Source of the DNA: Phenylobacterium sp.
GTDB taxonomy: Bacteria > Pseudomonadota > Alphaproteobacteria > Caulobacterales > Caulobacteraceae
DNA: 64,000 nt
Assembly: GCF_030679875.1 (NCBI RefSeq)
Contig: NZ_JAUXSP010000029.1
Location: 62,001-126,000, forward strand
Direction: 5' to 3'
The notes under the pieces are model-generated. The model worked only from the letters and a program-made list of their open reading frames with translations. It was not told the DNA's origin and searched no databases. Both the position numbers and the translations under genes were made by a program. Every line of letters begins with the position of its first letter. The first letter of the stretch is position 1. Of the stretch, positions 1 through 64,000 are shown piece after piece.

Positions 1-814
1 GCTGAGGACCCTCCGGATCCGGCGCCGGGGGCATCTCGCCCCGCCGCAGGAAGCGCCGGGCGCCCGCGCTCGCGGCGGTCAGGATGTTGGAATTGACCCC
101 CCGGTGTGTGCCCAGGGCGCCCTTGGGCTTACCGGTTGTCCCCGAGGTGTAGAAGATGGTCGCATCGTCGTCCTGGTCGATCTCCACGTCCGGCAGGGCC
201 ACGTCCGGGAGCTTGGCCCAGCTGTTGGCGTCGCCGATCACGTCCTCAAGCTTGGTGACGTCCGGATGGGCGATTTCGTCGGATTCGCGCGAGACATAGA
301 CCCGCACGAGCTCGGGGCAATTGGGCAGATGCTCGGTCAGGCGCTCATAGCGCTCGGCGTCGAGCACGACGATCTTCGCCCCGGAGTCGGTCAGGCCGTA
401 CTCCAGCTCTGACCCGGTCCACCAGGCGTTGAGCGGGGTGACGATGGCGCCCAGCGAGGCGCCCGCATAGAAGGCGACGACCCATTCAGGCAGATTGCGC
501 ATGACGATGGCGACCCGGTCGCCCTTGGCCACGCCCTGGGCGGCGAATTCCTTGGCCAGGTTCGCCACGGCCCGATGGAAGGCCTCGAACGAGACCCGTT
601 CGTCCTCATAGACCAGGAAGATCCGCTCCCCATGGGCGCGACCAGCCTCGATCACTGAACGAAGGGAGGGTGGCGAGTTTTTCCACGCCTTCATGGTCAC
701 GCCGCGGACGGTGACCTCCTCCATCTCGAACGGAACGCCCGGTGAAGTGAGTAGAGCGTGGGCGTCGGCGATGGACATGGCTGGCCAGCCGGGAGGCAGA
801 GCGGCCTCGGTCAT
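1..814 (-). CDS. Acyl-CoA synthetase (AMP-binding enzyme), N-terminal part, cut by window edge
   Basis: The minus strand is open from an ATG at 814 to the window edge (271 codons) without a stop. The product would activate a carboxylic or fatty acid as acyl-AMP and then as the CoA thioester. The adenylate-forming family P-loop is visible as TIFYTSGTTGKPKG near residue 225, and the region RVAIVMRNLPEWV followed by GASLGAIVTPLNAWW is typical of long- or medium-chain acyl-CoA ligases. The start is supported by AGGAG about 7 bases upstream. The C-terminal half, including the hinge and the catalytic lysine, lies outside the window, so the substrate cannot be judged. Confidence in the superfamily is high. 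Confidence 0.9.
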   Translation of the reverse strand, partial: MTEAALPPGWPAMSIADAHALLTSPGVPFEMEEVTVRGVTMKAWKNSPPSLRSVIEAGRAHGERIFLVYEDERVSFEAFHRAVANLAKEFAAQGVAKGDRVAIVMRNLPEWVVAFYAGASLGAIVTPLNAWWTGSELEYGLTDSGAKIVVLDAERYERLTEHLPNCPELVRVYVSRESDEIAHPDVTKLEDVIGDANSWAKLPDVALPDVEIDQDDDATIFYTSGTTGKPKGALGTHRGVNSNILTAASAGARRFLRRGEMPPAPDPEGPQ

Positions 815-1008
815 GAGCGTTCTCCTAATGCTGCACAGGGGTCAGACAGCCCCCGTATCTTCCTGGGTGAACAAGCATAACCTGGGACCGGAGGCAAACA
901 TGTGTTCGCCTGCCCGCGCTCAAGCTGCGTCGGCGGGCCGCAGGCCCCGGAAGGATGTCCTTAACGACGGCGCGCTCAGGTACGGCCCCAACCTAGGAGC
1001 GCGCCCCC

Positions 1009-3072
1009 ATGGAATCTCCCATCGCCGCACGCCTTATGGCCCTGCGACGGCTGAATATTCTGGAAACCGATCCCGAGGCGTCCTTCGACTCGCTGGTCGG
1101 CCTGGCGGCCCGCATCTTTTCGGCGCCGATCAGCGCGTTCTCGTTGATGGACGGGGAGCGTCAGTGGTTCAAGGCCAGGATCGGGATCGCGCCCACGGAA
1201 ACCCCCCTTGAGATTTCCTTCTGCACCCATGCCCTGACCTCCGGCGAAGAGGTCTACGAGATCAGCGACGCCTCCGCTGACGCTCGATTTGAGGACAATC
1301 CGCTGGTCTGGGGAGAGACCAGTCTGCGCTACTATCTGGGCGCGGTCATTCGCTGCCCGTCCGGTGTGCCCATCGGTACGCTCTGCATTCTCGACACAGT
1401 GGCCCGTCCGCCGATCAGTGATGAGGGCCGGAGCCAGATGCGAAGTCTGGCCAGGGCCGTGGAGGATGCGCTGCGCCTGCGGTTAGAGCTGGCCCTGCGG
1501 CGAGAAGCCGAGGACCGGCTGGCCCAGAGCGAGGCCGGCTATCGCATGCTGGCCAATCACTGCCACGACGTCCTGGTGCGCGCGGACAGCCGCGGTGTGG
1601 TCTCCTACGCCTCCCCTTCCATCAAGATGCTGGGCTACACCCCCGAAGAGGTCATCGGGCGCCGGCTGATCGACTTCGTCGCCGACGATCATCGTGATTC
1701 GGTCATCGCCGGGCTCGCCAAGCTCTTCGATCCGACCTCGCCGCACTACGATCCGGATTCCCCGCGTGAAGTCATGCAGAAGCCCTATCCGGCCAAGACC
1801 CGGTCAGGGGAGACCCTGTGGCTCGAAGGCGCCTCAACCCTGGTCAGGGATGCGGAAGGCCAGCCGGCGGAACTCATCAGCGTCTATCGCGATGTGACAG
1901 CCCAGCGCGCCCTGCAACAGCGCCTGGAGGCGGCTGTCGAAGCCAAGGCGGCCTTCCTGGCCAATATGAGCCATGAACTGCGGACGCCCCTGACCAGCAT
2001 CCTCGGCTTCACCGCCCTGCTGCGACAGTCGGGCCTGCCCGCCACGGCGGAGGGTCACATCCGCAGGATATCCACCGCGGGCGAGGCCCTTCTGGCCCTG
2101 ATCAACGACATCCTCGACGCCTCAAAGCTCGAGGCTGGGCAAATCGAGCTGGAGCTTGAGCCTGCCGACGTGATCGCCCTGGCGGAGGAGGTCCGCGACA
2201 TCCTGTCGGTGCAGGCCTCGGTCAAGGGCGTCAGCCTGCAGGTCATGAATGAGCTGCCCCGGCGACGCCGTCAGGTCGACAGCCTGAGGCTGCGCCAAGT
2301 CCTGCTGAATCTGGTCGGCAACGCCGTGAAATTCACCGATCATGGCGCGGTGGGCGTCCACCTCAAGGAGGTCGGGCCAGACGGAGACCGCCTGAGGATC
2401 GAGGTTCTCGACACCGGCCCAGGGCTGCCGGAGGCCCACCGAAAACGTCTGTTCCAGCGGTTCGCCCAGGGGGATTCCAGTGTCACCCGCCGGCACGGTG
2501 GCAGCGGGCTTGGCCTGGCGATCTGCCGCGAGCTCATTGAGTTGATGGACGGCGAAATTGGCGCGGAGAATCGAGATCAGCCCGGCGCCTGCTTCTGGGT
2601 GGAAATCCCTGCCGCAGCGGTCTGTCCAGAGCAGCAGATCACCACCCCCGCCCCCGCCAAGGGTCCGGCGCTATCGGGCCGGGTGCTGATCGTCGACGAT
2701 CACCCCGTCAATCGCGAGCTTGTGCGCCTCTTTCTCGCCTCCCCCGCGGTCACAACCGTCGAAGCTGAGAACGGACAGGTCGCCATCGAGAAGGCGCGCG
2801 CCAGTTCGTTCGACCTGATCCTGATGGATGTGAACATGCCGGTCCTCGACGGCTTGGCGGCGGCCAGCACCATCCGCGCCAGCTGCCCGCTCAACGCCGA
2901 CACCCCCATCGTCGCCCTCACCGCCCAGACCGGGCATGAGATCGAGCAGAAGTGCTTCGACGCCGGGATGGACGCCGTGCTCGCCAAACCGATCGCCTAC
3001 CAGGACCTTCAGGCCCTGGCGGCTCAGATCATGGCCGCGGGCCTCACCCCGGAGCAGGCCGCAGTCGCCTGA
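1009..3072 (+). CDS. Hybrid sensor histidine kinase (GAF-PAS-HisKA-HATPase-REC)
   Basis: The 687-residue protein has no obvious membrane segment and is probably a soluble sensor kinase. Order of parts: GAF domain about 20-160, PAS about 175-300 (GYTPEEVIGRRLIDFV), HisKA with the phospho-acceptor His322 in SHELRTP, HATPase with the N box (NLVGNAVKF) and G boxes (DTGPGLP, GGSGLGLAI), then a receiver at about 558-680 with the acidic pair in VDDHP and phospho-acceptor Asp607 in LILMDVNMP. Phosphate should pass from His322 to Asp607; no phosphotransfer or response-regulator partner is adjacent. The start is chosen for AGGAG about 10 bases upstream. It converges with valS with only 18 bases between the stop codons. 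The signal is unknown; GAF and PAS suggest a small ligand, light or redox cue. Confidence 0.93.
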   Translation: MESPIAARLMALRRLNILETDPEASFDSLVGLAARIFSAPISAFSLMDGERQWFKARIGIAPTETPLEISFCTHALTSGEEVYEISDASADARFEDNPLVWGETSLRYYLGAVIRCPSGVPIGTLCILDTVARPPISDEGRSQMRSLARAVEDALRLRLELALRREAEDRLAQSEAGYRMLANHCHDVLVRADSRGVVSYASPSIKMLGYTPEEVIGRRLIDFVADDHRDSVIAGLAKLFDPTSPHYDPDSPREVMQKPYPAKTRSGETLWLEGASTLVRDAEGQPAELISVYRDVTAQRALQQRLEAAVEAKAAFLANMSHELRTPLTSILGFTALLRQSGLPATAEGHIRRISTAGEALLALINDILDASKLEAGQIELELEPADVIALAEEVRDILSVQASVKGVSLQVMNELPRRRRQVDSLRLRQVLLNLVGNAVKFTDHGAVGVHLKEVGPDGDRLRIEVLDTGPGLPEAHRKRLFQRFAQGDSSVTRRHGGSGLGLAICRELIELMDGEIGAENRDQPGACFWVEIPAAAVCPEQQITTPAPAKGPALSGRVLIVDDHPVNRELVRLFLASPAVTTVEAENGQVAIEKARASSFDLILMDVNMPVLDGLAAASTIRASCPLNADTPIVALTAQTGHEIEQKCFDAGMDAVLAKPIAYQDLQALAAQIMAAGLTPEQAAVA

Positions 3073-3090
3073 AGCCACGCGCGGCCAGCC

Positions 3091-5757
3091 TCAGCCCACG
3101 CCGGCCAGGCGTTGGAGAGCGGTCTCAAGCTTGACCTTGGCGGCCTCAGCCTCGGCCATGCGCTCACGGTTTTCCTCAACCACCTCTTCTGGCGCCCGGG
3201 CCACGAAGTCGGGGTTGCCCAGCTTCCTGGCCGTGTGCGCGACGTCGGAGGCCAGGGTGGCGATTTCCTTCGTCAGACGCGCCCGCTCGGCGGTCAGATC
3301 GATAAAGGCCGCCACCGGCAGGGCCAGCGTCGCGCCCTCGACCACGAACGGAATGGCGCCGTCAGGCGCCCGATCCACCATCTGGACACTGGCGACCCGC
3401 AGGGTCTGGCAAATCACCGGCGCCGAGCGCTCAAGGACATCGCGCTGGGCCGGACTGGCCTCGATAACCAGCAGGTCTGGGCGGGCGCCGGGGGGCACGT
3501 TCAGCTCGGCGCGCACCGATCGGCCCTCACTGACCGCGGCGATGATCAGGCTGATCTCGGCCTCGGCGATCTGGTCGACCAGGTCGTCAGTCAGTTCAGG
3601 CCAAGGCGCGGTCATCAGGAAGCCCTGGTGTCGGCGCGCGGCGCCCTCGCCGGCCGTCTGGGCCCAAAGCTCTTCGGTGACGAAGGGCATGATCGGGTGC
3701 AGCAGGGTCAGGATGACGTCCAGGATCCAGGCCGCCGTGGCTTGGGTTTCGGCTTTGGCGGCGGCGTCCTCGCCGTTCAGCAGCGGCTTGGCGAGTTCGA
3801 CATACCAGTCGCAATAGACGTTCCAGATGAAGCGGTAGAGCAGGCCCGCGGCCTCATCAAAGCCGCAGCCGTCCAGGGCCGTGGTCACCGCCTGGCCGGT
3901 GCGGGCGGCCTCGCCGACGATCCAGCGGTTGAGGGGAACCTCCAGAGCCGCCGGGTCGAAACCCTCGGCGCGGGCGCAGCCGTTCATCTGGCAGAAGCGG
4001 GTGGCGTTCCACAGCTTCGTGCCGAAATTCCGATAGCCCTCAATGCGCTGACGCGAGAGCTTGATGTCCCGGGCCTGGCCCGACATGGCCGTCAAGGTGA
4101 AGCGCAGAGCGTCGGCGCCGAACTCGTCAACCAGGTCCAGCGGGTCCAGGACATTGCCCTTGGACTTGGACATCTTCTTGCCCTCGGCGTCGCGGACCAG
4201 GGCGTTGATGAACACCCGGCGGAAGGGAACCTCGCCGGTGAAATGGATGGCCTGCATCATCATCCGGGCGACCCAGAAGAAGATGATGTCGAAGCCGGTG
4301 ATCAGGGTGTGGGTCGGATAGAAGCGAGCCAGGTCGCTGGTCTTGTCCGGCCAGCCCATGGTGGAAAAAGGCCACAGACCTGAGGAGAACCAGGTGTCGA
4401 GGACGTCTTCGTCCTGCCTCAGGGGCTCATCACGCCCATAGTGCTCGCGGGCCGCAGCCTTGGCCTCGTCTTCGGTCTCGGCCACGAAGGCCTTGCCGTC
4501 CGGGCCATACCAGGCCGGGATACGGTGCCCCCACCAGAGCTGGCGCGAGATGCACCAGGGTTGGATGTTCCGCATCCATTCGAAATAGGTCTTGTCCCAG
4601 TTGCGGGGCTCAAAGACCGTACGTCCCTCCTCGACCGCCTTGATGGCGGGGCCGGCCAGGGTCTTGGCGTCGACATACCACTGGTCGGTCAGGTAGGGCT
4701 CGACCACCGCACCGGAGCGGTCCCCGTGCGGGACCACGTGGCGGGTCTTCTCGATCTCCCGCAGCAGACCGAGCGCCTCGAATTCCTCGACCACCTTCTT
4801 GCGGGCGGCGAACCGGTCGAGGCCGCGATAGGCCTCCGGCGCATTGTCATTGATCCGCGCGAAGTCGTCGAAGAGGTTGATGACCGGCAGATTGTGGCGC
4901 TTGCCGACCTGGAAGTCGTTGAAGTCGTGGGCCGGGGTGATCTTCACCGCGCCCGAGCCCTTTTCCGGATCGGGATACTCGTCGGCGATGATCGGGATCG
5001 GCCGGTTCACGATGGGCAGGCGCACAGCCTTGCCAACCATGTGCTTGTAGCGCTCGTCGTCGGGATGGACAGCCACGGCGGTGTCGCCGAGCATGGTCTC
5101 AGGTCGGGTGGTGGCCACGACGATCTCACCGGAGCCATCCTCCAGCGGATAGGCGAAGTGCCAGTAATGTCCGTCGACCTCGCGCTGCTCGACCTCGATG
5201 TCGGAGATGGCGGTCTGGAAATGGGGGTCCCAGTTGACCAGCCGCTTGTCGCGATAGATCAGGCCTTCCTTGTGGAGCTGGACGAACACCTTGCGGACGG
5301 CGGCTGACAGGCCTTCGTCCAGGGTGAAGCGTTCGCGGCTCCAGTCGCAGGAGGCGCCCAGGCGGCGCAGCTGGTTGACGATGGTCCCGCCGGACTTGGC
5401 CTTCCACTCCCAGATCTTCTCGACGAAGGCCTCACGGCCCATGTCGCGGCGGCTGATGTTGCCGGCCTCGGCCAGCTGGCGCTCGACGATGTTCTGAGTG
5501 GCGATGCCCGCATGGTCGGTGCCTGGCAGCCACAGCGCGGCCTTGCCCCGCATCCGCTCAAACCGGATCAGCACGTCCTGCAGCGTATTGTTCAGCGCGT
5601 GGCCGATGTGCAGGGAGCCGGTGACGTTCGGCGGCGGAATGACGATGGAGAACGGCTCGGCGTTCGGATCGTCGGTGGGGGCGAACGCGCCGGACTGCTC
5701 CCAGGCCTCATAGAGGCGGGGTTCAGCGGTCTTGGGATCAAAGGTCTTATCAAGCAT
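3091..5757 (-). CDS. valS: Valyl-tRNA synthetase
   Basis: The 888-residue class I synthetase charges tRNA-Val in the cytoplasm. Signature motifs are present: HIGH at residues 50-53 (TGSLHIGHAL), KMSKS near residue 528 (KKMSKSKGN), the editing (CP1) insertion between them with TTRPETMLGDTAVAVHP, and the C-terminal coiled-coil arm (LTKEIATLASDVAHTARKLGNPDFV) typical of ValS. Length fits the family. It lies downstream of popZ on the same strand, separated by two strong hairpins, so it probably has its own promoter. No clear Shine-Dalgarno precedes the ATG; instead an 8-codon reading frame with its own GAGGG overlaps the start (separate entry). Confidence 0.98.
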   Translation of the reverse strand: MLDKTFDPKTAEPRLYEAWEQSGAFAPTDDPNAEPFSIVIPPPNVTGSLHIGHALNNTLQDVLIRFERMRGKAALWLPGTDHAGIATQNIVERQLAEAGNISRRDMGREAFVEKIWEWKAKSGGTIVNQLRRLGASCDWSRERFTLDEGLSAAVRKVFVQLHKEGLIYRDKRLVNWDPHFQTAISDIEVEQREVDGHYWHFAYPLEDGSGEIVVATTRPETMLGDTAVAVHPDDERYKHMVGKAVRLPIVNRPIPIIADEYPDPEKGSGAVKITPAHDFNDFQVGKRHNLPVINLFDDFARINDNAPEAYRGLDRFAARKKVVEEFEALGLLREIEKTRHVVPHGDRSGAVVEPYLTDQWYVDAKTLAGPAIKAVEEGRTVFEPRNWDKTYFEWMRNIQPWCISRQLWWGHRIPAWYGPDGKAFVAETEDEAKAAAREHYGRDEPLRQDEDVLDTWFSSGLWPFSTMGWPDKTSDLARFYPTHTLITGFDIIFFWVARMMMQAIHFTGEVPFRRVFINALVRDAEGKKMSKSKGNVLDPLDLVDEFGADALRFTLTAMSGQARDIKLSRQRIEGYRNFGTKLWNATRFCQMNGCARAEGFDPAALEVPLNRWIVGEAARTGQAVTTALDGCGFDEAAGLLYRFIWNVYCDWYVELAKPLLNGEDAAAKAETQATAAWILDVILTLLHPIMPFVTEELWAQTAGEGAARRHQGFLMTAPWPELTDDLVDQIAEAEISLIIAAVSEGRSVRAELNVPPGARPDLLVIEASPAQRDVLERSAPVICQTLRVASVQMVDRAPDGAIPFVVEGATLALPVAAFIDLTAERARLTKEIATLASDVAHTARKLGNPDFVARAPEEVVEENRERMAEAEAAKVKLETALQRLAGVG

Positions 5758-5776
5758 GGCGGATCAGGGGGTCCAT
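5750..5776 (-). promoter_or_regulatory. Possible upstream ORF overlapping the valS start
   Basis: On the minus strand GAGGG (5786-5782) lies 5 bases before an ATG at 5776. That ATG opens a frame of eight codons (MDPLIRHA) whose TGA ends at 5750, inside valS codon 3. The valS ATG at 5757 has no purine-rich ribosome site of its own. Ribosomes ending the short frame could restart at valS. The peptide has no run of valine codons, so classical attenuation is not suggested. Inference only. Confidence 0.3.
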
Positions 5777-5823
5777 ACAGGCCCTCGCAGTTGCGCGAAA
5801 GCCGGATGCTGCGCCGAAACGAA

Positions 5824-5850
5824 CGAACCCGCCCTGGCGGGGCGGGTTCG
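5824..5850. terminator. Strong hairpin between popZ and valS
   Basis: A 10-bp perfect stem (CGAACCCGCC / GGCGGGTTCG) with a short loop. Read in the popZ direction it is followed by TTCGTTTCG, moderately T-rich. It probably ends popZ transcription or, if transcribed into valS, forms part of its leader. Confidence 0.55.
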
Positions 5851-5854
5851 GCGA

Positions 5855-5878
5855 CTCACACGCCCCTATGGGCGTGAG
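5855..5878. terminator. Second hairpin just after popZ
   Basis: An inverted repeat CACGCCC / GGGCGTG with a CTAT loop, extended by CTC/GAG across one bulged base, begins 11 bases beyond the popZ stop. Together with the hairpin at 5824-5850 it makes a tandem pair, which supports a transcription end for popZ. Confidence 0.45.
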
Positions 5879-5889
5879 AGACGGAAATT

Positions 5890-6477
5890 CTAGCGTACGC
5901 GCCCGCGGGCGATGCGCTCGACCTCTTCGCGGACCGAAGCCTCGACGATCTGCGGGAGGTTGTCGTCCAGCCACTGCTTGAGCAACGGCCGCAGCATCTC
6001 GCGGACGACGTCCTCAAGGGTGCGGTCGGTGTGAGGCATGCCAATGGCCGCCGACAGTTGACCAAAGGCCGAGGCCGCGGCTGTGGCGGCTGTCTGGCTC
6101 AGCAGCCCCTCATCGCCGTTGGTGTTGCTGACCGGCTCATAGCTTGAAGGCGGCGAATAGGCGGCCGACTCCGGCTCCGAAGCGGCCGGCGCCATGGTCG
6201 GGCTGTAGACGTCAAGGTCGCCAACCTGATCGACTCGCTCGGTGAGTTCGAGGGCGTCGTCTTCGGGCTCCGGCTCAGGGGCCGGCGCTTCATAGGTCGC
6301 CTCGGGTTCAGGCTCCGGCTCCGGCTCGAAGGTGGAAGCCGGCTCGGGCGCGGCCGACTCTGCCGGCGCCTCCTCGGCCTTCGCCTCGTCCGCAGGCGCA
6401 TCGTCCTCCGAAATGATGCGGCGAATGGAGGCGAGAATCTCCTCCATCGTCGGTTCTTGGGAGGTCTGATCGGACAT
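5890..6477 (-). CDS. popZ: Polar organizing protein PopZ
   Basis: PopZ is the Caulobacter pole-scaffold that self-assembles and tethers ParB-parS and signalling proteins. The 195-residue protein has the family's three-part layout. An N-terminal binding helix contains TMEEILASIRRIISEDD. A long Pro/Glu/Ala-rich disordered linker covers about residues 30-135 (many EPEPEPE-like runs). The C-terminal oligomerization helices span about 150-195 (LEDVVREMLRPLLKQWLDDNL). I chose the start at 6477 because it gives the classic MSDQ N-terminus; a longer frame begins at 6546 but adds an untypical arginine-rich stretch. The gene lies between valS and a TolC-family gene, as I recall for Caulobacter. A GAATC site (CcrM/GcrA type) at 6505-6509 lies in its upstream region. 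Confidence 0.93.
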   Translation of the reverse strand: MSDQTSQEPTMEEILASIRRIISEDDAPADEAKAEEAPAESAAPEPASTFEPEPEPEPEATYEAPAPEPEPEDDALELTERVDQVGDLDVYSPTMAPAASEPESAAYSPPSSYEPVSNTNGDEGLLSQTAATAAASAFGQLSAAIGMPHTDRTLEDVVREMLRPLLKQWLDDNLPQIVEASVREEVERIARGRVR

Positions 6478-6589
6478 GGGGCGCGCCGTGTTTGATGCGG
6501 TAGGGAATCCGTGCGCCAGCCTAGGCGCGATGGAGCGATCCTGCAATTTTAGCTTTGCGACGCAAGGCAGATGTCCGCCCGGAGCGCGC

Positions 6590-8089
6590 TTATTGCGGCG
6601 CCCCGGCTGTGGTCATCGGGGCGTCACGGGCCAATTGCTCCGGCTGAGGCACGAAGACGGAGTCGACAATGGCGATCGGCTCCTCCCACGGCGTCCAGCC
6701 CCAGGCGTAGCGCAGACCTCGGGAATTTGCCGTCGCGTCATAGGCGATCAGCTCCGGCGCCAGATTCGCGGCATCCAGCCGGCCGACCGCCGAAAGCACA
6801 GAGGCCGAGGCGACATACTCGTCCCGCCTGGCGGAGACCTGAGCCAGTTCGGCGGCGCGCAGTTCCTGTTCGGCGTTCAGCACGTCGATGGTGGTGCGCA
6901 GGCCCACCTGCTGTTCCTGACGCACCCCTTCGGCCGCGATACGCGCAGCGCGCACCTGGACGTCGGTAGACCCGATATTGGCGCGGGCGGCCAGAAGCTG
7001 ACTCCAGGCCTGGGTCACGTTCTGCAGGGCGGTGCGGCGGGCCTGCTCGACGGTGAGCTCGCTGGCGTTTTCCCGCTCTCGCGCCGCACGCACCCGGGAA
7101 TTGTTCAGCCCGCCGGTGAAGATCGGAACGGTCAGGGTCGCTCGGCCAGTGATATTTCGCGAATAGTCCGAGGGTTCGAACGGATCGGCCAGACCGCTCC
7201 AGCCGACACTGCCGGAAAGGGACAGGTTGGGCATCCGTTCGGCGCGCGCCGCGGCGACCCGGGCGCCGGCGGCCTGGGCGTTGTAGCGGGCCTGGCGAAG
7301 CTGGGGATTGTTCCGCTCGGCGGCCTCATAGGCCAGGTCGACCGTGGCGGGCAGCACCGCGGCCAGCGGCGGCTCCGGCGCCAGGTCAACCGGATTCTGG
7401 CCGACAATGGCGGCGTAGCTCGCACGGCTGATGGCCAGTTGCGCCTCGCCCGAACGCATCTGCGCCTCGGCGGCCGCCAGACGGGCCTGAGCCTGGGCGA
7501 CGTCGGTGCGGGTGATCTCCCCGACCTCGAAGCGGGCGTCGGTCTCTTCCAGCTGTCGGGTCAGGACCTGAACATTGTCCTGGCGGATCCGCAGGGCTTC
7601 CTGATCGCGGCGAACGTCCACATAGGCGACGATGACGCCGCCCAGGACTTCAGCCTCGATCCGGCGCAGGTTTTCCTGGCCCGCGAACACGTCGGCCTGA
7701 GCGGCCGAGACCGCCGCCCCGACCCGTCCCCCGGTCCAGACCGGCTGGGTGAGGTTGAGGCCCGCAGCGCCGGAATTGTTCTCGTCGATCCCGCCGACGG
7801 AGGTTTCGGGAATCCCGTCACCATTCAGGTCGGCCATCTGACGCGGAGTGCGCGTCTCAGTGTACTGCCCCGAGGCCGAAGCGCTGAGGGAAGGACGCCA
7901 GCCGGACCTGGCCTGAACGATGCTTTCGTCGAGGGCGCGCAAAGAGGCCCGCTGGGCCTGCAGGACCGGGTTGGTCTGGTAGGCCAGCGCAATAGCCTCG
8001 GCCAGGGTCTCGGCGGACGCGGGTCCACCAAAGGACAGGCCCGCACTGAATACGGCGGCCAGCAAGGCTCCGCGACGGCTGATGAACAT
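6590..8089 (-). CDS. TolC-family outer-membrane channel (RsaF-like)
   Basis: The 499-residue protein is predicted to form the trimeric outer-membrane exit duct for type I secretion or RND efflux. It has a signal peptide of about 27 residues ending ASA-ET, then the two-fold repeated helical/strand pattern of TolC proteins (TLAEAIALAYQTNPVLQAQRASLRA and a second helical hairpin around residues 240-300, AAERNNPQLRQARYNAQ). The mid-region NVTQAWSQLLAARANI and the closing LRTTIDVLNAEQELRAAELA are hallmarks of the family. In Caulobacter a paralogue pair, RsaFa/RsaFb, exports the S-layer protein, and one copy is recalled to lie beside popZ. No ABC exporter or membrane-fusion gene is adjacent here, so its partner must be elsewhere. 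Confidence 0.92.
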   Translation of the reverse strand: MFISRRGALLAAVFSAGLSFGGPASAETLAEAIALAYQTNPVLQAQRASLRALDESIVQARSGWRPSLSASASGQYTETRTPRQMADLNGDGIPETSVGGIDENNSGAAGLNLTQPVWTGGRVGAAVSAAQADVFAGQENLRRIEAEVLGGVIVAYVDVRRDQEALRIRQDNVQVLTRQLEETDARFEVGEITRTDVAQAQARLAAAEAQMRSGEAQLAISRASYAAIVGQNPVDLAPEPPLAAVLPATVDLAYEAAERNNPQLRQARYNAQAAGARVAAARAERMPNLSLSGSVGWSGLADPFEPSDYSRNITGRATLTVPIFTGGLNNSRVRAARERENASELTVEQARRTALQNVTQAWSQLLAARANIGSTDVQVRAARIAAEGVRQEQQVGLRTTIDVLNAEQELRAAELAQVSARRDEYVASASVLSAVGRLDAANLAPELIAYDATANSRGLRYAWGWTPWEEPIAIVDSVFVPQPEQLARDAPMTTAGAPQ

Positions 8090-8223
8090 GCGTAGTCCCC
8101 GACTTGGCCCCGACTAAGGCGATGTGTCTCTGCGCCCTATATGGCCCGCAGTTCACAGCACGGCCAGGGGTCGCAACCTTAAGCTTTTTTCACACGCGGC
8201 TTTCGCATGTGTTTCAGCACAAC

Positions 8224-8793
8224 TCAGAAGGCGAATCCTTGCTCAGGCTCAAATCCGCCGAGATAGCTGGGGGTCGCATCAAAGATTTCGCGCCGGGCGA
8301 GGCCGGTGGAGCTCTGGGTGTAGATCACCGCCTTGCCGACCGGACCGCTGCGCTCGATGATCGCCAGCCGGCCGCCGGGCGCCAGGGCGGTCGTCCAGGC
8401 GTCAGGCGTCCGCACCACAGCGCCCTCGCAGATGATGACGTCAAAGAGCTCGGCCGAGGGCGGCGTCAGGTCGTCGCCATCCAGGCGCCGCACATCAAGA
8501 CCCGCATGTTCTAGTACGGCCGCGCCATAGGGCGCAGCGATGGCCAGGGCTTTCTGACCCGGCGCGATCGCCAGGCCATGGAGCAGCTTGGCCACGTCGC
8601 GGGGCGCCAGAAGAGCCCGCCCGGGGCCGTAGGGAACCTCGGCGTCCGCATAGGCCAGATAGGCGCGGCCCGGGGGCGCCAGGCTTTCCCGGGGGATGAC
8701 CCGCATGGCGTCCTGGACGCGCAGATCAGTCACGTCGTTGATCCGGACCTGGCTGTCGACCATGTTCAGGCGGGCGGCGGAGAAGTCGACCAT
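8224..8793 (-). CDS. Protein-L-isoaspartate O-methyltransferase family protein, degenerate SAM motif
   Basis: The 189-residue protein opens with MVDSQVRINDVTD and LRVQDAMRVIPRESLAPP, the start typical of alphaproteobacterial PCMT-family proteins, and keeps the fold to the end (SGPVGKAVIYTQSSTG). However, the region where the SAM-binding glycine motif (usually EIGTGSGY) is expected reads LAIAAPYGAAVLEHAG, so catalysis is doubtful. I placed the start at 8793; a longer frame begins at 8853 but adds only an arginine/proline-rich tail. It is upstream of the TolC-family gene on the same strand with a 134-base gap. It may be a non-enzymatic relative or use another binding mode. Confidence 0.8.
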   Translation of the reverse strand: MVDFSAARLNMVDSQVRINDVTDLRVQDAMRVIPRESLAPPGRAYLAYADAEVPYGPGRALLAPRDVAKLLHGLAIAPGQKALAIAAPYGAAVLEHAGLDVRRLDGDDLTPPSAELFDVIICEGAVVRTPDAWTTALAPGGRLAIIERSGPVGKAVIYTQSSTGLARREIFDATPSYLGGFEPEQGFAF

Positions 8794-8953
8794 GTGACCT
8801 CGGGGGCGTGCAGGTGAAGCGCGCTTATAGGTCCGGCCCGGACCGGAGCGCAATCACCACCCGCAAGAGAGATTGCCGCGGGCGGGCGGTTCTGTTAGCG
8901 ATCCGCCTCCGCCCAAGACGACGCGCCTGAAAAGGGGGCGTCGGTCACCGGAT

Positions 8954-9027
8954 GGCCTGGTGGCGGAGTGGTTACGCAGCGGATTGCAAATCCGTGCACC
9001 CCGGTTCGATTCCGGGCCAGGCCTCCA
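8954..9027 (+). tRNA. tRNA-Cys (anticodon GCA)
   Basis: A 74-base cloverleaf. Acceptor GGCCTGG pairs with CCAGGCC (9017-9023), the anticodon stem GCGGA/TCCGT carries loop TTGCAAA, and the T arm is CCCGG-TTCGATT-CCGGG. The discriminator base is T, which is characteristic of tRNA-Cys, and the CCA end is encoded (9025-9027). Confidence 0.97.
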
Positions 9028-9092
9028 CCCTCTCCTATCACCGCGGCTCCCCTCACAGCGCGGCCTCATCGGCGAATCAGCAGACGCGCCGA

Positions 9093-9122
9093 AGCCCCCT
9101 GAGGCTGAGGCCTCAGGGGGCT
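9093..9122. terminator. Bidirectional hairpin between tRNA-Cys and the MDR gene
   Basis: A perfect 12-bp stem (AGCCCCCTGAGG / CCTCAGGGGGCT) with a 6-base loop. It lies between the plus-strand tRNA and the end of the minus-strand oxidoreductase. There is no long T-run, but its position fits a shared terminator. Confidence 0.6.
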
Positions 9123-9148
9123 CGGAATCGAGACCTCCTGCGGGGGTC

Positions 9149-10288
9149 CTAGACGCCCTTGTTGGGGTTGATCAGGTACTTCTCGCCCGTGGCCCGGCGG
9201 TTGTAGGCCGCCAGGATATCGGGCTGCAGGGCCTCGGCCAGAGAGATTTCGGCGGTGTAGTGGCTGGCGAAGGTGGACTTCAGCTCCGAGGCCACCCGCT
9301 GGCGCAGGGCCTGAGCGGCTTCAGGGCCGATCTTCTGCAGGAAGGGGGTCAGCAACCAGCCCCCCACACCCCAGGACATGCCAAAGCCCCGGTTCAGTTC
9401 GGTGGGCCGGGTGTCGAGGCCGCCGTAGATGTAGGTCTGCTTGTAGGTCGTCGAGCCATAGCGGCTGTACTCGGTGGCCTTGCGATTGGCCGCCACCTCC
9501 ATGGCCGTCATGATCTGCCCGACCAGACGACCACCGCCGATGGCGTCGAAGGCCAGGGTGGCCCCGGTGGTCACCAGGGCCTCGGTCAGGTCCTCGCCGA
9601 AGGTCGGCGAGGTGCTGTCCAGCACATGGACCGCCCCTTGGTCCTTCAGCAAAGCCGACTGCTCGGCGCTACGGACGATGTTGACCAGTTGCACGCCGTC
9701 CTTGAGGCACAGGCGGTTCAGCATCTGGCCGAGGTTCGAGGCCGCCGCGGTGTGCACCAGGGCGGTGTGGCCCTCGCGGCGCATGGTCTCGACCATGCCG
9801 AGCGCCGTCAGGGGATTGACGAAGCAGGAGGCGCCCTCCGCCGGAGTCACATCGTCAGGCAGCAGAAGCACGTCAGCGGCCCGTACGGTGCGGTACTGGG
9901 CGTACATGGCGCCGCCCAGCATGGCGACGGTCTTGCCCATCAGGCCCTCAGCGCCTTCGCCAGCCGCGACGACAACGCCGGCGCCCTCATTGCCGACCGG
10001 CATCGATTCATCCAGCCGCGCGGCGACGACCTTCATATAGGGCGCGGGGATGGAGGCCGTGAGCACCGGGCTTTCAGCCGTTCCGCTGGCCTTGGCCTGG
10101 CTCATGTCGGCGGCGCTGACCAGCAGGCCCAGGTCGGATGGGTTGATCGGCGAGCCCTCCACCCGGACCAGCACTTCGCCGGGGCCAGGGGGCTGCACCG
10201 GGACCCTGGCCAGGGACAGTTCCAGTTCACCGCTGGCCTTCACCAGCGAACGCAGTTGAAGGCCGGTTGTCTGCATGTCGAAGCTCAT
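9149..10288 (-). CDS. MDR-superfamily zinc-independent oxidoreductase (quinone reductase-like)
   Basis: The 379-residue protein has the medium-chain dehydrogenase/reductase architecture. A GroES-like N-terminal half contains GEVLVRVEGSPINPSDLG, followed by a nucleotide-binding half (HTAAASNLGQMLNRLCLKDG, FDAIGGGRLVGQIM). The Cys/His zinc ligands of classical alcohol dehydrogenases are not apparent, so it is more likely an NADPH-dependent quinone or enoyl reductase. It shares the minus strand with a second MDR gene 64 bases upstream, so the two may form an operon facing the divergent TetR gene. The substrate is unknown. Confidence 0.82.
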   Translation of the reverse strand: MSFDMQTTGLQLRSLVKASGELELSLARVPVQPPGPGEVLVRVEGSPINPSDLGLLVSAADMSQAKASGTAESPVLTASIPAPYMKVVAARLDESMPVGNEGAGVVVAAGEGAEGLMGKTVAMLGGAMYAQYRTVRAADVLLLPDDVTPAEGASCFVNPLTALGMVETMRREGHTALVHTAAASNLGQMLNRLCLKDGVQLVNIVRSAEQSALLKDQGAVHVLDSTSPTFGEDLTEALVTTGATLAFDAIGGGRLVGQIMTAMEVAANRKATEYSRYGSTTYKQTYIYGGLDTRPTELNRGFGMSWGVGGWLLTPFLQKIGPEAAQALRQRVASELKSTFASHYTAEISLAEALQPDILAAYNRRATGEKYLINPNKGV

Positions 10289-10352
10289 CTGGGGTCTCCC
10301 AAGAATTTCAGAATGTTATCGAATCTGGATGATGAGCCGCCTGATGGCGGCC

Positions 10353-11336
10353 TCAGTCGGCGATATGGATCAGCATCTTGCCGTTGTTGGCGCCGGAGAA
10401 CAGGCCGATCAGGCCTTCGGGCGCCCGCTCGAAGCCATCCAGGATGGTCTCCTGATACTTCACCCGGCCGTCCTTCAGCCAGCCGCTCATATCGGCGAGG
10501 AAGGCGGCGTTGAGATGGGCGAAGTCGCTGGCGACGAAGCCCTCCATGCGGATACGGCCGTAGATGAGGCTGAACAGGTTCTTCACCCCCTCGCCGCCCC
10601 CATTGTAGGTGGAGATCATGCCACAGACCGGGATGCGGCCACGGACGTTCATCCGCGGCAAGGCGGCGTCCAGGTGTGCGCCACCCACATTCTCGAAATA
10701 GACGTCGATCCCCTTGGGCGTAGCCGCAGCGAGGGCCTCGGCCAGGGGTTGGGTCTTGTAGTTGATCACCGCGTCCAGGCCGACCTCGTCGCGCAGCCAG
10801 GCGGCCTTGTCGTCGGATCCCGTTGATCCCACCACATAGCCCCCCTTGATCTTGGCGATCTGCGCGGCGACCGATCCGACCGCGCCGGCGGCTGTCGAGA
10901 TGAACACCTGCTCGCCGTCCTTGAGCGCGCCGGTCTCCAGCAGTCCGCCATAGGCCGTCAGGCCGGTGGCGCCGAGCGCATGCATATAGACGCTGAGCGG
11001 CAGGCTCGGATCGCGCTTGAGCACCGCCAGGCCCTTGCCGTCGGAGACGAAGCGCTCCTGAAAGCCGGCGCCGTGCCGGACCAGGTCGCCCTCTTTGAAG
11101 CGGTCATGGCGCGACTGCGCCACACGCCCGATGCCCCCGCCCAGCAGCGGCGCCCCGAGCGGCTGATCGACGTCCAGGCGCGGCCGCATATAGGGGTCCA
11201 CCGACATCATCAGCGCTTCAATCTGAACCTGGCCATCGCCGGCGTCGGCCACCGGCGCCTCGACCAGGGCGAAGTCCTCAAGGGTGGGCACGCCTTGCGG
11301 ACGGCGAACGAGATGGATCTGGCGGGTGACGGGCAC
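10353..11336 (-). CDS. NADP-dependent oxidoreductase, PTGR/CurA-like MDR
   Basis: The 327-residue protein matches the leukotriene-B4-dehydrogenase/curcumin-reductase branch of MDR enzymes, which reduce activated C=C bonds with NADPH. Visible marks are the N-terminal RQIHLVRRPQGVPTLEDF, MMSVDPYMRPRL near residue 50, the nucleotide site AAGAVGSVAAQIAKIKG, VVGSTGSDDKAAWLRDEVG, and DVYFENVGGAHLDAALPRM. No zinc ligands are expected in this branch and none are seen. It is divergent from the TetR gene at 11473, with an operator-like dyad between them, so it is probably TetR-repressed together with the next MDR gene. Confidence 0.88.
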   Translation of the reverse strand: MPVTRQIHLVRRPQGVPTLEDFALVEAPVADAGDGQVQIEALMMSVDPYMRPRLDVDQPLGAPLLGGGIGRVAQSRHDRFKEGDLVRHGAGFQERFVSDGKGLAVLKRDPSLPLSVYMHALGATGLTAYGGLLETGALKDGEQVFISTAAGAVGSVAAQIAKIKGGYVVGSTGSDDKAAWLRDEVGLDAVINYKTQPLAEALAAATPKGIDVYFENVGGAHLDAALPRMNVRGRIPVCGMISTYNGGGEGVKNLFSLIYGRIRMEGFVASDFAHLNAAFLADMSGWLKDGRVKYQETILDGFERAPEGLIGLFSGANNGKMLIHIAD

Positions 11337-11392
11337 GGGCTTGGTCCTTGCGCAGGGCGGCGTTGAGGCGTCGGCAGCCTGCAGAGCCGGAA

Positions 11393-11422
11393 AAATGACC
11401 GAATGAGTCTATACGGTCATTT
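11393..11422. promoter_or_regulatory. Inverted repeat, likely TetR operator
   Basis: Perfect 9-base arms AAATGACCG (11393-11401) and CGGTCATTT (11414-11422) are separated by 12 bases, so the half-sites lie 21 bp (two helical turns) apart. The dyad is in the 136-base divergent region between the MDR genes and the TetR gene, where an autoregulatory operator is expected. Confidence 0.6.
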
Positions 11423-11472
11423 GGTGCAGCAATCGGCTTGCTGTCAATCGAGGCTTGCGCCAAAGAGGACTC

Positions 11473-12102
11473 ATGTCCGACCCCACCCCCGAGGCGCGTG
11501 ACGCCGCCGAGGCGCGCGGCAAGACCATCGCCATATTGGACGCGGCCCAGGAACTGTTCGCCGCCTTCGGCTTCCGTCGGACCGCCATGGACGACATCGC
11601 CCGGGCCGCCGGCGTGGCCAAGGGCACCCTCTATCTCTATTTCGACGGCAAGGAGGCGGTGTTCCGGGCCATGCACGCCCGCACCCTGGCCGAGCTGAGC
11701 TGCAGCTGTGACCACGCAGAGGCCGCCGACCTGCCCTTCGCCGAGCGCCTCTATCTGCTGCTCGACGCGCAATGCGGCAAGGCCCATGAGCGCTACGCCC
11801 GGTCGGCGCACCTGCTGGAACTGGACGCCACCCGGACGCGAGTCGGCGCGGACCTGGGGCGCGCGGCCGACGCGGCCTATGCCGAGCGGCTGCTCAGGGT
11901 GTTTCGCGCCGCTGAAGCCGCTGGGGAGATTGATCTGCAGGGTGCGGGGCTGGGCGACCAGGCGGTGGTGAACACCCTGCTCGCCGCCACCCGCGGAGCC
12001 AAGCAAGGACCAGATGGCCCCCTGGAGTTGGCCGACTACCGGATGCGGCTGCGTGAAATCGCCAACCTGGCCGCCGCAGCCGTAAGGCCACGGCGGCCCT
12101 GA
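11473..12102 (+). CDS. TetR/AcrR-family transcriptional regulator
   Basis: The 209-residue protein has a typical TetR DNA-binding head: AILDAAQELFAAFGFRRTAMDDIARAAGVAKGTLYLYFDGKEAVF, with the recognition helix around residues 38-55. The C-terminal ligand domain (about 70-205) is not assignable to a known effector. I chose the ATG at 11473, with AGAGGA just before it, over a TTG at 11455. It is divergent from the two MDR oxidoreductase genes and ends 5 bases before the convergent alcohol dehydrogenase stop. It probably represses the MDR pair and itself through the dyad at 11393-11422. Confidence 0.92.
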   Translation: MSDPTPEARDAAEARGKTIAILDAAQELFAAFGFRRTAMDDIARAAGVAKGTLYLYFDGKEAVFRAMHARTLAELSCSCDHAEAADLPFAERLYLLLDAQCGKAHERYARSAHLLELDATRTRVGADLGRAADAAYAERLLRVFRAAEAAGEIDLQGAGLGDQAVVNTLLAATRGAKQGPDGPLELADYRMRLREIANLAAAAVRPRRP

Positions 12103-12107
12103 GGCGT

Positions 12108-13265
12108 CTACCAGGCGGCGCGATACAGCGCTTCGATGGCCTGGGCGTCGACGGGACGGGCATTGCTGAGATTGACCCCATCGGCCATGGCGTCACCCAC
12201 CAGCAGCGCCAAGAGCTCATCCGTACCGCCGAGATCACGGATCGAACGGGTGATGCCGATGTCGTCGCGCAGGGCGACCACGGCGGCGATGGCGGCGCGA
12301 GCCTGGTCTTCCGTCGAAGCCCCCGGCGTCGCCACCCCCATGGCCTCGGCCACCTGGGCGTACTTGGCCGCACAGACCTCAAGATTGTAGGCCATGACAT
12401 GGGGCAGCATGGTCGCCAGGGTCTGGCCGTGGGCGGCGTTGAGACGGGCTGACAGGGCGTGGCCGGTTCCATGCGCCGCGCCCAGTCCGGACACATTGAA
12501 GGCGATGGCCGCCATGCTGGAGGCCATCAGCATCTGGGACCTGGCCTCCAGGTTCGATCCGTCCTCAACCGCGGTGCGCACATATTGGGCGACCAGCTGG
12601 ATGGCACCCAGAGCGACGGCGTCTGAATAGGGCGTGGTGCGGGCCGAGGTGAAGGCCTCGATGGCGTGGGTCAGCACGTCAAAGCCGCAGGTGGCGGTGG
12701 GATATTTCGGAAGGCCCAGGGTCAGCTTCGGATCCAGGATCGACACCACCGGCACGATGCTCGGATGCATGACATAGGTCTTGCGGCCAAGGGCTGTGTT
12801 GGTGATCACGCAGGCCGAATTGGTTTCCGATCCGGTGCCCGCCGTGGTCGCCACGGCGATCACAGGCACGCCCGGCTCCTTGCGGCCACGGGTCTGCAGG
12901 TCGGTGACCTTGTCCCCATTGGTGGCCAAGAGCGCGATGGCCTTGCCGCAGTCCATGGACGAGCCGCCGCCCAGGGCCACGACCACGGCGTCGCCGAGGA
13001 CGCGAAGCCGCAGGGCGCCGGCTTCGACATTCTCGTCGGTGGGATTGGCGGCGACTCCGTCGAACACCTCAACCTGGACCCCGTCGGCCGCCAGCTTCTC
13101 CAGCAGGGCGGTCGCCGCGCCACTGGCCATCAGGCCCTTGTCGGTGACGATCAGGGCCGAGCTCCGGCCCAGCGCCTTCACCTGGGCGGCAAGCTCGAGA
13201 CTGGAATCCACGCCGAAGACGAGGGTCGGTAGGGGGCGGATCTGAAAGGTCTGATTGGCAAGCAT
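12108..13265 (-). CDS. Iron-containing alcohol dehydrogenase
   Basis: The 385-residue protein is a group III (Fe-dependent) alcohol dehydrogenase. The nucleotide-binding GGGSSMDCGKAIA is near residue 100, TTAGTGSETNSACV near 140, the metal-site motif CGFDVLTHAIEAF near 195, and the second His cluster AAHGTGHALSARLNAAHGQTLATMLPHVMAYN around 265-295. These enzymes interconvert alcohols and aldehydes with NAD(P)H. A small gene starting at 13588 precedes it by 29 bases on the same strand, so the two are likely co-transcribed. The substrate cannot be told from the sequence. Confidence 0.93.
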   Translation of the reverse strand: MLANQTFQIRPLPTLVFGVDSSLELAAQVKALGRSSALIVTDKGLMASGAATALLEKLAADGVQVEVFDGVAANPTDENVEAGALRLRVLGDAVVVALGGGSSMDCGKAIALLATNGDKVTDLQTRGRKEPGVPVIAVATTAGTGSETNSACVITNTALGRKTYVMHPSIVPVVSILDPKLTLGLPKYPTATCGFDVLTHAIEAFTSARTTPYSDAVALGAIQLVAQYVRTAVEDGSNLEARSQMLMASSMAAIAFNVSGLGAAHGTGHALSARLNAAHGQTLATMLPHVMAYNLEVCAAKYAQVAEAMGVATPGASTEDQARAAIAAVVALRDDIGITRSIRDLGGTDELLALLVGDAMADGVNLSNARPVDAQAIEALYRAAW

Positions 13266-13294
13266 GGAATCTCCCCGAATATTTTTTCAATCAA

Positions 13295-13588
13295 TCAATG
13301 AAGGCCGCCGTCACCGGGACTGGCGCGAAGCTGGGCGGCCGCCCGATCCAGGGCGTCGGCCAGCCCCGCGGCGCTCCCGGCCCGGTTCGTCAGCTCTCCC
13401 AGGGCGAATGCCAGAGCCATGGCCGTGGCGCCAAGAGGAATCCACTGACGCCCCGCCTCTTCGAGCGCTCCATTGATGACATGCCGCGCCCGCGCAAGAT
13501 CTTCTTGCTCGGCCGCCTCGATCAGTCGCCGGGCCTCGCAGGGGTCAAGATGCGCCACGCCTGCCTTACCGTCCCGCTTCGTCGCCAT
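13295..13588 (-). CDS. Small conserved-looking protein upstream of Fe-alcohol dehydrogenase
   Basis: The 97-residue protein is predicted to be mostly helical and soluble, apart from one short hydrophobic stretch (LGATAMALAFALGEL, about 52-66). It has no signal peptide and no motif I recognise. It lies 29 bases upstream of the alcohol dehydrogenase on the same strand, so it is probably the first gene of that operon. The dyad at 13622-13643 sits 34 bases upstream. It could be an accessory protein of the dehydrogenase; function unknown. Confidence 0.65.
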   Translation of the reverse strand: MATKRDGKAGVAHLDPCEARRLIEAAEQEDLARARHVINGALEEAGRQWIPLGATAMALAFALGELTNRAGSAAGLADALDRAAAQLRASPGDGGLH

Positions 13589-13621
13589 CGTCCGTCTCCA
13601 CCACGAGCAGGCCTATCTAGA

Positions 13622-13643
13622 TTGCTATGTTATATCATTGCAA
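13622..13643. promoter_or_regulatory. 22-bp dyad in the divergent region before the Fe-ADH operon and phnA
   Basis: TTGCTATG-N6-CATTGCAA is a near-perfect inverted repeat (one mismatch per arm) in an AT-rich patch of otherwise GC-rich DNA. It lies between genes starting at 13588 (minus) and 13725 (plus). On the minus strand it contains TATAAC, a possible -10 element. A repressor site overlapping a promoter is likely. Confidence 0.45.
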
Positions 13644-13724
13644 GTCGGGTGGGGCGGGGAGATTTCCCTGAGGCGGGGGGCCGTGATCAGTTAAAGGGGC
13701 GGCTTGAGCGACAGGGGGAGACGC

Positions 13725-14033
13725 ATGAGCGCGCAGGGCGATGACTTCGTCTATGACGAGACAACCGGCGAATGGGTGAGCGCCACCGAAGCAGCCGCCA
13801 ATGCGGCCAAGGCCAACCAGGTTGAGGTCCGTGACGCCATGGGGACCCTGCTGGCCGACGGCGACAGCGTGACCCTGGTCAAGGACCTGAAGGTCAAGGG
13901 CGCCGGCCAGACACTGAAGCGCGGCACGGTGATCAAGTCGATCCGCCTGACCGGCGATGATCAGGAGATCGACTGTCGCTATGAAGGGATCAAGGGCCTG
14001 GTGCTGCGCGCCGAATTCGTGCGCAAGGCCTGA
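13725..14033 (+). CDS. phnA: PhnA/YjdM-family protein
   Basis: The 102-residue protein carries the PhnA C-terminal domain: EVRDAMGTLLADGDSVTLVKDLKVKGAGQTLKRGTVIKSIRLT, then ...EIDCRYEGIKGLVLRAEFVRKA. It lacks the N-terminal zinc ribbon of the long form. Despite the historical name (alkylphosphonate uptake), the family role is unclear and no phosphonate genes are nearby. The start at 13725 is preferred over a TTG at 13704 because AGGGGGAGA precedes it. It is followed directly by a strong terminator, so it is probably monocistronic. Confidence 0.88.
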   Translation: MSAQGDDFVYDETTGEWVSATEAAANAAKANQVEVRDAMGTLLADGDSVTLVKDLKVKGAGQTLKRGTVIKSIRLTGDDQEIDCRYEGIKGLVLRAEFVRKA

Positions 14034-14037
14034 GGCG

Positions 14038-14072
14038 GAAAGACCCCGGCGCCGCCGGCGCAGGGGTCTTTC
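14038..14072. terminator. Rho-independent terminator shared by phnA and the opposite gene
   Basis: A 10-bp stem GAAAGACCCC (14038-14047) / GGGGTCTTTC (14063-14072) encloses a GC-rich loop that can fold further. The A/T-tipped stem serves both directions and lies between convergent genes ending at 14033 and 14082. Confidence 0.75.
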
Positions 14073-14081
14073 CGCGTGTGA

Positions 14082-14441
14082 CTACTCGGTTTCGGCCCAG
14101 GTCCGACCCGTGGCGCGGTTGTAGTAGATCGCCACGCTGGAGATGGTGCAGAGATCCAGACGTGACCAGACGGCTTCTTCGCCATCGTCATAGATGACCT
14201 TGAGATCGAAGCTGCAGGCCCCCTCGGCGGCGTCAAACACGATATCGACCTCTTCGCCGTCGCTGAGCACATCGGCGCCCATAACGTCTTCTTCCCAGTC
14301 GTCAGACCGGCTGGGGGCAACATAGACCTGCTCGATCGTATAGCCCGTGGCGTTGGTCAGGGTGAAATCCTGATCCCCGGCCATGGCCGGGGCGGCGGCC
14401 AGAACAAACAGGGCCGTTAGGCCGGCGGCAAAGGTCTTCAT
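14082..14441 (-). CDS. Small secreted protein of unknown function
   Basis: The 119-residue protein starts with a clear signal peptide (KTFAAGLTALFVLAAAPAMAG), giving a mature periplasmic or secreted protein of about 98 residues. The mature part has FTLTNATGYTIEQVYVAPSRSDDWEEDVMG and two cysteines (GACSFDL and LDLCTIS) that could form a disulfide. Similar short proteins with a TNxTGYTI start are common hypothetical proteins in alphaproteobacteria; no function is known to me. The start at 14441 is chosen for the signal peptide; an upstream in-frame start at 14480 adds a non-hydrophobic stretch. Confidence 0.75.
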   Translation of the reverse strand: MKTFAAGLTALFVLAAAPAMAGDQDFTLTNATGYTIEQVYVAPSRSDDWEEDVMGADVLSDGEEVDIVFDAAEGACSFDLKVIYDDGEEAVWSRLDLCTISSVAIYYNRATGRTWAETE

Positions 14442-14524
14442 CGGTGTCACTCTGTGTTGATCAAGCTCGAGCGTTAGCACCCAAGCCCCTCATGCGACAG
14501 GCCCTTCCTGGACTGAGCTGAGGT

Positions 14525-15004
14525 TCAACCAACCCCCAACAGTTCGACCTCGCCGCCGTTCACCAGGACCACCTCACCGACAGTCTTGCCCAAAAGCGCG
14601 CGGGCGATAGGCGAGACATATGAGATGCTCCCCTGCCCCGGCTGGGCCTCGTCCTCGCCGACGATCCGGAAGGTCTGGCGACGCCCGTCCGCGCGCGCGA
14701 TTTCCACCGTCCGGCCAAACTGGACCTTGTCAGCCTCGGGCGCCGGCTCGGTCAGTTGCGCCGTGCCCCGACGTACTGACCAGTAGCGCAGATCGCGGGT
14801 GGCCCGGGCCATGGCGGTGCGATCGACGCTGACCCCGCCCTGCTGCTGGGCGGCCCCATAGGCGGCGCGCGCCTGGGCCAGTTCCTGTTCGATGGCGGCA
14901 AGACCACTGGCCGTGACCAGATTCGGATGTGGGGAGACAGGACGGTCCGGCAGGTCGGCAGCCTGCGACTCGTAGTCTTCCTCTCGGGTGAAGGCGACGC
15001 TCAT
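14525..15004 (-). CDS. GreA/GreB-family transcription elongation factor
   Basis: The 159-residue protein carries the Gre C-terminal FKBP-like domain: VQFGRTVEIARADGRRQTFRIVGEDEAQPGQGSISYVSPIARALLGKTVGEVV. An N-terminal helical part (LAAIEQELAQARAAYGAAQ) would form the coiled coil that reaches into the RNA polymerase secondary channel. The acidic tip residues of true GreA (a D/E pair between the helices) are not obvious, since this region reads GGVSVDRTAMARATRDL. It may therefore act as an RNA polymerase-binding regulator rather than a cleavage factor. It lies 46 bases downstream of the VTT membrane protein. Confidence 0.86.
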   Translation of the reverse strand: MSVAFTREEDYESQAADLPDRPVSPHPNLVTASGLAAIEQELAQARAAYGAAQQQGGVSVDRTAMARATRDLRYWSVRRGTAQLTEPAPEADKVQFGRTVEIARADGRRQTFRIVGEDEAQPGQGSISYVSPIARALLGKTVGEVVLVNGGEVELLGVG

Positions 15005-15050
15005 GGAGAGAATCTAGGGGCTCGCATCGCCAGATGCAAAGCCTGTCCCC

Positions 15051-15758
15051 TCAGGGCGCCAGCCGCTTGCGCCAGGCGTGGACGGCCAGGAACATGGCGC
15101 CGGCGAGCAACAGGGCCACGGCGACCGCCCCCCAGGCGGCGGCGTCCCCGGTCCGCAGAGCCTCGATGGCCGCCGCGCCCCCGAACACCATCAGCGCCAT
15201 CTTCGGCAGGCTTCCGAGCCCCGCCCCGGCGATGAAGGGCCAGTAGCCCATAGGCGTCGCTCCGGCGGCGATATTGACCATCACCGAAGGGACGGTCGGC
15301 GCCAGGCGGATGCCGGCGCTGACCCAGAAGCCCCGCTTGGCCAGGCCCATCATCAGGGCGGCGATCGAGCGGGACTGATGCTGCAGCAAGAGGCGGGCGC
15401 CAAATCTGCGGCCCACCAGGAAGCCGAGGCTGCAGGCGATCATCTTGCCGATCCAGCTGTAGGCGAATCCAGCCCACGGCCCGAACACCAGCACCAGGGC
15501 GGTGATCAGAACGAACTGCGGCGCGCCGAGGCTGGCGAGCGCGGCGAAGGTCAGGACGCCCAGGATCGGCGCCTGGGGTCCTTCCCCCAGGGATTCCACC
15601 GTCCGCGCCAGGGCCTCGGCGTCCCCCAAGGGCAGCAAGGGGGCGGCGAACCCCAGCAGGGTCACCGCCGACAGGACGCCGACGGCCACCATCGCGGCAC
15701 GGCGACCCTTGGGTCGGGGCGGCTCCGGAGGCCCCTCGGGCGAGGCGTCAGGGGGCAA
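15051..15758 (-). CDS. TVP38/TMEM64-like (VTT domain) membrane protein
   Basis: The 235-residue inner-membrane protein starts with a Pro-rich cytoplasmic tail (about 1-20). Several hydrophobic segments follow, including the VTT core QFVLITALVLVFGPWAGFAYSWIGKMIACSLGFLVGRRFG (about 80-120) and the C-terminal helices GAVAVALLLAGAMFLAV. VTT-domain proteins are thought to scramble or flip lipids. Its start overlaps the end of the GT39 gene by 11 bases, so it is translated with the two glycosyltransferases. It might help present the lipid-linked sugar used by them; this role is inference from context. Confidence 0.85.
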   Translation of the reverse strand: MPPDASPEGPPEPPRPKGRRAAMVAVGVLSAVTLLGFAAPLLPLGDAEALARTVESLGEGPQAPILGVLTFAALASLGAPQFVLITALVLVFGPWAGFAYSWIGKMIACSLGFLVGRRFGARLLLQHQSRSIAALMMGLAKRGFWVSAGIRLAPTVPSVMVNIAAGATPMGYWPFIAGAGLGSLPKMALMVFGGAAAIEALRTGDAAAWGAVAVALLLAGAMFLAVHAWRKRLAP

Positions 15759-17430
15759 GTGTGGGCCCTGGAGCGGTCGCCCCCGGCACGAACAGGGTCA
15801 GGTCCAGATCCTCGCCATCTGAATAGTTCTGGCCTGTGACCTGGCCCGCGGGCCTGACCGCCAGACCCAGGCCCGCCATCGCGCTCAGGAAGGCCGGACG
15901 CTGCGCCGCCCCAACCACCGCGACGCCACAGGCGGGGGTTTCGGCCAGGGCCAGTGCGGCCGCCTCGCCGTTCGCGGCCAGGTGGGTCCGCTGCGGGCCG
16001 TTGAGAAAGACCAGACTGGGTTCATGATAGGGCGCGCTGATGATCCGGGGCTGAGCGCAGGCCGGGGCGGCCGCCCGAGCGGCATGGGCGATCTGCGGGC
16101 TGAGCCACAGGGCCTCCAGCCGCGGCAGGCCAAGACCGTAGGTGTTGAGGGAAACGAGGGCTGCGGCGGCGGCGGCGGCCAGCACGGCCTGGTCAGGTCG
16201 TCCTGCCCACACGCGCCACGTCATCACCCCGACCGCCCCGAGCGCGCTGGCGGCGAGCAGGATGGCGATCAGGTCCAGCCGCGACTCATAGATCCAGAAC
16301 CCGACTGGGGCGAGCAGACTGACGACCAGACTGACGGCGAGCCAAAGAAGGAACACCAGACCAAACGCCGCCTTCCGCCAGCGGGCCGCCGATCGTCGCG
16401 GCGCGGTGACCGCCGCCGCCGTAAGAGCGGCGATGGCCGGAAAGACTGGCAGAACATAGTGGGGCAGCTTGGTGGAGACGAACTCGAACACCAGCCAGGC
16501 CGGGACGATCCAGCAGATCAGGAAACGAATCTCCGGCCGCGCGCGCTCCCGCCAGGCGAAGGGAACCGCCAGGGCCGCCAGGAGGGCGCCGGGCCAGAAG
16601 GTCAGGGCGAAGCCCATGAGGTGATAGCCGACGGGGCCCCCATGGGACTGCTGGCCGGTCCCCACCTTGTGGAGCAGGTTGTCGCCGATCGCGACGCGGA
16701 AGAAGTCCCCGTCCGTCGCCAGGCCAATCGCCACATACCAGGGGGCGGCGATCAGCAGCGCCAGGGGCAGGCCCCAGAGGGGCTGGAGAGGCGCAAGGCG
16801 CGCAAGACTCCGGTCCCAGGCGGCCAGGGCCAGGGCGGCCAGGCCCACCACCAGCAGGATGATCGGACCTTTGAACATGCCGCCCACACCCAGGGCGACC
16901 CAGAAGATCAGGACCGGCCAACGGCTGCGCGCCGTGCCGGTATAGACCCTCATGAAGGCGAACTGGGCGATGGTCACGGCCGCCAGGAGTGCGGCGTCTG
17001 TCTTGGCGATCCGCGCCTCGAAGCCCAGGGACATGCACGAGGCCAGCAGAAGGCCCGCCAGCAGACCCGCCCAGGAACCGAACCACAGGCTGGTCATCAG
17101 GCCGGTCACCAGCACCGCTGCGATGGCCGCGGTCAGGGAGGGCAGTCGGTAAGCCCAGATCTGCCGGGACTCAGGATCCGTGAAGGTCGCTGCGCTGAGG
17201 GCTTGCAGCCAATAGACGCCGGCCGGCTGAAGATAGCGGGGCTGATCCTGGAACCGGATGTCGACGAAATCCCCCGTGGCCAGCATCTGGGTGGTGGCCA
17301 CCGCATAGCGCGACTCATCGCGGTCCACCGGCGGCAGGCTGGTGAGGCCCGGCGCCAGTATCACCAGGGCCGCCGCCAGAAGCAGCAGCGCCCCCTTGAG
17401 GCTCAGCCGATCATCGCCCAGCAGCGTCAC
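15748..17430 (-). CDS. GT39-type membrane glycosyltransferase (ArnT/PMT-like)
   Basis: The 560-residue multi-pass protein transfers a sugar from a polyprenyl-phosphate donor to an acceptor such as lipid A or a protein. The catalytic DRDESRYA motif sits after the first membrane helix (residues about 35-42), followed by QDQPRYLQPAGVYWLQ and about ten hydrophobic segments. I chose a GTG at 17430: it overlaps the TGA of the upstream GT2 gene as GTGA, and it gives a short cytoplasmic head before the first helix. The longer reading frame to 17700 covers the GT2 gene and is not coding. The GT2 partner probably makes its donor. Confidence 0.9.
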   Translation of the reverse strand: MTLLGDDRLSLKGALLLLAAALVILAPGLTSLPPVDRDESRYAVATTQMLATGDFVDIRFQDQPRYLQPAGVYWLQALSAATFTDPESRQIWAYRLPSLTAAIAAVLVTGLMTSLWFGSWAGLLAGLLLASCMSLGFEARIAKTDAALLAAVTIAQFAFMRVYTGTARSRWPVLIFWVALGVGGMFKGPIILLVVGLAALALAAWDRSLARLAPLQPLWGLPLALLIAAPWYVAIGLATDGDFFRVAIGDNLLHKVGTGQQSHGGPVGYHLMGFALTFWPGALLAALAVPFAWRERARPEIRFLICWIVPAWLVFEFVSTKLPHYVLPVFPAIAALTAAAVTAPRRSAARWRKAAFGLVFLLWLAVSLVVSLLAPVGFWIYESRLDLIAILLAASALGAVGVMTWRVWAGRPDQAVLAAAAAAALVSLNTYGLGLPRLEALWLSPQIAHAARAAAPACAQPRIISAPYHEPSLVFLNGPQRTHLAANGEAAALALAETPACGVAVVGAAQRPAFLSAMAGLGLAVRPAGQVTGQNYSDGEDLDLTLFVPGATAPGPTLAP

Positions 17431-18212
17431 GGGCGGGTTTCCGAGACGTCCGGGGCGCGGATGCGGCTCTTGAGCCAGATGACCCCCAGAAGGTCGCCGA
17501 CGCCCACCAGGGCGCGACCAAGATTGGTGTATTTCGAAACGCCGTGCAGCCGCGCGTGATGGGTGACCGGGTGGTTGATCAACGGATGGCCATAGGACTG
17601 AAAGAGCGCCGGCAGGAAGCGATGCATGCCCTCGAAACAGGGCAGCTTCAGAAAGTCCTCCCGGGCGAAGAGCTTCACGCCGCAGCCGGTGTCGGGGCAA
17701 TGGTCATTGAGGACCCGGGCGCGGAAGCCATTGGCCAGCCGCGTGGCCACCAGACGCGGCCAGGGATCGTCCCGTCGCACCCTGACGCCCGCGACCAGGG
17801 GCCGGCGCCCTTCAGCCGCCAGGGCCAGGGCCAGCATATCGCCCAGATCGCCCGGCGTATTCTGGCCATCCCCGTCCAGAGTGCCCACCCAGGGCGCTCT
17901 GGCGGCCATGACGCCGGTGCGCACCGCCTGGGACTTCCCGCAGCAGCGGTCGTGAGACACCAGCCGGATTTCCGGATGCTGGGCGGCGAGACCGAGGATC
18001 ACCCGCGCCGTGTCGTCGGTGGAGCCATCATCGACAAAAATGATCTCGAAGGGGCCAATGCCGGCGAGTTGGCTCCGGCAGTCGGCGGTGACGGCGGCGA
18101 CATTCTCCGCCTCGTTGAGGACGGCGATGACCAGGGACAGGCCTGGCGCCGGACCCGGACGCGGGGCCTCTCGGCCATGCTCTGCGATGTCCGGCGCGAC
18201 TGGATGGTTCAC
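17427..18212 (-). CDS. GT2 glycosyltransferase, polyprenyl-phosphate sugar synthase-like
   Basis: The 261-residue cytoplasmic GT-A enzyme resembles dolichyl-phosphate mannose synthase or ArnC without membrane helices. Motifs: LSLVIAVLNEAENV, IIFVDDGSTDDT, the metal-binding TLDGDGQNTPGDL, and DTGCGVKLFAREDFLKLPCFEGMHRFLPALF. It would transfer a nucleotide-activated sugar to undecaprenyl phosphate, giving the donor for the GT39 enzyme encoded next in a GTGA overlap. The 195 bases upstream to the next gene contain a GC-rich inverted repeat (18359-18382) but no clear promoter that I can name. Confidence 0.9.
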   Translation of the reverse strand: MNHPVAPDIAEHGREAPRPGPAPGLSLVIAVLNEAENVAAVTADCRSQLAGIGPFEIIFVDDGSTDDTARVILGLAAQHPEIRLVSHDRCCGKSQAVRTGVMAARAPWVGTLDGDGQNTPGDLGDMLALALAAEGRRPLVAGVRVRRDDPWPRLVATRLANGFRARVLNDHCPDTGCGVKLFAREDFLKLPCFEGMHRFLPALFQSYGHPLINHPVTHHARLHGVSKYTNLGRALVGVGDLLGVIWLKSRIRAPDVSETRP

Positions 18213-18407
18213 ACCGCCTCCTTGGTTGTTTCGAAACCCCGCAACTCAGCCGCGGGCGCATGCTGATCAGGAGGATCGCCCCCGCCCCCAGCGGAACAGC
18301 CAAGGCCCCAGATCGATTCGTCATAACGGCAGGCGCCCGGCGTGCAAACCGATTCCCTCCGCCCGTCGGCCCTTGCGGGCGGCGAGCGGCCCTGCGGTCT
18401 TTGGGAT

Positions 18408-19037
18408 TCAGGCCTTGATGCGGGTGAAGCACGCCGTCTGGGTGGCGGCGCCGAAACGGGGATGGCTCCAGCCGATCTCACCGAGGGTCACAGCATAGCC
18501 GTGTCGCGCCCCAACCCCGGTGGCCCAGGCGCCAAACCGCGCGCGGGGCCACTCAAAGCGGTGGTCGGGATGGCGGAACCGCCCCCGCGGAACGCCGAGC
18601 AGATCATTGGCCTCGGCATTGGGCGTGGTGATCAGGACCAGCCCTGGGCGGGCGTGGACGAACAGAGCCCGCTCCACCTGTGACAGCCGGTCAGGATCGA
18701 CGTGCTCAATGGTCTCCATCATGACCAGGGCGTCCAGCCGGTTCCAATGCGGATGCGGCTCGGCGAAGGAGCCATGCACGAGGCGCAGACGACCGCCATT
18801 GTCAGACGAGCCCAACCGACTGCGCAGCCGCTCAAGGGCCGGCAGGGACTGCTCAACCCCCACAATCGCCTCGAACTGCGCTTCGGCCATCAGGCGTTCC
18901 AGGAGGGCGCCGGAGCCGCAGCCGAGATCCCCGACCGTTCGCACGCCATGCGCCAGGAGGAGCCCGGCGACCGCATCCAGCCGTTCCTGGTGAAGCTCGC
19001 TGACCTGAGAGGCGTCGGGCGCGATCAATCGGCCCAT
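18408..19037 (-). CDS. Hen1-like SAM-dependent methyltransferase, stand-alone catalytic domain
   Basis: The 209-residue protein has a class I methyltransferase core with the SAM motif VGDLGCGSGALLE (35-47). It carries the features of the HEN1 family that 2'-O-methylates RNA 3' ends: METIEHVDPDRL (E108, E111, H112), TTPNAEAN (137-144) and RHPDHRFEW (155-163). In HEN1 the two glutamates and two histidines bind a divalent metal at the 3' terminal ribose. Known bacterial Hen1 proteins are longer and paired with Pnkp; neither an N-terminal half nor Pnkp is visible here. Its start overlaps the spermidine-synthase-like gene by 13 bases. The family call rests on these motifs only; a small-molecule methyltransferase is the alternative. 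Confidence 0.7.
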   Translation of the reverse strand: MGRLIAPDASQVSELHQERLDAVAGLLLAHGVRTVGDLGCGSGALLERLMAEAQFEAIVGVEQSLPALERLRSRLGSSDNGGRLRLVHGSFAEPHPHWNRLDALVMMETIEHVDPDRLSQVERALFVHARPGLVLITTPNAEANDLLGVPRGRFRHPDHRFEWPRARFGAWATGVGARHGYAVTLGEIGWSHPRFGAATQTACFTRIKA

Positions 19038-19726
19038 CCGCGGTAGATGGTGCAGGACTCCTCGGCGTCCCGCAGTGGGTTGTCGAAGGCCACAACCTCA
19101 GCGTCGACCCTGGTGAAGACCAAGGCCATCCGCGCGAGGAAGTCATCGTCTGGCGCGGCGTCCGACCAGAGGGCGAATACCCCCTCAGGATGAAGCCAGG
19201 CCTTGAGGCTGCGGAGCCCCACCTCTGTATAGAGATCGCCATGGGCGGCGTTCAGCCAGGCCTCGGTGGAGTGATCGATGTCCACGGCGATGACGTGGAA
19301 CCGTCCCGGCGACGGCGCCGCGCCGCTGCGGGCCATGGCGAAGAAGTCCCCCTGCTGAAGACGACAGCGGGGGTCGGCCACGAGCCGCGGCCCAAGATCG
19401 ACCAGCCCCGCCTCGTGCCAGGCGATGACCTCCGGCAGGACGTCGATCACCAGCAGGCTTCGAACCCGGTCGTGATCCAGGGCGGCGGCGGCCGTGTAGC
19501 CAAGCCCAAGCCCCCCCACCAGCACGTCAAGCTCCCCGGCGGGAGCCGCCTCTATCGCAAGATGGGCCAGGGCCCGCTCGCCGGCGGTGAACAGGCTGGA
19601 CATCAGGAAGTCCTCGCCCAGCTTCACCTCCAGCACGTCGATATCGAGCGCCAGCATCCGCCGCCGTCGCAGGCTGAGCGCCCCAAGGGGCGTCACATGG
19701 TAGGCGAGCTCGGCGAACACACTCAT
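19025..19726 (-). CDS. Spermidine-synthase-like protein (class I SAM fold)
   Basis: The 233-residue protein has the Rossmann core of spermidine synthase relatives: LDVLVGGLGLGYTAAAALDHDRVRSLLVIDVLPEVIAWH, then HVIAVDIDHSTEAWL. It lacks an obvious N-terminal beta domain, and the polyamine-contact acidic residues are not clear, so it may be a methyltransferase or aminopropyltransferase of unknown substrate. The start at 19726 is chosen because GAGGA lies 9 bases upstream; the frame extends to 19861 but that part looks non-coding. It is translationally coupled to the Hen1-like gene, which suggests a joint role. Confidence 0.78.
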   Translation of the reverse strand: MSVFAELAYHVTPLGALSLRRRRMLALDIDVLEVKLGEDFLMSSLFTAGERALAHLAIEAAPAGELDVLVGGLGLGYTAAAALDHDRVRSLLVIDVLPEVIAWHEAGLVDLGPRLVADPRCRLQQGDFFAMARSGAAPSPGRFHVIAVDIDHSTEAWLNAAHGDLYTEVGLRSLKAWLHPEGVFALWSDAAPDDDFLARMALVFTRVDAEVVAFDNPLRDAEESCTIYRGWAD

Positions 19727-19875
19727 GGATCTCGATTCCTCTCGGCGCCTGAAGCGCAGCGTCTGGGGCTTGAGCGGGCAAATCCGCAGGGATTGCCCCC
19801 AAGGCGTGCGGGTTTCGCTGATTTCATAACCAGTCACGCCGGAATCCTGAATGCGGCGCAATCAACGGTCGTCAG

Positions 19876-19895
19876 TGCAATGTTTCTTTGTAACA
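19876..19895. promoter_or_regulatory. Candidate Zur (zinc repressor) box
   Basis: The minus-strand reading TGTTACAAAGAAACA (19895-19881) matches the usual Zur consensus TGTTATAATATAACA at 11 of 15 positions, keeping both outer TGTTA/AACA arms. The consensus is quoted from memory. The box lies 28 bases upstream of the first gene of the His-rich ABC transporter operon. Confidence 0.4.
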
Positions 19896-19922
19896 CTGGG
19901 CTGACCCGTTGGGAGAATGATG

Positions 19923-20216
19923 ATGCGTACGGCTGTCCTGCTCGCAACCTGCTTGGCGTTTGGCGCCGGCGCGGCCCAAGCCTGCGACCAGCATGACAAC
20001 GACTACAGCCCCATGTCGGCCTATTTCAGCTATCGGGACATGAGCCCCGACGAACGCCGCACCGCCGACGCCGCCGCGCGCGACGCCATGCGGGAAAAGG
20101 ACATCATGGCCGGCCGGGCCGCGCTGATTACGCGCTTCGCCATCAAGGTCGAGCGCGGGCCAGACGACGCCCAGCTCGCCCAGTCCAGTCGCCGCCAAGC
20201 GGTCGCCTCGCGCTAG
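19923..20216 (+). CDS. Small secreted protein at the head of the His-rich ABC operon
   Basis: The 97-residue protein begins with a signal peptide (RTAVLLATCLAFGAGAAQA) and a mature N-terminus CDQHDNDYSPMSAYF, rich in potential metal ligands. A helical stretch SPDERRTADAAARDAMREKD follows. Three ATGs stand in a row (19917, 19920, 19923); I chose the last because GGGAG lies 7 bases upstream of it. The gene is 40 bases before the ABC ATPase gene on the same strand, downstream of the Zur-like box. It is too small and dissimilar to be a standard substrate-binding protein, but it could be a periplasmic metal chaperone. I recognise no family. Confidence 0.65.
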   Translation: MRTAVLLATCLAFGAGAAQACDQHDNDYSPMSAYFSYRDMSPDERRTADAAARDAMREKDIMAGRAALITRFAIKVERGPDDAQLAQSSRRQAVASR

Positions 20217-20256
20217 CGCCTTCTGCGTACAGATCTGGACATCCCGCGCCGACCAA

Positions 20257-20922
20257 ATGACGACGCCAGAACCGCTTCTCGAGGTCCGCGACCTCCGCCA
20301 TGAGATCGCCGGCCGATGCGTCATGGCCGCCCCAGCCTTTTCCGCCGCCCGCGGCCAGCACACCTTGCTGCTGGGACCGTCCGGCAGCGGCAAGACGACG
20401 CTTATCAATGTCATCACCGGGCTGATCACCCCCACGGCTGGGGACGTGCGAATCTCCGGGACGTCCATGACCGCCCTGCCCGCGGCCCAACGGGACCAAT
20501 TGCGGCGCCGAACCATTGGGGTCGTGTTCCAGACCCTGCGCCTGATCGGCGCGCTCAGCGTTCGCCAGAATCTCGCCTTGGCTCAGACCCTGGCGCTCGG
20601 CCGCAGCGATCCCGCCATCATCGACCGCTTGATCGCCCAGGTTGGCCTGACTCACCGGGCCGACGCGCGCCCCCGGGAGCTGAGCCAGGGCGAGGGGCAG
20701 AGGGCGGCCATCGCCCGCGCCCTGTGCGCCGAGCCGGCCCTGGTGGTCGCCGATGAGCCCACCTCGGCGCTCGACGACGCCAACGCCGTGGCCATGGCCG
20801 ATCTGCTGCTTGCCACCGCCGAGGCCACCGGCGCGACCCTGCTGATCGCCACCCATGACAACCGCCTGCGGGCGCGGTTCGCGCGAACCCTCACCCTGTC
20901 GGTTCCACAGGTGAGCGCATGA
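20257..20922 (+). CDS. ABC transporter ATP-binding protein (LolD/MacB type)
   Basis: The 221-residue ATPase has Walker A LGPSGSGKTTL (about 45-55), Q-loop region GVVFQTLRLIGALSV, signature ELSQGEGQRAAIARAL (about 145-160), Walker B ALVVADEPTSALDD and the H-loop IATHDNRL. The short insertions and RRRTIGVVFQ match the LolD/FtsE/MacB class that drives FtsX-fold permeases rather than channel importers. The stop overlaps the permease ATG as ATGA, so the two are coupled. In Vibrio cholerae a comparable zinc-regulated operon (zrg genes) has such a pair; that comparison is from memory. Confidence 0.93.
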   Translation: MTTPEPLLEVRDLRHEIAGRCVMAAPAFSAARGQHTLLLGPSGSGKTTLINVITGLITPTAGDVRISGTSMTALPAAQRDQLRRRTIGVVFQTLRLIGALSVRQNLALAQTLALGRSDPAIIDRLIAQVGLTHRADARPRELSQGEGQRAAIARALCAEPALVVADEPTSALDDANAVAMADLLLATAEATGATLLIATHDNRLRARFARTLTLSVPQVSA

Positions 20923-22232
20923 CCCTGGCTGGCCTGTCTCTCGCCTATCTCAGGGACCGGGCGCTCAATACGGCGCTCAACATCCTGTTGCTCACCCTCA
21001 GCGTGGCCACCCTGGTGATCCTGGTCCTGTTTTCCAGCCAGCTCGCCGAGAGGTTCGAGCGGGACGCCAGGGGGATCGATCTGGTGGTGGGCGCCAAGGG
21101 CTCGCCCTTGCAGCTGATCCTCTCCAGCATTTATCAGGTCGACGTCCCCACAGGGAACATCCCGCTGGCCACCGTTGATCTGCTCCGCGCCGACCCCACC
21201 GTCGCAGAGGTGATCCCCCTGGCCCTCGGCGACAGCTTCCGCGGCTTCCGGATCGTGGGAACCGAGGGCGCCTATATCGACCACTTCGGCGGAACCCTGT
21301 CCCAGGGCCGCCTCTTCGCCGCGGACTATGAAGCCGTGATCGGCGCCCAGGTGGCCCGCCAGACCGGCGCGGCCCTTGGCCAGAAGTTCGTAGGCTCCCA
21401 TGGCCTGTCCGGCGACGGTCATGGCCACGAAGAAACCCCCTATGAAGTCGTGGGCGTCCTCGCCCCTACCGGCAGCGTCCTTGACCGACTGATCATCACG
21501 CCGGTCGGCAGCATCTGGGCCGCACACGGCTTCACGCCTCCGCCAGCTGCGGGCGCCGCCGATCATGAGGACGATCATGATCAAGCCGGTCATGACCACG
21601 ATCACGATGGCGACGGGAGTCAGGATCACGAAGCCCACGAGCACGAGACCGGGGGCGATCACCAGGCTCACGCCGCCGGGGGCGAGCTGGAAGTCACCGC
21701 CCTGCTGGTCAAGTACCGGTCCTCCATGGCCGCGGTACGCCTGCCGACCTTCATCAACAAGCAGACCCAGTTGCAGGCCGCCGCTCCCGCGGTGGAGATG
21801 ACGCGGCTCCTGTCCCTGCTTGGGGTAGGCATAGACGCGGTGCGCGCCTTCGCCGTGCTGCTGATGGCCACCAGCGGCCTGTCCATCTTCGTGGCGCTCT
21901 ATTCGGCCCTCCGCCAGCGCGAGGGCGACATGGCCATGCTGAGGGTCATGGGGGCTCGCCCGCCCGCCATATTCGGCCACATCATTCTGGAAGGTGTCCT
22001 GCTGGCCGCCGCAGGCGCTCTGCTTGGGGTCGTTGTGGGCCACGCCGTAGTGGCGGCCGCAGCCGCCAGCTTCCCGCAATTGCAGGATATGGGGCTCACC
22101 GCCGCCCGGTTCGAGCCGGCAGAACTCGCCATTGTGATTGCAGCGATCAGCATGGGCGCCCTGGCGGCCCTGATCCCTGCGCTTAAGGTCTTCGGCGTCG
22201 ATATCGCCCAGACCCTCGCCGACACCCGCTAA
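20919..22232 (+). CDS. FtsX-fold ABC permease with His/Asp-rich periplasmic loop
   Basis: The 437-residue protein has one N-terminal membrane helix (about 17-38), a large periplasmic MacB-like domain (about 40-290) and three C-terminal helices (about 300-330, 355-385, 400-425), as in LolE/MacB. The periplasmic domain contains HGLSGDGHGHEE and, at about residues 213-252, a tract with ten histidines among aspartates (DHEDDHD, GHDHDHD, HEAHEHE). The tract is an obvious zinc or other metal binding site. The transporter probably moves or senses a metal-related substrate, or extracts lipoproteins in a metal-dependent way. It is followed by the DUF3299 gene after 11 bases. Confidence 0.88.
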   Translation: MTLAGLSLAYLRDRALNTALNILLLTLSVATLVILVLFSSQLAERFERDARGIDLVVGAKGSPLQLILSSIYQVDVPTGNIPLATVDLLRADPTVAEVIPLALGDSFRGFRIVGTEGAYIDHFGGTLSQGRLFAADYEAVIGAQVARQTGAALGQKFVGSHGLSGDGHGHEETPYEVVGVLAPTGSVLDRLIITPVGSIWAAHGFTPPPAAGAADHEDDHDQAGHDHDHDGDGSQDHEAHEHETGGDHQAHAAGGELEVTALLVKYRSSMAAVRLPTFINKQTQLQAAAPAVEMTRLLSLLGVGIDAVRAFAVLLMATSGLSIFVALYSALRQREGDMAMLRVMGARPPAIFGHIILEGVLLAAAGALLGVVVGHAVVAAAAASFPQLQDMGLTAARFEPAELAIVIAAISMGALAALIPALKVFGVDIAQTLADTR

Positions 22233-22243
22233 GGAGTTACCCC

Positions 22244-22732
22244 ATGTTCGTCCGGCTGTTGCTGGTTCTGACCCTGGCCCTTCAGGCTGCGCCCCTCAGC
22301 GCTGTCGCCCTGAGCCGCGCCGATGCGCCGACCGAGAGCGTGTGGAAACCGGCCGACACGCCGCCGGGCGGGGTCGCCTGGTCGCTGCTGGAATCCACCA
22401 AGGAGATCACCCGCACCGACGCCCGCGGCTACCTCTTGTCCAAGCCTGACTTTCCCGCCGGCGTCCTGGCGTTGAAGGGCAAGAAGGTGAAGGTCTCGGG
22501 CTACATGATGCCTTTGCAGAACGGCAAGACCCAGACGCACTTTGTCCTGCTGGCCTATCCGCCAGACTGCCCGTTCCACCTCAATCCGAGCCCCATGCAG
22601 TTCATCGAGGTCAAGACCGACAAGGGCGTCGTCTTCGACTATGGCGTGAAGACCATTGAGGGCGTGCTGGAGTTGGGCGGCCAGGACGAGGGCGGCGTCT
22701 TCTACAAGATCAACAAGGGCCGGGCGCTCTGA
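22244..22732 (+). CDS. DUF3299 secreted protein
   Basis: The 162-residue protein has a signal peptide (FVRLLLVLTLALQAAPLSAVA) and the DUF3299 core: VWSxL-like start, FPAGVLALKGKKVKVSGYMMPLQNG, THFVLLAYPPDCPFHLNPSPMQFIEV and VFDYGVKTIEGVLELG. The DCPFH segment (Cys and His) looks like a metal site. DUF3299 proteins are recurrently encoded with FtsX-type ABC transporters, including zinc-regulated operons as I recall, so this is probably the periplasmic partner of the preceding permease. Eleven bases and AAGGAG separate it from the permease gene. It ends inside the palindromic repeat at 22731. Confidence 0.85.
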   Translation: MFVRLLLVLTLALQAAPLSAVALSRADAPTESVWKPADTPPGGVAWSLLESTKEITRTDARGYLLSKPDFPAGVLALKGKKVKVSGYMMPLQNGKTQTHFVLLAYPPDCPFHLNPSPMQFIEVKTDKGVVFDYGVKTIEGVLELGGQDEGGVFYKINKGRAL

Positions 22733-22779
22733 GCGCGTTCCGCAAAAACCGGCCCCGGCTTTACGGTCGAAACGCGCTC
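22731..22779. repeat. Intergenic palindromic repeat, likely bidirectional terminator
   Basis: GAGCGCGTT (22731-22739) and AACGCGCTC (22771-22779) form a perfect 9-bp outer stem. The interior CCGCAAAAACCGG...CCGGCTTTACGGTCG can pair further. The outer arms and the CCGCAAAAACCGG core resemble the dispersed palindromic units common between genes in alphaproteobacteria. It lies between convergent genes and covers the last bases of the DUF3299 stop codon. Confidence 0.6.
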
Positions 22780-22820
22780 AAACGCTGGAATCGCGAGCAT
22801 GAGCGCCCGCCAGCTCTCGC

Positions 22821-23426
22821 CTACTGAAGGGCCTCAAGAAAGGCCGGCCGCAGGGTGATCGTCAGGTCGCTGGGGCGAGCGCCGGCCTCGAAGGTGGCGA
22901 AGGTGTAGAGCGAGGCCAACTGCCGGACCGTCTTGTCCTTGGGGGGATCGATGCCCAGCAAGGCGCTGAGCCGACGGCCAAGACGGCCATATTCCAGCCA
23001 GAAGGCGGTTTCGGTCAGACCGCAGGACCGGGCGAGATCCCCGACGTTGGCCCGCGCGCCTGGGCGCTGGGAATGGGCGTGCAAAGTGGTGTCGAGACGG
23101 GACTCCATGATCAGAGGCGTGGCGTCCAGGGCCTCACGGTACTCATCAGCGCTGGGCAGGCCCTGCTCGTCGCGCTGGGCGATGAAGGCGTCGCGACGCT
23201 TGTCCAGCCGCGCAATCATGGCCGCAAGGGCCTCATCCGCCGAATCCTCGGTCAGGTGATCCAGCTTGCGCATCCCCACATAGGCGATCGCCTCGCCGAC
23301 CTCGCCGCGGGGTCCGGCCAGGATGCGGTAGCAGCCATGGGTCACATCCATCTTGCCAGACGGGGTCTGGCTGGACGGGGTTGGGGCGATCTCGGCTTTG
23401 CTCACTTGGACTAGCGTTCCTTTCAC
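22821..23426 (-). CDS. Uncharacterised protein, mostly helical
   Basis: The 201-residue soluble protein has no signal peptide. An N-terminal part reads THGCYRILAGPRGEVGEAIAYVGMRKLDHLTEDS; a helical middle is rich in Arg/Asp/Glu (MIARLDKRRDAFIAQRDEQGL); and a C-terminal part has GDLARSCGLTETAFWLEYGRLGRRL, which resembles a helix-turn-helix. I do not recognise a family. The start is uncertain: GTG at 23426, or GTG at 23405 with AAGGAA about 13 bases upstream. A possible promoter with two direct repeats lies about 200 bases upstream. Confidence 0.65.
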   Translation of the reverse strand: MKGTLVQVSKAEIAPTPSSQTPSGKMDVTHGCYRILAGPRGEVGEAIAYVGMRKLDHLTEDSADEALAAMIARLDKRRDAFIAQRDEQGLPSADEYREALDATPLIMESRLDTTLHAHSQRPGARANVGDLARSCGLTETAFWLEYGRLGRRLSALLGIDPPKDKTVRQLASLYTFATFEAGARPSDLTITLRPAFLEALQ

Positions 23427-23628
23427 TCCGCGCAGGCCGCGGCGCCGCCCATGGCGCGCGGGCGAAGCTGGGATGCCGGGCGGCCGTCAAAGGCCGGCGC
23501 CAGGCCCCATGTCCGCCCCGCCAGCCGCGGATGCGGGCGCTAAGGCCGCCGCTGGCGCTGGGTTGCGGCCTTGGCCTGCGCGACGCCAAACCGGGCGCGC
23601 AGCCAAGGCTGTCAAACCCGTTGACCGC

Positions 23629-23658
23629 ACTATAGGTCAGGCGCGGCCGGCATTGTAA
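23629..23658 (-). promoter_or_regulatory. Possible sigma-70 promoter reading toward 23426
   Basis: On the minus strand TTACAA (23658-23653) and TATAGT (23634-23629) are 18 bases apart, resembling -35 and -10 elements. The transcript would start near 23622 and carry a leader of about 200 bases. Confidence 0.3.
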
Positions 23659-23659
23659 T

Positions 23660-23713
23660 CGTTTCTCGTCGTTTCGGGCGCCCACTGGCGCCCAGATGAC
23701 CGTTTCTCGTCGT
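23660..23713. repeat. 13-base direct repeats 41 bp apart with a hairpin between
   Basis: CGTTTCTCGTCGT occurs at 23660-23672 and again at 23701-23713, spaced by 41 bp (about four helical turns). Between them GGGCGCC-CACT-GGCGCCC (23676-23693) is a perfect inverted repeat. Both copies lie upstream of the possible minus-strand promoter, as expected for activator sites. Confidence 0.5.
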
Positions 23714-23779
23714 CTTTCAGGACTGTCTTTCCTCGAGGGTCGGCGTGGAACGTCAGGAACGCTCCAGCAAAGGTGTCCC

Positions 23780-24871
23780 ATGTCGCCCTGGCCAGACCGC
23801 CGCATCCTCGACCTGTTCGGCCTCGACCTTCCCATCCTGCAAGCCCCCATGGCCGGCGCGTCTGGGCTGGATCTGGCGCTGGCCGTCAGCGGGGCTGGGG
23901 GGCTGGGCGCCCTGCCCTGCGCCCTGCTCACCCCTGACCAGGTCCGGCGCCAGGGGGCCGATTACCGCCAGGCCACGACGAATCCGCTGAATCTCAACTT
24001 CTTCTGCCACCGACCGGCAGAACCAGAGCCCGCCGCGCAGGCGGCGTGGCGAGAGCGGCTGGCGCCCTATTATCGCGAGCTGGGTCGTGATCCTTTAGCC
24101 CCGACCGCTGGCGCCTCCCGGGCGCCGTTTGACGAAGCCTATTGCGACGCGGTGGAGGCGATCAGTCCAGAGGTGGTGAGCTTTCACTTTGGTCTGCCGG
24201 AGCCCGGTCTTCTGGGCAGGGTCAAGGCGACGGGCGCAAGGGTGATCAGCTCTGCGACCACCGTCGCTGAGGCGGTCTGGCTGGCCGAACGTGGCTGCGA
24301 CGCCGTGATCGCCATGGGCTATGAGGCCGGCGGCCACAGGGGGAGTTTCCTGACGCGCGACATGAGCGCTCAACCGGGCCTGATGGCCTTGCTGCCTCAG
24401 GTGGTCGATGCGGTAGAGGTCCCGGTCATCGCAGCCGGCGGCGTCGCCGACGGGCGCGGGATCGCCGCAGCCTTCGCGCTGGGGGCTGCGGCGGTGCAGC
24501 TGGGCACGGCCTACCTGCCCTGCCCGCAGTCACTGATCCCCGACTTTCATCGTCAGGCCCTGACGCGCGCCACTGACGATGGGACCGCCTTGACCAATCT
24601 GTTCACAGGCCGCCCCGCCCGAGGCCTGTTCAACCGGCTCATGCGAGAGATCGGACCCTTGTCACCGGATGCTCCGGCCTTCCCGACGGCGGCGGCGGCC
24701 CTCGGGCCCCTGAGAGCCGAAAGCCCGACCCCTGAGGACTTCACCAGTCTGTGGGCTGGTCAGGCCGCGCCCCTCGCCCACCCTGCCGACGCGGGGGAGC
24801 TGACCCGTCGCCTGGGCCAGGACGCCCTCGCCTGTTTGATGCGGCTCAGCGGAAGGCCGGACCCGGCTTAA
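23780..24871 (+). CDS. Nitronate monooxygenase family protein
   Basis: The 363-residue TIM-barrel flavoprotein oxidises alkyl nitronates (older name 2-nitropropane dioxygenase). Key motifs: LPILQAPMAGASGLDLALAVSGAGGLGALPCALL, the catalytic region AMGYEAGGHRGSF, and the FMN-phosphate site VPVIAAGGVADGRGIAAAFALGAAAVQLGTAYL. I chose the ATG at 23780 (AAAGG upstream); the frame opens earlier at 23696. Its 3' end overlaps the tail of the DUF2892 gene on the other strand by 26 bases, so the two convergent genes share terminal DNA. It may detoxify nitro compounds. Confidence 0.93.
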   Translation: MSPWPDRRILDLFGLDLPILQAPMAGASGLDLALAVSGAGGLGALPCALLTPDQVRRQGADYRQATTNPLNLNFFCHRPAEPEPAAQAAWRERLAPYYRELGRDPLAPTAGASRAPFDEAYCDAVEAISPEVVSFHFGLPEPGLLGRVKATGARVISSATTVAEAVWLAERGCDAVIAMGYEAGGHRGSFLTRDMSAQPGLMALLPQVVDAVEVPVIAAGGVADGRGIAAAFALGAAAVQLGTAYLPCPQSLIPDFHRQALTRATDDGTALTNLFTGRPARGLFNRLMREIGPLSPDAPAFPTAAAALGPLRAESPTPEDFTSLWAGQAAPLAHPADAGELTRRLGQDALACLMRLSGRPDPA

Positions 24872-25049
24872 CCCCCAGCTTCTTGAACACCATGGCCGCC
24901 GGGCAGAAGCCCGTGAAAGCCGCCTGGATCATGTTCGCGCCAGCAAAGGCGCTGAGCAGCATCCACCAGGGGCTGACAAAATGGGCCAGGGCCAAACCGG
25001 CCAGGACGACGAGGCCGGCGAAGACGAATACCGCGCGGTCGAGGGTCAT
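24846..25049 (-). CDS. DUF2892 small membrane protein
   Basis: The 67-residue protein has two membrane helices (AVFVFAGLVVLAGLALAHF and WWMLLSAFAGANMIQAAFTGF) followed by CPAAMVFKKLGVKPG, the standard DUF2892 pattern also found as the C-terminal part of the rhodanese YgaP. Its ATG overlaps the thioredoxin stop as ATGA, so it is the last gene of the sqr-trxC-DUF2892 operon. DUF2892 proteins are commonly linked with sulfane-sulfur enzymes, which fits. The precise role is unknown. Its 3' end overlaps the convergent nitronate monooxygenase gene. Confidence 0.88.
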   Translation of the reverse strand: MTLDRAVFVFAGLVVLAGLALAHFVSPWWMLLSAFAGANMIQAAFTGFCPAAMVFKKLGVKPGPAFR

Positions 25050-25516
25050 TGAGGTTGTTCCTTGTTTGAGCTGGGGCTCCTGGCGCCAGCCAGGGCCTGG
25101 TTCACCCAGGCGGTGATCTGATCTGTGGTCATGGCGCCGGCCCGTCGGGCGACTTCGCGACCGTCCTGCAGCAGGATGAGCGCCGGTATGCCTGAAACAC
25201 CCAGGGCGGCGCTGGCCTCGGGCGCCTCGTCGGCGTTGAGCTTGAGCAGGCGAACCCGAGGCTCCAGCCGTGCGGCGGCGGCGGCGAAGTGCGGCGCCAT
25301 GGATCGGCAGGGTCCGCACCAGGGCGCCCACACGTCCAGCAGGACGGCGACCCCCTGGTTGGATCGCTGATGAACCTGCAATTCCCGGGCGTCGACCTCG
25401 GTCGGCTGGCCCTGGAACAGTGCGACCCCACAGCGGCCGCACTTGGCGGCGGCGGGGTTCCGCTCGGTCGGAATTCGGTTGGCCGCCGCGCAGGCAGGAC
25501 AGACGATCTGCGTCAT
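25046..25516 (-). CDS. trxC: Thioredoxin 2 (zinc-ribbon thioredoxin)
   Basis: The 156-residue protein has an N-terminal zinc ribbon (CPACAAANRIP and CGRCG, about residues 6-30) and a thioredoxin domain with the active site WAPWCGPCRSM near residue 65 and the cis-proline at GIPALIL. It reduces disulfides and persulfides in the cytoplasm. It sits between the sulfide:quinone oxidoreductase gene (2-base gap) and the DUF2892 gene (ATGA overlap), so it is part of the sulfide operon. Release of sulfide from protein persulfides is a likely job there. Length fits TrxC. Confidence 0.95.
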   Translation of the reverse strand: MTQIVCPACAAANRIPTERNPAAAKCGRCGVALFQGQPTEVDARELQVHQRSNQGVAVLLDVWAPWCGPCRSMAPHFAAAAARLEPRVRLLKLNADEAPEASAALGVSGIPALILLQDGREVARRAGAMTTDQITAWVNQALAGARSPSSNKEQPQ

Positions 25517-25518
25517 GA

Positions 25519-26796
25519 TCAGACCTTCAATTTGCGGGCGCCAATCAGGTCCAGAGCAAGCTTCTCATAGAAGGGCGTGGCTTCCCCTCTCTTGATCTTG
25601 GAGATGAAGTACTTCTCGAACCCGATCTTCGCCAGGTGGACCCAGCGCCCCTCGGCGGCCCAGTTCAGGTTGCGGGGCGGGATCTGAGGCTGGGCGATGA
25701 AGGCCACGCCGCTGTCGCCAAAATCCGCCAGGCAGATGGCGTTCCAGGTGGCTTCATGAGTCGGTTCGGCGCCCGCCAGCAGCTCTTTCAGGTTCTCGGC
25801 GATGGCGGTGACCATGCTCTCGATCATGAAGCCGGTCTTGGGGACGCCTACAGGCACCGGGGTCTTGCCCATGGGTGGGATCGCCACGCAGACGCCCAGG
25901 GAGAAGACGTTGGGATAGGCGGGATTGCGCTGGTGCTTGTCGGCCAGGATGAAGCCCCTGGGGTTCGATAGCCCCTCCACGCCCATCACGGCGGCCACCC
26001 CGCGGAAGGCCGGCAACATCATGGCGTAGGCGAAAGGCAGATCATGCTCGGCCTTGACCGTGCCGTCGTCGGCGATCTCCTCCACCGCCATGTGGCCGTC
26101 AGTGACCTTGGCCACCTTGGCGTTGGTGATGAACCTGATGTGCCGCTGGCGCATCTCGCTTTCCAGCAGGACCTTGGTGTCGCCCACCCCGTCCAGACCA
26201 AGGTGGCCCACATAGGGCTCGGCGGTGACGAAGGTCATCGGCACCTGATCACGGATCTTGCGACGTCGCAGTTCGGTGTCGAGGATCATGGCGAACTCGT
26301 AGGCCGGCCCATAGCAGGACGCCCCCTGCACCGCCCCGACCACGATTGACCCCGGATTGCGGGCGAAGATCTCGAATGCTTCGGCGGCGCGTTCGGCGTG
26401 ATCGACATGACAGATCGACTGGGTGAAGCCTTCAGGACCAAGGCCCTCAATCTCATCGAAGGCGAGTTCCGGCCCCGTGGCGATCACCAGGTAGTCGTAG
26501 AAGAGGCTCTCGCCGTCGGCCAACTCCAGTCGGTTTTCCTGAGGATGAACCTTGCGGGTGCCGACGCCGGTGAAGCCGATCTTCTTCCTCGCCATGATCG
26601 GCGGCAGGTCCACCTCGATGGCCGCGCGGTCCCGCCAGCCGACCGCAACCCAAGGGTTTGACGGCACGAAGTGGAAGGTGTCGCCCTGGGACACCACCAT
26701 CACCTCGGCCTTGGAGCCGACGGCTTCCTTGATCTCGAAAGCGGCGACCGCTCCGCCGAGACCGGCGCCCAATATGGCTATCACTGGCTTTTTCAT
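25519..26796 (-). CDS. sqr: Sulfide:quinone oxidoreductase
   Basis: The 425-residue flavoprotein oxidises sulfide at the membrane face and passes electrons to quinone. The N-terminal FAD site is VIAILGAGLGGAVAAFEI, and LVIATGPEL near residue 105 is typical. Cysteines fall where the enzyme needs them: C129 (SICHVDH), C161 (GASCYGP) and C355 (NAICLADFG), closely matching the C128/C160/C356 set I recall for the Acidithiobacillus enzyme; C303 is extra. The C-terminal membrane-binding helices (GFEKYFISKIKRGEATPFYE) are present. I chose the ATG at 26796 giving MKKPVIAILGAG; the frame is open to 26880. It is divergent from the rhodanese gene with an operator-like site between, and heads the sqr-trxC-DUF2892 operon. 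Confidence 0.92.
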   Translation of the reverse strand: MKKPVIAILGAGLGGAVAAFEIKEAVGSKAEVMVVSQGDTFHFVPSNPWVAVGWRDRAAIEVDLPPIMARKKIGFTGVGTRKVHPQENRLELADGESLFYDYLVIATGPELAFDEIEGLGPEGFTQSICHVDHAERAAEAFEIFARNPGSIVVGAVQGASCYGPAYEFAMILDTELRRRKIRDQVPMTFVTAEPYVGHLGLDGVGDTKVLLESEMRQRHIRFITNAKVAKVTDGHMAVEEIADDGTVKAEHDLPFAYAMMLPAFRGVAAVMGVEGLSNPRGFILADKHQRNPAYPNVFSLGVCVAIPPMGKTPVPVGVPKTGFMIESMVTAIAENLKELLAGAEPTHEATWNAICLADFGDSGVAFIAQPQIPPRNLNWAAEGRWVHLAKIGFEKYFISKIKRGEATPFYEKLALDLIGARKLKV

Positions 26797-26902
26797 CGCA
26801 TGACCCTGATCTCTCCGGCGGCCCCGGCATTGATCACCGTCAAGGCGGCGCCGGTCATGTGGCCCCAGTTTCGATGTCACTTGAATGGGCCGCTGAAATC
26901 TT

Positions 26903-26924
26903 TATATGCGTACTTGCGAATATA
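26903..26924. promoter_or_regulatory. 22-bp dyad, site 1 of the sulfide regulon operator
   Basis: TATATGCG-N5-GCGAATATA is a near-palindrome 35 bases before the rhodanese start and 106 bases before the sqr start. A copy with 16 of 17 identical non-spacer bases lies, inverted, at 33412-33433. AT-rich dyads of this size are what BigR/SqrR-type ArsR repressors bind. Confidence 0.7.
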
Positions 26925-26958
26925 CAATGGTTTTCATGATAGGCCGGAGAGACGCCAG

Positions 26959-27312
26959 ATGACCCCCGCCACCGACCTTCGTCCCGCGCATGTGCGCGAC
27001 AGCCTTGCCGCCCGCCAGATCGTGCTCATCGATGTGCGTGAGCCCGCCGAGTATGCCGCCGAGCGCATCCACGGGGCGCTGAACTACCCCCTGTCGACCT
27101 TTGACCCCGACGCCCTTCCCGCGGGCGGGCCCCGCGCCATCGTCCTGCAGTGTGGCTCCGGCAAGCGTTCGGCGATGGCCATGGATCTATGCCGCAAGGC
27201 GGGAGTCGAGATCGCTGGCCACCTGGACGGCGGCATCGGGGCCTGGCGCGCGGCCGACCTGCCCATCGTCCGCATCGACCCGGCCACCGGCGCCGTCCGC
27301 GACGCTCGCTGA
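26959..27312 (+). CDS. Rhodanese-like sulfurtransferase
   Basis: The 117-residue single-domain rhodanese moves sulfane sulfur between thiols, for example from persulfide to an acceptor. It has the family marks IDVREPAEYAAERIHGALNYPL and the active-site loop VLQCGSGKRSAMAM with the catalytic cysteine near residue 70, then LDGGIGAWRAADLP. The frame is open further upstream (from 26671), but the ATG at 26959 has GGAGA nearby and gives the normal domain start. It is the first gene of the plus-strand operon rhodanese-MFP-RND-ArsR and is divergent from sqr, with operator site 1 between. Confidence 0.93.
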   Translation: MTPATDLRPAHVRDSLAARQIVLIDVREPAEYAAERIHGALNYPLSTFDPDALPAGGPRAIVLQCGSGKRSAMAMDLCRKAGVEIAGHLDGGIGAWRAADLPIVRIDPATGAVRDAR

Positions 27313-27332
27313 ACCCCAGGAAGAAGAAGCCC

Positions 27333-28382
27333 ATGCGCCCCCTGCTGACCGCGAGCCTCCTGGCCATCACCCTTGGGGCCCTGTCCCTTGGCGTCGGCGC
27401 CTGCTCGGAAACGGCCGCGCCGCCGCCGCCAGCAACGACCGCGGCCCAGGGCGAGCGGCTGACCCTTCGCGCTCAGCCGGTGGACGACCTCAAGCCCGTG
27501 GCCGCCAGCGTGGTCACCCGGAACATGGCTGAGGCCCGGGCTCGGATCGGCGGCACGCTCACTGAGCTTCGGGTGCGTGAGGGTGATCAGGTCCAGAAGG
27601 GCCAGCTGATTGGCAAGGTGTCCGACCAGCGGCTGAACCTGGAGACCACAGCCTTCGAGGCCCAGGCCGCCGCCGCCGCCGCTGAAGCCGCAAGAGCATC
27701 GGCCGAGCTGTCGCGGGTGCAGGTGCTCTATGACAAGGGCTTCTACGCCAAGGCGCGGCTGGAACAGGCCCAGGCTGGCGCCCGCGCCGCTGAGAGCATG
27801 GCCGCCGCAGCCCGAGCCCAGCGCGCCGCCAGCGCCGAGATGGGATCTCAGGGGGCGATCCTGGCTCCCTCCTCTGGCCGGGTGGTGCGGGCAGATGTCC
27901 CGGCCGGTTCGGTCGTCGCAGGTGGGCAGTCGGTGGCGACGATCACCTCTGGCGAGCCGTTGCTGCGCGTCGAGCTGCCCGAGGGCCAGGCTCGCGCCCT
28001 GAAGGTCGGGGACCAGGCCCCGGTCTCCGCCGGCGACCTCCCGGGTCTGGCGGCCTTTGGGACCGTGGTCCAGGTCTACCCTTCCGTCACCGGCGGCCAG
28101 GTGACCGCCGACCTTAGGGTCGAGGGCCTGCGCGCCGACCTGATCGGCCAGCGGGTTCGGGTGCAGGTCAAGGTGGGCGAACGCGAGGCCCTTGTGGTTC
28201 CTGACGCCTATGTGGAGACGCGGTTCGGCCTGGACTTCGTCCGGATCGTGGGGCCTGACGGCCAGGCCCGGGAGGTCGCCGTGCAGGCCACGCCGGCGCC
28301 CACGCCAGGCCAGATTGAAATCCTGTCCGGCGCCCGGGCGGGGGATGTCCTGCTGGCGTCGACCCAGGGAGCGGCCCGATGA
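27333..28382 (+). CDS. RND efflux membrane-fusion lipoprotein
   Basis: The 349-residue protein is a periplasmic adaptor. It starts with a lipoprotein signal (LLAITLGALSLGVGAC, lipid on Cys24), then a barrel-lipoyl part GGTLTELRVREGDQVQKGQLIGKV, a coiled-coil hairpin rich in Ala/Arg (about 100-175), the second lipoyl half APSSGRVVRADVPAGSVVAGGQSVATI, and a beta-barrel. It starts 20 bases after the rhodanese stop with AGGAAG, and its end overlaps the RND pump gene as ATGA. Inclusion between rhodanese and ArsR suggests export of a sulfur compound or of toxic electrophiles; the substrate is not deducible. Confidence 0.92.
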   Translation: MRPLLTASLLAITLGALSLGVGACSETAAPPPPATTAAQGERLTLRAQPVDDLKPVAASVVTRNMAEARARIGGTLTELRVREGDQVQKGQLIGKVSDQRLNLETTAFEAQAAAAAAEAARASAELSRVQVLYDKGFYAKARLEQAQAGARAAESMAAAARAQRAASAEMGSQGAILAPSSGRVVRADVPAGSVVAGGQSVATITSGEPLLRVELPEGQARALKVGDQAPVSAGDLPGLAAFGTVVQVYPSVTGGQVTADLRVEGLRADLIGQRVRVQVKVGEREALVVPDAYVETRFGLDFVRIVGPDGQAREVAVQATPAPTPGQIEILSGARAGDVLLASTQGAAR

Positions 28383-31300
28383 ACCTGGGCATCTCGGGAC
28401 GCCTGACACAGGCCACCATTCATTCGCCCCTGACGCCCCTGGCCCTGTTGGCGGCCATCGCGGTAGGGCTGATGGCCCTGATCTCAATTCCACGCGAGGA
28501 GGAGCCGCAGATCAGCGTCCCCATGGTCGATATCATGGTGGCGACCCCTGGCCTGCGGGCGGCCGACGCCGCGGAGCTGGTGGCCAAGCCGCTGGAGACC
28601 ATCGTCAAGTCCATCGATACGGTGGATCACGTCTATACCCAGGTGCAGGACGATCAGGTCCTGGTCACCGCCCGCTTCGATGTGGGCGAGGCCCCGGAGG
28701 ACGCCGCCGTCCGGGTCCACGAAAAGGTTCGCGCCAACTACGACCAGATTCCCGTCGGCATCCCCGAGCCGATGATCGTCACCCGGGGGATCAACGATGT
28801 CCCAGCCGTGGTCCTGACCCTGACGCCCACGCCAGAGATGGCTGAGCGCTGGTCCGACCAGGCCCTCTATGACGTCGCGCTTAAGCTGCGCACCGAGGTG
28901 GCCAAGGTCGAGGATGTCGGCCTGACCTTCATCGTCGGGGGCCGGCCTGACGAAATCCGTATTGAACCCGACCCCGAGCGGTTGAACCTGCGCGGGGTTC
29001 CCCTGGGTGGCGTGATCGAGGCTGTGCGCCAGGCCAATCTCAGCTTTCCCGCCGGCGCCATACGCCAGAACGGCCAGGCCGTTGAGGTCACCGCCGGCCG
29101 CACGCTGTCGAGCGCCCAGGAGGTGGGTCTGCTCAGCGTCCCCTCGGTCAAGGGCGAGCCGGTCTATGTCCGCGACGTGGCCAACGTCGTGCAGGCGCCG
29201 CGGGAGGACCAGGCCCGGGTCTGGCGTCACAGCCGCACCGCTGAGGGCTGGACCCAGGCGCCGGCCGTCAGCCTGGCCATCGCCAAGCGCCAGGGCGCCA
29301 ACGCCGTGGTGGTCTCAGACCACATTCTGGAGCGGGTGGAGAGCCTGCGCGGGACCTTGATCCCCGAGGGGCTGGAGGTCGCCGTCAGCCGCGACTACGG
29401 CGAGAGCGCCAACGAGAAGGCCAATGAGCTGCTCTTCCACCTGGGGCTGGCCACCGTCTCCATCGTCATCCTGATCGGCCTGGCCATTGGCTGGCGGGAG
29501 GCCGGCGTCACCGCGGTGGTCATTCCCACCACCATCCTGCTGACCCTCTTCGCCTCGAACCTGATGGGCTACACTATCAACCGGGTCAGCCTGTTCGCCC
29601 TGATCTTCTCCATCGGCATCCTGGTCGACGACGCCATCGTCATGATCGAAAACATCGCCCGGCACTGGGCGATGAAGGACGGCCGCACCCCCACCCAGGC
29701 GGCCATCGAGGCCGTGGCTGAAGTGGGCAATCCCACCGTCGTGGCGACCCTGACTGTCGTGGCCGCCCTGCTGCCCATGCTGTTCGTCTCAGGGCTCATG
29801 GGCCCCTACATGGCGCCGATCCCGGTCAACGCCTCGGCGGCCATGGTCTTCTCCTTCTTTGTGGCCGTGGTCATCGCGCCCTGGCTGATGGTCCGCTTCG
29901 CCCGCCAGTCCCTGGCCGAGGGACAGGGGCATGGGCATGGGCATGACGCGGGCGGCGGTCGTCTGGGCGGGGCCTACCGCGCCCTGGCCAGCCGGGTGAT
30001 CGCCAGCCGGCGCAGCGCCTGGATCTTCCTGGGCGCCGTCGGCCTGGCGACCCTGTTGTCCATGAGCATGTTCGCCACCAAGACGGTGACGGTGAAGCTG
30101 CTGCCCTTCGACAACAAGTCAGAGCTGCAGGTGGTCCTCGATCTGCCCGAGGGCGCCAGTCTGGAGACCACCGAGCGGACCCTGGCGGCGGCGGCCGAGA
30201 TCGCCCGATCAATCCCCGAGGTCATGGCCATAGAGGCCTATGCCGGCACGGCCTCGCCTTTCAATTTCAACGGTCTGGTGCGCCACTACTACCTGCGCGA
30301 ACGCCCGGAGATGGGCGACCTGTCCATCACCCTTTCCCACAAGGGCGAGCGCAAACGCGCCAGCCACGCCATCGCCCTGGACCTGCGTGAACGGCTCACG
30401 GACCTGCCCCTGCCCAACGGCGGTTCGGTGAAGGTGGTCGAGGCGCCGCCAGGCCCGCCGGTCATGGCCACCCTGCTGGCCGAGATCTACGGCCCTGACG
30501 CCGAGACCCGGCGCGCCGTGGCCGCCGAGGTGAAGGGACTGTTCCAGTCGATCCCCTACATCGTCGATGTCGACGACTCCTATGGCGAGCCCCGCCCCCG
30601 TTTGCGCCTGACGCCAGCCCGCGACACCCTGGAGCATCTGGGCGTGTCAGAGGGCGAGGTGATGAGCTCAATCGGGGCGGTCTTGGGCGGCGGGCCGGTG
30701 GGCTACGCCCATCGCGGCGAGGGACGCATGCCCCTGGAAATTTCCGTTCGGCTGCCCCAGTCCGACCGAACCTGGGGTGAACGCCTGGCCGCCACGCCGG
30801 TGGCGGTGTCAGAGACCGCAGGCGGCCGACGGCTGGTGGAGCTGGGCGAGGTGGTCGAGGCCACATCCGAATTCGGATCTCATATGATCTATCGCCGGGA
30901 CGGTCGGGACGCTGAAATGGTCACCGCCGAACTGGCCGGCCAGTACGAGGCGCCAATCTACGGCATGATGGCCGTCGGCGACGCCATCGACGCCCATGAC
31001 TGGGGCGACCTTCCCAAGCCCGTGGTCCGTCTGAATGGCCAGCCCAGCGATGAGAGCACCCCGACCCTTCTGTGGGACGGTGAATGGGAGATCACCTGGG
31101 TCACCTTCCGCGACATGGGGGCGGCCTTCGCCGTGGCGATCCTGGGGATCTATGTCCTGGTGGTCGCCCAGTTCAAAAGCTTCCGCCTGCCCCTGGTGAT
31201 CCTGACGCCCATACCCCTGACCCTGGTCGGGATCGTCATCGGCCACATCATCTTCGGCGCGCCCTTCTCGGCCACCTCAATGATCGGCTTCATCGCGCTC

Positions 31301-31618
31301 GCCGGGATCATTGTGCGGAATTCGATCCTGCTGGTGGACTTCATCAGACACGCCCAGACCGGGGATCGACCCCTGCGGGACGTGCTGTTGGAGGCGGGCT
31401 CGATCCGGTTCAAGCCCATCGTCCTGACCGCCGCCGCGGCGATGATCGGCGCCGCGGTGATCCTGTTCGACCCCATCTTCCAGGGGCTGGCCATCTCGCT
31501 GCTGTTTGGCCTGGCCTCATCGACCCTGCTGACCGTGCTGGTCATACCGGCCATCTATGTGGTTCTGAGAGATGACGGACGACCGGCCACCCGCCATGAC
31601 GCTGTCACGGCAGCCTAA
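28379..31618 (+). CDS. RND efflux pump permease (AcrB family)
   Basis: The 1079-residue inner-membrane proton-driven pump has the two-fold repeated 6-helix arrangement with large periplasmic loops. TM4 carries the proton-relay aspartates in SIGILVDDAIVMIENIARHW (about residue 417), and the second half ends with FIALAGIIVRNSILLVDFI. Around residue 516, in the loop between TM6 and TM7, is GHGHGHDAGGG, an unusual His-rich patch. It is coupled to the adaptor gene by ATGA and precedes the ArsR gene by 20 bases. The outer-membrane channel is not encoded nearby; the TolC-family gene at 6590 is a candidate. Confidence 0.94.
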   Translation: MNLGISGRLTQATIHSPLTPLALLAAIAVGLMALISIPREEEPQISVPMVDIMVATPGLRAADAAELVAKPLETIVKSIDTVDHVYTQVQDDQVLVTARFDVGEAPEDAAVRVHEKVRANYDQIPVGIPEPMIVTRGINDVPAVVLTLTPTPEMAERWSDQALYDVALKLRTEVAKVEDVGLTFIVGGRPDEIRIEPDPERLNLRGVPLGGVIEAVRQANLSFPAGAIRQNGQAVEVTAGRTLSSAQEVGLLSVPSVKGEPVYVRDVANVVQAPREDQARVWRHSRTAEGWTQAPAVSLAIAKRQGANAVVVSDHILERVESLRGTLIPEGLEVAVSRDYGESANEKANELLFHLGLATVSIVILIGLAIGWREAGVTAVVIPTTILLTLFASNLMGYTINRVSLFALIFSIGILVDDAIVMIENIARHWAMKDGRTPTQAAIEAVAEVGNPTVVATLTVVAALLPMLFVSGLMGPYMAPIPVNASAAMVFSFFVAVVIAPWLMVRFARQSLAEGQGHGHGHDAGGGRLGGAYRALASRVIASRRSAWIFLGAVGLATLLSMSMFATKTVTVKLLPFDNKSELQVVLDLPEGASLETTERTLAAAAEIARSIPEVMAIEAYAGTASPFNFNGLVRHYYLRERPEMGDLSITLSHKGERKRASHAIALDLRERLTDLPLPNGGSVKVVEAPPGPPVMATLLAEIYGPDAETRRAVAAEVKGLFQSIPYIVDVDDSYGEPRPRLRLTPARDTLEHLGVSEGEVMSSIGAVLGGGPVGYAHRGEGRMPLEISVRLPQSDRTWGERLAATPVAVSETAGGRRLVELGEVVEATSEFGSHMIYRRDGRDAEMVTAELAGQYEAPIYGMMAVGDAIDAHDWGDLPKPVVRLNGQPSDESTPTLLWDGEWEITWVTFRDMGAAFAVAILGIYVLVVAQFKSFRLPLVILTPIPLTLVGIVIGHIIFGAPFSATSMIGFIALAGIIVRNSILLVDFIRHAQTGDRPLRDVLLEAGSIRFKPIVLTAAAAMIGAAVILFDPIFQGLAISLLFGLASSTLLTVLVIPAIYVVLRDDGRPATRHDAVTAA

Positions 31619-31638
31619 CCGAACCTGGACCTGTGAGC

Positions 31639-31992
31639 ATGAGCAAGGCCCCCCTCAACGCCGTCGTCGCCCAGATGCCCGACCCGTCCGAGCTGGCGGC
31701 CCTGGAGGCCAGCGCCGCAGCAGCCGCCCGGCTGATGAAACTCATGTCCAGCGAGCAGCGGCTGATCATCCTCTGTCGGCTGGGGGACGGCGAGTGTTCG
31801 GTGGGCGACCTGGCCCAACATGTGGGTCTGGCCCAGTCAGCCGCCTCCCAGCACCTGGCCAAGCTGCGGGCCGAAGGGGTGGTCGGCACGCGGCGTGAGG
31901 GCCAGACTATCTTCTACCGCCTGATTGACCCCGCCGCGGCCCGGGTGATCGACACCCTGTGCGACATCTATCGCGGCAAGCCTGCGGCCTGA
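31639..31992 (+). CDS. ArsR-family repressor, BigR/SqrR-like
   Basis: The 117-residue winged-helix repressor aligns with BigR/SqrR, the sulfide/persulfide sensors: ARLMKLMSSEQRLIILCRLGDGECSVGDLAQHVGLAQSAASQHLAKLRAEGVVGTRREGQTIFYRL. Cysteines are C46 (same place as BigR Cys42), C53, and C108 in DTLCDIYRG. In BigR the second redox Cys is one helical turn later; here that position is an arginine. Persulfide would oxidise the dithiol and release the operator. It ends the rhodanese-RND operon, and probably binds both dyads (26903, 33412). Start at ATG 31639; a GTG at 31633 is also possible. Confidence 0.9.
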   Translation: MSKAPLNAVVAQMPDPSELAALEASAAAAARLMKLMSSEQRLIILCRLGDGECSVGDLAQHVGLAQSAASQHLAKLRAEGVVGTRREGQTIFYRLIDPAAARVIDTLCDIYRGKPAA

Positions 31993-31996
31993 CCGA

Positions 31997-32599
31997 TCAG
32001 CCCGGCTTGCGGGCGACCAGATCGATCAGCGCTGACGGACCGCTGTGGCCCGCGCCCTCTTCGATCACCGCGTCATAGGCGGCCAGGTCCACGATCTCGA
32101 AGTCTGCAAAGGCCGTGCGCAGCATCTCCTCGGTGTAGAGGTTCTCCGGGGTCCTTGGGCCGCCGGTGCCATAGGCGATCTGCTCGGGACGATAGCCCTC
32201 CAGCAGCACGAGCCCGCCGGGCTTCAGGGCGCGTTTCATCCCGTCAAACATCTGGGACCGCAGATCGGGGCCGGCGAACTGAATGAAGATCGCCGCCACG
32301 ATGTCGAACTTCGCCTTGGGCCAGTCCCAGCTCGCCAGGTCCACATGCTGAAGCTCGAGGCTGACCCCGCGAGCCTGCGCCAGGCGCGCGGCTTTGACCT
32401 GGGCCACGGCGGAGCCGTCGGCTGAGAGCACCGACAGTCCCTGCTGCGCCAGCCAAACGCCATTGCGGCCCTCCCCGTCGGCTACAGCCAGAGCGCTCTG
32501 GCCCGGCGCCAACCGGTGGGCCTGCCGGGCGAGGAAGGCGTTGGGCGCCTCGCCGAACAGGTAGGTCTCGCCCTGATAGCGTTCGTCCCAGAAACTCAT
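31997..32599 (-). CDS. SAM-dependent methyltransferase (TehB/thiopurine-type fold)
   Basis: The 200-residue protein is a class I methyltransferase with an opening FWDERYQGETYLFGEAPNAFLARQAH, the SAM site ALAVADGEGRNGVWLAQQGLSVLSADGSAVA, and late motifs FDIVAAIFIQFAGPDLR and LKPGGLVLLEGYRPEQI. Related proteins methylate small thiols, selenium or tellurium compounds. The ATG overlaps the TauE gene stop as ATGA, so the two are co-translated from the promoter at 33376-33457, which carries operator site 2. Within a sulfide island, methylation of sulfide or a thiol is plausible but unproven. The frame is open further upstream over the TauE gene, but that part is not coding. Confidence 0.85.
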   Translation of the reverse strand: MSFWDERYQGETYLFGEAPNAFLARQAHRLAPGQSALAVADGEGRNGVWLAQQGLSVLSADGSAVAQVKAARLAQARGVSLELQHVDLASWDWPKAKFDIVAAIFIQFAGPDLRSQMFDGMKRALKPGGLVLLEGYRPEQIAYGTGGPRTPENLYTEEMLRTAFADFEIVDLAAYDAVIEEGAGHSGPSALIDLVARKPG

Positions 32600-33375
32600 C
32601 CGACAACTCCCATCCAGGCCACATAGGCCGCCACGATCAGAACCAGACCCGCAAACAGGCGCCGCGCCAGGAGGGCGCGATCCGCCAGCAGGCCCGCCGC
32701 CCTCATGCCAAGCCAGCCGCCGGCCGTGCCCCCGGCGATGAAAAGCCCCGCGACCGGCCAGACCACCAGCCCTGAAAAGGCGTAGTTGGCCGAGGTGGCG
32801 GCGCCAAACAGGCTGACGGACAACAGGGAAGAGGCCGCGGCGTTGGCCAGGGTCATGCCGCTCGCCGCCATCAGGCCGGGCACGATCAGGAACCCGCCGC
32901 CAATGCCGAAAAATCCGGCCGCGAAACCTGTCGCCAGGCCGATCGGGGCCAGGCGCAGGGTCATGGCCCAGGAGATATGGGCCGACGGGTCGCCGGCGTC
33001 CTTCGGCTTTCGCATCATCGACAGGGCGATGGCCGCCATGGCCAGGGCGAAGAGCACGAGCAGTTGCTGGCCGTCCACCTGCTTGGCGAGGCTGGAGCCC
33101 CCCAGAGCGCCCGCCAGCCCCGCAGCGGCGAACACACTGGCGCAGGGCCACTTCACCCGTCCGCCGCGGGCATGGCCGATGAGGTTGATCGCCGCGTTGA
33201 CCGCCACAGCCGCAGCCGAGGTGCCGATGGCCAGGTGCGTGTCGCTGATCCCCACCACATAAAGCAGAGCCGGCGTCGCCAGCACCGAGCCGCCCCCGCC
33301 GAACACCGCCAACAGAAGGCCGACCACCGCGCCGCTGAGCACCGCGGCGATCATGGCTGTGGTTGTGAGGTCCAT
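32596..33375 (-). CDS. TauE/SafE-family sulfite exporter-like permease
   Basis: The 259-residue protein has about eight membrane helices and the two repeated halves of the TauE family: AAVLSGAVVGLLLAVFGGGGSVLATPALLYVVGI at the start and GLATGFAAGFFGIGGGFLIVPGLMAASG near the middle. Members export sulfite or organosulfonates. I chose the ATG at 33375 with AGGAG about 9 bases upstream; the frame runs to 33459, but that would pass through the operator. It is divergent from the persulfide dioxygenase gene, whose product makes sulfite, so export of that sulfite is the natural role. Confidence 0.92.
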   Translation of the reverse strand: MDLTTTAMIAAVLSGAVVGLLLAVFGGGGSVLATPALLYVVGISDTHLAIGTSAAAVAVNAAINLIGHARGGRVKWPCASVFAAAGLAGALGGSSLAKQVDGQQLLVLFALAMAAIALSMMRKPKDAGDPSAHISWAMTLRLAPIGLATGFAAGFFGIGGGFLIVPGLMAASGMTLANAAASSLLSVSLFGAATSANYAFSGLVVWPVAGLFIAGGTAGGWLGMRAAGLLADRALLARRLFAGLVLIVAAYVAWMGVVG

Positions 33376-33411
33376 TTGGGGTGCTCCTGTCGTGCTTGTA
33401 GCGACGTTTGC

Positions 33412-33433
33412 TATATTAGCGATACCGCATATA
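33412..33433. promoter_or_regulatory. 22-bp dyad, site 2 of the sulfide regulon operator
   Basis: On the minus strand this reads TATATGCG-N5-GCTAATATA, identical to site 1 (26903-26924) at 16 of 17 non-spacer positions. It sits 25 bases before the persulfide dioxygenase start and 37 bases before the divergent TauE start, so one repressor could block both promoters. Confidence 0.7.
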
Positions 33434-33457
33434 TAGGAGGCAGGAAAGGAGAACCCC

Positions 33458-34318
33458 ATGTCCGTTCAGCAGATGAGCTTCTTCCATGAGGCGACCTCGA
33501 CCGTCACCTATCTGGTCTGGGACGTGGCCACTGGCCAAGCCGCGGTCATTGATCCGGTCCTCGACTATGAGCCCAAGGGCGCGAAGATCTCCCGCGACCA
33601 GATTTCTGAGATTCTGCGCGCCCTTGAGGCCCACGGCCTGAAGCTGGCCTATATTCTGGAGACCCACGCCCATGCCGACCATCTGTCGGCCGCCGCCCGC
33701 CTGCGCCAGGCCACCGGCGCCCAGGTGGTCATTGGCGCCCATATCACTGCGGTTCAGGACTATTTCGGCAAGGTTTTCGGCGCTGAGGACGTCAGAGCCG
33801 ACGGCGCCGACTTTGACCGTCTGGTGCGCGAGGGCGACGTCCTGAGGCTTGGTGAGACGGAGATCGGCGTCCTGCATACGCCGGGGCACACGCCGGCCTG
33901 CGTCACCTATCTGATCGAGGACGCGGCCTATGTGGGCGACACCCTGTTCATGCCCGACTACGGCACCGCCCGGGCGGACTTCCCCGGCGGCGACGCCGCG
34001 ACCCTCTATCGCTCGATCCAGAAAATCCTCGCCCTGCCCCCAGAAACCAGGATCTTCGTCGGTCACGACTATCTGACAAAGGATCGCAAGACCCATGTCT
34101 GGGAAACTACGGTGGCGGCTCAGCGGGCGGAAAACGTTCATCTGCGCGATGGGGTGAGCGAGGCCGACTTTGTGGCGCGGCGCGAGGCGAGAGACGCCAC
34201 CCTGCCCCCGCCCACCCTGATCCTGCCGTCGCTGCAGGTGAACATCCGGGCTGGGGGGCTGCCGCCCCCGGAGCGCGATGGCCGAGTCTATCTTCGCCTT
34301 CCGGTGACTGAAATCTGA
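33458..34318 (+). CDS. Persulfide dioxygenase-like metallo-beta-lactamase protein
   Basis: The 286-residue protein belongs to the ETHE1/Blh glyoxalase-II-like group that oxidises glutathione persulfide to sulfite. Metal ligands are in ETHAHADH (H70, H72, D74, H75), then HTPGHTPACV (about 145-155), GDTLFMPDYG and the late VGHDY histidine. The N-terminal MSFFHEATSTVTYLVWD is typical of the bacterial Blh type, but the rhodanese-like DUF442 domain sometimes fused to it is absent. AGGAG precedes the ATG. Operator site 2 lies between this gene and the divergent TauE gene. With SQR, rhodanese and TauE it completes a sulfide-to-sulfite route. Confidence 0.9.
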   Translation: MSVQQMSFFHEATSTVTYLVWDVATGQAAVIDPVLDYEPKGAKISRDQISEILRALEAHGLKLAYILETHAHADHLSAAARLRQATGAQVVIGAHITAVQDYFGKVFGAEDVRADGADFDRLVREGDVLRLGETEIGVLHTPGHTPACVTYLIEDAAYVGDTLFMPDYGTARADFPGGDAATLYRSIQKILALPPETRIFVGHDYLTKDRKTHVWETTVAAQRAENVHLRDGVSEADFVARREARDATLPPPTLILPSLQVNIRAGGLPPPERDGRVYLRLPVTEI

Positions 34319-34344
34319 GGAGGCAGCGGGCGGTTCGGCCGCGG

Positions 34345-34369
34345 CGCCGCCGAATGCCGATTGGCGGCG
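34345..34369. terminator. Hairpin after the persulfide dioxygenase gene
   Basis: A 7-bp stem CGCCGCC / GGCGGCG with an 11-base loop lies in the 77-base gap between the sulfide island and the chemosensory operon. No T-run follows. It may separate the two transcription units. Confidence 0.35.
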
Positions 34370-34395
34370 GAGGCGGAATGGTGTTCTAGACGTCC

Positions 34396-34902
34396 ATGCC
34401 CTTCCCCCAGGCCCGATATCTGTTGCTGGACGTGGCCGGCGTCGACATGGCCCTGCCCATGTCCGTCGTGGCCGAAATTCTGCCCGTCACCCGGTTTGAG
34501 CGCCAGGCGCCTTGGCCAAAAATCCTGGCGGGATTCATGAACGTCCGAGGCCGGCCCCTGGCGGTGATCGACCTGGCGAGGCTGTTCGAGCCGGCGCGTC
34601 CGCCAGCGTCACTCGACCTCTACAGCCATGTAGTCCGCCTGGTTGAGACTCATGGGTCGGGCGGGCTGGGCCTGCTGGCCGGTCGGGTTCGGGACGCCGA
34701 CGCCACGGCCGAGGACTTCACCCCTGTGGAAGACTCCGCCAGCGCCAATGGCGCGATCCTGGGCCATCTGCTGATCACGGGCCGGCTGGTCGCCCTGCTG
34801 GATGTCGAACGCCTTCTGCTGCTCGAGGAAGAGGCGCGGGTCGCCGAGATCGCCGAGACCCTTCGCGCGAGGCTTGAAGCCTCGGGGGACGGCGCGCCCT
34901 GA
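34396..34902 (+). CDS. CheW-like adaptor (first copy)
   Basis: The 168-residue protein has one CheW domain (ARYLLLDVAGVDMALPMSVVAEILPVTRFERQAPWPKILAGFMNVRGRPLAVIDLARLF, then GHLLITGRLVALLDVERLLLLEEE) and a short acidic helical tail. It would bridge the MCP and the CheA kinase. It is the first gene of an eight-gene operon on the plus strand. Its TGA overlaps the proposed CTG start of cheR as CTGA. Compared with the second CheW-like gene at 36311 it is the more canonical copy. Confidence 0.9.
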   Translation: MPFPQARYLLLDVAGVDMALPMSVVAEILPVTRFERQAPWPKILAGFMNVRGRPLAVIDLARLFEPARPPASLDLYSHVVRLVETHGSGGLGLLAGRVRDADATAEDFTPVEDSASANGAILGHLLITGRLVALLDVERLLLLEEEARVAEIAETLRARLEASGDGAP

Positions 34903-36311
34903 GCCCCGCGGTCCCGGTCTTCGCCCCCGACCATCCCTTTTGGCGGCTCAAGGCCGAGGTCATCGCCCGGACCGGACATCACTATTACGCCGACAAGGAT
35001 GACGTCCTTTGGGAGCGGGTGCGGCGCCGGCTGGCGGCTGTGAACCTGACCGATGTCGAGGCCTATGTCCGGCTGCTGGATGATCCCCAGTCAGGCCCCC
35101 CCGAATGGCGGCGGCTGGAGGGGGAAATCACCGTCGGAGAGACCTATTTTCTTCGCTACGTGGAGCAGTTCGCGGCGCTGCGCGATCACATTCTGCCCGA
35201 GCTGATCGCCGGCCACGCCGAGACCCGCCGACTGCGTATCTGGAGCGCGGGCTGCGCCACCGGCGCCGAGCCCTATTCCGTGGCCATCCTGCTGGCCGAA
35301 CTGCTGGGCGACCGGGTGGCCGACTGGCGGCTGACCATCCTGGGCACCGACATCAATGAGAGCGCCCTGCAGGCCGCACGGGACGCGAGCTTCGGCGCCT
35401 GGGCGCTGCGATCCCTTTCGGCGGAGCAACGCACCGCCTGGTTCACGCAAGAGGGCAAGAGCTGGCGGCTGAAACCCCGCTTCCGCAGCCTCGTCCGCTT
35501 CCAGTACGGAAACCTCCTGGACCTCTTGGGGCCAGATGCGCCCATCGATCTCACCGATTTTGACCTGATCCTGTGCCGCAACGTCCTGATCTATTTCCAC
35601 CCGGACGCGATGAACGCGGTGATTGGCGCCCTGGCCCAGCGGCTCGGCGAGACCGGCTGGATGCTGGTGGGACACGCCGAGCCCAATCCGGGCTTTGAGG
35701 CCCATGTGGAGACCGTCTCCATGCCCGGCGCCGTCGCCTATCGGCGGCGGACCGGCGCCGACGCGAATGCGCCGCGGCCGTCCCAGCCCTGGACGCCGCT
35801 TCCCCTTGAGGAGGCCACGCCCGAGGCTGTGGCCTGGTCCCCGACACCTCCGCCGACCCGCCCCTCGGCTCCCGCCGCAGTCGCGCGCCCTCCCGTGGAC
35901 GCCTCCCCCGCCGCGCCCTTGGCCGACATTCGCGCCTTGGCCAATTTCGGCCGCTTCACCGAAGCTGTTCAGCTCTGCGCCGAGGCCTTGGCCCAGGCGC
36001 CAGCCGATCCTGCGACGCACTTCTATCTGGGGCTGGTCTCCCAGGCTCAGGGCGACCTTGGTCAGGCTGAGGACGCCCTTCGCCGGGCTGTCTATCTGGA
36101 TGGAACCTTGCTGATGGCCCAATATCATCTGGGTCTTGTTCGCCTTGAACGGGGGGATACGGCCGGGGGCCGGCGCGCCCTGGCCGCGGTCGCCCGTCTG
36201 GCGGCGAGCTTGAGCCCCACGACGCCCCTGTGCGAAGGGGATGGCCTGACGGCGGGCGATCTGCGCGAACTGGCGCGGCTGCAACTGGAGAAGGGACCGA
36301 GGGGGAGTTGA
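34899..36311 (+). CDS. cheR: CheR methyltransferase with C-terminal TPR, apparent CTG start
   Basis: The 470-residue enzyme methylates MCP glutamates using SAM. The CheR N-domain begins right after the start (FWRLKAEVIARTGHHYYADKDDVLWERVRRRLA), then ITVGETYFLRYVEQFAAL, the SAM site RIWSAGCATGAEPYSVAI, and DLILCRNVLIYFHPDAM. A Pro/Ala linker (about 290-330) leads to TPR repeats (about 335-445). The conserved N-domain starts well before the first ATG, GTG or TTG codon in frame (GTG 35019), and the only candidate upstream after the last stop is CTG 34899, which overlaps the CheW stop as CTGA. I therefore propose a CTG start. The stop overlaps the next ATG as TGATG. Confidence 0.85.
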   Translation: MSPAVPVFAPDHPFWRLKAEVIARTGHHYYADKDDVLWERVRRRLAAVNLTDVEAYVRLLDDPQSGPPEWRRLEGEITVGETYFLRYVEQFAALRDHILPELIAGHAETRRLRIWSAGCATGAEPYSVAILLAELLGDRVADWRLTILGTDINESALQAARDASFGAWALRSLSAEQRTAWFTQEGKSWRLKPRFRSLVRFQYGNLLDLLGPDAPIDLTDFDLILCRNVLIYFHPDAMNAVIGALAQRLGETGWMLVGHAEPNPGFEAHVETVSMPGAVAYRRRTGADANAPRPSQPWTPLPLEEATPEAVAWSPTPPPTRPSAPAAVARPPVDASPAAPLADIRALANFGRFTEAVQLCAEALAQAPADPATHFYLGLVSQAQGDLGQAEDALRRAVYLDGTLLMAQYHLGLVRLERGDTAGGRRALAAVARLAASLSPTTPLCEGDGLTAGDLRELARLQLEKGPRGS

Positions 36312-36868
36312 TGAGCGAGCGCAAGCCAAGACCCTCCCGCACCGCCGCCGCACGGTCGCGCGCGGTCGCTGAGTCCCCGCTGACGCGCCAGATCCTGGAT
36401 GAGCGGGAACGTCGCCTCGCTGCGGTGCAGACCCCCGAAACGCCCGAAGAGAGATCTCCCTCAATTTCGGTGCTGCTCTGTCCTCTAGGGGGAAACCTCT
36501 ATGGCGTACCCATGAACGAGGTGGCCAGTCTACGTCCCCTGGAGCGGCTTGGGCGCACGGGCGCGACCACCGCCGGCGCGGTGATGGGCCTCGTCGCCGA
36601 CAGTGGCCGGGTGAGGCAGGTCCTCGACCTGGGCGCCCTGCTGGGAGCGCCGCCGCCCCGGGAGACGGACGGCTACCTCATCCTGCTGAAAGGCCGGCGA
36701 GACGTCGCCCTGCGGTTGCCGGAGCGACCCCACGCGGCCGAAGCCCGCCCAGATCTCGACCGTCCGCAACACGCTAGCGTGGTGAGTTCCGGAGACCACC
36801 ACGCCAAGACCCTTGTGATTCTTTCCGTCGCCGCCCTGCTGGCCGGCGGCGCGCCTGTGGGAGCCTGA
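36311..36868 (+). CDS. Divergent CheW-like protein (second copy)
   Basis: The 185-residue protein has a basic N-terminal tail (SERKPRPSRTAAARSRAVAES, about 1-50) followed by a degenerate CheW domain: SVLLCPLGGNLYGVPMNEVASLRPLERLG, AVMGLVADSGRVRQVLDLGALLG, and a last strand KTLVILSVAALLAG. The second half is shorter and less conserved than in the first CheW copy. Its ATG overlaps the cheR stop (TGATG). It may act as a scaffold variant linking the CheA hybrid or the two later kinases to the MCP. Confidence 0.75.
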   Translation: MSERKPRPSRTAAARSRAVAESPLTRQILDERERRLAAVQTPETPEERSPSISVLLCPLGGNLYGVPMNEVASLRPLERLGRTGATTAGAVMGLVADSGRVRQVLDLGALLGAPPPRETDGYLILLKGRRDVALRLPERPHAAEARPDLDRPQHASVVSSGDHHAKTLVILSVAALLAGGAPVGA

Positions 36869-36871
36869 CCC

Positions 36872-38533
36872 TTGAGTATCGCCAATCGAATCCTGCTGGG
36901 ATTCATCGCCGTCATCGTCCTGGTGATCGCCTTGGGCGCCCTGGGCCTCGCACAGATCGGCGAGGTCCGGTCCGAGACCGCCGCCATCGTCAGTCGCGAT
37001 ATGGCCTTCATCCGTCAGCTGGCTGACGTGGACAGGGCGCAGCTGGAGCTTGAGGCCGCCACAGAGGCGGACTTCGCCGACCATGCCATGGGAAGCATGG
37101 GCTCCACGCCGGACGGCGCCTCATCGGCCTGGCGCCGCGCGGAGGCCTCTGCGGTCCAAAGCCTCGACCAGGCCATCGCACAGGCCACCAATTTCCAGGC
37201 GACCGCGATCTCCAGCGACCGGGCCAGGGCCTGGGGGGAGATCAGCCAGGCCCTGACGCGCGCCAGGGCCATCCTCGTCGACTTGCGGCAGCGCGACCTG
37301 GTGGCTTTCCAGGCTATGGCCCGGAACGACATAGCCCTCGGCCAGGCCGTGAGAGAAGGTCTGAACGCGCCGCGCGCCAGTTTCCAGCAGGAGATGAACC
37401 AGGCGCGCACGACCCTTGACCAGGCCATTGGACTGGGTCAGCAGCGGGTCGAGCGCGTCTATCAGCAGAGCCGCCTGTTCAGCCTGATCGGCCTGATCCT
37501 GGCGGTGGGCATCGCCATGGCCGTCGCCTATCTGATCCGCCGGTCGATCATTACGCCCCTGAACGGCTTCATGGCCTTCGTCGAGCGGGTCGGCCAGGGC
37601 GACCTGACGCGGCACACCGAACTCACCAGTTCAGACGAGATCGGCCGGCTGGGGGCGACTCTGAACGGAATGGTCGATGGCCTGCGCGACCTCGCCCGGC
37701 AGAATCGGGAAGCGACCGAGAACCTGAACGCCGCTACTGCAGAAATCCGCGCCTCGTCTCAGGAGCAGGCCGCCAGCGTCGAAGAACAGCTGGCCGCCGT
37801 CCAGGAGACCGCCGCCACTGTCGATGAAATCACCCATTCCGGGGCTCAGATCGGCAAGCGCGCCCAGGAGGTGATCGCTTCGGCTCAAGCGACCGCCCAG
37901 ACCAGCAATGAGGGTCTGCGCGCGGTCGATGAGACCGCCCGCGCCATGGACGCCATCCGGGATCAGGCCGAGGCCGTGGCCGAGAACATCGTCGCCCTGA
38001 GCGAGAAGACCCAGGCCATTGGCGACATCATCTCGACGGTGAACGACATCTCCGAGCGCTCGCACCTGCTGGCGCTCAACGCCGCCATCGAGGCCGCCGC
38101 CGCCGGTGAGAACGGCCGGAGCTTCGCCGTCGTGGCCTCGGAGATGAAGCTGCTGGCCGACCAGGCCAAGGACGCCACCAACCAGGTGCGCTCAATCCTC
38201 GGCGACATCCAGCGGGGCATCAATTCGTCGGTCATGCTGACCGAGGAGGCGGTCAAGCGGGTCGCCGCCGGCAAGGAGCGGACCGACACCACCCAGCGCA
38301 CCATCACCGAGATCACCGGGCGGGTGCAGGAGAGCGTCCAGACCTTCCAGCAGATTGTCGCCTCGACGAACCAGCAGCAGCTGGGAATCGAGCAGGTCAT
38401 GGGCGCCCTGCAGAACATTCGCCAGGCCAGCCAGCAGACCGCCGTCGGCACCCGGCAGCTTGAGGAGGCGGCGGGCAATCTCGCAAGTCTTTCCCAGCAG
38501 CTGCTCGGCCTGGCCGAACGCTACAAGGTCTGA
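36872..38533 (+). CDS. Methyl-accepting chemotaxis protein
   Basis: The 553-residue receptor starts at TTG 36872, three bases after the CheW-like stop. TM1 is about 8-30 ([21 protein letters not shown]), a four-helix periplasmic sensor about 35-190, TM2 about 195-220 ([20 protein letters not shown]), HAMP about 220-275, and a long cytoplasmic signalling hairpin with the tip [45 protein letters not shown] (near 400). Glutamine/glutamate pairs for methylation flank it ([20 protein letters not shown]). There is no C-terminal CheR-tether pentapeptide. The ligand is unknown. Confidence 0.95.
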
Positions 38534-38542
38534 TCGCGAGCC

Positions 38543-40723
38543 GTGCCTGATCTCCGCGCCCAGCTTCTGGCGGCGTTCGATGTCGAACACCGCGAGCACC
38601 TTGAATCCGTTCGCCGCGCCCTGGCGGCGCCGGCCGATGCGGATTTGCGCGAGGTGTTCCGGCGCCTTCACAGCCTGAAGGGCGCAGCCCGCGCGGTGGA
38701 CCTGGAGGTCGTCGAGCACCTGGCTCACAGACTGGAGGAGCGGCTGGCCCAGGTGATCGATCGCGGCGCGGGTCTCGATCCGGCCAGCGTCGATCTGATC
38801 CATCTGGGGCTGGACGCCATCGAGGCCCAGGCCTCCGCCCAGCGGGAGGGGCAGCCCCTCCCCGATGCGAGCCCGGCGCTTGCCGCGCTCGGCGCCGACT
38901 CCGCGCCAGCCGCAGCGCCGAACCCCACGACGCTCCCAGCGCCCGCGCCGGCCCCTGCGCCAGCCTCGACCCCGGATCGATCTCCGGAATATGTCCGCGT
39001 CGACGCCGAGCTGGGGGAAAAACTGAGCGAAGCCCTGCACCACCTGTCCAGCGAGGTGCAGGTCGAGGCCGCCCAGGTGGAGCTGACGCACCGGCTGCGA
39101 CGCGAAGCTGCTCAGCTCGAGCGTCTGTGGCGCAACATGCGCGCCCGGGGGGGCGAGGCCCGCACCTCGAACCGGGCCATGGCCTTTGAGAGCGCCCTGC
39201 AAAGCCTGACCCGCGATCTGGGCGAGCTGGCTCGACGGCAGTCCCGGGCCAACTGGGCCGTTGGCGAAAGCCTCGCGGTCCTGCGCGAACAGATCGACGA
39301 GATCGCCCTGGCGCCCGCTGAAAGCGTTCTGGGCGACCTTGGCCGTATGGTGCGCGACCTGGCCCGCGACCAGGGTCAGGACGTGGATGTCCGCACCGAG
39401 GGGCTTGAGGTCCGCGCCGAACGCCGTGTGCTGCAGGCCCTGCGCGAGCCGATCATCCACCTGTTGCGCAATGCGGTGAGTCACGGCGCAGAACCGACGG
39501 CCACCCGTCTGGCGGCCGGCAAGCCGGAGCGCCTGCACATCACCCTGCGGGCCAGGGCCCGCGGCGGACGGCTGGAGGTCCGCATCGCCGATGATGGGCC
39601 CGGGCCCGATCTGGCGCGGATCGAAGCGGCGGCCATGGCGCGCGGCTTGCTCGCGCATGGGGAGTTCCCGCGCCATCCCGACGAAATTCTGGCCCTGGCC
39701 TTTGAGCCGGGTGTTTCGGCCGCGAAGGTTGTCGATCGTCTGTCAGGACGGGGCATGGGCCTGTCGGCGGTGGGAGAATCGCTCGCCGCCCTGGGCGGGT
39801 CCGCCCGCCTTCGCGCCAGGCGCCCCGCCGGGGCGGAAGTCATCCTGTCGGCGCCCCTGTCGGCGGCGCGACAGACCCTGGTGGTGGTGGAATCCGGCGG
39901 CGCGCTCTTTGGCCTGCCCAGTTTCGCTATCAGATCGCTGTTGCGCCTGCGCGGCGGTGAGCTGGAAATCGTCGAAGGCGTGCCCAGCGCACGGATACAA
40001 ATCGACGGGTCGGACATTGTCACGCCCGTGATCCCCCTGAACGCCCTCATAAATGACGCGCTCCTTGAGCCGCCAGCGTCCGGCGCGGCGACCCCGATGG
40101 TTCTCATTCATCGGGGCGACCGGCATCTGCTCCTGGCTGTCGACGAGATGGTCGATGTCCGGGAGCTGACCGTGCAGGACCTCGATGACAGCCGTCTGGC
40201 GCCGGGCCTGACCCTTGGGGCGGCGATCCTGGATGAGGACCGGCCGCTCCTGGTCCTCAATCCAGAGGCGCTGATCGACCGGTGGCTTCGCAACGCCCGT
40301 CGGTTGTCGGCCTCGGCCCTGGGCCTCGCGCCCCAGGACGCCGAAGCCCGACAGGTGCGCACCGTGCTTGTGGTGGATGACTCAATCACCACCCGCACCC
40401 TGGAAAAGAGCATTCTGGAAGCCCAGGGCTATCGCGTCCTGCTGGCGGTGGATGGGGTCGACGCTCTCAACACCCTTCGCTCCTCCGACGCCCTGATCGA
40501 TCTGGTCGTCGCTGACATCGAGATGCCGCGCATGGATGGCTTTTCCCTGCTGCAGGCGATCAAGGCCGACGCCGGTCTGGCGCGCCTGCCCGTGGTTCTG
40601 ATGACATCGCGCAATGACGACGCCGACATAAGGCGCGGTCTGGACCTGGGGGCCGAGGCCTACATCACCAAGCAGAAATTCGACCAGCGAGAACTCCTCG
40701 CCACGATCGGGCGCATCTTGTGA
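38543..40723 (+). CDS. cheA: CheA hybrid kinase with C-terminal receiver
   Basis: The 726-residue kinase has an Hpt domain with the phospho-acceptor His43 (RRLHSLKGAARAVDLEVVEHL), a Pro/Ala linker (about 115-155), dimer helices, an HATPase (LLRNAVSHGAEPT, IADDGPGPD, LSGRGMGLSAVGE), a CheW-like part (QTLVVVESGGALFGLPSFAIRSLLRL) and a REC domain (VLVVDDSITTRTLEKSIL, phospho-acceptor in LVVADIEMPRMDGF). The start is GTG 38543, nine bases after the MCP stop. A CheA with its own receiver and no separate CheY points to a Frz/Wsp-type non-flagellar output. Its stop overlaps the cheB start as GTGA. Confidence 0.94.
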   Translation: MPDLRAQLLAAFDVEHREHLESVRRALAAPADADLREVFRRLHSLKGAARAVDLEVVEHLAHRLEERLAQVIDRGAGLDPASVDLIHLGLDAIEAQASAQREGQPLPDASPALAALGADSAPAAAPNPTTLPAPAPAPAPASTPDRSPEYVRVDAELGEKLSEALHHLSSEVQVEAAQVELTHRLRREAAQLERLWRNMRARGGEARTSNRAMAFESALQSLTRDLGELARRQSRANWAVGESLAVLREQIDEIALAPAESVLGDLGRMVRDLARDQGQDVDVRTEGLEVRAERRVLQALREPIIHLLRNAVSHGAEPTATRLAAGKPERLHITLRARARGGRLEVRIADDGPGPDLARIEAAAMARGLLAHGEFPRHPDEILALAFEPGVSAAKVVDRLSGRGMGLSAVGESLAALGGSARLRARRPAGAEVILSAPLSAARQTLVVVESGGALFGLPSFAIRSLLRLRGGELEIVEGVPSARIQIDGSDIVTPVIPLNALINDALLEPPASGAATPMVLIHRGDRHLLLAVDEMVDVRELTVQDLDDSRLAPGLTLGAAILDEDRPLLVLNPEALIDRWLRNARRLSASALGLAPQDAEARQVRTVLVVDDSITTRTLEKSILEAQGYRVLLAVDGVDALNTLRSSDALIDLVVADIEMPRMDGFSLLQAIKADAGLARLPVVLMTSRNDDADIRRGLDLGAEAYITKQKFDQRELLATIGRIL

Positions 40724-41787
40724 ACCACGGCTCTGCGCCTGTCCGCGTGATGATTGTCGAGGACTCCCTCGTCGTTCGCGAACTGCTGTCTCATATTATC
40801 GGACGCGACCCGCGGTTCGTGATCGCCGCGGCCGTCGCCTCGGCCGAAGAGGCCCTCGCTGAGATCCCGCGGGTGCGCCCCGATGTGATCTCCATGGACA
40901 TCCGGCTGCCGGGCATGGACGGGCTGGAGGCCACGGCCCAGATCATGGCCGATCATCCGACCCCTATCGTGGTGATCGCCGACGCCGTCGAAGACGCCTC
41001 CCTGCGCATCTCCATGAACGCCCTGAAGGCCGGCGCGCTGACGGTGGTCGAGAAGCCCGCCGGCCCCAGCAATGCCAGCTATGAACGTCTCGCCGACACC
41101 ATCTGCACTCAGCTCTACATCATGAGCAGCGTGCCGGTGATCCGGCGGCGCAGCATCGGCACACCTCGGGATGTCCGGTCGGCGCTTCGCCCGACCAGCC
41201 CGGGAGCTTTTGAGCGTCTGGATTTCCTGGCCCTGGCCGCCTCCACCGGCGGCCCGCCGGCCCTGGCCAAGGTCCTCGGCGCCCTGCCGGCGAGTTTCCC
41301 CGCCCCGGTGCTGCTGGTCCAGCACATGGGGACGGCCTTCATGGAAGGCTTCGCCCGGTGGCTGGATGGCCTGACGGCCCTCCGCGTGGTGTTGGCCGAA
41401 GATGGGGTGATGGCGCAGGCCGGCTGCGTCTATGTGGCGCCTGGCGACAGGCATCTGGCGATCAGAAGCTCTGGCGTTCTGCGCATCACCCAGGATCCGC
41501 CGGTCAGCGGGCAGCGTCCTTCGGCCAACATTCTGTTTGGCGCCCTGGCGGAGGCGGCCCCCACGCGCACAGTCGCCGCCCTGTTGACCGGCATGGGCGA
41601 GGACGGCGCCCAGGGATTGTCGCGCCTGTCGCAAGGCGGCGCCCATACCATCGCCGAGCACGCCAGCACCGCGGTGGTGAACGGCATGCCCGCCGCCGCT
41701 GTGCGGTTGCGGGCGGCCCGGGACATCCTGCCCCTCGACCTGATCGGCCCACGGATCATCCAGCTGGCCGGCTGGGGAAGATCATGA
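40720..41787 (+). CDS. cheB: CheB receptor methylesterase
   Basis: The 355-residue enzyme has an N-terminal receiver (MIVEDSLVVRELLSHIIG; acceptor in VISMDIRLPGMDGL, near residue 66) and a C-terminal methylesterase with the catalytic Ser, His and Asp in LAASTGGPPALAKVLG, VLLVQHMGTAFMEGF and LLTGMGEDGAQGLSRL. It removes methyl groups added by CheR. It starts at a GTG overlapping the cheA stop and ends overlapping the next ATG (ATGA), so the adaptation enzymes and kinases are translated together. No CheD is nearby. Confidence 0.96.
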   Translation: MNHGSAPVRVMIVEDSLVVRELLSHIIGRDPRFVIAAAVASAEEALAEIPRVRPDVISMDIRLPGMDGLEATAQIMADHPTPIVVIADAVEDASLRISMNALKAGALTVVEKPAGPSNASYERLADTICTQLYIMSSVPVIRRRSIGTPRDVRSALRPTSPGAFERLDFLALAASTGGPPALAKVLGALPASFPAPVLLVQHMGTAFMEGFARWLDGLTALRVVLAEDGVMAQAGCVYVAPGDRHLAIRSSGVLRITQDPPVSGQRPSANILFGALAEAAPTRTVAALLTGMGEDGAQGLSRLSQGGAHTIAEHASTAVVNGMPAAAVRLRAARDILPLDLIGPRIIQLAGWGRS

Positions 41788-43415
41788 GCCCCCACCTGCA
41801 CGCCAAGGTCCTGGTGGTCGAGGACTCCGAGACCCAGGCCATGGCCCTGCGGGGGCGCCTGGAGGCGGAGGGCTATACCGTCCAGACCGTCACCAGCGCC
41901 GAGGCGGCCCTTGAGCGTCTGAACGGCCCCCTGCCCGATCTGGTGGTCGCCGACTTTCACCTGCCCGGCATGGACGGCCGGGAGTTGTCACGCCAGCTGC
42001 GCCTGAACCGCCGGACGCGAACCCTGCCTCTGCTGATGCTCACCAGCGCCCGGGAACAGGACCTGGAGCGCCAGGGCCTGGAGAGCGGCGCGGACGCCTA
42101 TGTGTCCAAGTCCGCCGACATGGACGTGATGCTGGCCCGCCTGCGCGCGCTGCTGCGCCGCGGCCGCATGGCGGCCAGCGAGACGGCGGCGGACGCCGAC
42201 TTCCGGCCCGCCCAGGTCCTGGTCGTCCATGACAGCCTGACCCAGCGCCTTCGCCTGAGCGCCATTCTCGCCCAGGTGGGCTATGAGGTCCGCGAAGCCT
42301 CGGACGCAGCCACCGCCCTGGCCGAGGCCGACGAACATATCGCCTGTATCATCATGCCCGCCGCGGGCGCCGGGCTGGATGGTCTTGACCTCTGTCGACG
42401 CCTCGACCTGCGGCGCGAGCGGATGGCCCTCCCCTTCCAGATCGTCGTCATCGGCCCTGGCGCAGGCGACCCCCACGCCCTCGCCGCGGCGTTCGACGCC
42501 GGCGCCGATGACGTCACCGCAAGCTCAGACGAGGACGAGGTGCTGCGCATGCGGGTGCGCGCCCTGGTGCGCCGCAAGCTGCTGGCCGAAGAGACCCGGC
42601 GCTCCGAAGCCGCCGACGCCCGCGCTGCGGCCGCCGACAAGCTGGCCCGGGCCAATGCCGAGCTTGAAGCGGCGAACCAGCAGCTTCGTCAGGCCCAGGC
42701 CCAACTGGTCCAGTCGGCCAAGATGGCCTCGCTCGGCGAGCTGGTCGCCGGCATCGCCCACGAAATCAACAATCCGCTGGCCTTCATCCTGGGCCATCAG
42801 AACACCGTCGAACGCCTGACCCAGCAACTCGGCCAGCGCCCCGACGCCGCGGATGCCGCCGTGCTGGCGAAAATGACTGACCGGCTGGGCGCCATGCGGA
42901 TGGGTCTTCAGCGGATTCAGAGTCTGGTGATGAACCTGCGCAAGTTCTCCCGGCTGGATGAGGCCGAGAGCCAGAACCTCGACGTACCCGACGCCATCGA
43001 CACAGTGCTGGCCCTGCTGGCCCCCAAGCTGGGCGCCATCGAGGTTCGCAAAAGCCTGCAGGCTCGACCTATGCTCGTGGCCTCTCCGGCCCTGCTGAAC
43101 CAGGTGGTCATGAACGTTCTGTCCAACGCCGCAGACGCCCTGCGCGGCGCTGGCGTCATCGAGATCACCACCGAAGAGCACGACGGCCTCTATCGGATCG
43201 AAATCAATGACTCCGGTCCGGGCGTGCCGGAAGACGCTCGTGATCGGATATTCGAGCCGTTCTTCACCACCAAGCCCGTTGGCGACGGCACCGGGCTTGG
43301 CCTTGCCATTGCCTATGCCGTCGTGCGCGCCCACAAAGGCGAGATCAAGGTGGACAGCGGGCCCCTTGGGGGCGCGCGCTTTGTGATTGAGTTGCCCGTG
43401 GACGCCCAGGCATGA
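41784..43415 (+). CDS. Histidine kinase with two N-terminal receivers, the second degenerate
   Basis: The 543-residue soluble kinase starts with REC1 ([18 protein letters not shown]; acceptor Asp57 in [12 protein letters not shown]). REC2 (about 143-265) has its acceptor region as [13 protein letters not shown], with Pro192 where the aspartate belongs, and VVHDSL instead of an acidic pair. A coiled coil (about 270-310, [37 protein letters not shown]) leads to HisKA with His326 ([10 protein letters not shown]) and an HATPase ([28 protein letters not shown]). REC2 probably acts as a phosphate-independent adaptor. It is coupled by ATGA on both sides. The longer frame to 41358 covers cheB and is not coding. 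Confidence 0.92.
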
Positions 43416-45283
43416 TCCCCCTCACCTCCGCGCCCCTGATCCTGTTGGTCGATGACGAGCCGGACATCCTGGTGGCCCTCCAGGACCTGTTCGAGGACGA
43501 TTTCCAGGTGCTCACGGCGCACGGCGGCGCCGAGGCGTTGCGCCTTCTGGCCGGCGAGCCAGATGTGTCTGTGATCATTTCTGACCAGCGGATGCCGGAG
43601 ATGACCGGCGACGTGTTCCTCAGCCAGGCCCGGGAGGTGTCGGACGCCGAAGCCATCCTGCTGACCGGCTATGCCGATCTGAGTTCGGTCACCGCCGCCC
43701 TCAACAAGGGCGGCATCGTCGGTTACGCCGCCAAACCGTGGGACCCGGAAGCCCTGCGCGCCATGGTGAGCGCGGCGGCCGAGCGGCGCCAATTACGCCA
43801 GGCATTGAATGTAGAACGGTCGCTGCTGCGGGGGTTGATGGCCCACCTGCCGGCGGCGGTGACGGTCAAGGATCGCGAGGGCCGGCTCGTCCGCATCAAT
43901 CAGCGCAAGGCGCTGGCTCTTGGCATTGACATCGAAGCCAGCCTTGGACGGACGGAGGCTGACCTGGGCGGCGTCGATCGAACCGAGGCTGAGGTCCAGG
44001 CGGTGACGCAGGGCGAGACCGTTGAGGTGCTGGACGAGCGCGAGACCGAGGTTGGGACGCAGTGGTTGAAGACGGCCATTGTCCCTGTCCATGACTTCGG
44101 CGGCGAGGTGCGCCACCTGGTGATTGTCGAGCGCGATGTCACAGATGAGAAGCTGGCCGAGATGCACCTGCGCCAGTCCGACAAGCTGCGGGCCCTGGGA
44201 ACTCTGGCCGGTGGCGTGGCCCATGACTTCAATAATCTGCTGACCGCCATCATCGGGAGCCTGGAGCTGGCCACACGTCGCCTGGGCGACGAAGGGGCCG
44301 TCCGACGCTATCTCGACAACGCCAGCATGGCGGCTCAGAAGGGCGCGACCCTGACCCAGCGCCTGCTGGGCTTTAGCCGACAGACCGAAAGCCGCGGGGC
44401 CGAGGTGGTCAACCTGGTTGAAATCCTGTCCGAAACCCGGGACCTGGTGGAGCGCACCCTGGGGGGCGGCGCCAGGATCAGCTGGAACCTCGCCGACGGC
44501 CTGTGGCGATCAGCCATTGAGCCCGATCAGTTCGAACTCGCCCTGCTGAACCTGGCGGTCAATGCGCGCGACGCCATGCCAGACGGTGGCCGGATCACCA
44601 TCTCGGCCTGGAACCAGACGCTTGAGACGCCCGAGCTCCAGCTGGATCTGCCGGTGGGGGACTATGCCGTCGTCTCGGTGCACGACACAGGCGCCGGCAT
44701 GACGCCTGAGGTTCTGGCTCGGGTGCTGGAACCCTTTTTCACCACTAAGCCCGTGGGCAAGGGGACCGGTCTTGGCCTCCCCATGGCCTATGGATTCGCA
44801 CAGCGGTCCGGCGGCGCCCTGGAGATTTGCAGCGCGCCGGGCGAGGGCACGGAGGTAAAGATCTACCTCCCGCGCGCCCATCCCGCGCCAGTCGAGGCCA
44901 GCCAGACCCTGGAGAGCGGTGGCGCGGCCATTGGCGGCCAGACCCGGCGCATCCTGGTGGTCGATGACGAGGCCCCGGTTCGCGCGGTCACCTCAGGCTT
45001 CCTGCGTGATTGCGGGCACGAGGTCGTGGAGGCCGACGGCGCCGAGATGGCGCTGGCCCTGCTGGCCACCAACGGGACCTTCGACCTCGCCCTGGTGGAC
45101 TTCGCCATGCCGGGTGTGAATGGGGTGGAGTTCGCCCGCCGCGCGCGGCCCGACTGGCCCGACCTGCCGATCATCCTGATCACCGGCTATTTCGACGTCG
45201 AAGTGCCCGACGACATCACCCTCGTCCACAAGCCCTTCAGTAACGCCACCCTGCAGGCGGCCCTGGGACGGGCCTGGGGCTAG
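43412..45283 (+). CDS. Histidine kinase REC-PAS-HisKA-HATPase-REC
   Basis: The 623-residue kinase has an RpfG-like N-terminal receiver (LLVDDEPDILVALQDLF; Asp58 in VIISDQRMPEMTG), a PAS domain (about 130-245, AAVTVKDREGRLVRINQRKALAL), a HisKA/HATPase pair with His271 ([48 protein letters not shown]) and a C-terminal receiver (VVDDEAPVRAVTSGFL; acceptor Asp563 in LALVDFAMPGVNG). It is the last gene of the chemosensory operon and starts by ATGA overlap. It most likely receives or returns phosphate from the CheA side. No downstream DNA-binding or diguanylate cyclase output gene is present. Confidence 0.92.
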   Translation: MIPLTSAPLILLVDDEPDILVALQDLFEDDFQVLTAHGGAEALRLLAGEPDVSVIISDQRMPEMTGDVFLSQAREVSDAEAILLTGYADLSSVTAALNKGGIVGYAAKPWDPEALRAMVSAAAERRQLRQALNVERSLLRGLMAHLPAAVTVKDREGRLVRINQRKALALGIDIEASLGRTEADLGGVDRTEAEVQAVTQGETVEVLDERETEVGTQWLKTAIVPVHDFGGEVRHLVIVERDVTDEKLAEMHLRQSDKLRALGTLAGGVAHDFNNLLTAIIGSLELATRRLGDEGAVRRYLDNASMAAQKGATLTQRLLGFSRQTESRGAEVVNLVEILSETRDLVERTLGGGARISWNLADGLWRSAIEPDQFELALLNLAVNARDAMPDGGRITISAWNQTLETPELQLDLPVGDYAVVSVHDTGAGMTPEVLARVLEPFFTTKPVGKGTGLGLPMAYGFAQRSGGALEICSAPGEGTEVKIYLPRAHPAPVEASQTLESGGAAIGGQTRRILVVDDEAPVRAVTSGFLRDCGHEVVEADGAEMALALLATNGTFDLALVDFAMPGVNGVEFARRARPDWPDLPIILITGYFDVEVPDDITLVHKPFSNATLQAALGRAWG

Positions 45284-45298
45284 GGCCTCTTAGACTCT

Positions 45299-45790
45299 CT
45301 AGTAGATCCCCATGGCGAGACCAGCCGCCAGCGCCGCGCCGAGTTCGCCGCACCGCGCCAGGTCTGCAGCGCCGATCTGCTTTTCCGCCAGTATGGCCTC
45401 TGGGGTCTGGGCGTGGGTGCAGACGATGATCGGGTCAGCCACCGGTCTCAGCCGCCAGCCTGTGGCGATGCGGGCCATCTGACGCACCGCATTCTCCCCG
45501 TCGCTTCCGGCGCAGACCATGAGGGCGTAGGGCCGCCCCTCGATCTTGCCGAGGACCTGATAATAGGCCTGGTCGAAGAAGGCCTTCATCTCCCCGGTGA
45601 TGGCCGCCAGGTTTTCCGGACACACAAACAGGTAGCCGTTGGCCTCCAGCACATCGGCGGCGGTCGCAGAGGGCGCTTCCAGGAAACGCACCTCGACGTC
45701 TCCTGTGTCCCGCGCGCTCGCGGCCGCCGCCTCAGCCATCTGTCTGGCCCCGCCGGTGCGGGAGTGATGGACAATGAGCAGGACTTTCAT
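45299..45790 (-). CDS. Flavodoxin-like / NADPH-dependent FMN reductase-like protein
   Basis: The 163-residue protein has a flavodoxin fold with an FMN-phosphate loop VHHSRTGGARQMAEAAAA at the N-terminus. VRFLEAPSATAADVLEANGYLFVCPENLAAITGEMKAFFDQAYYQ matches the WrbA/NADPH-dependent FMN reductase side, and YALMVCAGSDGENAVRQMARI follows. It would carry electrons or reduce quinones/FMN. It is convergent with the chemosensory operon (15-base gap). It does not look coupled to a neighbour on its own strand; the next gene upstream at 45979 faces away. Confidence 0.83.
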   Translation of the reverse strand: MKVLLIVHHSRTGGARQMAEAAAASARDTGDVEVRFLEAPSATAADVLEANGYLFVCPENLAAITGEMKAFFDQAYYQVLGKIEGRPYALMVCAGSDGENAVRQMARIATGWRLRPVADPIIVCTHAQTPEAILAEKQIGAADLARCGELGAALAAGLAMGIY

Positions 45791-45978
45791 TGAAGCCTTC
45801 TAGCGGATTCAGCGGCGAATTGAGGATGGTTTGGCGCCCGACCACCACTCCAGCCTGTCGCCTTTCCGACGAACGGCCAGAAAAACGCTGGCTTCACCGC
45901 TGGTTTTGCGATTTCGCGCAGCGACCAGGGGAACCCAGAGGCTGATCTACGGATTTCTTCGCCCAACAGGAGATATCC

Positions 45979-46923
45979 ATGGCCACGATTCAAGGCTTGG
46001 GCCTTCAGAGCGCCCCCGCCGCCGGCTTCGCCGATCCCAACAGCCTCCATCGGGGGCTGGCGCGTTGGAACCGCAGTCGGCTCTCGCCGACGATCCCCCG
46101 CAATGACTGGCGGCTCGAGTTGAACCGCGATCTGCGGATGCAGATGAAGGAAGGCGAGTTCATTGAGGCGTTTCGCGCCCGCATACAGGATGAACTCAGC
46201 GCGGTTCCCACCGATCCAGAGGGCTTCATCACCTGGTTCGAAGGCTTGAAGGACAATGGCCCGGGCCAGTGGGACCCCCTGTTTGACTGGCTGGCCACCG
46301 AGGCTGATCTGGAACAGCTCTCCTGGTTTCTGACGCAGGAAGCCGCCGGGGAGGCCGGGTTCGATGACCTTGTCGCCCTGACCCAGGTCAAGCTGCCGGC
46401 CCGTCCGAAGCTGGAGCTCGCCCGGAACTACTGGGATGAGATGGGCCGCGGCAATATGGGCGGCATGCACGGGCCGATGCTCGACATGACCGTGCAGGGC
46501 CTGGAGCTCGCCCCCACCGTCGATGGCACCCTGTGGCAGTCCCTGGCGCTGGCCAACACCATGACCGCCTTCGCCGCCACCCGACGATACGCCTACCATT
46601 CGGTGGGCGCCCTGGGGGTCGTGGAACTGACGGCGCCGACCCGGGTCGCTTCGGTGGCCGCGGGCCTCAAGCGGCTCGGCGTCGCGCCCAAGCTGCGCAA
46701 GTATTTCGATCTGCACGCCGTGCTCGATGTGGAGCACTCCAAGGCGTGGAACGCCGAGGCCCTGCTGCCGCTGGCCCAGGATCACCCGGAGGTGCTGCCG
46801 GCCATCGCCGAAGGGGCGATCATGCGGCTGCGCTGCGGCGAGCAATGCTTCGAGGCCTATCGCGCCTTCCTGTGGGCCGGCGCCCGCACCAGTCAGCCCG
46901 TGATCCTCAAGGAATCGGCCTGA
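45979..46923 (+). CDS. Iron-containing redox enzyme-like protein (haem-oxygenase fold)
   Basis: The 314-residue helical protein looks like the haem-oxygenase-like diiron oxidase group. Candidate metal ligands along the helices are E121/E125 (TQEAAGEAGFDDL), E154 and H164 (YWDEMGRGNMGGMHGPML), E216, and H246, D250, H253 (DLHAVLDVEHSKAW), then an LxCGEQCFEAY helix. Such enzymes perform varied O2-dependent oxidations (for example UndA or BesC), so the substrate is open. AGGAG is 6-8 bases before the ATG. It is divergent from the flavodoxin-like gene, a possible electron donor, across 188 bases. The assignment rests on fold-level motifs only. Confidence 0.72.
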   Translation: MATIQGLGLQSAPAAGFADPNSLHRGLARWNRSRLSPTIPRNDWRLELNRDLRMQMKEGEFIEAFRARIQDELSAVPTDPEGFITWFEGLKDNGPGQWDPLFDWLATEADLEQLSWFLTQEAAGEAGFDDLVALTQVKLPARPKLELARNYWDEMGRGNMGGMHGPMLDMTVQGLELAPTVDGTLWQSLALANTMTAFAATRRYAYHSVGALGVVELTAPTRVASVAAGLKRLGVAPKLRKYFDLHAVLDVEHSKAWNAEALLPLAQDHPEVLPAIAEGAIMRLRCGEQCFEAYRAFLWAGARTSQPVILKESA

Positions 46924-46940
46924 CCGGCGCAGCGGACGCT

Positions 46941-48416
46941 TCAGTCCCCCTTGGAGGACTTGCGGTAGTCCAGGGGCGGGGCGCGGTCGCCGACCATCGC
47001 CGTATAGGTGAAGTCAGCCCCACGCCGCTCCAAGAGCTCGGCCTTGGCCACATCGATCAGGGCGGGCTCACGCAAGAGCCTCGCGCCGGCGAGCGCCAGG
47101 GTCTTGGCCGCCACCTCGGCGCCCTTTGAACCAATGCTGGTCCCACCGGCGGCCACAGCCTGCCAGCTGTGCGCCGACGTGCCAGGCACCCAGGTGGCCG
47201 CCCCCATGCCCGCCGTGGGGGTGACCCAGCTCACATCAGCCACGTCGGTGGAGCCGCCGCCGCCGCCGCCGATGGCGTAGGGGCGGATTTCGCTGGCCGG
47301 AACGGGCGTACGCCCGGCCGGGAGGTGCGCGCGCATCGCCTGGGCGAAGGCCGTCTCCTCGGCGTTCCAGACGGGCGCGCCGACTTCGCGCAACGCGTTG
47401 TCCATCACCTGGCCCAGGGTGTCGTTCACCAGCATGTTGTAGACCCCGCCGGTCTGCTCGAAGCTGACTGAGGTCTCGGTGGCCAGGGCGGCGCCCTCGG
47501 CGGCTTTCTGCATGCGGGCGAAGACGTCCCGGACGATCTGCGGATCGGCGTGTCGGACGTAGTAGTAGACCTCGGCCTTGTCTGGCACGACATTGGGCGC
47601 CGCGCCGCCGTCGCTGATCACGTAGTGGATGCGGGTCCCGTCTGGAATGTGCTCACGCAGATAGTTCACCGCCACGTTCATGATCTCGACCCCGTCCAGG
47701 GCTGAGCGGCCCCGGAACGGCGCGGCCGAGGCGTGCGAAGAGGCGCCGGCGAAGCGGAACTTGCCTGAGATATTGGCCAGCGACACGCTCTGGGCGGCGC
47801 TGTTCCCGTCGCTCGGATGCCAGTGCAGGGTCGCGTCCACATCGGCGAACAGGCCCTCGCGGACCATATAGACCTTGCCAGAGCCCCCCTCCTCGGCCGG
47901 CGCGCCATAGACGCGAATCTCGCCGCCGACATTGTTAGCCTTCATCCAGGCCGCCAGGCTCTGGGCCGCAGCCACGGAAGCCGCGCCAAAGAGATGGTGG
48001 CCGCAGGCGTGGCCAGCGATCTGACCGGCGATCGGCGCGGGTTCGGGCCGCGCCTCCTGGGCCAGCCCCGGCAGGGCGTCAAACTCCGCCAGGATGGCGA
48101 TGACCGGGCCCGGGCCGTTCTTGAAACTCCCCACGAACGCGGTCGGCATGCCGGCCACCCCCGGCTCCACCGCGAAGCCAGCGCTCTTCAGCTCTGACTG
48201 CAACAGGGCCGAGCTTTTGGTCTCCTGGTAGCCGACCTCTGCGAACTCCCAGATCTGATGGGCGACATCAGCCATGCGCGGGGCGCCGCTTTCGACGCTG
48301 GCGATCAGGGTCTGCTTGTCCTCGGGGGTCACCTGCGCGTTGGCGGGTGCGGTCGACAGCATGAGTGACAGGCTGGCGGCCCCCATCAGGGCGATCTTGA
48401 AAGCGGCGCGGCGCAT
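46941..48416 (-). CDS. Exported M20-family amidohydrolase/peptidase
   Basis: The 491-residue protein has a signal peptide (FKIALMGAASLSLMLSTAPANA) and the M20 metalloamidase pattern of AbgB-type amidohydrolases: EFAEVGYQETKSSALL, AEFDALPGL, GHACGHHLFGAASVAAA (metal Cys/His) and GAPAEEGGSGKVYMV (catalytic/metal Glu), then a dimerisation domain with SSHASAAPFRGRSALDGVEIM and GGGGGGSTDVADVSW near the C-terminus. It would hydrolyse an N-acyl or aminobenzoyl amide outside the cytoplasm. The frame is open upstream to 48674, but the start at 48416 gives the signal peptide. Confidence 0.92.
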   Translation of the reverse strand: MRRAAFKIALMGAASLSLMLSTAPANAQVTPEDKQTLIASVESGAPRMADVAHQIWEFAEVGYQETKSSALLQSELKSAGFAVEPGVAGMPTAFVGSFKNGPGPVIAILAEFDALPGLAQEARPEPAPIAGQIAGHACGHHLFGAASVAAAQSLAAWMKANNVGGEIRVYGAPAEEGGSGKVYMVREGLFADVDATLHWHPSDGNSAAQSVSLANISGKFRFAGASSHASAAPFRGRSALDGVEIMNVAVNYLREHIPDGTRIHYVISDGGAAPNVVPDKAEVYYYVRHADPQIVRDVFARMQKAAEGAALATETSVSFEQTGGVYNMLVNDTLGQVMDNALREVGAPVWNAEETAFAQAMRAHLPAGRTPVPASEIRPYAIGGGGGGSTDVADVSWVTPTAGMGAATWVPGTSAHSWQAVAAGGTSIGSKGAEVAAKTLALAGARLLREPALIDVAKAELLERRGADFTYTAMVGDRAPPLDYRKSSKGD

Positions 48417-48582
48417 GGGCGGACTCCGAAGGACTGGGATTTCAGGGGCGTCAGCCCCGCTGGCCAGACATCCTCTGCCGATGCCGGACCAATGCAAGTC
48501 GGCGCGGACGGTCGGCGCGGAATCCAGAAATGGCGGCGTGCAGGGGGAATTACCGCCCACACGCCGCCGAATATGGCGCCTC

Positions 48583-49431
48583 TCAGTGCGCCAGTAGCAC
48601 CGGCACCGGGGGCGACTCCAGCATGCTGCGGGTCGCGCCCCCCAGGACAAACTCCCGGGCTCGCGAGTGGCCAAAGGCCCCCATGACCAGAAGGTCGGCC
48701 TCGGACCTTAGGGCGACGTGATCGAGCACTGAGCCGATCTTGGCGCCCGCTGAGTCGAATTCCTGCGATTCCGCAACAATTCCATGGCGCCCCAGATAGC
48801 GAATGAGATCCTGGGCTGCGCCAGCCCCGGCGCTGGCCTTCTCGTTCAAGACCGTGAGAACCACCACCTTGCGCGCCGAAACCAGGGCAGGAAGGGCGGC
48901 CGCCACCGCAGCCGCAGCAGAACGGCTGCCGTCCCAGGCCACCACGACCGTACCCAGCCCTCCCTGGGCGGGCCTTGTCTCATTCGGACGGAAAATCACC
49001 ACAGGGCGACCAGACGAAAAGATCATCGCCTCAGCCACGCCCTGATAGGCGGCGGCTTCCCGGCCATAGGGGATGACGCACAGGTCTCGGGTGCGGGCCA
49101 GCCTGGCCGTCAGTTCCGGTGTCTGAAACACCTCGGCCGCAGGCGACAGGCGTCCTCCGAACACGCCGAGGGTCTTGGCGCCCGTCTCGAACCTGTCGAG
49201 AAGGTTCTCCGCGTTCTGCCGGCTGCGGGCCTCTTCGGCCTTGGCCATGTCGCCAAGCTTCAGGGCGAAGTCGGCGAGGCGGTTGGTTTTCAACGGTATG
49301 GAGACTTGCGGCGCCAGGGCGGTGACCTGCTCCCCGAGCGCCGCGCAGAGGGCCAGACCCTGGTCGAGCGCGAGATCCGGCGTGGGATCAGGATAGGTCT
49401 CAAGATGAAGCAGGATGTCTTTGTAGGCCAA
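48583..49431 (-). CDS. Universal stress protein (tandem UspA domains)
   Basis: The 282-residue protein has two UspA-like halves. The second carries the ATP-binding signature GAFGHSRAREFVLGGATRSML near 255-275, and the first is degenerate. It starts at TTG 49431, with GGAG about 9 bases before it. Usp proteins aid survival under energy or oxygen limitation. It lies in a group with DUF883, OmpW, acetate kinase and phosphotransacetylase genes; two FNR/FixK boxes lie within this group, which suggests low-oxygen induction, although no box directly precedes this gene. Confidence 0.92.
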   Translation of the reverse strand: MAYKDILLHLETYPDPTPDLALDQGLALCAALGEQVTALAPQVSIPLKTNRLADFALKLGDMAKAEEARSRQNAENLLDRFETGAKTLGVFGGRLSPAAEVFQTPELTARLARTRDLCVIPYGREAAAYQGVAEAMIFSSGRPVVIFRPNETRPAQGGLGTVVVAWDGSRSAAAAVAAALPALVSARKVVVLTVLNEKASAGAGAAQDLIRYLGRHGIVAESQEFDSAGAKIGSVLDHVALRSEADLLVMGAFGHSRAREFVLGGATRSMLESPPVPVLLAH

Positions 49432-49458
49432 GGCGAAATCTCCAGTCCAAGCAACAGG

Positions 49459-49501
49459 GGCTCTCGCCCCCGAGCCCGAAGAGGGCCTGAAGGCGAGAGC
49501 C
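49459..49501. terminator. Inverted repeat between the DUF883 and universal stress genes
   Basis: A perfect 10-bp stem GGCTCTCGCC (49459-49468) / GGCGAGAGCC (49492-49501) encloses a GC-rich loop. An 18-bp perfect palindrome, CCGCAGCCCGGGCTGCGG, follows at 49510-49527, next to the DUF883 stop. These probably end the DUF883 transcript ahead of the universal stress gene. Confidence 0.5.
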
Positions 49502-49532
49502 GATGATGTCCGCAGCCCGGGCTGCGGCGGTC

Positions 49533-49859
49533 TCAGCCCTTCTTGCGGCGCTCAGCCACTAGCAGGCTGATCAGCAGCGCTGCGGCGGTCAAGGCTGCGC
49601 CTGCCGACACGATCGGATGCTCCTTGACCTCCTGGACAGCCTTCTCGGCCATGGCCTTGGCCGGCTTGGCCTTTTCCGACAAGGCGTCAGCGGCCTTGCG
49701 CACCGCCACGGCGGCCTTGGCGATGGCCTCCTCGCTTTCGTCAGACAGGCTCTCCGCCGCTGAACGCAGGGCCCGGGCGACGTCTTCCAGGGTCTCGTCG
49801 ATGTTCTCCCGCAAATCCTTGACGTCTTCGCGGAGGTCTTTGCTGATGGATTTCGACAT
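49533..49859 (-). CDS. DUF883/ElaB-like membrane-anchored protein
   Basis: The 108-residue protein has a long charged amphipathic helix (KDLREDVKDLRENIDETLEDVARALRSAAESL) and an Ala/Lys-rich helix (about 50-75). It ends with HPIVSAGAALTAAALLISLLVAERRKKG, a C-terminal membrane anchor. This matches DUF883/ElaB proteins, which bind the inner membrane and, in enterobacteria, the ribosome or stress response. The ATG at 49859 has AAGGAG about 10 bases upstream. An FNR/FixK box (49916-49929) is centred about 63 bases upstream, so it is probably induced at low oxygen. Confidence 0.85.
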   Translation of the reverse strand: MSKSISKDLREDVKDLRENIDETLEDVARALRSAAESLSDESEEAIAKAAVAVRKAADALSEKAKPAKAMAEKAVQEVKEHPIVSAGAALTAAALLISLLVAERRKKG

Positions 49860-49915
49860 GGGGCGGCTCCTTGGGGTTGCGCACGTCATCAGGCGCCATC
49901 CCACAGGGCGTCGCC

Positions 49916-49929
49916 TTGACCAGCATCAA
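49916..49929. promoter_or_regulatory. FNR/FixK box, DUF883 side
   Basis: TTGACCAGCATCAA fits the TTGA-N6-TCAA consensus exactly. Its centre is about 63 bases upstream of the DUF883 ATG and it lies in the 176-base divergent region with ompW. Confidence 0.6.
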
Positions 49930-49958
49930 ACCGCCGCAAGGTCGCCCCACAGTTCAGC

Positions 49959-49972
49959 TTGAGCCAGATCAA
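49959..49972. promoter_or_regulatory. FNR/FixK box, ompW side
   Basis: TTGAGCCAGATCAA fits TTGA-N6-TCAA exactly. Its centre lies about 70 bases before the ompW ATG and 43 bases from the first box, so each divergent gene has its own site. Confidence 0.62.
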
Positions 49973-50035
49973 GGAGCCCCTTTGCGGGCAGGCGCATCAC
50001 CCGGCCACGGTCATACCGTCAATAAGGGGATAGTC

Positions 50036-50680
50036 ATGAAAACCACCGCCGTTCTTGCCGCCGGCCTCGCCCTCGCGCTGGCCGGGACCGCCCAGGCCCA
50101 GGAGTTCCAGCCGAAGACCGCAGGGACAAAGATGCTCAATGTCCGGGTGACCTCGGTCGACCCAGAGGCTGGAGATCCCATCACCACCCTGGCCGGCGCC
50201 CCGACGGGCCTGCGCGCCGAGGTGAACGCCGACGTTATGCCGACCATCGGTCTGAGCTACTTCTTCACCGACAATGTCGCTGTCGAGGTCATCGCCGGCA
50301 CCACCAAGCACACGGTCACCGCCAAGGGCCCGGCCACCGACCTGAAGGTCAAGGAGACCTGGGTCCTCCCCCCGGTGGTCTCCCTTCAGTACCACTTCGC
50401 CCCGGCGGCCAAGGTCAGCCCCTATGTGGGCGCGGGCGTGAACTACATGATTTTCTACAACGGGTCGGACAAGAACGGCTTCGATCTCGACATCGACAAC
50501 GGCTTCGGCTTCGCCCTCCAGGCCGGCGTGGACGTCGCCATGAGCGGGCCCTGGAGCGCCAATCTTGACGTGAAGAAGGTGTTCTTCGAGACCGACGCCA
50601 CCGATAACCGCAATGGCGTGAAGTCGACCGTGAAGCTCGATCCCTGGGTCGTGTCGGCGGGCTTCGGCTACAAGTTCTAG
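50036..50680 (+). CDS. ompW: OmpW-family outer-membrane protein
   Basis: The 214-residue protein has a signal peptide (KTTAVLAAGLALALAGTAQAQ) and an eight-stranded barrel with the OmpW pattern: LNVRVTSVDPEAGDPI, the conserved PTIGLSYFFTDNVAVEVIAGTTKHTV, VLPPVVSLQYHFAPAAKVSPYVGAGVNYMIFY, and a terminal strand ending in Phe (SAGFGYKF). OmpW is a small hydrophobic channel, commonly FNR-controlled in Gram-negatives. AAGGGG precedes the ATG, and an FNR/FixK box is about 70 bases upstream. It is followed by a good terminator. Confidence 0.94.
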   Translation: MKTTAVLAAGLALALAGTAQAQEFQPKTAGTKMLNVRVTSVDPEAGDPITTLAGAPTGLRAEVNADVMPTIGLSYFFTDNVAVEVIAGTTKHTVTAKGPATDLKVKETWVLPPVVSLQYHFAPAAKVSPYVGAGVNYMIFYNGSDKNGFDLDIDNGFGFALQAGVDVAMSGPWSANLDVKKVFFETDATDNRNGVKSTVKLDPWVVSAGFGYKF

Positions 50681-50706
50681 AACAGGTCGCAGACCAGTTC
50701 CACGGT

Positions 50707-50735
50707 AGGCCCCGGCGTTCGCCGTCGGGGCCTTT
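50707..50735. terminator. Rho-independent terminator between ompW and ackA
   Basis: AGGCCCCG (50707-50714) and CGGGGCCTTT (50726-50735) form a stem with a TTCG-containing loop, ending in TTT on the plus strand. It lies between convergent genes and can serve both. Confidence 0.75.
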
Positions 50736-50742
50736 CGCGCGT

Positions 50743-51918
50743 TCAGGACCTCGGCAGCATGGCGCGGGCCGCGTTGGCGATGACGACCTGCTCGTCAGTG
50801 GGCAAGACCATGGCCGTCACACGACTGCTGGCCACAGTGATCACCTCGGCCCCGGCCTGGTTCGCCTCGACGTCCAGTTCCGCCCCAAGCCAGGCGCAGG
50901 CGCTCAGCACCCCGGCCCGGATCTCCGCAGAATTCTCCCCCACGCCCGCGGTGAAGACGATTCGGTCCACGCCGCCGAGCGCGGCCGCCAGGCCGCCGAT
51001 CTCGCGAGCCAGGCGATAGACGAACAGATCCAGGGCTTCGCGCGCCTCGGGCCGTTCGCTGGCCAGTAGAACCCGCACATCGCCGCTTTCACCGGAAACC
51101 CCCAACAGACCAGACCGGCGGTAGAGCAGATCCGTCAGGTCGGCGGCCGACATTGCCCGCGTCTCCATCAGATAGAGCAGCACGCCAGGATCCACGGCGC
51201 CTGACCGGGTGGCCATGGGCGGCCCATCGAGGGCGGAAAAACCCATGGTGGTGGCGAGGCTCTTGCCCTGCGCCAGGGCGCAGAGAGAAACCCCACTGCC
51301 CAGATGGGCGACAATCACCCGCCCGCCACAGGTGTCGCCAAACCGGGCGCGCAGCGCGCTGGCGATGAAGTCATAGGACAGTCCGTGGAAGCCATAGGCG
51401 AGAACCCCTGCCTCCGTGAGGTCCCGCGGAAGCGCGTAGATCCGGGCCAGCCGTGGCTGATCGGCATGGAAGGCGGTGTCGAAGCACCCGACCTGCGCCG
51501 CGCCTGGAAACCGGGCCTGGGCGGCGCGCACGGCGGCGAGGTTAAAGGGTTGGTGCAGAGGCGCCAGGGGTGAGAGGCCCTCAAGCCGCTTCAGGGTCTC
51601 TTCGTCGAGACGAATGGGGGCTGCGAAGTCCAGCCCCCCATGGACGATGCGGTGGCCGATGGCGGTGGGCGCGCCCACCCCACCCTCTCCCGCCAGCCAA
51701 TCAAGGGTTCGCGCCAGGGCCGCACTCAGTTCGCCCTCGCCTTCAGGCCACTCGGCCTCCGCCAGGACCGCGCCGGCGGCGTCGCGGACTCTGAACTGCA
51801 GCCGATCAGGGAGGCCTGAGACCGCGCCGGTCATGCTGATCTGCAAAGCCTCGCCCGCGCTTTCATAAACAGCGAACTTCAGGCTCGACGAGCCAGCATT
51901 CAGCACGAGGATCTGCAT
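50743..51918 (-). CDS. ackA: Acetate kinase
   Basis: The 391-residue enzyme interconverts acetyl phosphate plus ADP and acetate plus ATP. Motifs: LVLNAGSSSLKFAVY (N-terminal phosphate loop), GHRIVHGG, CFDTAFHADQP, YGFHGLSYDFI, AHLGSGVSLCAL and TAGVGENSAEIRAGVL, all in family order, with normal length. It is 15 bases downstream of the phosphotransacetylase-like gene, so the two form an acetate-producing or acetate-using pathway. In an otherwise aerobic organism the pair would give substrate-level ATP at low oxygen; the nearby FNR-box genes agree with this. Confidence 0.96.
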   Translation of the reverse strand: MQILVLNAGSSSLKFAVYESAGEALQISMTGAVSGLPDRLQFRVRDAAGAVLAEAEWPEGEGELSAALARTLDWLAGEGGVGAPTAIGHRIVHGGLDFAAPIRLDEETLKRLEGLSPLAPLHQPFNLAAVRAAQARFPGAAQVGCFDTAFHADQPRLARIYALPRDLTEAGVLAYGFHGLSYDFIASALRARFGDTCGGRVIVAHLGSGVSLCALAQGKSLATTMGFSALDGPPMATRSGAVDPGVLLYLMETRAMSAADLTDLLYRRSGLLGVSGESGDVRVLLASERPEAREALDLFVYRLAREIGGLAAALGGVDRIVFTAGVGENSAEIRAGVLSACAWLGAELDVEANQAGAEVITVASSRVTAMVLPTDEQVVIANAARAMLPRS

Positions 51919-51933
51919 AGGCCTGGCCTGTAT

Positions 51934-52890
51934 CTAGGTTGGCTGGGGCTTGGAGCGCTCTGCCTTGGCCACCAGCAGGGCGACCGCGCAGGAGGCCAGG
52001 CGCGACAACACGCCATCGGACCGGCTGGTCAGCATGATCGGAACGCGGGCCCCCATGACGATCCCCGCCGACTGGGCGCGCGCCAGATAGAAGAGCTGCT
52101 TGGCCAGCATGTTGCCGGCCTCGATATCGGGGACGAGCAGGATGTCAGCGTCGCCGGCCACCTCGGACACAATATGCTTCTGGGCCGCGGCCTCTCGGGA
52201 AATGGCGTTGTCAAAGGCGAGCGGCCCGTCCAGGAGCCCGCCGACGATCTGGCCACGATCAGCCATCTTGCAGAGGGCGGCGGCGTCCAGGGTGGAGATC
52301 ATCTTGGGATTGACCGTCTCCACCGCCGCCAGGATCGCGACCTTTGGCCGTTCGACCCCCATGGCCAACGCACAGTCGATGGCGTTCTGGACGATGTCAC
52401 GCTTGGTGGCCAGGTCCGGGGCGATGTTGATGGCCGCGTCAGTCACCAGCAGGGGCTTGGGATAGGTGGGGACGTCGAGGATGAAGACGTGACTCATGCG
52501 TCGCTCGGTCCGCAAGCCACAGTCCTTGGCGACCACAGCCTCGAGCAGTTCGTCGGTATGAAGGGCGCCCTTCATCACCGCCTCGGCCTCTCCTCGCCCG
52601 GCGATCTGACAGGCCAGGGCGGCGGCGGCATGGCTATGGGGCGCGTCATGCAACTCGAACCCACTGATATCGACCCCCGCAGCGGCCGCAGCGGCATGGA
52701 TTCGCGCCTTGGGGCCAATCAGGATCGGGACGATGAGTTGGCGCGCGGCCGCCTCAACCGCCCCGGCGATGGACAGGTCGTCCACGGGATGGACGACAAC
52801 GGTGCGCACCGGTTCAGGTCGATCCGCCAGAGCCAACAGGCGCTCCAGTTGCGATCCTGGGACGCTGTCGGTTGAAATTGGCATGGTCAA
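51934..52890 (-). CDS. Phosphate acetyl/butyryl-transferase-like enzyme
   Basis: The 318-residue protein belongs to the PTA/PTB superfamily: VVVHPVDDLSIAGAVEAAARQLIVPILIGPKARI, EAVMKGALHTDELLEAVV, FILDVPTYPKPLLVTDAAINIAPDLATKRDI, VAILAAVETVNPKM and DILLVPDIEAGNMLAKQL. It converts acyl-CoA to acyl phosphate for the kinase encoded 15 bases downstream. The length (single PTA domain) fits phosphate acetyltransferase or butyryltransferase; the acyl preference cannot be told. The 69 bases upstream contain a GC-rich inverted repeat but no FNR box. Confidence 0.9.
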   Translation of the reverse strand: MTMPISTDSVPGSQLERLLALADRPEPVRTVVVHPVDDLSIAGAVEAAARQLIVPILIGPKARIHAAAAAAGVDISGFELHDAPHSHAAAALACQIAGRGEAEAVMKGALHTDELLEAVVAKDCGLRTERRMSHVFILDVPTYPKPLLVTDAAINIAPDLATKRDIVQNAIDCALAMGVERPKVAILAAVETVNPKMISTLDAAALCKMADRGQIVGGLLDGPLAFDNAISREAAAQKHIVSEVAGDADILLVPDIEAGNMLAKQLFYLARAQSAGIVMGARVPIMLTSRSDGVLSRLASCAVALLVAKAERSKPQPT

Positions 52891-52959
52891 AACAGAGAAC
52901 TCCGTCAGAGGGGCGGCGGCCGCAACCTGTCACGGTCAAGGGCGGCCGCCCACCCCGGA

Positions 52960-53415
52960 TCATTCCTTAGCCGGCCCGTCCCGATAGCCCAGGTCGGTTA
53001 GATCGGCTTCGTTCAGCTGGTCTGACTCCAGGCTCGTCCGGTCGGCGCGCGCGGTGTCTGGCGCAGAGGCCATGTCGCCTGCGTCGAGCAGCGGCGCCTC
53101 GTTCTCGCCCATCCCGGGGCCTCCCCCGTCCTGGGCGGCGTCGAACACCGGCCGGTCGCCGTCCCGGGCCAGACCGTCCTGCTCATCCTGGCCGAGGGCG
53201 ACGATCTCTCCGTCATCCAGGTCGTCGGCAAACTGAGCTTCATCGTCATCGGCGTCACCGATAGCGGCGGTCTCGTCGCGGACCTCCGCCATCTCCTCGA
53301 AGGTCCGCATCTCGGCTGGCGGCAGGTCATCGCCGGCGCCGACGGTATTGTCTTCATCGAAGACCTCGGCCTGGTCCTGGGGTTCGAAGTCGGGCTGATC
53401 TGGGGCGGGGGGCAT
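52960..53415 (-). CDS. Acidic, probably disordered protein of unknown function
   Basis: The 151-residue protein is extremely rich in Asp/Glu/Ala/Gly (for example DADDDEAQFADDLDDGEI) with few hydrophobic clusters, so it is probably disordered. It has no signal peptide or motif I know. The ATG at 53415 is chosen because AGGAG lies 6 bases upstream; a GTG at 53442 is the alternative. It sits upstream of the phosphotransacetylase gene on the same strand with a 69-base gap that contains a GC-rich hairpin. Composition is unusual but codon use looks like the neighbours. Confidence 0.6.
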   Translation of the reverse strand: MPPAPDQPDFEPQDQAEVFDEDNTVGAGDDLPPAEMRTFEEMAEVRDETAAIGDADDDEAQFADDLDDGEIVALGQDEQDGLARDGDRPVFDAAQDGGGPGMGENEAPLLDAGDMASAPDTARADRTSLESDQLNEADLTDLGYRDGPAKE

Positions 53416-53576
53416 GAGATCTCCTGAGACTGGGGTGTTCACCTCAGAACACGCACAGCCCGCCAGCCGTTCGATCTGGGGGATCGTTTTTCCTCAGGAA
53501 GCGCCGGCTCCCTGGTCACGAACCGAACCGGCTCTGACGCGTTGGCCTTACTGAACCCAAACCCAGGAGGTGTTGC

Positions 53577-55829
53577 ATGGACAGGTCAGCCCTGCGCCGC
53601 GACTTCGTCACGCGGCCGATCTACCACATGGCCAAGGGCGTCCTGCCCGAGATGTCCGACACCGAGGCCGAGGCGATCGCTGCAGGCGATGTCTGGTGGG
53701 ATGCAGACCTTTTCTCCGGCGATCCCGACTGGCGGGCCATGCTGGACATTCCGCCCGCGAGGCTGACCGACGCCGAGCGCGCCTTTATCGATGGCCCCGT
53801 CGATCAGCTTTGCGCCATGCTGGACGATTGGAAAATCAACTGGGAGGATCGTGACCTTCCGCCGGAGGCGTGGGACTTCATCAAGCGCGAACGCTTCTTC
53901 GGGATGATCATCCCCGAGGAATTCGGCGGCCTCGGCTTCAGCCCTTATGCCCACTCCGAAGTGGTGCGGAAGATTTCCACGCGCTCGGTGGCCGCAGCCG
54001 TGACCGTGATGGTGCCCAATTCCCTGGGCCCCGGCGAACTGCTGATGAAGTTCGGGACCGACGACCAGAAATCCTTCTGGCTGCCTCGGCTGGCTGATGG
54101 CCGCGACATTCCGGCCTTCGGGCTGACCAGCGCAGAGGCCGGCTCGGACGCGACGGCGATGACCGACACCGGCGTGATCTGCGAGGGCGAGTACAAGGGC
54201 CAGAAGGTGCTGGGCCTACGGCTCAACTGGGCCAAGCGCTACATCACCCTGGGTCCCATCGCGACCGTCCTTGGGCTGGCCGTGAAGGTCAAGGATCCCG
54301 ACGGCCTGCTGGGCGGTGAGGAACACCTGGGCATCACCGTTATCCTGGCGCCCACCGACACCGCAGGGATCGAAATCGGCCGGCGGCACATCCCGGCCAT
54401 GCAGGCCTTCCAGAACGGTCCCAATTCCGGCCATGACGTCTTCCTGCCGATCGACGCCATCCTTGGCGGCCAGGAGCAGATCGGCAAGGGCTGGATGATG
54501 CTGAACGCGGCCCTCGCCGCCGGCCGTGGCATCTCCCTGCCCTCCCTTTCGGCCGCTGGCGCCGCCATGGCCGCGCGCACCACCGGCGCCTATTCCCGCG
54601 TCCGCACCCAGTTCCGGATTCCCATCGGCGAGTTTGAGGGCGTGCAGGAGCGGCTGGGGCGCATCGCCGCCAACGCCTATCTGCTGGACGCCGCCCGCCG
54701 CTTTACCTGCGCAGGCCTGGCGCTGGGCCACCATCCTTCGGTGGTCTCGGCGATCATGAAGAACAGCGCCACCGAGCGCATGCGTATCAGCGCCAATGAC
54801 GCCATGGACGTCCATGCCGGCAAGGCGGTGATCGACGGGCCGAAGAACTATCTTGGAACCTTCTACCGCTCCGTACCCGTCGGCATCACGGTGGAGGGCG
54901 CCAACATCCTCACCCGCAGTCTGATCGTATTCGGCCAGGGCGCGATCCGCGCCCACCCCTTCATCCTCAAGGAGATGGAGGCCCTGGCTGACGAGGACAC
55001 CCAACGCGGGCTGGCGGCCTTCGACGTCACCGTCTGGGCCCACGCCGGTCACATCCTGCGCACCGCCAAGAACGCCTTCATCCGCTCCTGGAGCGACGGC
55101 CTGCTGGGACCTGCGCCCGAAACCGGTCCGACCAAGCGCTATTATCGCAAGCTCAGCCGCTATGCGGCGAGCTTCGCGCTGGCCTCAGACGCCGCGCTGC
55201 TGACCATGGGGGGCTCGCTGAAGCGCAAGGAGATGCTGTCGGCCCGCTTCGGCGACATCCTGGCCGAGCTCTACCTGCTCAGCGCGACCCTCAAGCGCTG
55301 GGAGGAAGACGGCCGCCAGGAAGCTGATCTGCCCCTGGTCGAATGGATCATGCAGGACGGCTTTCTGACCATCGAGCGCCGCCTGAAGGAGATCCTCGAC
55401 AACTTCCCCAACCAGCCCGTCGCCTGGTTACTGGGCCTGTTTGTCCTGCCGTTCGGTGTGATCCGCCGGGGTCCCAGCGACCGGGTCACCCGCGCCTGCG
55501 CCCGACTGATCCTGGAGCCGTCGGCCACCCGCGATCGCCTCACCGAGGGCGTCTATCTGGGCGTCGGCGACGACGCCGTGGCCGAACTGGAGCGCGCCCT
55601 GGATCTCGTGGTCTCCACCGAGCCGATCCGCGACCGCCTGAAGAAGCTGCGGGTCCGCGACCCGGACGCCGCCCTCGACCAGGGCCTGATCAGCCGCGAA
55701 GACCACGACAGGCTGGCTGAGGTGGCCATCGCCGTGGCCAAGGTGGTCGCCGTGGATGACTTCTCGCCTGAAGAGATCACCGGCATGGCGACCCCGGCTG
55801 AGCAGGTGCGCGTCGAGGCCGCCGAATGA
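53577..55829 (+). CDS. fadE: Acyl-CoA dehydrogenase, FadE type
   Basis: The 750-residue flavoprotein oxidises acyl-CoA to trans-2-enoyl-CoA. The dehydrogenase core covers about 80-470 (FFGMIIPEEFGGLGFSPYAHSEV, FGLTSAEAGSDATAMTD, GKGWMMLNAALAAGRGISLPSLS, KAVIDGPKNYLGTFYRSVPVGITVEGANILTRSLIVFGQGAI), followed by the C-terminal DUF1974-like part of FadE (about 500-740). The N-terminal membrane helices of E. coli FadE are missing, so it is probably soluble. AGGAGG is 6 bases before the ATG. It is the first gene of a four-gene beta-oxidation operon and overlaps the thiolase gene (ATGA). Confidence 0.94.
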   Translation: MDRSALRRDFVTRPIYHMAKGVLPEMSDTEAEAIAAGDVWWDADLFSGDPDWRAMLDIPPARLTDAERAFIDGPVDQLCAMLDDWKINWEDRDLPPEAWDFIKRERFFGMIIPEEFGGLGFSPYAHSEVVRKISTRSVAAAVTVMVPNSLGPGELLMKFGTDDQKSFWLPRLADGRDIPAFGLTSAEAGSDATAMTDTGVICEGEYKGQKVLGLRLNWAKRYITLGPIATVLGLAVKVKDPDGLLGGEEHLGITVILAPTDTAGIEIGRRHIPAMQAFQNGPNSGHDVFLPIDAILGGQEQIGKGWMMLNAALAAGRGISLPSLSAAGAAMAARTTGAYSRVRTQFRIPIGEFEGVQERLGRIAANAYLLDAARRFTCAGLALGHHPSVVSAIMKNSATERMRISANDAMDVHAGKAVIDGPKNYLGTFYRSVPVGITVEGANILTRSLIVFGQGAIRAHPFILKEMEALADEDTQRGLAAFDVTVWAHAGHILRTAKNAFIRSWSDGLLGPAPETGPTKRYYRKLSRYAASFALASDAALLTMGGSLKRKEMLSARFGDILAELYLLSATLKRWEEDGRQEADLPLVEWIMQDGFLTIERRLKEILDNFPNQPVAWLLGLFVLPFGVIRRGPSDRVTRACARLILEPSATRDRLTEGVYLGVGDDAVAELERALDLVVSTEPIRDRLKKLRVRDPDAALDQGLISREDHDRLAEVAIAVAKVVAVDDFSPEEITGMATPAEQVRVEAAE

Positions 55830-57109
55830 GCCGGCCGGTCTATATTGTCGACGGCGCCCGCACACCGTTCATCAAGGCCCGGGGGCGGCCTGGTCCCTTC
55901 ACCCCGGTGGATCTGGCCGTCCAGTGCGGGCGGCCCCTGCTGCTGCGTCAGCCTTTCGCGCCGAGCGCCTTCGACCAGGTCATCCTGGGCTGCGTGAATG
56001 TGGTGGCCGACGAGATGAACCCGGCCAGGGTGGCGGCGCTGCGCCTGGGCATGGGCGAGGCCATGGTCGCCTTCACCGTGCAGATCAATTGCGGCTCGGG
56101 CATGCAGTCCATCGACACCGCCTTCCGCTACATCCAGCAGGGAACCGCCGACCTGATCCTGGCCGGCGGCGCGGAGGCCCTCAGTCACGCGCCGCTGGTG
56201 CTGAGCCATGACGCCACCGATTGGTTCGCCGAGTTGAACGGGGCGCGGAGTCCCCTGGCGAGGGCCAAGGCCGCCATGGGCTTCCGGCCAGACTTCCTGA
56301 GCCCCGTCATCGGCCTGGAGCGGGGCCTGACCGACCCGATCACAGACCTGAACATGGGCCAGACCGCCGAGATTCTGGCGCAGATGTTCGAGATCTCCCG
56401 CCACGACGCCGACGTCTACGCCTCTGAAAGCCAGCTCCGTTCGGCCAGGGCTCATCAAGAGGGCTGGTTCAAGGGTGAGCTGGAGCCCGCCTTCGCCCGC
56501 GACGGTGAGCTTTATGACCGCGACGATGGCGTGCGGCCCGACTCCAGCCCCGACAAGCTCGCCAAGCTGAAGCCGGCTTTCGAGCCGCCGTTTGGCAAGG
56601 TGACGGCAGGCAACAGCTCGCAGATCACCGATGGCGCCGCCTGGGTGGTCCTGGCTTCTGAAGCTGCGGTGAAGGAACACGGCCTGGAGCCCCTGGCCGA
56701 GATCGTTGACAGCCGCTGGTCTGCGCTGGACCCGAAGATCATGGGGCTTGGCCCGGTGATGTCGGCCACCAAGCTGCTGCGCGCCCACGACATGACCCTG
56801 GCCGACGTGCCGATCTGGGAGATCAACGAGGCCTTCGCCGCCCAGGTCCTGGCCTGCCTGGCGGCCTGGCAGGACAATGACTTCCGCCGACAGGTGCTCG
56901 GTCTGGACGGCAACTTCGGCCAGATCGACCGGGAACGGCTGAACGTCGACGGCGGCGCCATCGGCATGGGCCATCCCGTCGGCGCCAGCGGGGCGCGCAT
57001 CGTCCTGCACCTGGCCAACGCCATGAAGCGCCTGGCCCAGCCCCGGGGCGTCGCCACCGAGTGCATCGGCGGCGGCCAGGGCGGCGCCATGCTGATCCAA
57101 GCGGTCTGA
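55826..57109 (+). CDS. Acetyl-CoA C-acyltransferase (thiolase)
   Basis: The 427-residue enzyme cleaves 3-ketoacyl-CoA. The nucleophilic Cys89 is in QINCGSGMQSID; the His is in the late motif WEINEAFAAQVLA and the second catalytic Cys in the C-terminal CIGGGQGGAML, with GHPVGASGARIV before it. It resembles FadI/FadA-type thiolases of trifunctional complexes. It is coupled to FadE by ATGA and followed after 11 bases by the FadB-type gene, so it should form the alpha2beta2 complex with that protein. Confidence 0.95.
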   Translation: MSRPVYIVDGARTPFIKARGRPGPFTPVDLAVQCGRPLLLRQPFAPSAFDQVILGCVNVVADEMNPARVAALRLGMGEAMVAFTVQINCGSGMQSIDTAFRYIQQGTADLILAGGAEALSHAPLVLSHDATDWFAELNGARSPLARAKAAMGFRPDFLSPVIGLERGLTDPITDLNMGQTAEILAQMFEISRHDADVYASESQLRSARAHQEGWFKGELEPAFARDGELYDRDDGVRPDSSPDKLAKLKPAFEPPFGKVTAGNSSQITDGAAWVVLASEAAVKEHGLEPLAEIVDSRWSALDPKIMGLGPVMSATKLLRAHDMTLADVPIWEINEAFAAQVLACLAAWQDNDFRRQVLGLDGNFGQIDRERLNVDGGAIGMGHPVGASGARIVLHLANAMKRLAQPRGVATECIGGGQGGAMLIQAV

Positions 57110-57120
57110 AGGAGACATCA

Positions 57121-59238
57121 ATGACGGATATCGCCTGGAAGACCCTGGAGCCCCGGCTGATGGAGCTTGGCCCTGACACCGGCGCCCCTGGCCCCTGGAA
57201 GGCTTGGCGGCTGACCCGGGATGAAGACGGGATCGACTGGCTGGTCGCTGACCAGCCCGGCGCCAGCGCTAACACTGTCTCCGAAGAGGTGCTGGAAGAG
57301 CTCGACCAAATCCTGGCCAAGGTGGAGCAGGACGCACCCAAGGCCCTGGTGATCCGCTCGGCCAAGGCCGGCGGCTTCTTCGCCGGCGCCGATGTGAAGG
57401 CCTTTGTCGGCGCCCGCGACGCCACCGAGGTGGAACAGCGGATGACCCGCGCCCACGAGGTGGTGGATCGCCTCGCCAGGCTCAGCACGCCGACGGTGGC
57501 GGTGATCCATGGTTACGCCCTGGGCGGGGGCCTGGAGATCGCGCTGGCCTGCGACCATCGGATTGTGGTGGGCGAGGACGCCCGTCTGGGCTTTCCAGAA
57601 GTTCAGCTCGGTCTGCATCCGGGCCTGGGGGGCACAGCTCGACTGCTGGACCTGATCGATCCGCTGGAAGCCATGCAGATGATGCTGACCGGCAAGGCCA
57701 AGCGTCCGGGCGAGGCCAAGGCTATCGGTTTGGCCGACGCCGTAGCCGAAGAGCGCCACGTGAAGGCCGCCGTCGCCGCCGTGGCCCGCGGCGAGTTCCG
57801 CGCCTCCAAGCCTGGCCGCTTGAGCCGGCTGCGCCATCAGGTGACCGATCGCATCCTTCACGCCGACATTCCGCGCCGCGCCGCCGCAGATCGCATGCGC
57901 AGCCAGGCCGCCAAGCAGGCGCCGCCAGAACACTATCCTGCCCCGGGCGCCTTGGTGGACCTATGGGAGCGTCATGGGGACGACCTGAAGGCCCTGCGAA
58001 AGGCCGAGATCGCCTCCTTCGCCCATCTCATGACCACCGATGCGGCTCAGAACCTGATCCGGGTCTTCTTTCTGCGCGAGACGATGAAGCGCTTGACCGA
58101 GGTCGAGGCCCAGGCGCCCGGCCATCTGCATGTCATCGGCGCCGGCGCCATGGGGGGCGACATCGCCGCCTGGGCGGCGTGGCACGGGATCAAGGTCACC
58201 CTAGCCGATCTCAAACCTGAGATCATCGCCCAGGCCATCGGCCGGGCCGCGACCCTCTATCCGAAACTGGGTCATGACAGCGCCAAGACCCGGGACGCCC
58301 TCGACCGGCTGATCCCCGATCCCGACGGCCAGGGGGTTCGCCACGCTGACCTGATCATCGAGGCGGCGCCTGAAAAACTTGATCTAAAAAGGAAAATCTA
58401 CGCTGACCTCGAGCCGCGCATGAAGCCCGGCGCGGTGTTGGCCACCAATACGTCCTCGATCCGCCTGGAGGATCTGGTCGAAGGTCTCGAACGGCCCGAG
58501 CGGTTGATCGGCATCCACTTCTTCAATCCGGTCTCGCGGATGCAGCTCGTCGAAATCGTCACCCACGAAGGCGTGGCGACCGAGACCCTCGACATGGCCA
58601 AGGCCTTCCTGGGCGCCATCGACCGCCTGCCAGCCCCTGTGCGCAGCGCGCCCGGCTTCCTCGTGAACCGGGCGCTGACGCCCTACATGCTCGAAGCCAT
58701 GGTGATGATGCAGGAGGGCCATGCGCCTGAGACCATCGACGCCGCAGCCGAGGCCTTCGGTATGCCGGTGGGACCGGCAGAACTGGCCGACCAGGTGGGC
58801 CTGGATGTGGGCATGGCGGTCGCTGACAGCCTGAAGGCCAGCCTCGACAAGCCCCTGCCCGTCCCCCCGGACACGCTGCGCGCCAAGGTCACGGCCGGTG
58901 ATCTGGGTCGCAAGACCGGCAAGGGCGTCTATGCCTGGAAGGATGGCGAGCCGCAGAAGGCCAAGTCCTTCGCCAAGCCCACCCAGGAAATGACCGACCG
59001 TTTGATCCTGCCGATGATCGACGCCTGCCTGGAATGCCTCCGGGAGGGCGTGGTGGAGGACGAGGACATCGTTGACGGGGCCATGATCTTTGGCGCGGGC
59101 TTCGCGCCGTTCCGGGGCGGACCGATCCACTATGCCCGCAGCCACGGGGCGCAGGCTCTGAAGGCGCGCATGGAGGCGCTGGCGGCGACGCACGGCGAAC
59201 GCTTCCGTCCCGACCAAGGCTGGGATCGCCTCACGTGA
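57121..59238 (+). CDS. Multifunctional fatty-acid oxidation protein (enoyl-CoA hydratase / 3-hydroxyacyl-CoA dehydrogenase)
   Basis: The 705-residue FadB/FadJ-type protein has an N-terminal hydratase (oxyanion region VIHGYALGGGLEIALACDHRI, PEVQLGLHPGLGGTARLLDLI) and C-terminal NAD-binding and 3-hydroxyacyl-CoA dehydrogenase domains (HVIGAGAMGGDIAAWAAWHGIKVTLADLK, EAAPEKLDLKRKIYADLE, GIHFFNPVSRMQLVEIV). AAGGAG stands 7-8 bases before the ATG at 57121; the frame is open earlier but over the thiolase gene end. It performs two steps of beta-oxidation next to the thiolase and overlaps the acetyl-CoA hydrolase gene by GTGA. Confidence 0.95.
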   Translation: MTDIAWKTLEPRLMELGPDTGAPGPWKAWRLTRDEDGIDWLVADQPGASANTVSEEVLEELDQILAKVEQDAPKALVIRSAKAGGFFAGADVKAFVGARDATEVEQRMTRAHEVVDRLARLSTPTVAVIHGYALGGGLEIALACDHRIVVGEDARLGFPEVQLGLHPGLGGTARLLDLIDPLEAMQMMLTGKAKRPGEAKAIGLADAVAEERHVKAAVAAVARGEFRASKPGRLSRLRHQVTDRILHADIPRRAAADRMRSQAAKQAPPEHYPAPGALVDLWERHGDDLKALRKAEIASFAHLMTTDAAQNLIRVFFLRETMKRLTEVEAQAPGHLHVIGAGAMGGDIAAWAAWHGIKVTLADLKPEIIAQAIGRAATLYPKLGHDSAKTRDALDRLIPDPDGQGVRHADLIIEAAPEKLDLKRKIYADLEPRMKPGAVLATNTSSIRLEDLVEGLERPERLIGIHFFNPVSRMQLVEIVTHEGVATETLDMAKAFLGAIDRLPAPVRSAPGFLVNRALTPYMLEAMVMMQEGHAPETIDAAAEAFGMPVGPAELADQVGLDVGMAVADSLKASLDKPLPVPPDTLRAKVTAGDLGRKTGKGVYAWKDGEPQKAKSFAKPTQEMTDRLILPMIDACLECLREGVVEDEDIVDGAMIFGAGFAPFRGGPIHYARSHGAQALKARMEALAATHGERFRPDQGWDRLT

Positions 59239-61100
59239 GCGCATCAATGTTGCGGATGACACAGGCCGACGCGGTCGCCAAGGCCATCATCGAACGCCTC
59301 GATGGCAAGGTGGTGCTGGGCCTGCCCCTGGGGCTGGGCAAGGCCAACCACATCGCCAACGCCCTCTATGCCCGGGCCGCCACCGACCCCTCGATCTCGC
59401 TGCGGATATTCACGGCGCTCACCCTGACCCCACCCGAGCCCGGCAGCCTGTTGGAGAAGCGCTTCATGGGGCCGATCCTGAAGCGAACGCTCGGCGGCTA
59501 TCCCGAGCTTGCCTACGCCCAGGCCCAGCGCCGCGGCGGCCTGCCCCCCAATATCGAGGTCGACGAATTCTTCCTGCAGGCCGGCATGTGGCTGAACGAT
59601 CCCGAGGTGCAGCAGAACTACATCAGCGCCAACTATACCCATGCAAGCCGCTACATCCTGGAGCGCGGCTGCAATGTGGTGGCCCAGCTGGTGGCCAAGG
59701 GAGAACGGGACGGCGGCGAGAGCTACAGCCTGTCGTGCAACACAGACCTGACCCTGGAACTGCTCAAGGCCAAGGCGGAAGGCCGGAGCGACCTCATCCT
59801 GGTGGGTCAGGTCAATTCTGAGCTGCCCTATATGCCGGGGGCCGCCGAGCTGCCGCCGGAAGCCTTCGCCATGATGCTGGAGAGCCCGGAGGTCGAATTC
59901 CCCCTGCCTGGCCCGCCCAAGCAGCCGGTGAGCCTGACCCACTATGCGATGGGCTTCCATGTCGCGAGCCTGATCCCCGACGGCGGGACGCTTGAGATCG
60001 GCATCGGGTCCATGGGCCATGCGGTGGCCCATGCCCTGATCCTGCGCCACCGGCAGCCGGCGAGGTTCGCCGCCATCCTCAAGAGCCTGACACCCCCTGA
60101 CGACCGGCTGGAACGTCACACTGGCCCCTTCGAGGAAGGGATCTATGCCGCCACCGAGATGTTCGTGGACGCCTTTCTGGAGCTCTACCGGGCCGGTGTT
60201 CTGAAACGGGAGGTCGACGGCGCGGTGCTGGACGCGGCCTTCTTCCTGGCGCCCCGGGACTTCTACGCCGCCCTGCGCGACATGCCCCTGGAGGAGCGCG
60301 CCAAGTTCCGCATGACAGATGTGGGCTTCGTCAACGAGCTCCATGGCGCCGACTTCGACAAGCGCGTCGCCGACCGCAAGGGCGCCCGCTTCGTCAACAA
60401 CGCCATGATCGCCACCTTGCTGGGCGCGGTGACCTCTGACGCCCTGGAGGACGGCCGCGTGGTGAGCGGGGTGGGCGGCCAGTACAACTTCGTCGCCCAG
60501 GCCTTCGCCCTGCCGGACGCCCGCTCGATCATGACCCTTCCGGCCAGCCGCCAGGGGCGTGATGGCCCGGAGTCAAACATCCGCTGGTCCTACGGACACA
60601 CCACCATTCCGCGGCACCTGCGCGACATGGTGGTGACCGAGTATGGCGTCGCCGACCTGCGCGGCGCCCGCGACGCCGAGGTGATCGCCGCAATGCTGGA
60701 GGTGGCCGATGCGGGCTTCCACGAGCCCCTGACCAACCAGGCCAAGGCCGCAGGCAAGCTCGCCGGCGACCACCAGATCAGCGCCTTTGCCGCTGGAAAC
60801 ACCGCGGACGCCCTCGCGGCGCGGCTGGCCCCGTTCCGCGAGGCCGGCGACCTGCCGCCCTTCCCGTTCGGCACCGAGATGACCGTGGTGGAGCAGGCCC
60901 TGGCTCCCGCGCTGCAGAAGATCAAGGCCGCTTCGGTCTCCAAGAGCGAGATCGCCGCGCTCGCCCTGCGCGGTCTGACGGCGGGACGGCCTGACGCCAA
61001 GGTCCGCCAGGCGTTGGAGCGACTGGGCCTCGACCGGCCCTCCAGCCTGGAGGAGAGGCTCTACGCCCGGCTGGTGCGCGGGGCCATGGCGGGGGGTTAA
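59235..61100 (+). CDS. Acetyl-CoA hydrolase/transferase family protein
   Basis: The 621-residue protein starts at GTG 59235, overlapping the FadB-type stop. It has the acetyl-CoA hydrolase/CoA-transferase fold: GLPLGLGKANHIANALYARA near the N-terminus, GSMGHAVAHALILRHRQPARF, the CoA-transferase glutamate region DVGFVNELHGADFD, then VVSGVGGQYNFVAQAFALPDARSIM and TEYGVADLRGARDAEVIAAML. It would release free CoA or move CoA to acetate or another acid. Placement at the end of a beta-oxidation operon suggests it handles excess acetyl-CoA or recycles CoA. It is longer than usual for the family. Confidence 0.9.
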   Translation: MSASMLRMTQADAVAKAIIERLDGKVVLGLPLGLGKANHIANALYARAATDPSISLRIFTALTLTPPEPGSLLEKRFMGPILKRTLGGYPELAYAQAQRRGGLPPNIEVDEFFLQAGMWLNDPEVQQNYISANYTHASRYILERGCNVVAQLVAKGERDGGESYSLSCNTDLTLELLKAKAEGRSDLILVGQVNSELPYMPGAAELPPEAFAMMLESPEVEFPLPGPPKQPVSLTHYAMGFHVASLIPDGGTLEIGIGSMGHAVAHALILRHRQPARFAAILKSLTPPDDRLERHTGPFEEGIYAATEMFVDAFLELYRAGVLKREVDGAVLDAAFFLAPRDFYAALRDMPLEERAKFRMTDVGFVNELHGADFDKRVADRKGARFVNNAMIATLLGAVTSDALEDGRVVSGVGGQYNFVAQAFALPDARSIMTLPASRQGRDGPESNIRWSYGHTTIPRHLRDMVVTEYGVADLRGARDAEVIAAMLEVADAGFHEPLTNQAKAAGKLAGDHQISAFAAGNTADALAARLAPFREAGDLPPFPFGTEMTVVEQALAPALQKIKAASVSKSEIAALALRGLTAGRPDAKVRQALERLGLDRPSSLEERLYARLVRGAMAGG

Positions 61101-61162
61101 GCTCTACCGCGGCCCGCGGCTTGCAGCGCCCCACTCAAATCGTACCGAGAAGGGACGCCGCC

Positions 61163-61630
61163 ATGTTCGAGAAAGCCAACAAGACCTCGCCTCGCCCGCA
61201 GGCGGAGGAGACGCCCCTCGCCCGCAATGCGCTCGCCGCCGCGCCCGCGACCGCCAAGCCCAAGGCGCCTTCGCTGATCGGCCCAGGCCTTTGTATTCAA
61301 GGCAATGTGGCCGGCGAGGCCGAGGTGCAGATCGATGGCCTGGTGCGCGGCGACGTGCGGGTGGGCAAGCTCAGCCTTGGGCCGCAAGGTCGGATCGAGG
61401 GCTCCGTGGTGGCCGTGGTGGCCGAGATCCGCGGCCATGTGAAGGGCCCGATGAAGGCGCGTCAGGTGCGTCTCTATGGGACAGCCCATGTGGAGGGCGA
61501 CATCGCCCACGAGCAATTGGCGATGGAAACCGGTGCGGTGTTCGAAGGCCGCAGCGTGCGCCTGGCCAAGGCCGAAGCCGATGCGCCCGCCGCGGTCCCG
61601 GCCGCGCCAGCCGTGTCCAGCGCCGCCTGA
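61163..61630 (+). CDS. Bactofilin
   Basis: The 155-residue protein carries a DUF583/bactofilin beta-helix: SLIGPGLCIQGNVAGEAEVQIDGLVRGDVRVGKLSLGPQGRIEGSVVAVVAEIRGHVKGPMKARQVRLYGTAHVEGDIAHEQLAMETGAVFEGRSVRL. Flexible Pro/Ala tails lie on both sides (about 1-45 and 140-155). Bactofilins polymerise without nucleotides and organise cell-wall enzymes, for example stalk synthesis in Caulobacter (BacA/BacB). GAAGGG precedes the ATG. It is 62 bases downstream of the fatty-acid operon and converges with the patatin gene 4 bases away. Confidence 0.95.
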   Translation: MFEKANKTSPRPQAEETPLARNALAAAPATAKPKAPSLIGPGLCIQGNVAGEAEVQIDGLVRGDVRVGKLSLGPQGRIEGSVVAVVAEIRGHVKGPMKARQVRLYGTAHVEGDIAHEQLAMETGAVFEGRSVRLAKAEADAPAAVPAAPAVSSAA

Positions 61631-61634
61631 AACT

Positions 61635-62831
61635 TCAGGGGGCTGGCGGCGGCTCCGGGTTGATCTCATCAAAGGCCGTCCCGGTGGCCGCGGCGGCGCG
61701 CCCGGCCTCGAACAGCCGCCGCATGGACTCCGCATCGAACGCCAGGCTGTCGGCCCCGAGGGCTGTGGGAATGGCGGCGTAGCGAAGTCGCGCGCCATTC
61801 CGATCCGCAAAGGCGACGGCCGCAATCAGGTGCGCCCGCAGATCGGACTTGGACAGGGTGTCAAAGCTTCGCATCAGGATCGGCAAGGTCGCGCCCTTGG
61901 TGACGGTTCGACGCGGCTCAATCTCGCCATTGATGATCACATACAGGGCCTGAGGCCGCATATTTCCCTCCGGCGTCCAGAAGGTCAGGCTGGAGGGCGC
62001 CAGAACGAAGGGGGTGGAGACGCCCCCATCCACATGCATCTCCGCCCGTCCCGATCCGCCCTCGTCGAGGTCCATCATGACGGGCGGAAACACCCCCGGG
62101 ATACTGGCCGAGGCCACTAGCGCGTTGCGGAAAAGCGCCAGGGCGGCGGCTTCCTGCCCTGGCGCCTGACCCGCCAGAGCTATGGCGCCCATGTCCCACA
62201 GGATCGTCGCCTGGGCGTCAAGATTGGTCGTGGCCACCAGCAAACGGCGCCCGGCGCGGTGTTCTGCGGCGATGGCGGTCAGCAGCGCCGGATCGACATA
62301 TTTGCCGACCAGGGATCGGAGCGAGCGATCGCTGTAGAGACTGGGTCGGGAAAGCGCCCCCCACCCGCCCGAAGCCAGCCGCGAAACATCCTCGTCCCGA
62401 TAGGCCGCCGTGAGCCGCTCGTCCCAGTCTGGTCCCAGGAAGGCGAAGGGGGAGATCAGGGCGCCGGTGCTGACCCCCGTCACCAGGTCGAAATCTGGCC
62501 TCTGACCAGCCTCGGTCCATCCGACGAGAACGCCGGCCCCATAGGCCCCATTGGCTCCGCCGCCTGACACAGCCAGGGCGCTCACGGCCGTCGCGCCGCG
62601 GGCCTCCCGCTCGGCCTCCCAGACGCCCAGAAAGGCTTGGCCTGCCACCTCATCATTGGCGGCGAACCGGAAGGAGTCGAGAGCCGAGGTCGGTTGGGTG
62701 GCCCTCAACCCGGCCAGTCCGGTGTCTGAGCGAGAGATTGAGCCGCAGCCCGCCAACGCCAGAGACATGGCGAGCGTCAGGGCGACAGTCAGCCGGCCGC
62801 TTCGGCCGCTGAGGCTCAGGCTTGTCCACAT
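61635..62831 (-). CDS. Patatin-like phospholipase lipoprotein
   Basis: The 398-residue protein has a lipoprotein signal (LTVALTLAMSLALAGC; lipid on the Cys near 29) and a patatin domain: the oxyanion loop ALAVSGGGANGAYGAGVL, the nucleophile motif LVTGVSTGALISPF (Ser in GxSxG), SIPGVFPPVMMD and the DGG dyad (MHVDGGVSTPFVL). It should be an esterase or phospholipase at the outer or inner membrane facing the periplasm. I took the ATG at 62831 with GGAG nearby; the frame extends to 62996 but without a signal sequence. The LysR gene lies 14 bases upstream on the same strand. Confidence 0.93.
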   Translation of the reverse strand: MWTSLSLSGRSGRLTVALTLAMSLALAGCGSISRSDTGLAGLRATQPTSALDSFRFAANDEVAGQAFLGVWEAEREARGATAVSALAVSGGGANGAYGAGVLVGWTEAGQRPDFDLVTGVSTGALISPFAFLGPDWDERLTAAYRDEDVSRLASGGWGALSRPSLYSDRSLRSLVGKYVDPALLTAIAAEHRAGRRLLVATTNLDAQATILWDMGAIALAGQAPGQEAAALALFRNALVASASIPGVFPPVMMDLDEGGSGRAEMHVDGGVSTPFVLAPSSLTFWTPEGNMRPQALYVIINGEIEPRRTVTKGATLPILMRSFDTLSKSDLRAHLIAAVAFADRNGARLRYAAIPTALGADSLAFDAESMRRLFEAGRAAAATGTAFDEINPEPPPAP

Positions 62832-62845
62832 GAAACTCCAGTGAC

Positions 62846-63784
62846 TCAAGCTGCGCCATCTGTCGAGACTAGACCACGCCCCGCGCATCGCTCCGACAGC
62901 CGCGAGACCAGAAACTGGGCCATGGCCTCGACCCGGGCCGGGCGGGGGCCCCCTGGCGGCATCACCAGATGCAGGGCCACCGGCGGCGGGCTCCACTCGG
63001 TGAGCACCGCCTCAAGCCGGCCCGCCGCAAGGCTTGAGCCGACGATGAAGTCTGGCTGCAGCGCCAGACCAAGACCCGCCTCAAGGGCGGGCAGCAGGGC
63101 CTCGGCGTTGTTGGCCCGAAGGGGGCCGGCGGGGCGAACCGAGGCCTCTTCCCCCGCATCGTTGACGAAACGCCACGTCTCAGGCGTCGGCAGATAGGCG
63201 TAGCCAAGGCAGGCATGCTCGGCGAGGTGGGCTGGATGTGTCGGGCGCCCCCGGGCGGCGAGATAGGACGGCGCGGCCACCACGTGCCGGGCGACGGGGC
63301 CGATCCGCCGGGCGATCAGGGATGAATCTGGCAGGGCGGCGATCCGCAGGGCCATGTCGAAGCCCAGTCCGACCAGATCGACCGCCTCGTCGCTCATATG
63401 CAGATCGACCGAAACTTCCGGATAGGCGGCCAGAAAGTCGGGCAACAACGGCGCGACCTCCAGAAGGCCAAACGACATTGGTGAAGCCAGGCGCACCAGG
63501 CCCCGGGGCTGGGCTGACTGGGCGAGGATTTCATCCTCGGCCGCCTCGCCGTCGGCCAACAGCCGTGCAGCCGGTTCAGCCAGCCGCAGCCCGGCCTCGG
63601 TCAGGGAGAGCCGCCGGGACGTACGATTGAACAGGCGGGCGCCCAGCCTGATCTCCAGTCGCGTCACCGCCTTGGACACCGTCGCCTTGGACAGTTTCAG
63701 GTCGTCGGCGGCGGCGGAAAAGGACTTCAGCTCCACCACCTTGGCGAAGATGGCCATGGCCTCCAGGTCTGGCAATTGAGCCAT
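62846..63784 (-). CDS. LysR-family transcriptional regulator
   Basis: The 312-residue regulator has an N-terminal winged helix-turn-helix (AIFAKVVELKSFSAAADDLKLSKATVSKAVTRLEIRLGARLFNRTSRRLSLTEAG) and a substrate-binding domain of the aromatic-degradation/AphB-like type (GLVRLASPMSFGLLEVAPLLPDFLAAYPEVSVDLHMSDEAVDL). It is divergent from the pirin gene at 63887, the usual arrangement for LysR control of a neighbouring gene. A dyad at 63790-63816 lies between them. It may also be transcribed together with the patatin gene 14 bases downstream. Confidence 0.94.
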   Translation of the reverse strand: MAQLPDLEAMAIFAKVVELKSFSAAADDLKLSKATVSKAVTRLEIRLGARLFNRTSRRLSLTEAGLRLAEPAARLLADGEAAEDEILAQSAQPRGLVRLASPMSFGLLEVAPLLPDFLAAYPEVSVDLHMSDEAVDLVGLGFDMALRIAALPDSSLIARRIGPVARHVVAAPSYLAARGRPTHPAHLAEHACLGYAYLPTPETWRFVNDAGEEASVRPAGPLRANNAEALLPALEAGLGLALQPDFIVGSSLAAGRLEAVLTEWSPPPVALHLVMPPGGPRPARVEAMAQFLVSRLSERCAGRGLVSTDGAA

Positions 63785-63789
63785 AATCC

Positions 63790-63816
63790 GAAACTTTGTC
63801 TTTCAATAGTTTCTAT
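63790..63816. promoter_or_regulatory. Candidate LysR-type binding dyad before pirin
   Basis: GAAAC (63790-63794) and GTTTC (63809-63813) form an inverted repeat with a 14-base gap, and ATAG-TTT-CTAT (63806-63816) is a smaller perfect dyad. The patch is AT-rich and lies in the 102-base divergent region between the LysR and pirin genes. Confidence 0.4.
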
Positions 63817-63886
63817 TTATATCTCGATCATCCCTCCTATCTTGGTCTCAGGCAAGAGCGCCCTGCTGGGCGCGGAGGTTTTCAAG

Positions 63887-64000
63887 ATGATCGAACGCAG
63901 AGGTTTCGACGGACTGGGGGGCGCCGACCATGGATGGCTGAAGGCGCGCCACCACTTTTCCTTCGCCAACTACTATGACCCCAAACGCATGGGCTGGGGC
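63887..64000 (+). CDS. Pirin-family protein, N-terminal fragment at window edge
   Basis: From ATG 63887 the frame is open to the window end (38 codons). The reading ERRGFDGLGGADHGWLKARHHFSF followed by NYYDPKRMGWG is the start of the bicupin pirin family (YhaK-like), with the metal-ligand histidines of the first cupin in this stretch (the HH pair). Bacterial pirins of this kind include quercetin dioxygenases and redox-stress sensors. It is divergent from a LysR regulator. The rest of the gene is outside the window. Confidence 0.85.
   Translation, partial: MIERRGFDGLGGADHGWLKARHHFSFANYYDPKRMGWG

Follow-up and report, generated by a model that had tools for sequence, protein, structure and literature searches.

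Two near-identical 22-bp dyads lie in separate divergent promoter regions of a sulfide oxidation island, with a gene for an ArsR-family repressor between them (Table 1). The window, which here means the whole stretch of 64,000 nucleotides that was analyzed, therefore raises the question of whether one repressor acts at both promoters. It is concluded, with a probability of roughly 0.77, that both dyads are operators of the island's one ArsR, which would repress both divergent promoters and be released by sulfane sulfur.

Table 1. Positions of the genes and DNA elements of the island in the window
Feature	Position	Strand	Basis or remark
YgaP-like transmembrane protein (PF11127)	24846..25049	-	last gene of presumed sqr operon
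Thioredoxin-2 (trxC-like)	25046..25516	-	TrxC model 124.3 bits, just below cut-off of 125
Sulfide:quinone reductase (sqr)	25519..26796	-	residues 6-424 align with solved sulfide-quinone reductases, best E 1.3e-143
FNR/FixK-type box, TTGATCACCGTCAA	26830..26843	+	between site 1 and sqr
Site 1, 22-bp dyad, predicted ArsR operator, TATATGCGTACTTGCGAATATA	26903..26924	+	divergent sqr / rhodanese promoter; conserved as WATATKYG-N6-CRMATATW
Single-domain rhodanese	26959..27312	+	first gene of the plus-strand row from site 1
RND periplasmic adaptor	27333..28382	+	plus-strand row from site 1
RND efflux permease (AcrB-type)	28379..31618	+	plus-strand row from site 1
ArsR-family repressor (type A), cysteines 46, 53 and 108	31639..31992	+	sequence, alignment and fold
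SAM methyltransferase	31997..32599	-	convergent with arsR
TauE/SafE sulfite exporter	32596..33375	-	divergent from pdo across site 2
15-bp palindrome overlapping site 2	33408..33422	.	TTGCTATATTAGCGA here; close relatives have TTGCTATATTAGCAA, relatives that also encode a second ArsR have TTGCTAAWTTAGCAA
Site 2, 22-bp dyad, predicted ArsR operator, TATATGCGGTATCGCTAATATA (minus-strand reading)	33412..33433	-	divergent tauE / persulfide dioxygenase promoter
Persulfide dioxygenase (pdo), metallo-beta-lactamase fold, resembling the dioxygenase half of Blh	33458..34318	+	Blh model 356.6 bits over positions 145-421, below cut-off of 625

The first-pass annotation had reported two 22-bp dyads identical at 16 of 17 bases outside a 5-base spacer, and both the positions and the count proved exact. 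Over all 22 positions the sites agree at 17, and the best pair in 300 dinucleotide shuffles of both intergenic regions reached at most 14/17. Dyad symmetry is imperfect, with 16/22 positions self-complementary in site 1 and 14/22 in site 2. Scanning of the window at 3 mismatches returned sites 1 and 2 alone (chance expectation 0.01), in agreement with the annotation, which had seen no third copy. Gene content likewise bears out its placement of each dyad in a divergent promoter region, sqr/rhodanese for site 1 and tauE/pdo for site 2.

The motif is not scattered at random over the genome (3.5 Mb, 32 contigs), the next-best places in which, C17:38556 and C12:9114, stand at 2 mismatches. C17:38556 is one of two overlapping-register dyads in front of a small HTH_3 gene. 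Because these sites are arranged in tandem before that gene, they look like its own operators and were set aside as further members of the regulon.

The consensus in Table 1 was derived by eye from 18 sqr/rhodanese intergenic regions, including that of the window, and compared with 80 named loci (the best 80 of 499 relatives), the nearest of which are from Phenylobacterium and other Caulobacteraceae. sqr is present in 48 of these loci and the dyad was found within 2 mismatches in 47/48 sqr promoters, the exception being L186 with 5 mismatches; the reversed-pattern control gave 7/48 at 2 mismatches and none below. Eleven of the 48 promoters overlap the source regions of the consensus. The other 37 are independent and comprise 13 exact sites, 14 with one, 9 with two and 1 with five mismatches, corresponding to 36/37 within 2 mismatches and 27/37 within 1, with 3 at two mismatches and 0 below for the reversed control.

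Across 1.15 Mb of loci around ArsR, 49 sites were located within 1 mismatch (reversed control 1), 37 of them at sqr, 11 at pdo and 1 at a rhodanese promoter, the last on a contig in which no sqr was detected (L127). Exact matches in 199 family genomes amounted to 21 sites in 19 genomes (reversed control 1), 10 of which had no part in building the consensus. Seventeen of these sites are in sqr promoters, 1 in a trxC/arsR promoter (L106, sqr not found), 1 between tauE and pdo (L093) and 2 in a divergent cydA/ABC-transporter promoter, which places 19/21 at such islands. An ArsR match at E ≤ 1e-15 was obtained in 19/19 genomes with exact sites vs 136/199 overall. A scan of 299 genomes of the order with a narrower consensus gave 8 sites in 8 genomes (control 0): 5 sqr promoters (3 already among the family sites, 2 identical in letters to the sites of L165 and L179), 2 sites next to a BigR-like arsR and to what was judged by eye to be another RND-type permease gene, and 1 beside a MarR gene. 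The dyad is nearly confined to island promoters and its position is kept across the family.

These distributions leave very little room for the explanation that AT-rich core promoter elements account for the likeness of the dyads. Both dyads are near start codons, where core promoters are expected, and a core promoter scan returned one weak sigma-70 match overlapping site 1 and none at site 2; no transcription start is therefore claimed. The core-promoter explanation is opposed by the reversed-pattern controls and the shuffles, and by a dyad spacing that is fixed among relatives while the surroundings vary; it is largely refuted by the genome-wide specificity. Random AT-rich likeness was also rejected, on the window scan, the shuffles and the reversed controls.

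The predicted operators adjoin sqr, rhodanese, tauE and pdo. From site 1 the minus strand carries sqr, trxC (starting 2 bp after sqr) and the YgaP-like membrane gene, and the plus strand carries rhodanese, the RND adaptor, the RND permease and arsR. Beyond arsR and convergent with it are the methyltransferase and TauE genes, and the dioxygenase gene diverges from tauE across site 2. The complete arrangement recurs in four congeners (L069, L071, L072 and L073) and in part in a fifth, L070, on a short contig. Looser versions of the island occur in most of the other 15 loci compared alongside the congeners.

The mechanism that we infer, from operon limits, DNA binding and sulfur sensing to reset, FNR/FixK input and the RND substrate, would run as follows. 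Without sulfane sulfur, an ArsR dimer would occupy both divergent promoters and exclude RNA polymerase. Persulfide or polysulfide would modify the cysteines of ArsR (46, probably also 108) and the DNA would be released, followed by expression of sqr-trxC-ygaP_TM, rhodanese-RND-arsR, tauE-methyltransferase and the dioxygenase. As arsR is last in the rhodanese gene row, it would repress itself. TrxC would reset ArsR, and an FNR/FixK-family regulator responding to low oxygen or NO would probably also act on the sqr side.

The island ArsR is likely the repressor of both promoters. It is the sole match at E ≤ 1e-15 in its own genome, despite seven HTH_5 matches there. The first-pass annotation had assigned it to the BigR/SqrR type, an assignment that stands for the fold and the likely operator but not for the distal cysteine of the characterized sensors. 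The protein has an ArsR winged-helix fold nearest to the BigR/SqrR group; among solved proteins the closest in sequence are SqrR, HlyU, YgaV, NolR and BigR, and the fold list is headed by HlyU and SqrR. Its score against the BigR equivalog NF040642 is 83.1 bits, under the curated cut-off of 155, and the other 14 members of alignment A1 also match this model. The proximal cysteine (SqrR Cys41, BigR Cys42) is present as Cys46 in 15/15 rows of alignment A1. The position of the distal cysteine (SqrR Cys107, BigR Cys108) is taken by Arg112, and Cys108 of the island ArsR is four residues earlier. Among 59 RND-adjacent ArsR rows, the window's own row excluded, position 108 is Cys in 49, Ser in 7, Arg in 2 and Tyr in 1, the last together with the canonical cysteine. 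By reckoning from matched sequence ranges, Cys108 would occupy the place of BigR Trp104, which in the reduced form sits between both cysteines (PMC5823870, excerpt).

An ArsR that binds both sites but responds to a signal other than sulfane sulfur, for instance a metal or peroxide, would fit the missing canonical distal cysteine, a general ArsR/SmtB model that scores as well as the BigR model (85.6 bits) and the nearness of metal sensors in fold, CzrA being close in Z. This is nonetheless improbable: the flanking genes are a sulfide oxidation set, Cys46 is kept in 59/59 of the RND-linked copies, and identity is ∼44% to SqrR and HlyU vs ∼24% to CzrA.

Two further ArsR types are present in relatives. 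Type C is encoded between site 1 and rhodanese and has the canonical distal cysteine in 23/25 cases (2 unaligned); type B is encoded beside pdo and has a distal cysteine in 0/10 (1 unaligned). A tree built from a 59-row sample of ArsR types recovered B and C each as a single group (98 and 100% of bootstrap trees), and type A required 3 label changes. The places of SqrR and YgaV in this tree are unsure because of long branches.

Site 2 was compared in the five closest relatives, where it reads TATATGCA-N6-CTAATATA and where the overlapping palindrome TTGCTATATTAGCAA is its most constant part. The 16/17 agreement between sites 1 and 2 is for this reason partly particular to the present genome. 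pdo is present in 33 loci, of which 32 with a plus-strand pdo were read (L173 was left out). With a type B arsR nearby, the pdo promoter contains exact TTGCTAAWTTAGCAA in 9/9 cases. In the close clade of the window, which has no type B gene, exact TTGCTATATTAGCAA occupies the same place in 8/8, and this sequence doubles as the TATATTAG half of the 22-bp dyad, which is 1 or 2 mismatches away from the consensus. The pdo promoters of L116 and L125, which have tandem type A genes, contain TTGTTAAWTTAGCAA. The remaining 13 loci encode a more distant dioxygenase and have the plain dyad within 2 mismatches in 13/13 pdo promoters.

The first two of these counts would be expected if site 2 were mainly a relic operator of a lost pdo-linked type B ArsR, or a palindrome for another protein, with the island ArsR binding site 1 only. 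This is unlikely, although less so than the metal or peroxide alternative. The closest clade retains the right arm at the 22-bp spacing, a single A-to-T difference yields a half site of the type A dyad, TATATTAG, and the plain dyad at the promoters of the more distant dioxygenases also argues against it. Site 2 may derive from the operator of a second ArsR lost by this genome. On comparison of the promoters, the lineage of the window would have lost type B, and type A would have taken over the type B operator; other histories are possible.

A broader proposal is put forward tentatively and is itself rather doubtful. The island ArsR may be the type of a distinct sulfur sensor, its resolving cysteine moved one helical turn into the place of the BigR gating tryptophan, and may have taken over the dioxygenase promoter of the lost paralog through about one base change. 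One repressor would then stand in for as many as three retained by relatives (types A, B and C), with a regulon including the RND pump and, in sister species, cytochrome bd oxidase.

The FNR/FixK-type box beside site 1 would provide a second input at the sqr promoter. TTGAY-N4-RTCAM was found within 1 mismatch in 38/48 sqr promoters (28/37 of the independent set) and in 0/48 for the reversed control; 10/48 have no such box at 1 mismatch. This genome has TTGAT-N4-RTCAA at 14 distinct places (19 matches counted by strand; control 1), some of them no more than 300 bases ahead of genes with NnrS, molybdenum-cofactor, MFS and heavy-metal ATPase domains. Presumably this distribution fits a regulator of the FNR/FixK/NnrR kind. 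No cydA was found in this genome at E ≤ 1e-60, and a match was obtained in 13 of 60 genus genomes searched. The promoter reading took in 7 genomes with cydA at least 80% identical, and the other 6 (37-40% identity) were left out. Two of the seven promoters have an exact dyad, 1 has one mismatch, 2 have two, 1 has three and 1 has none within four. In four sister genomes the cydA dyad directly follows an FNR/FixK-type box.

RND pumps near two-cysteine ArsR regulators have been surveyed (PMC12423496, excerpt of section 2.1), so the RND linkage as such is not new, and sulfide-responsive control of sqr and rhodanese is in print (PMC9995734, excerpt). In open-licence literature, no persulfide-sensing ArsR described in Caulobacter (searched under that genus name only) and no paper on this island in Caulobacter were found. 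Nor did that literature, matched mostly at title level, return a description of the operator in Caulobacteraceae, the shifted cysteine or the paralog turnover. The dyad provides a testable, family-wide predicted operator for sulfide control in Caulobacteraceae. The relatives form a natural series of one, two and three paralogous ArsRs at the same promoters, suited to the study of repressor and operator replacement, and the shifted cysteine probes how fixed the two-cysteine sulfur bridge is.

The island is probably a variant form of the BigR/SqrR-type sulfur response, in which the sensor is unusual and a switch may have been inherited. The published systems compared here are taken from excerpts of the cited papers. 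SqrR of Rhodobacter capsulatus shares the ArsR fold and the operator spacing, its site having been deduced as ATTC-N8-GAAT (PMC9774250); the island consensus is looser, ATKY-N8-RMAT, and the window's own sites are ATGC-N8-GAAT and ATGC-N8-TAAT. SqrR also targets sqr and a rhodanese, with thioredoxin-2 in the loop (PMC9774250, PMC9995734, PMC10044876). TrxC reduces SqrR in R. capsulatus, where trxC is apart from sqr (PMC10044876), whereas the two genes are adjacent in the island. The island further differs in the four-residue shift of the distal cysteine and in including an RND pump and a TauE exporter. In the BigR/Blh operon of Xylella and Agrobacterium, too, a single ArsR governs the repressor, persulfide dioxygenase and rhodanese functions, and BigR recognizes the -10 region (PMC5823870). 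In the island, however, the dioxygenase and the rhodanese are two distinct proteins under different promoters, and BigR Trp104 would fall on Cys108. YgaV of Escherichia coli belongs to the same ArsR group and is associated with a rhodanese and YgaP-like membrane domain (PMC9774250), which in the island belong to separate genes, one on each side of site 1. Expression of cydAB is raised in a ygaV mutant (PMC9774250); here the cyd site is found in sister genomes only. HlyU and NolR are close to the island ArsR in sequence and fold but have other targets. The hlyO DNA contains CTAAATTAG, which resembles the core of the type B palindrome (PMC10509353), and this resemblance is to the palindrome overlapping site 2, not to the dyad.

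Dyads of the type found at sites 1 and 2, the predicted ArsR operators of the sulfide island, were also located in the cydA promoter of four sister genomes (pieces L103, L187, L188, L189 and L190), with 0, 2, 0 and 1 mismatches in L187, L188, L189 and L190, respectively. An FNR-type box immediately precedes the dyad in all four, and no cydA of this kind was found in the window's genome at E<=1e-60. On the 3-kb piece L226, a perfect TATATGCG-N6-CGCATATA dyad lies between a MarR-family gene and a putative methyltransferase gene (identity read by eye), with no sulfide island genes found nearby on that piece.

In the window's own genome, a small HTH_3 gene is preceded by two TATGCG-like dyads in tandem and a third element, TTATGCG...CGCATAA, which look like operators of the HTH_3 gene itself.

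Positions of the elements and the membrane gene
Feature	Piece	Positions	Own-genome positions
HTH_3 gene elements	L004	1501-1576	C17:38556-38631
cydA-promoter dyad	L103	1501-1522	
MarR-family gene dyad	L226	about 1501-1522	
YgaP-like membrane gene	window	24846-25049	

Loci L116 and L125 each carry two type A arsR genes (the type of the island's repressor) in tandem, lack a type B gene and share TTGTTAAWTTAGCAA as the core of the pdo promoter.

The YgaP-like membrane gene is separate and overlaps the trxC end by 4 bp. It is as if the rhodanese and membrane domain that make up E. coli YgaP had come apart and ended up on opposite sides of site 1.
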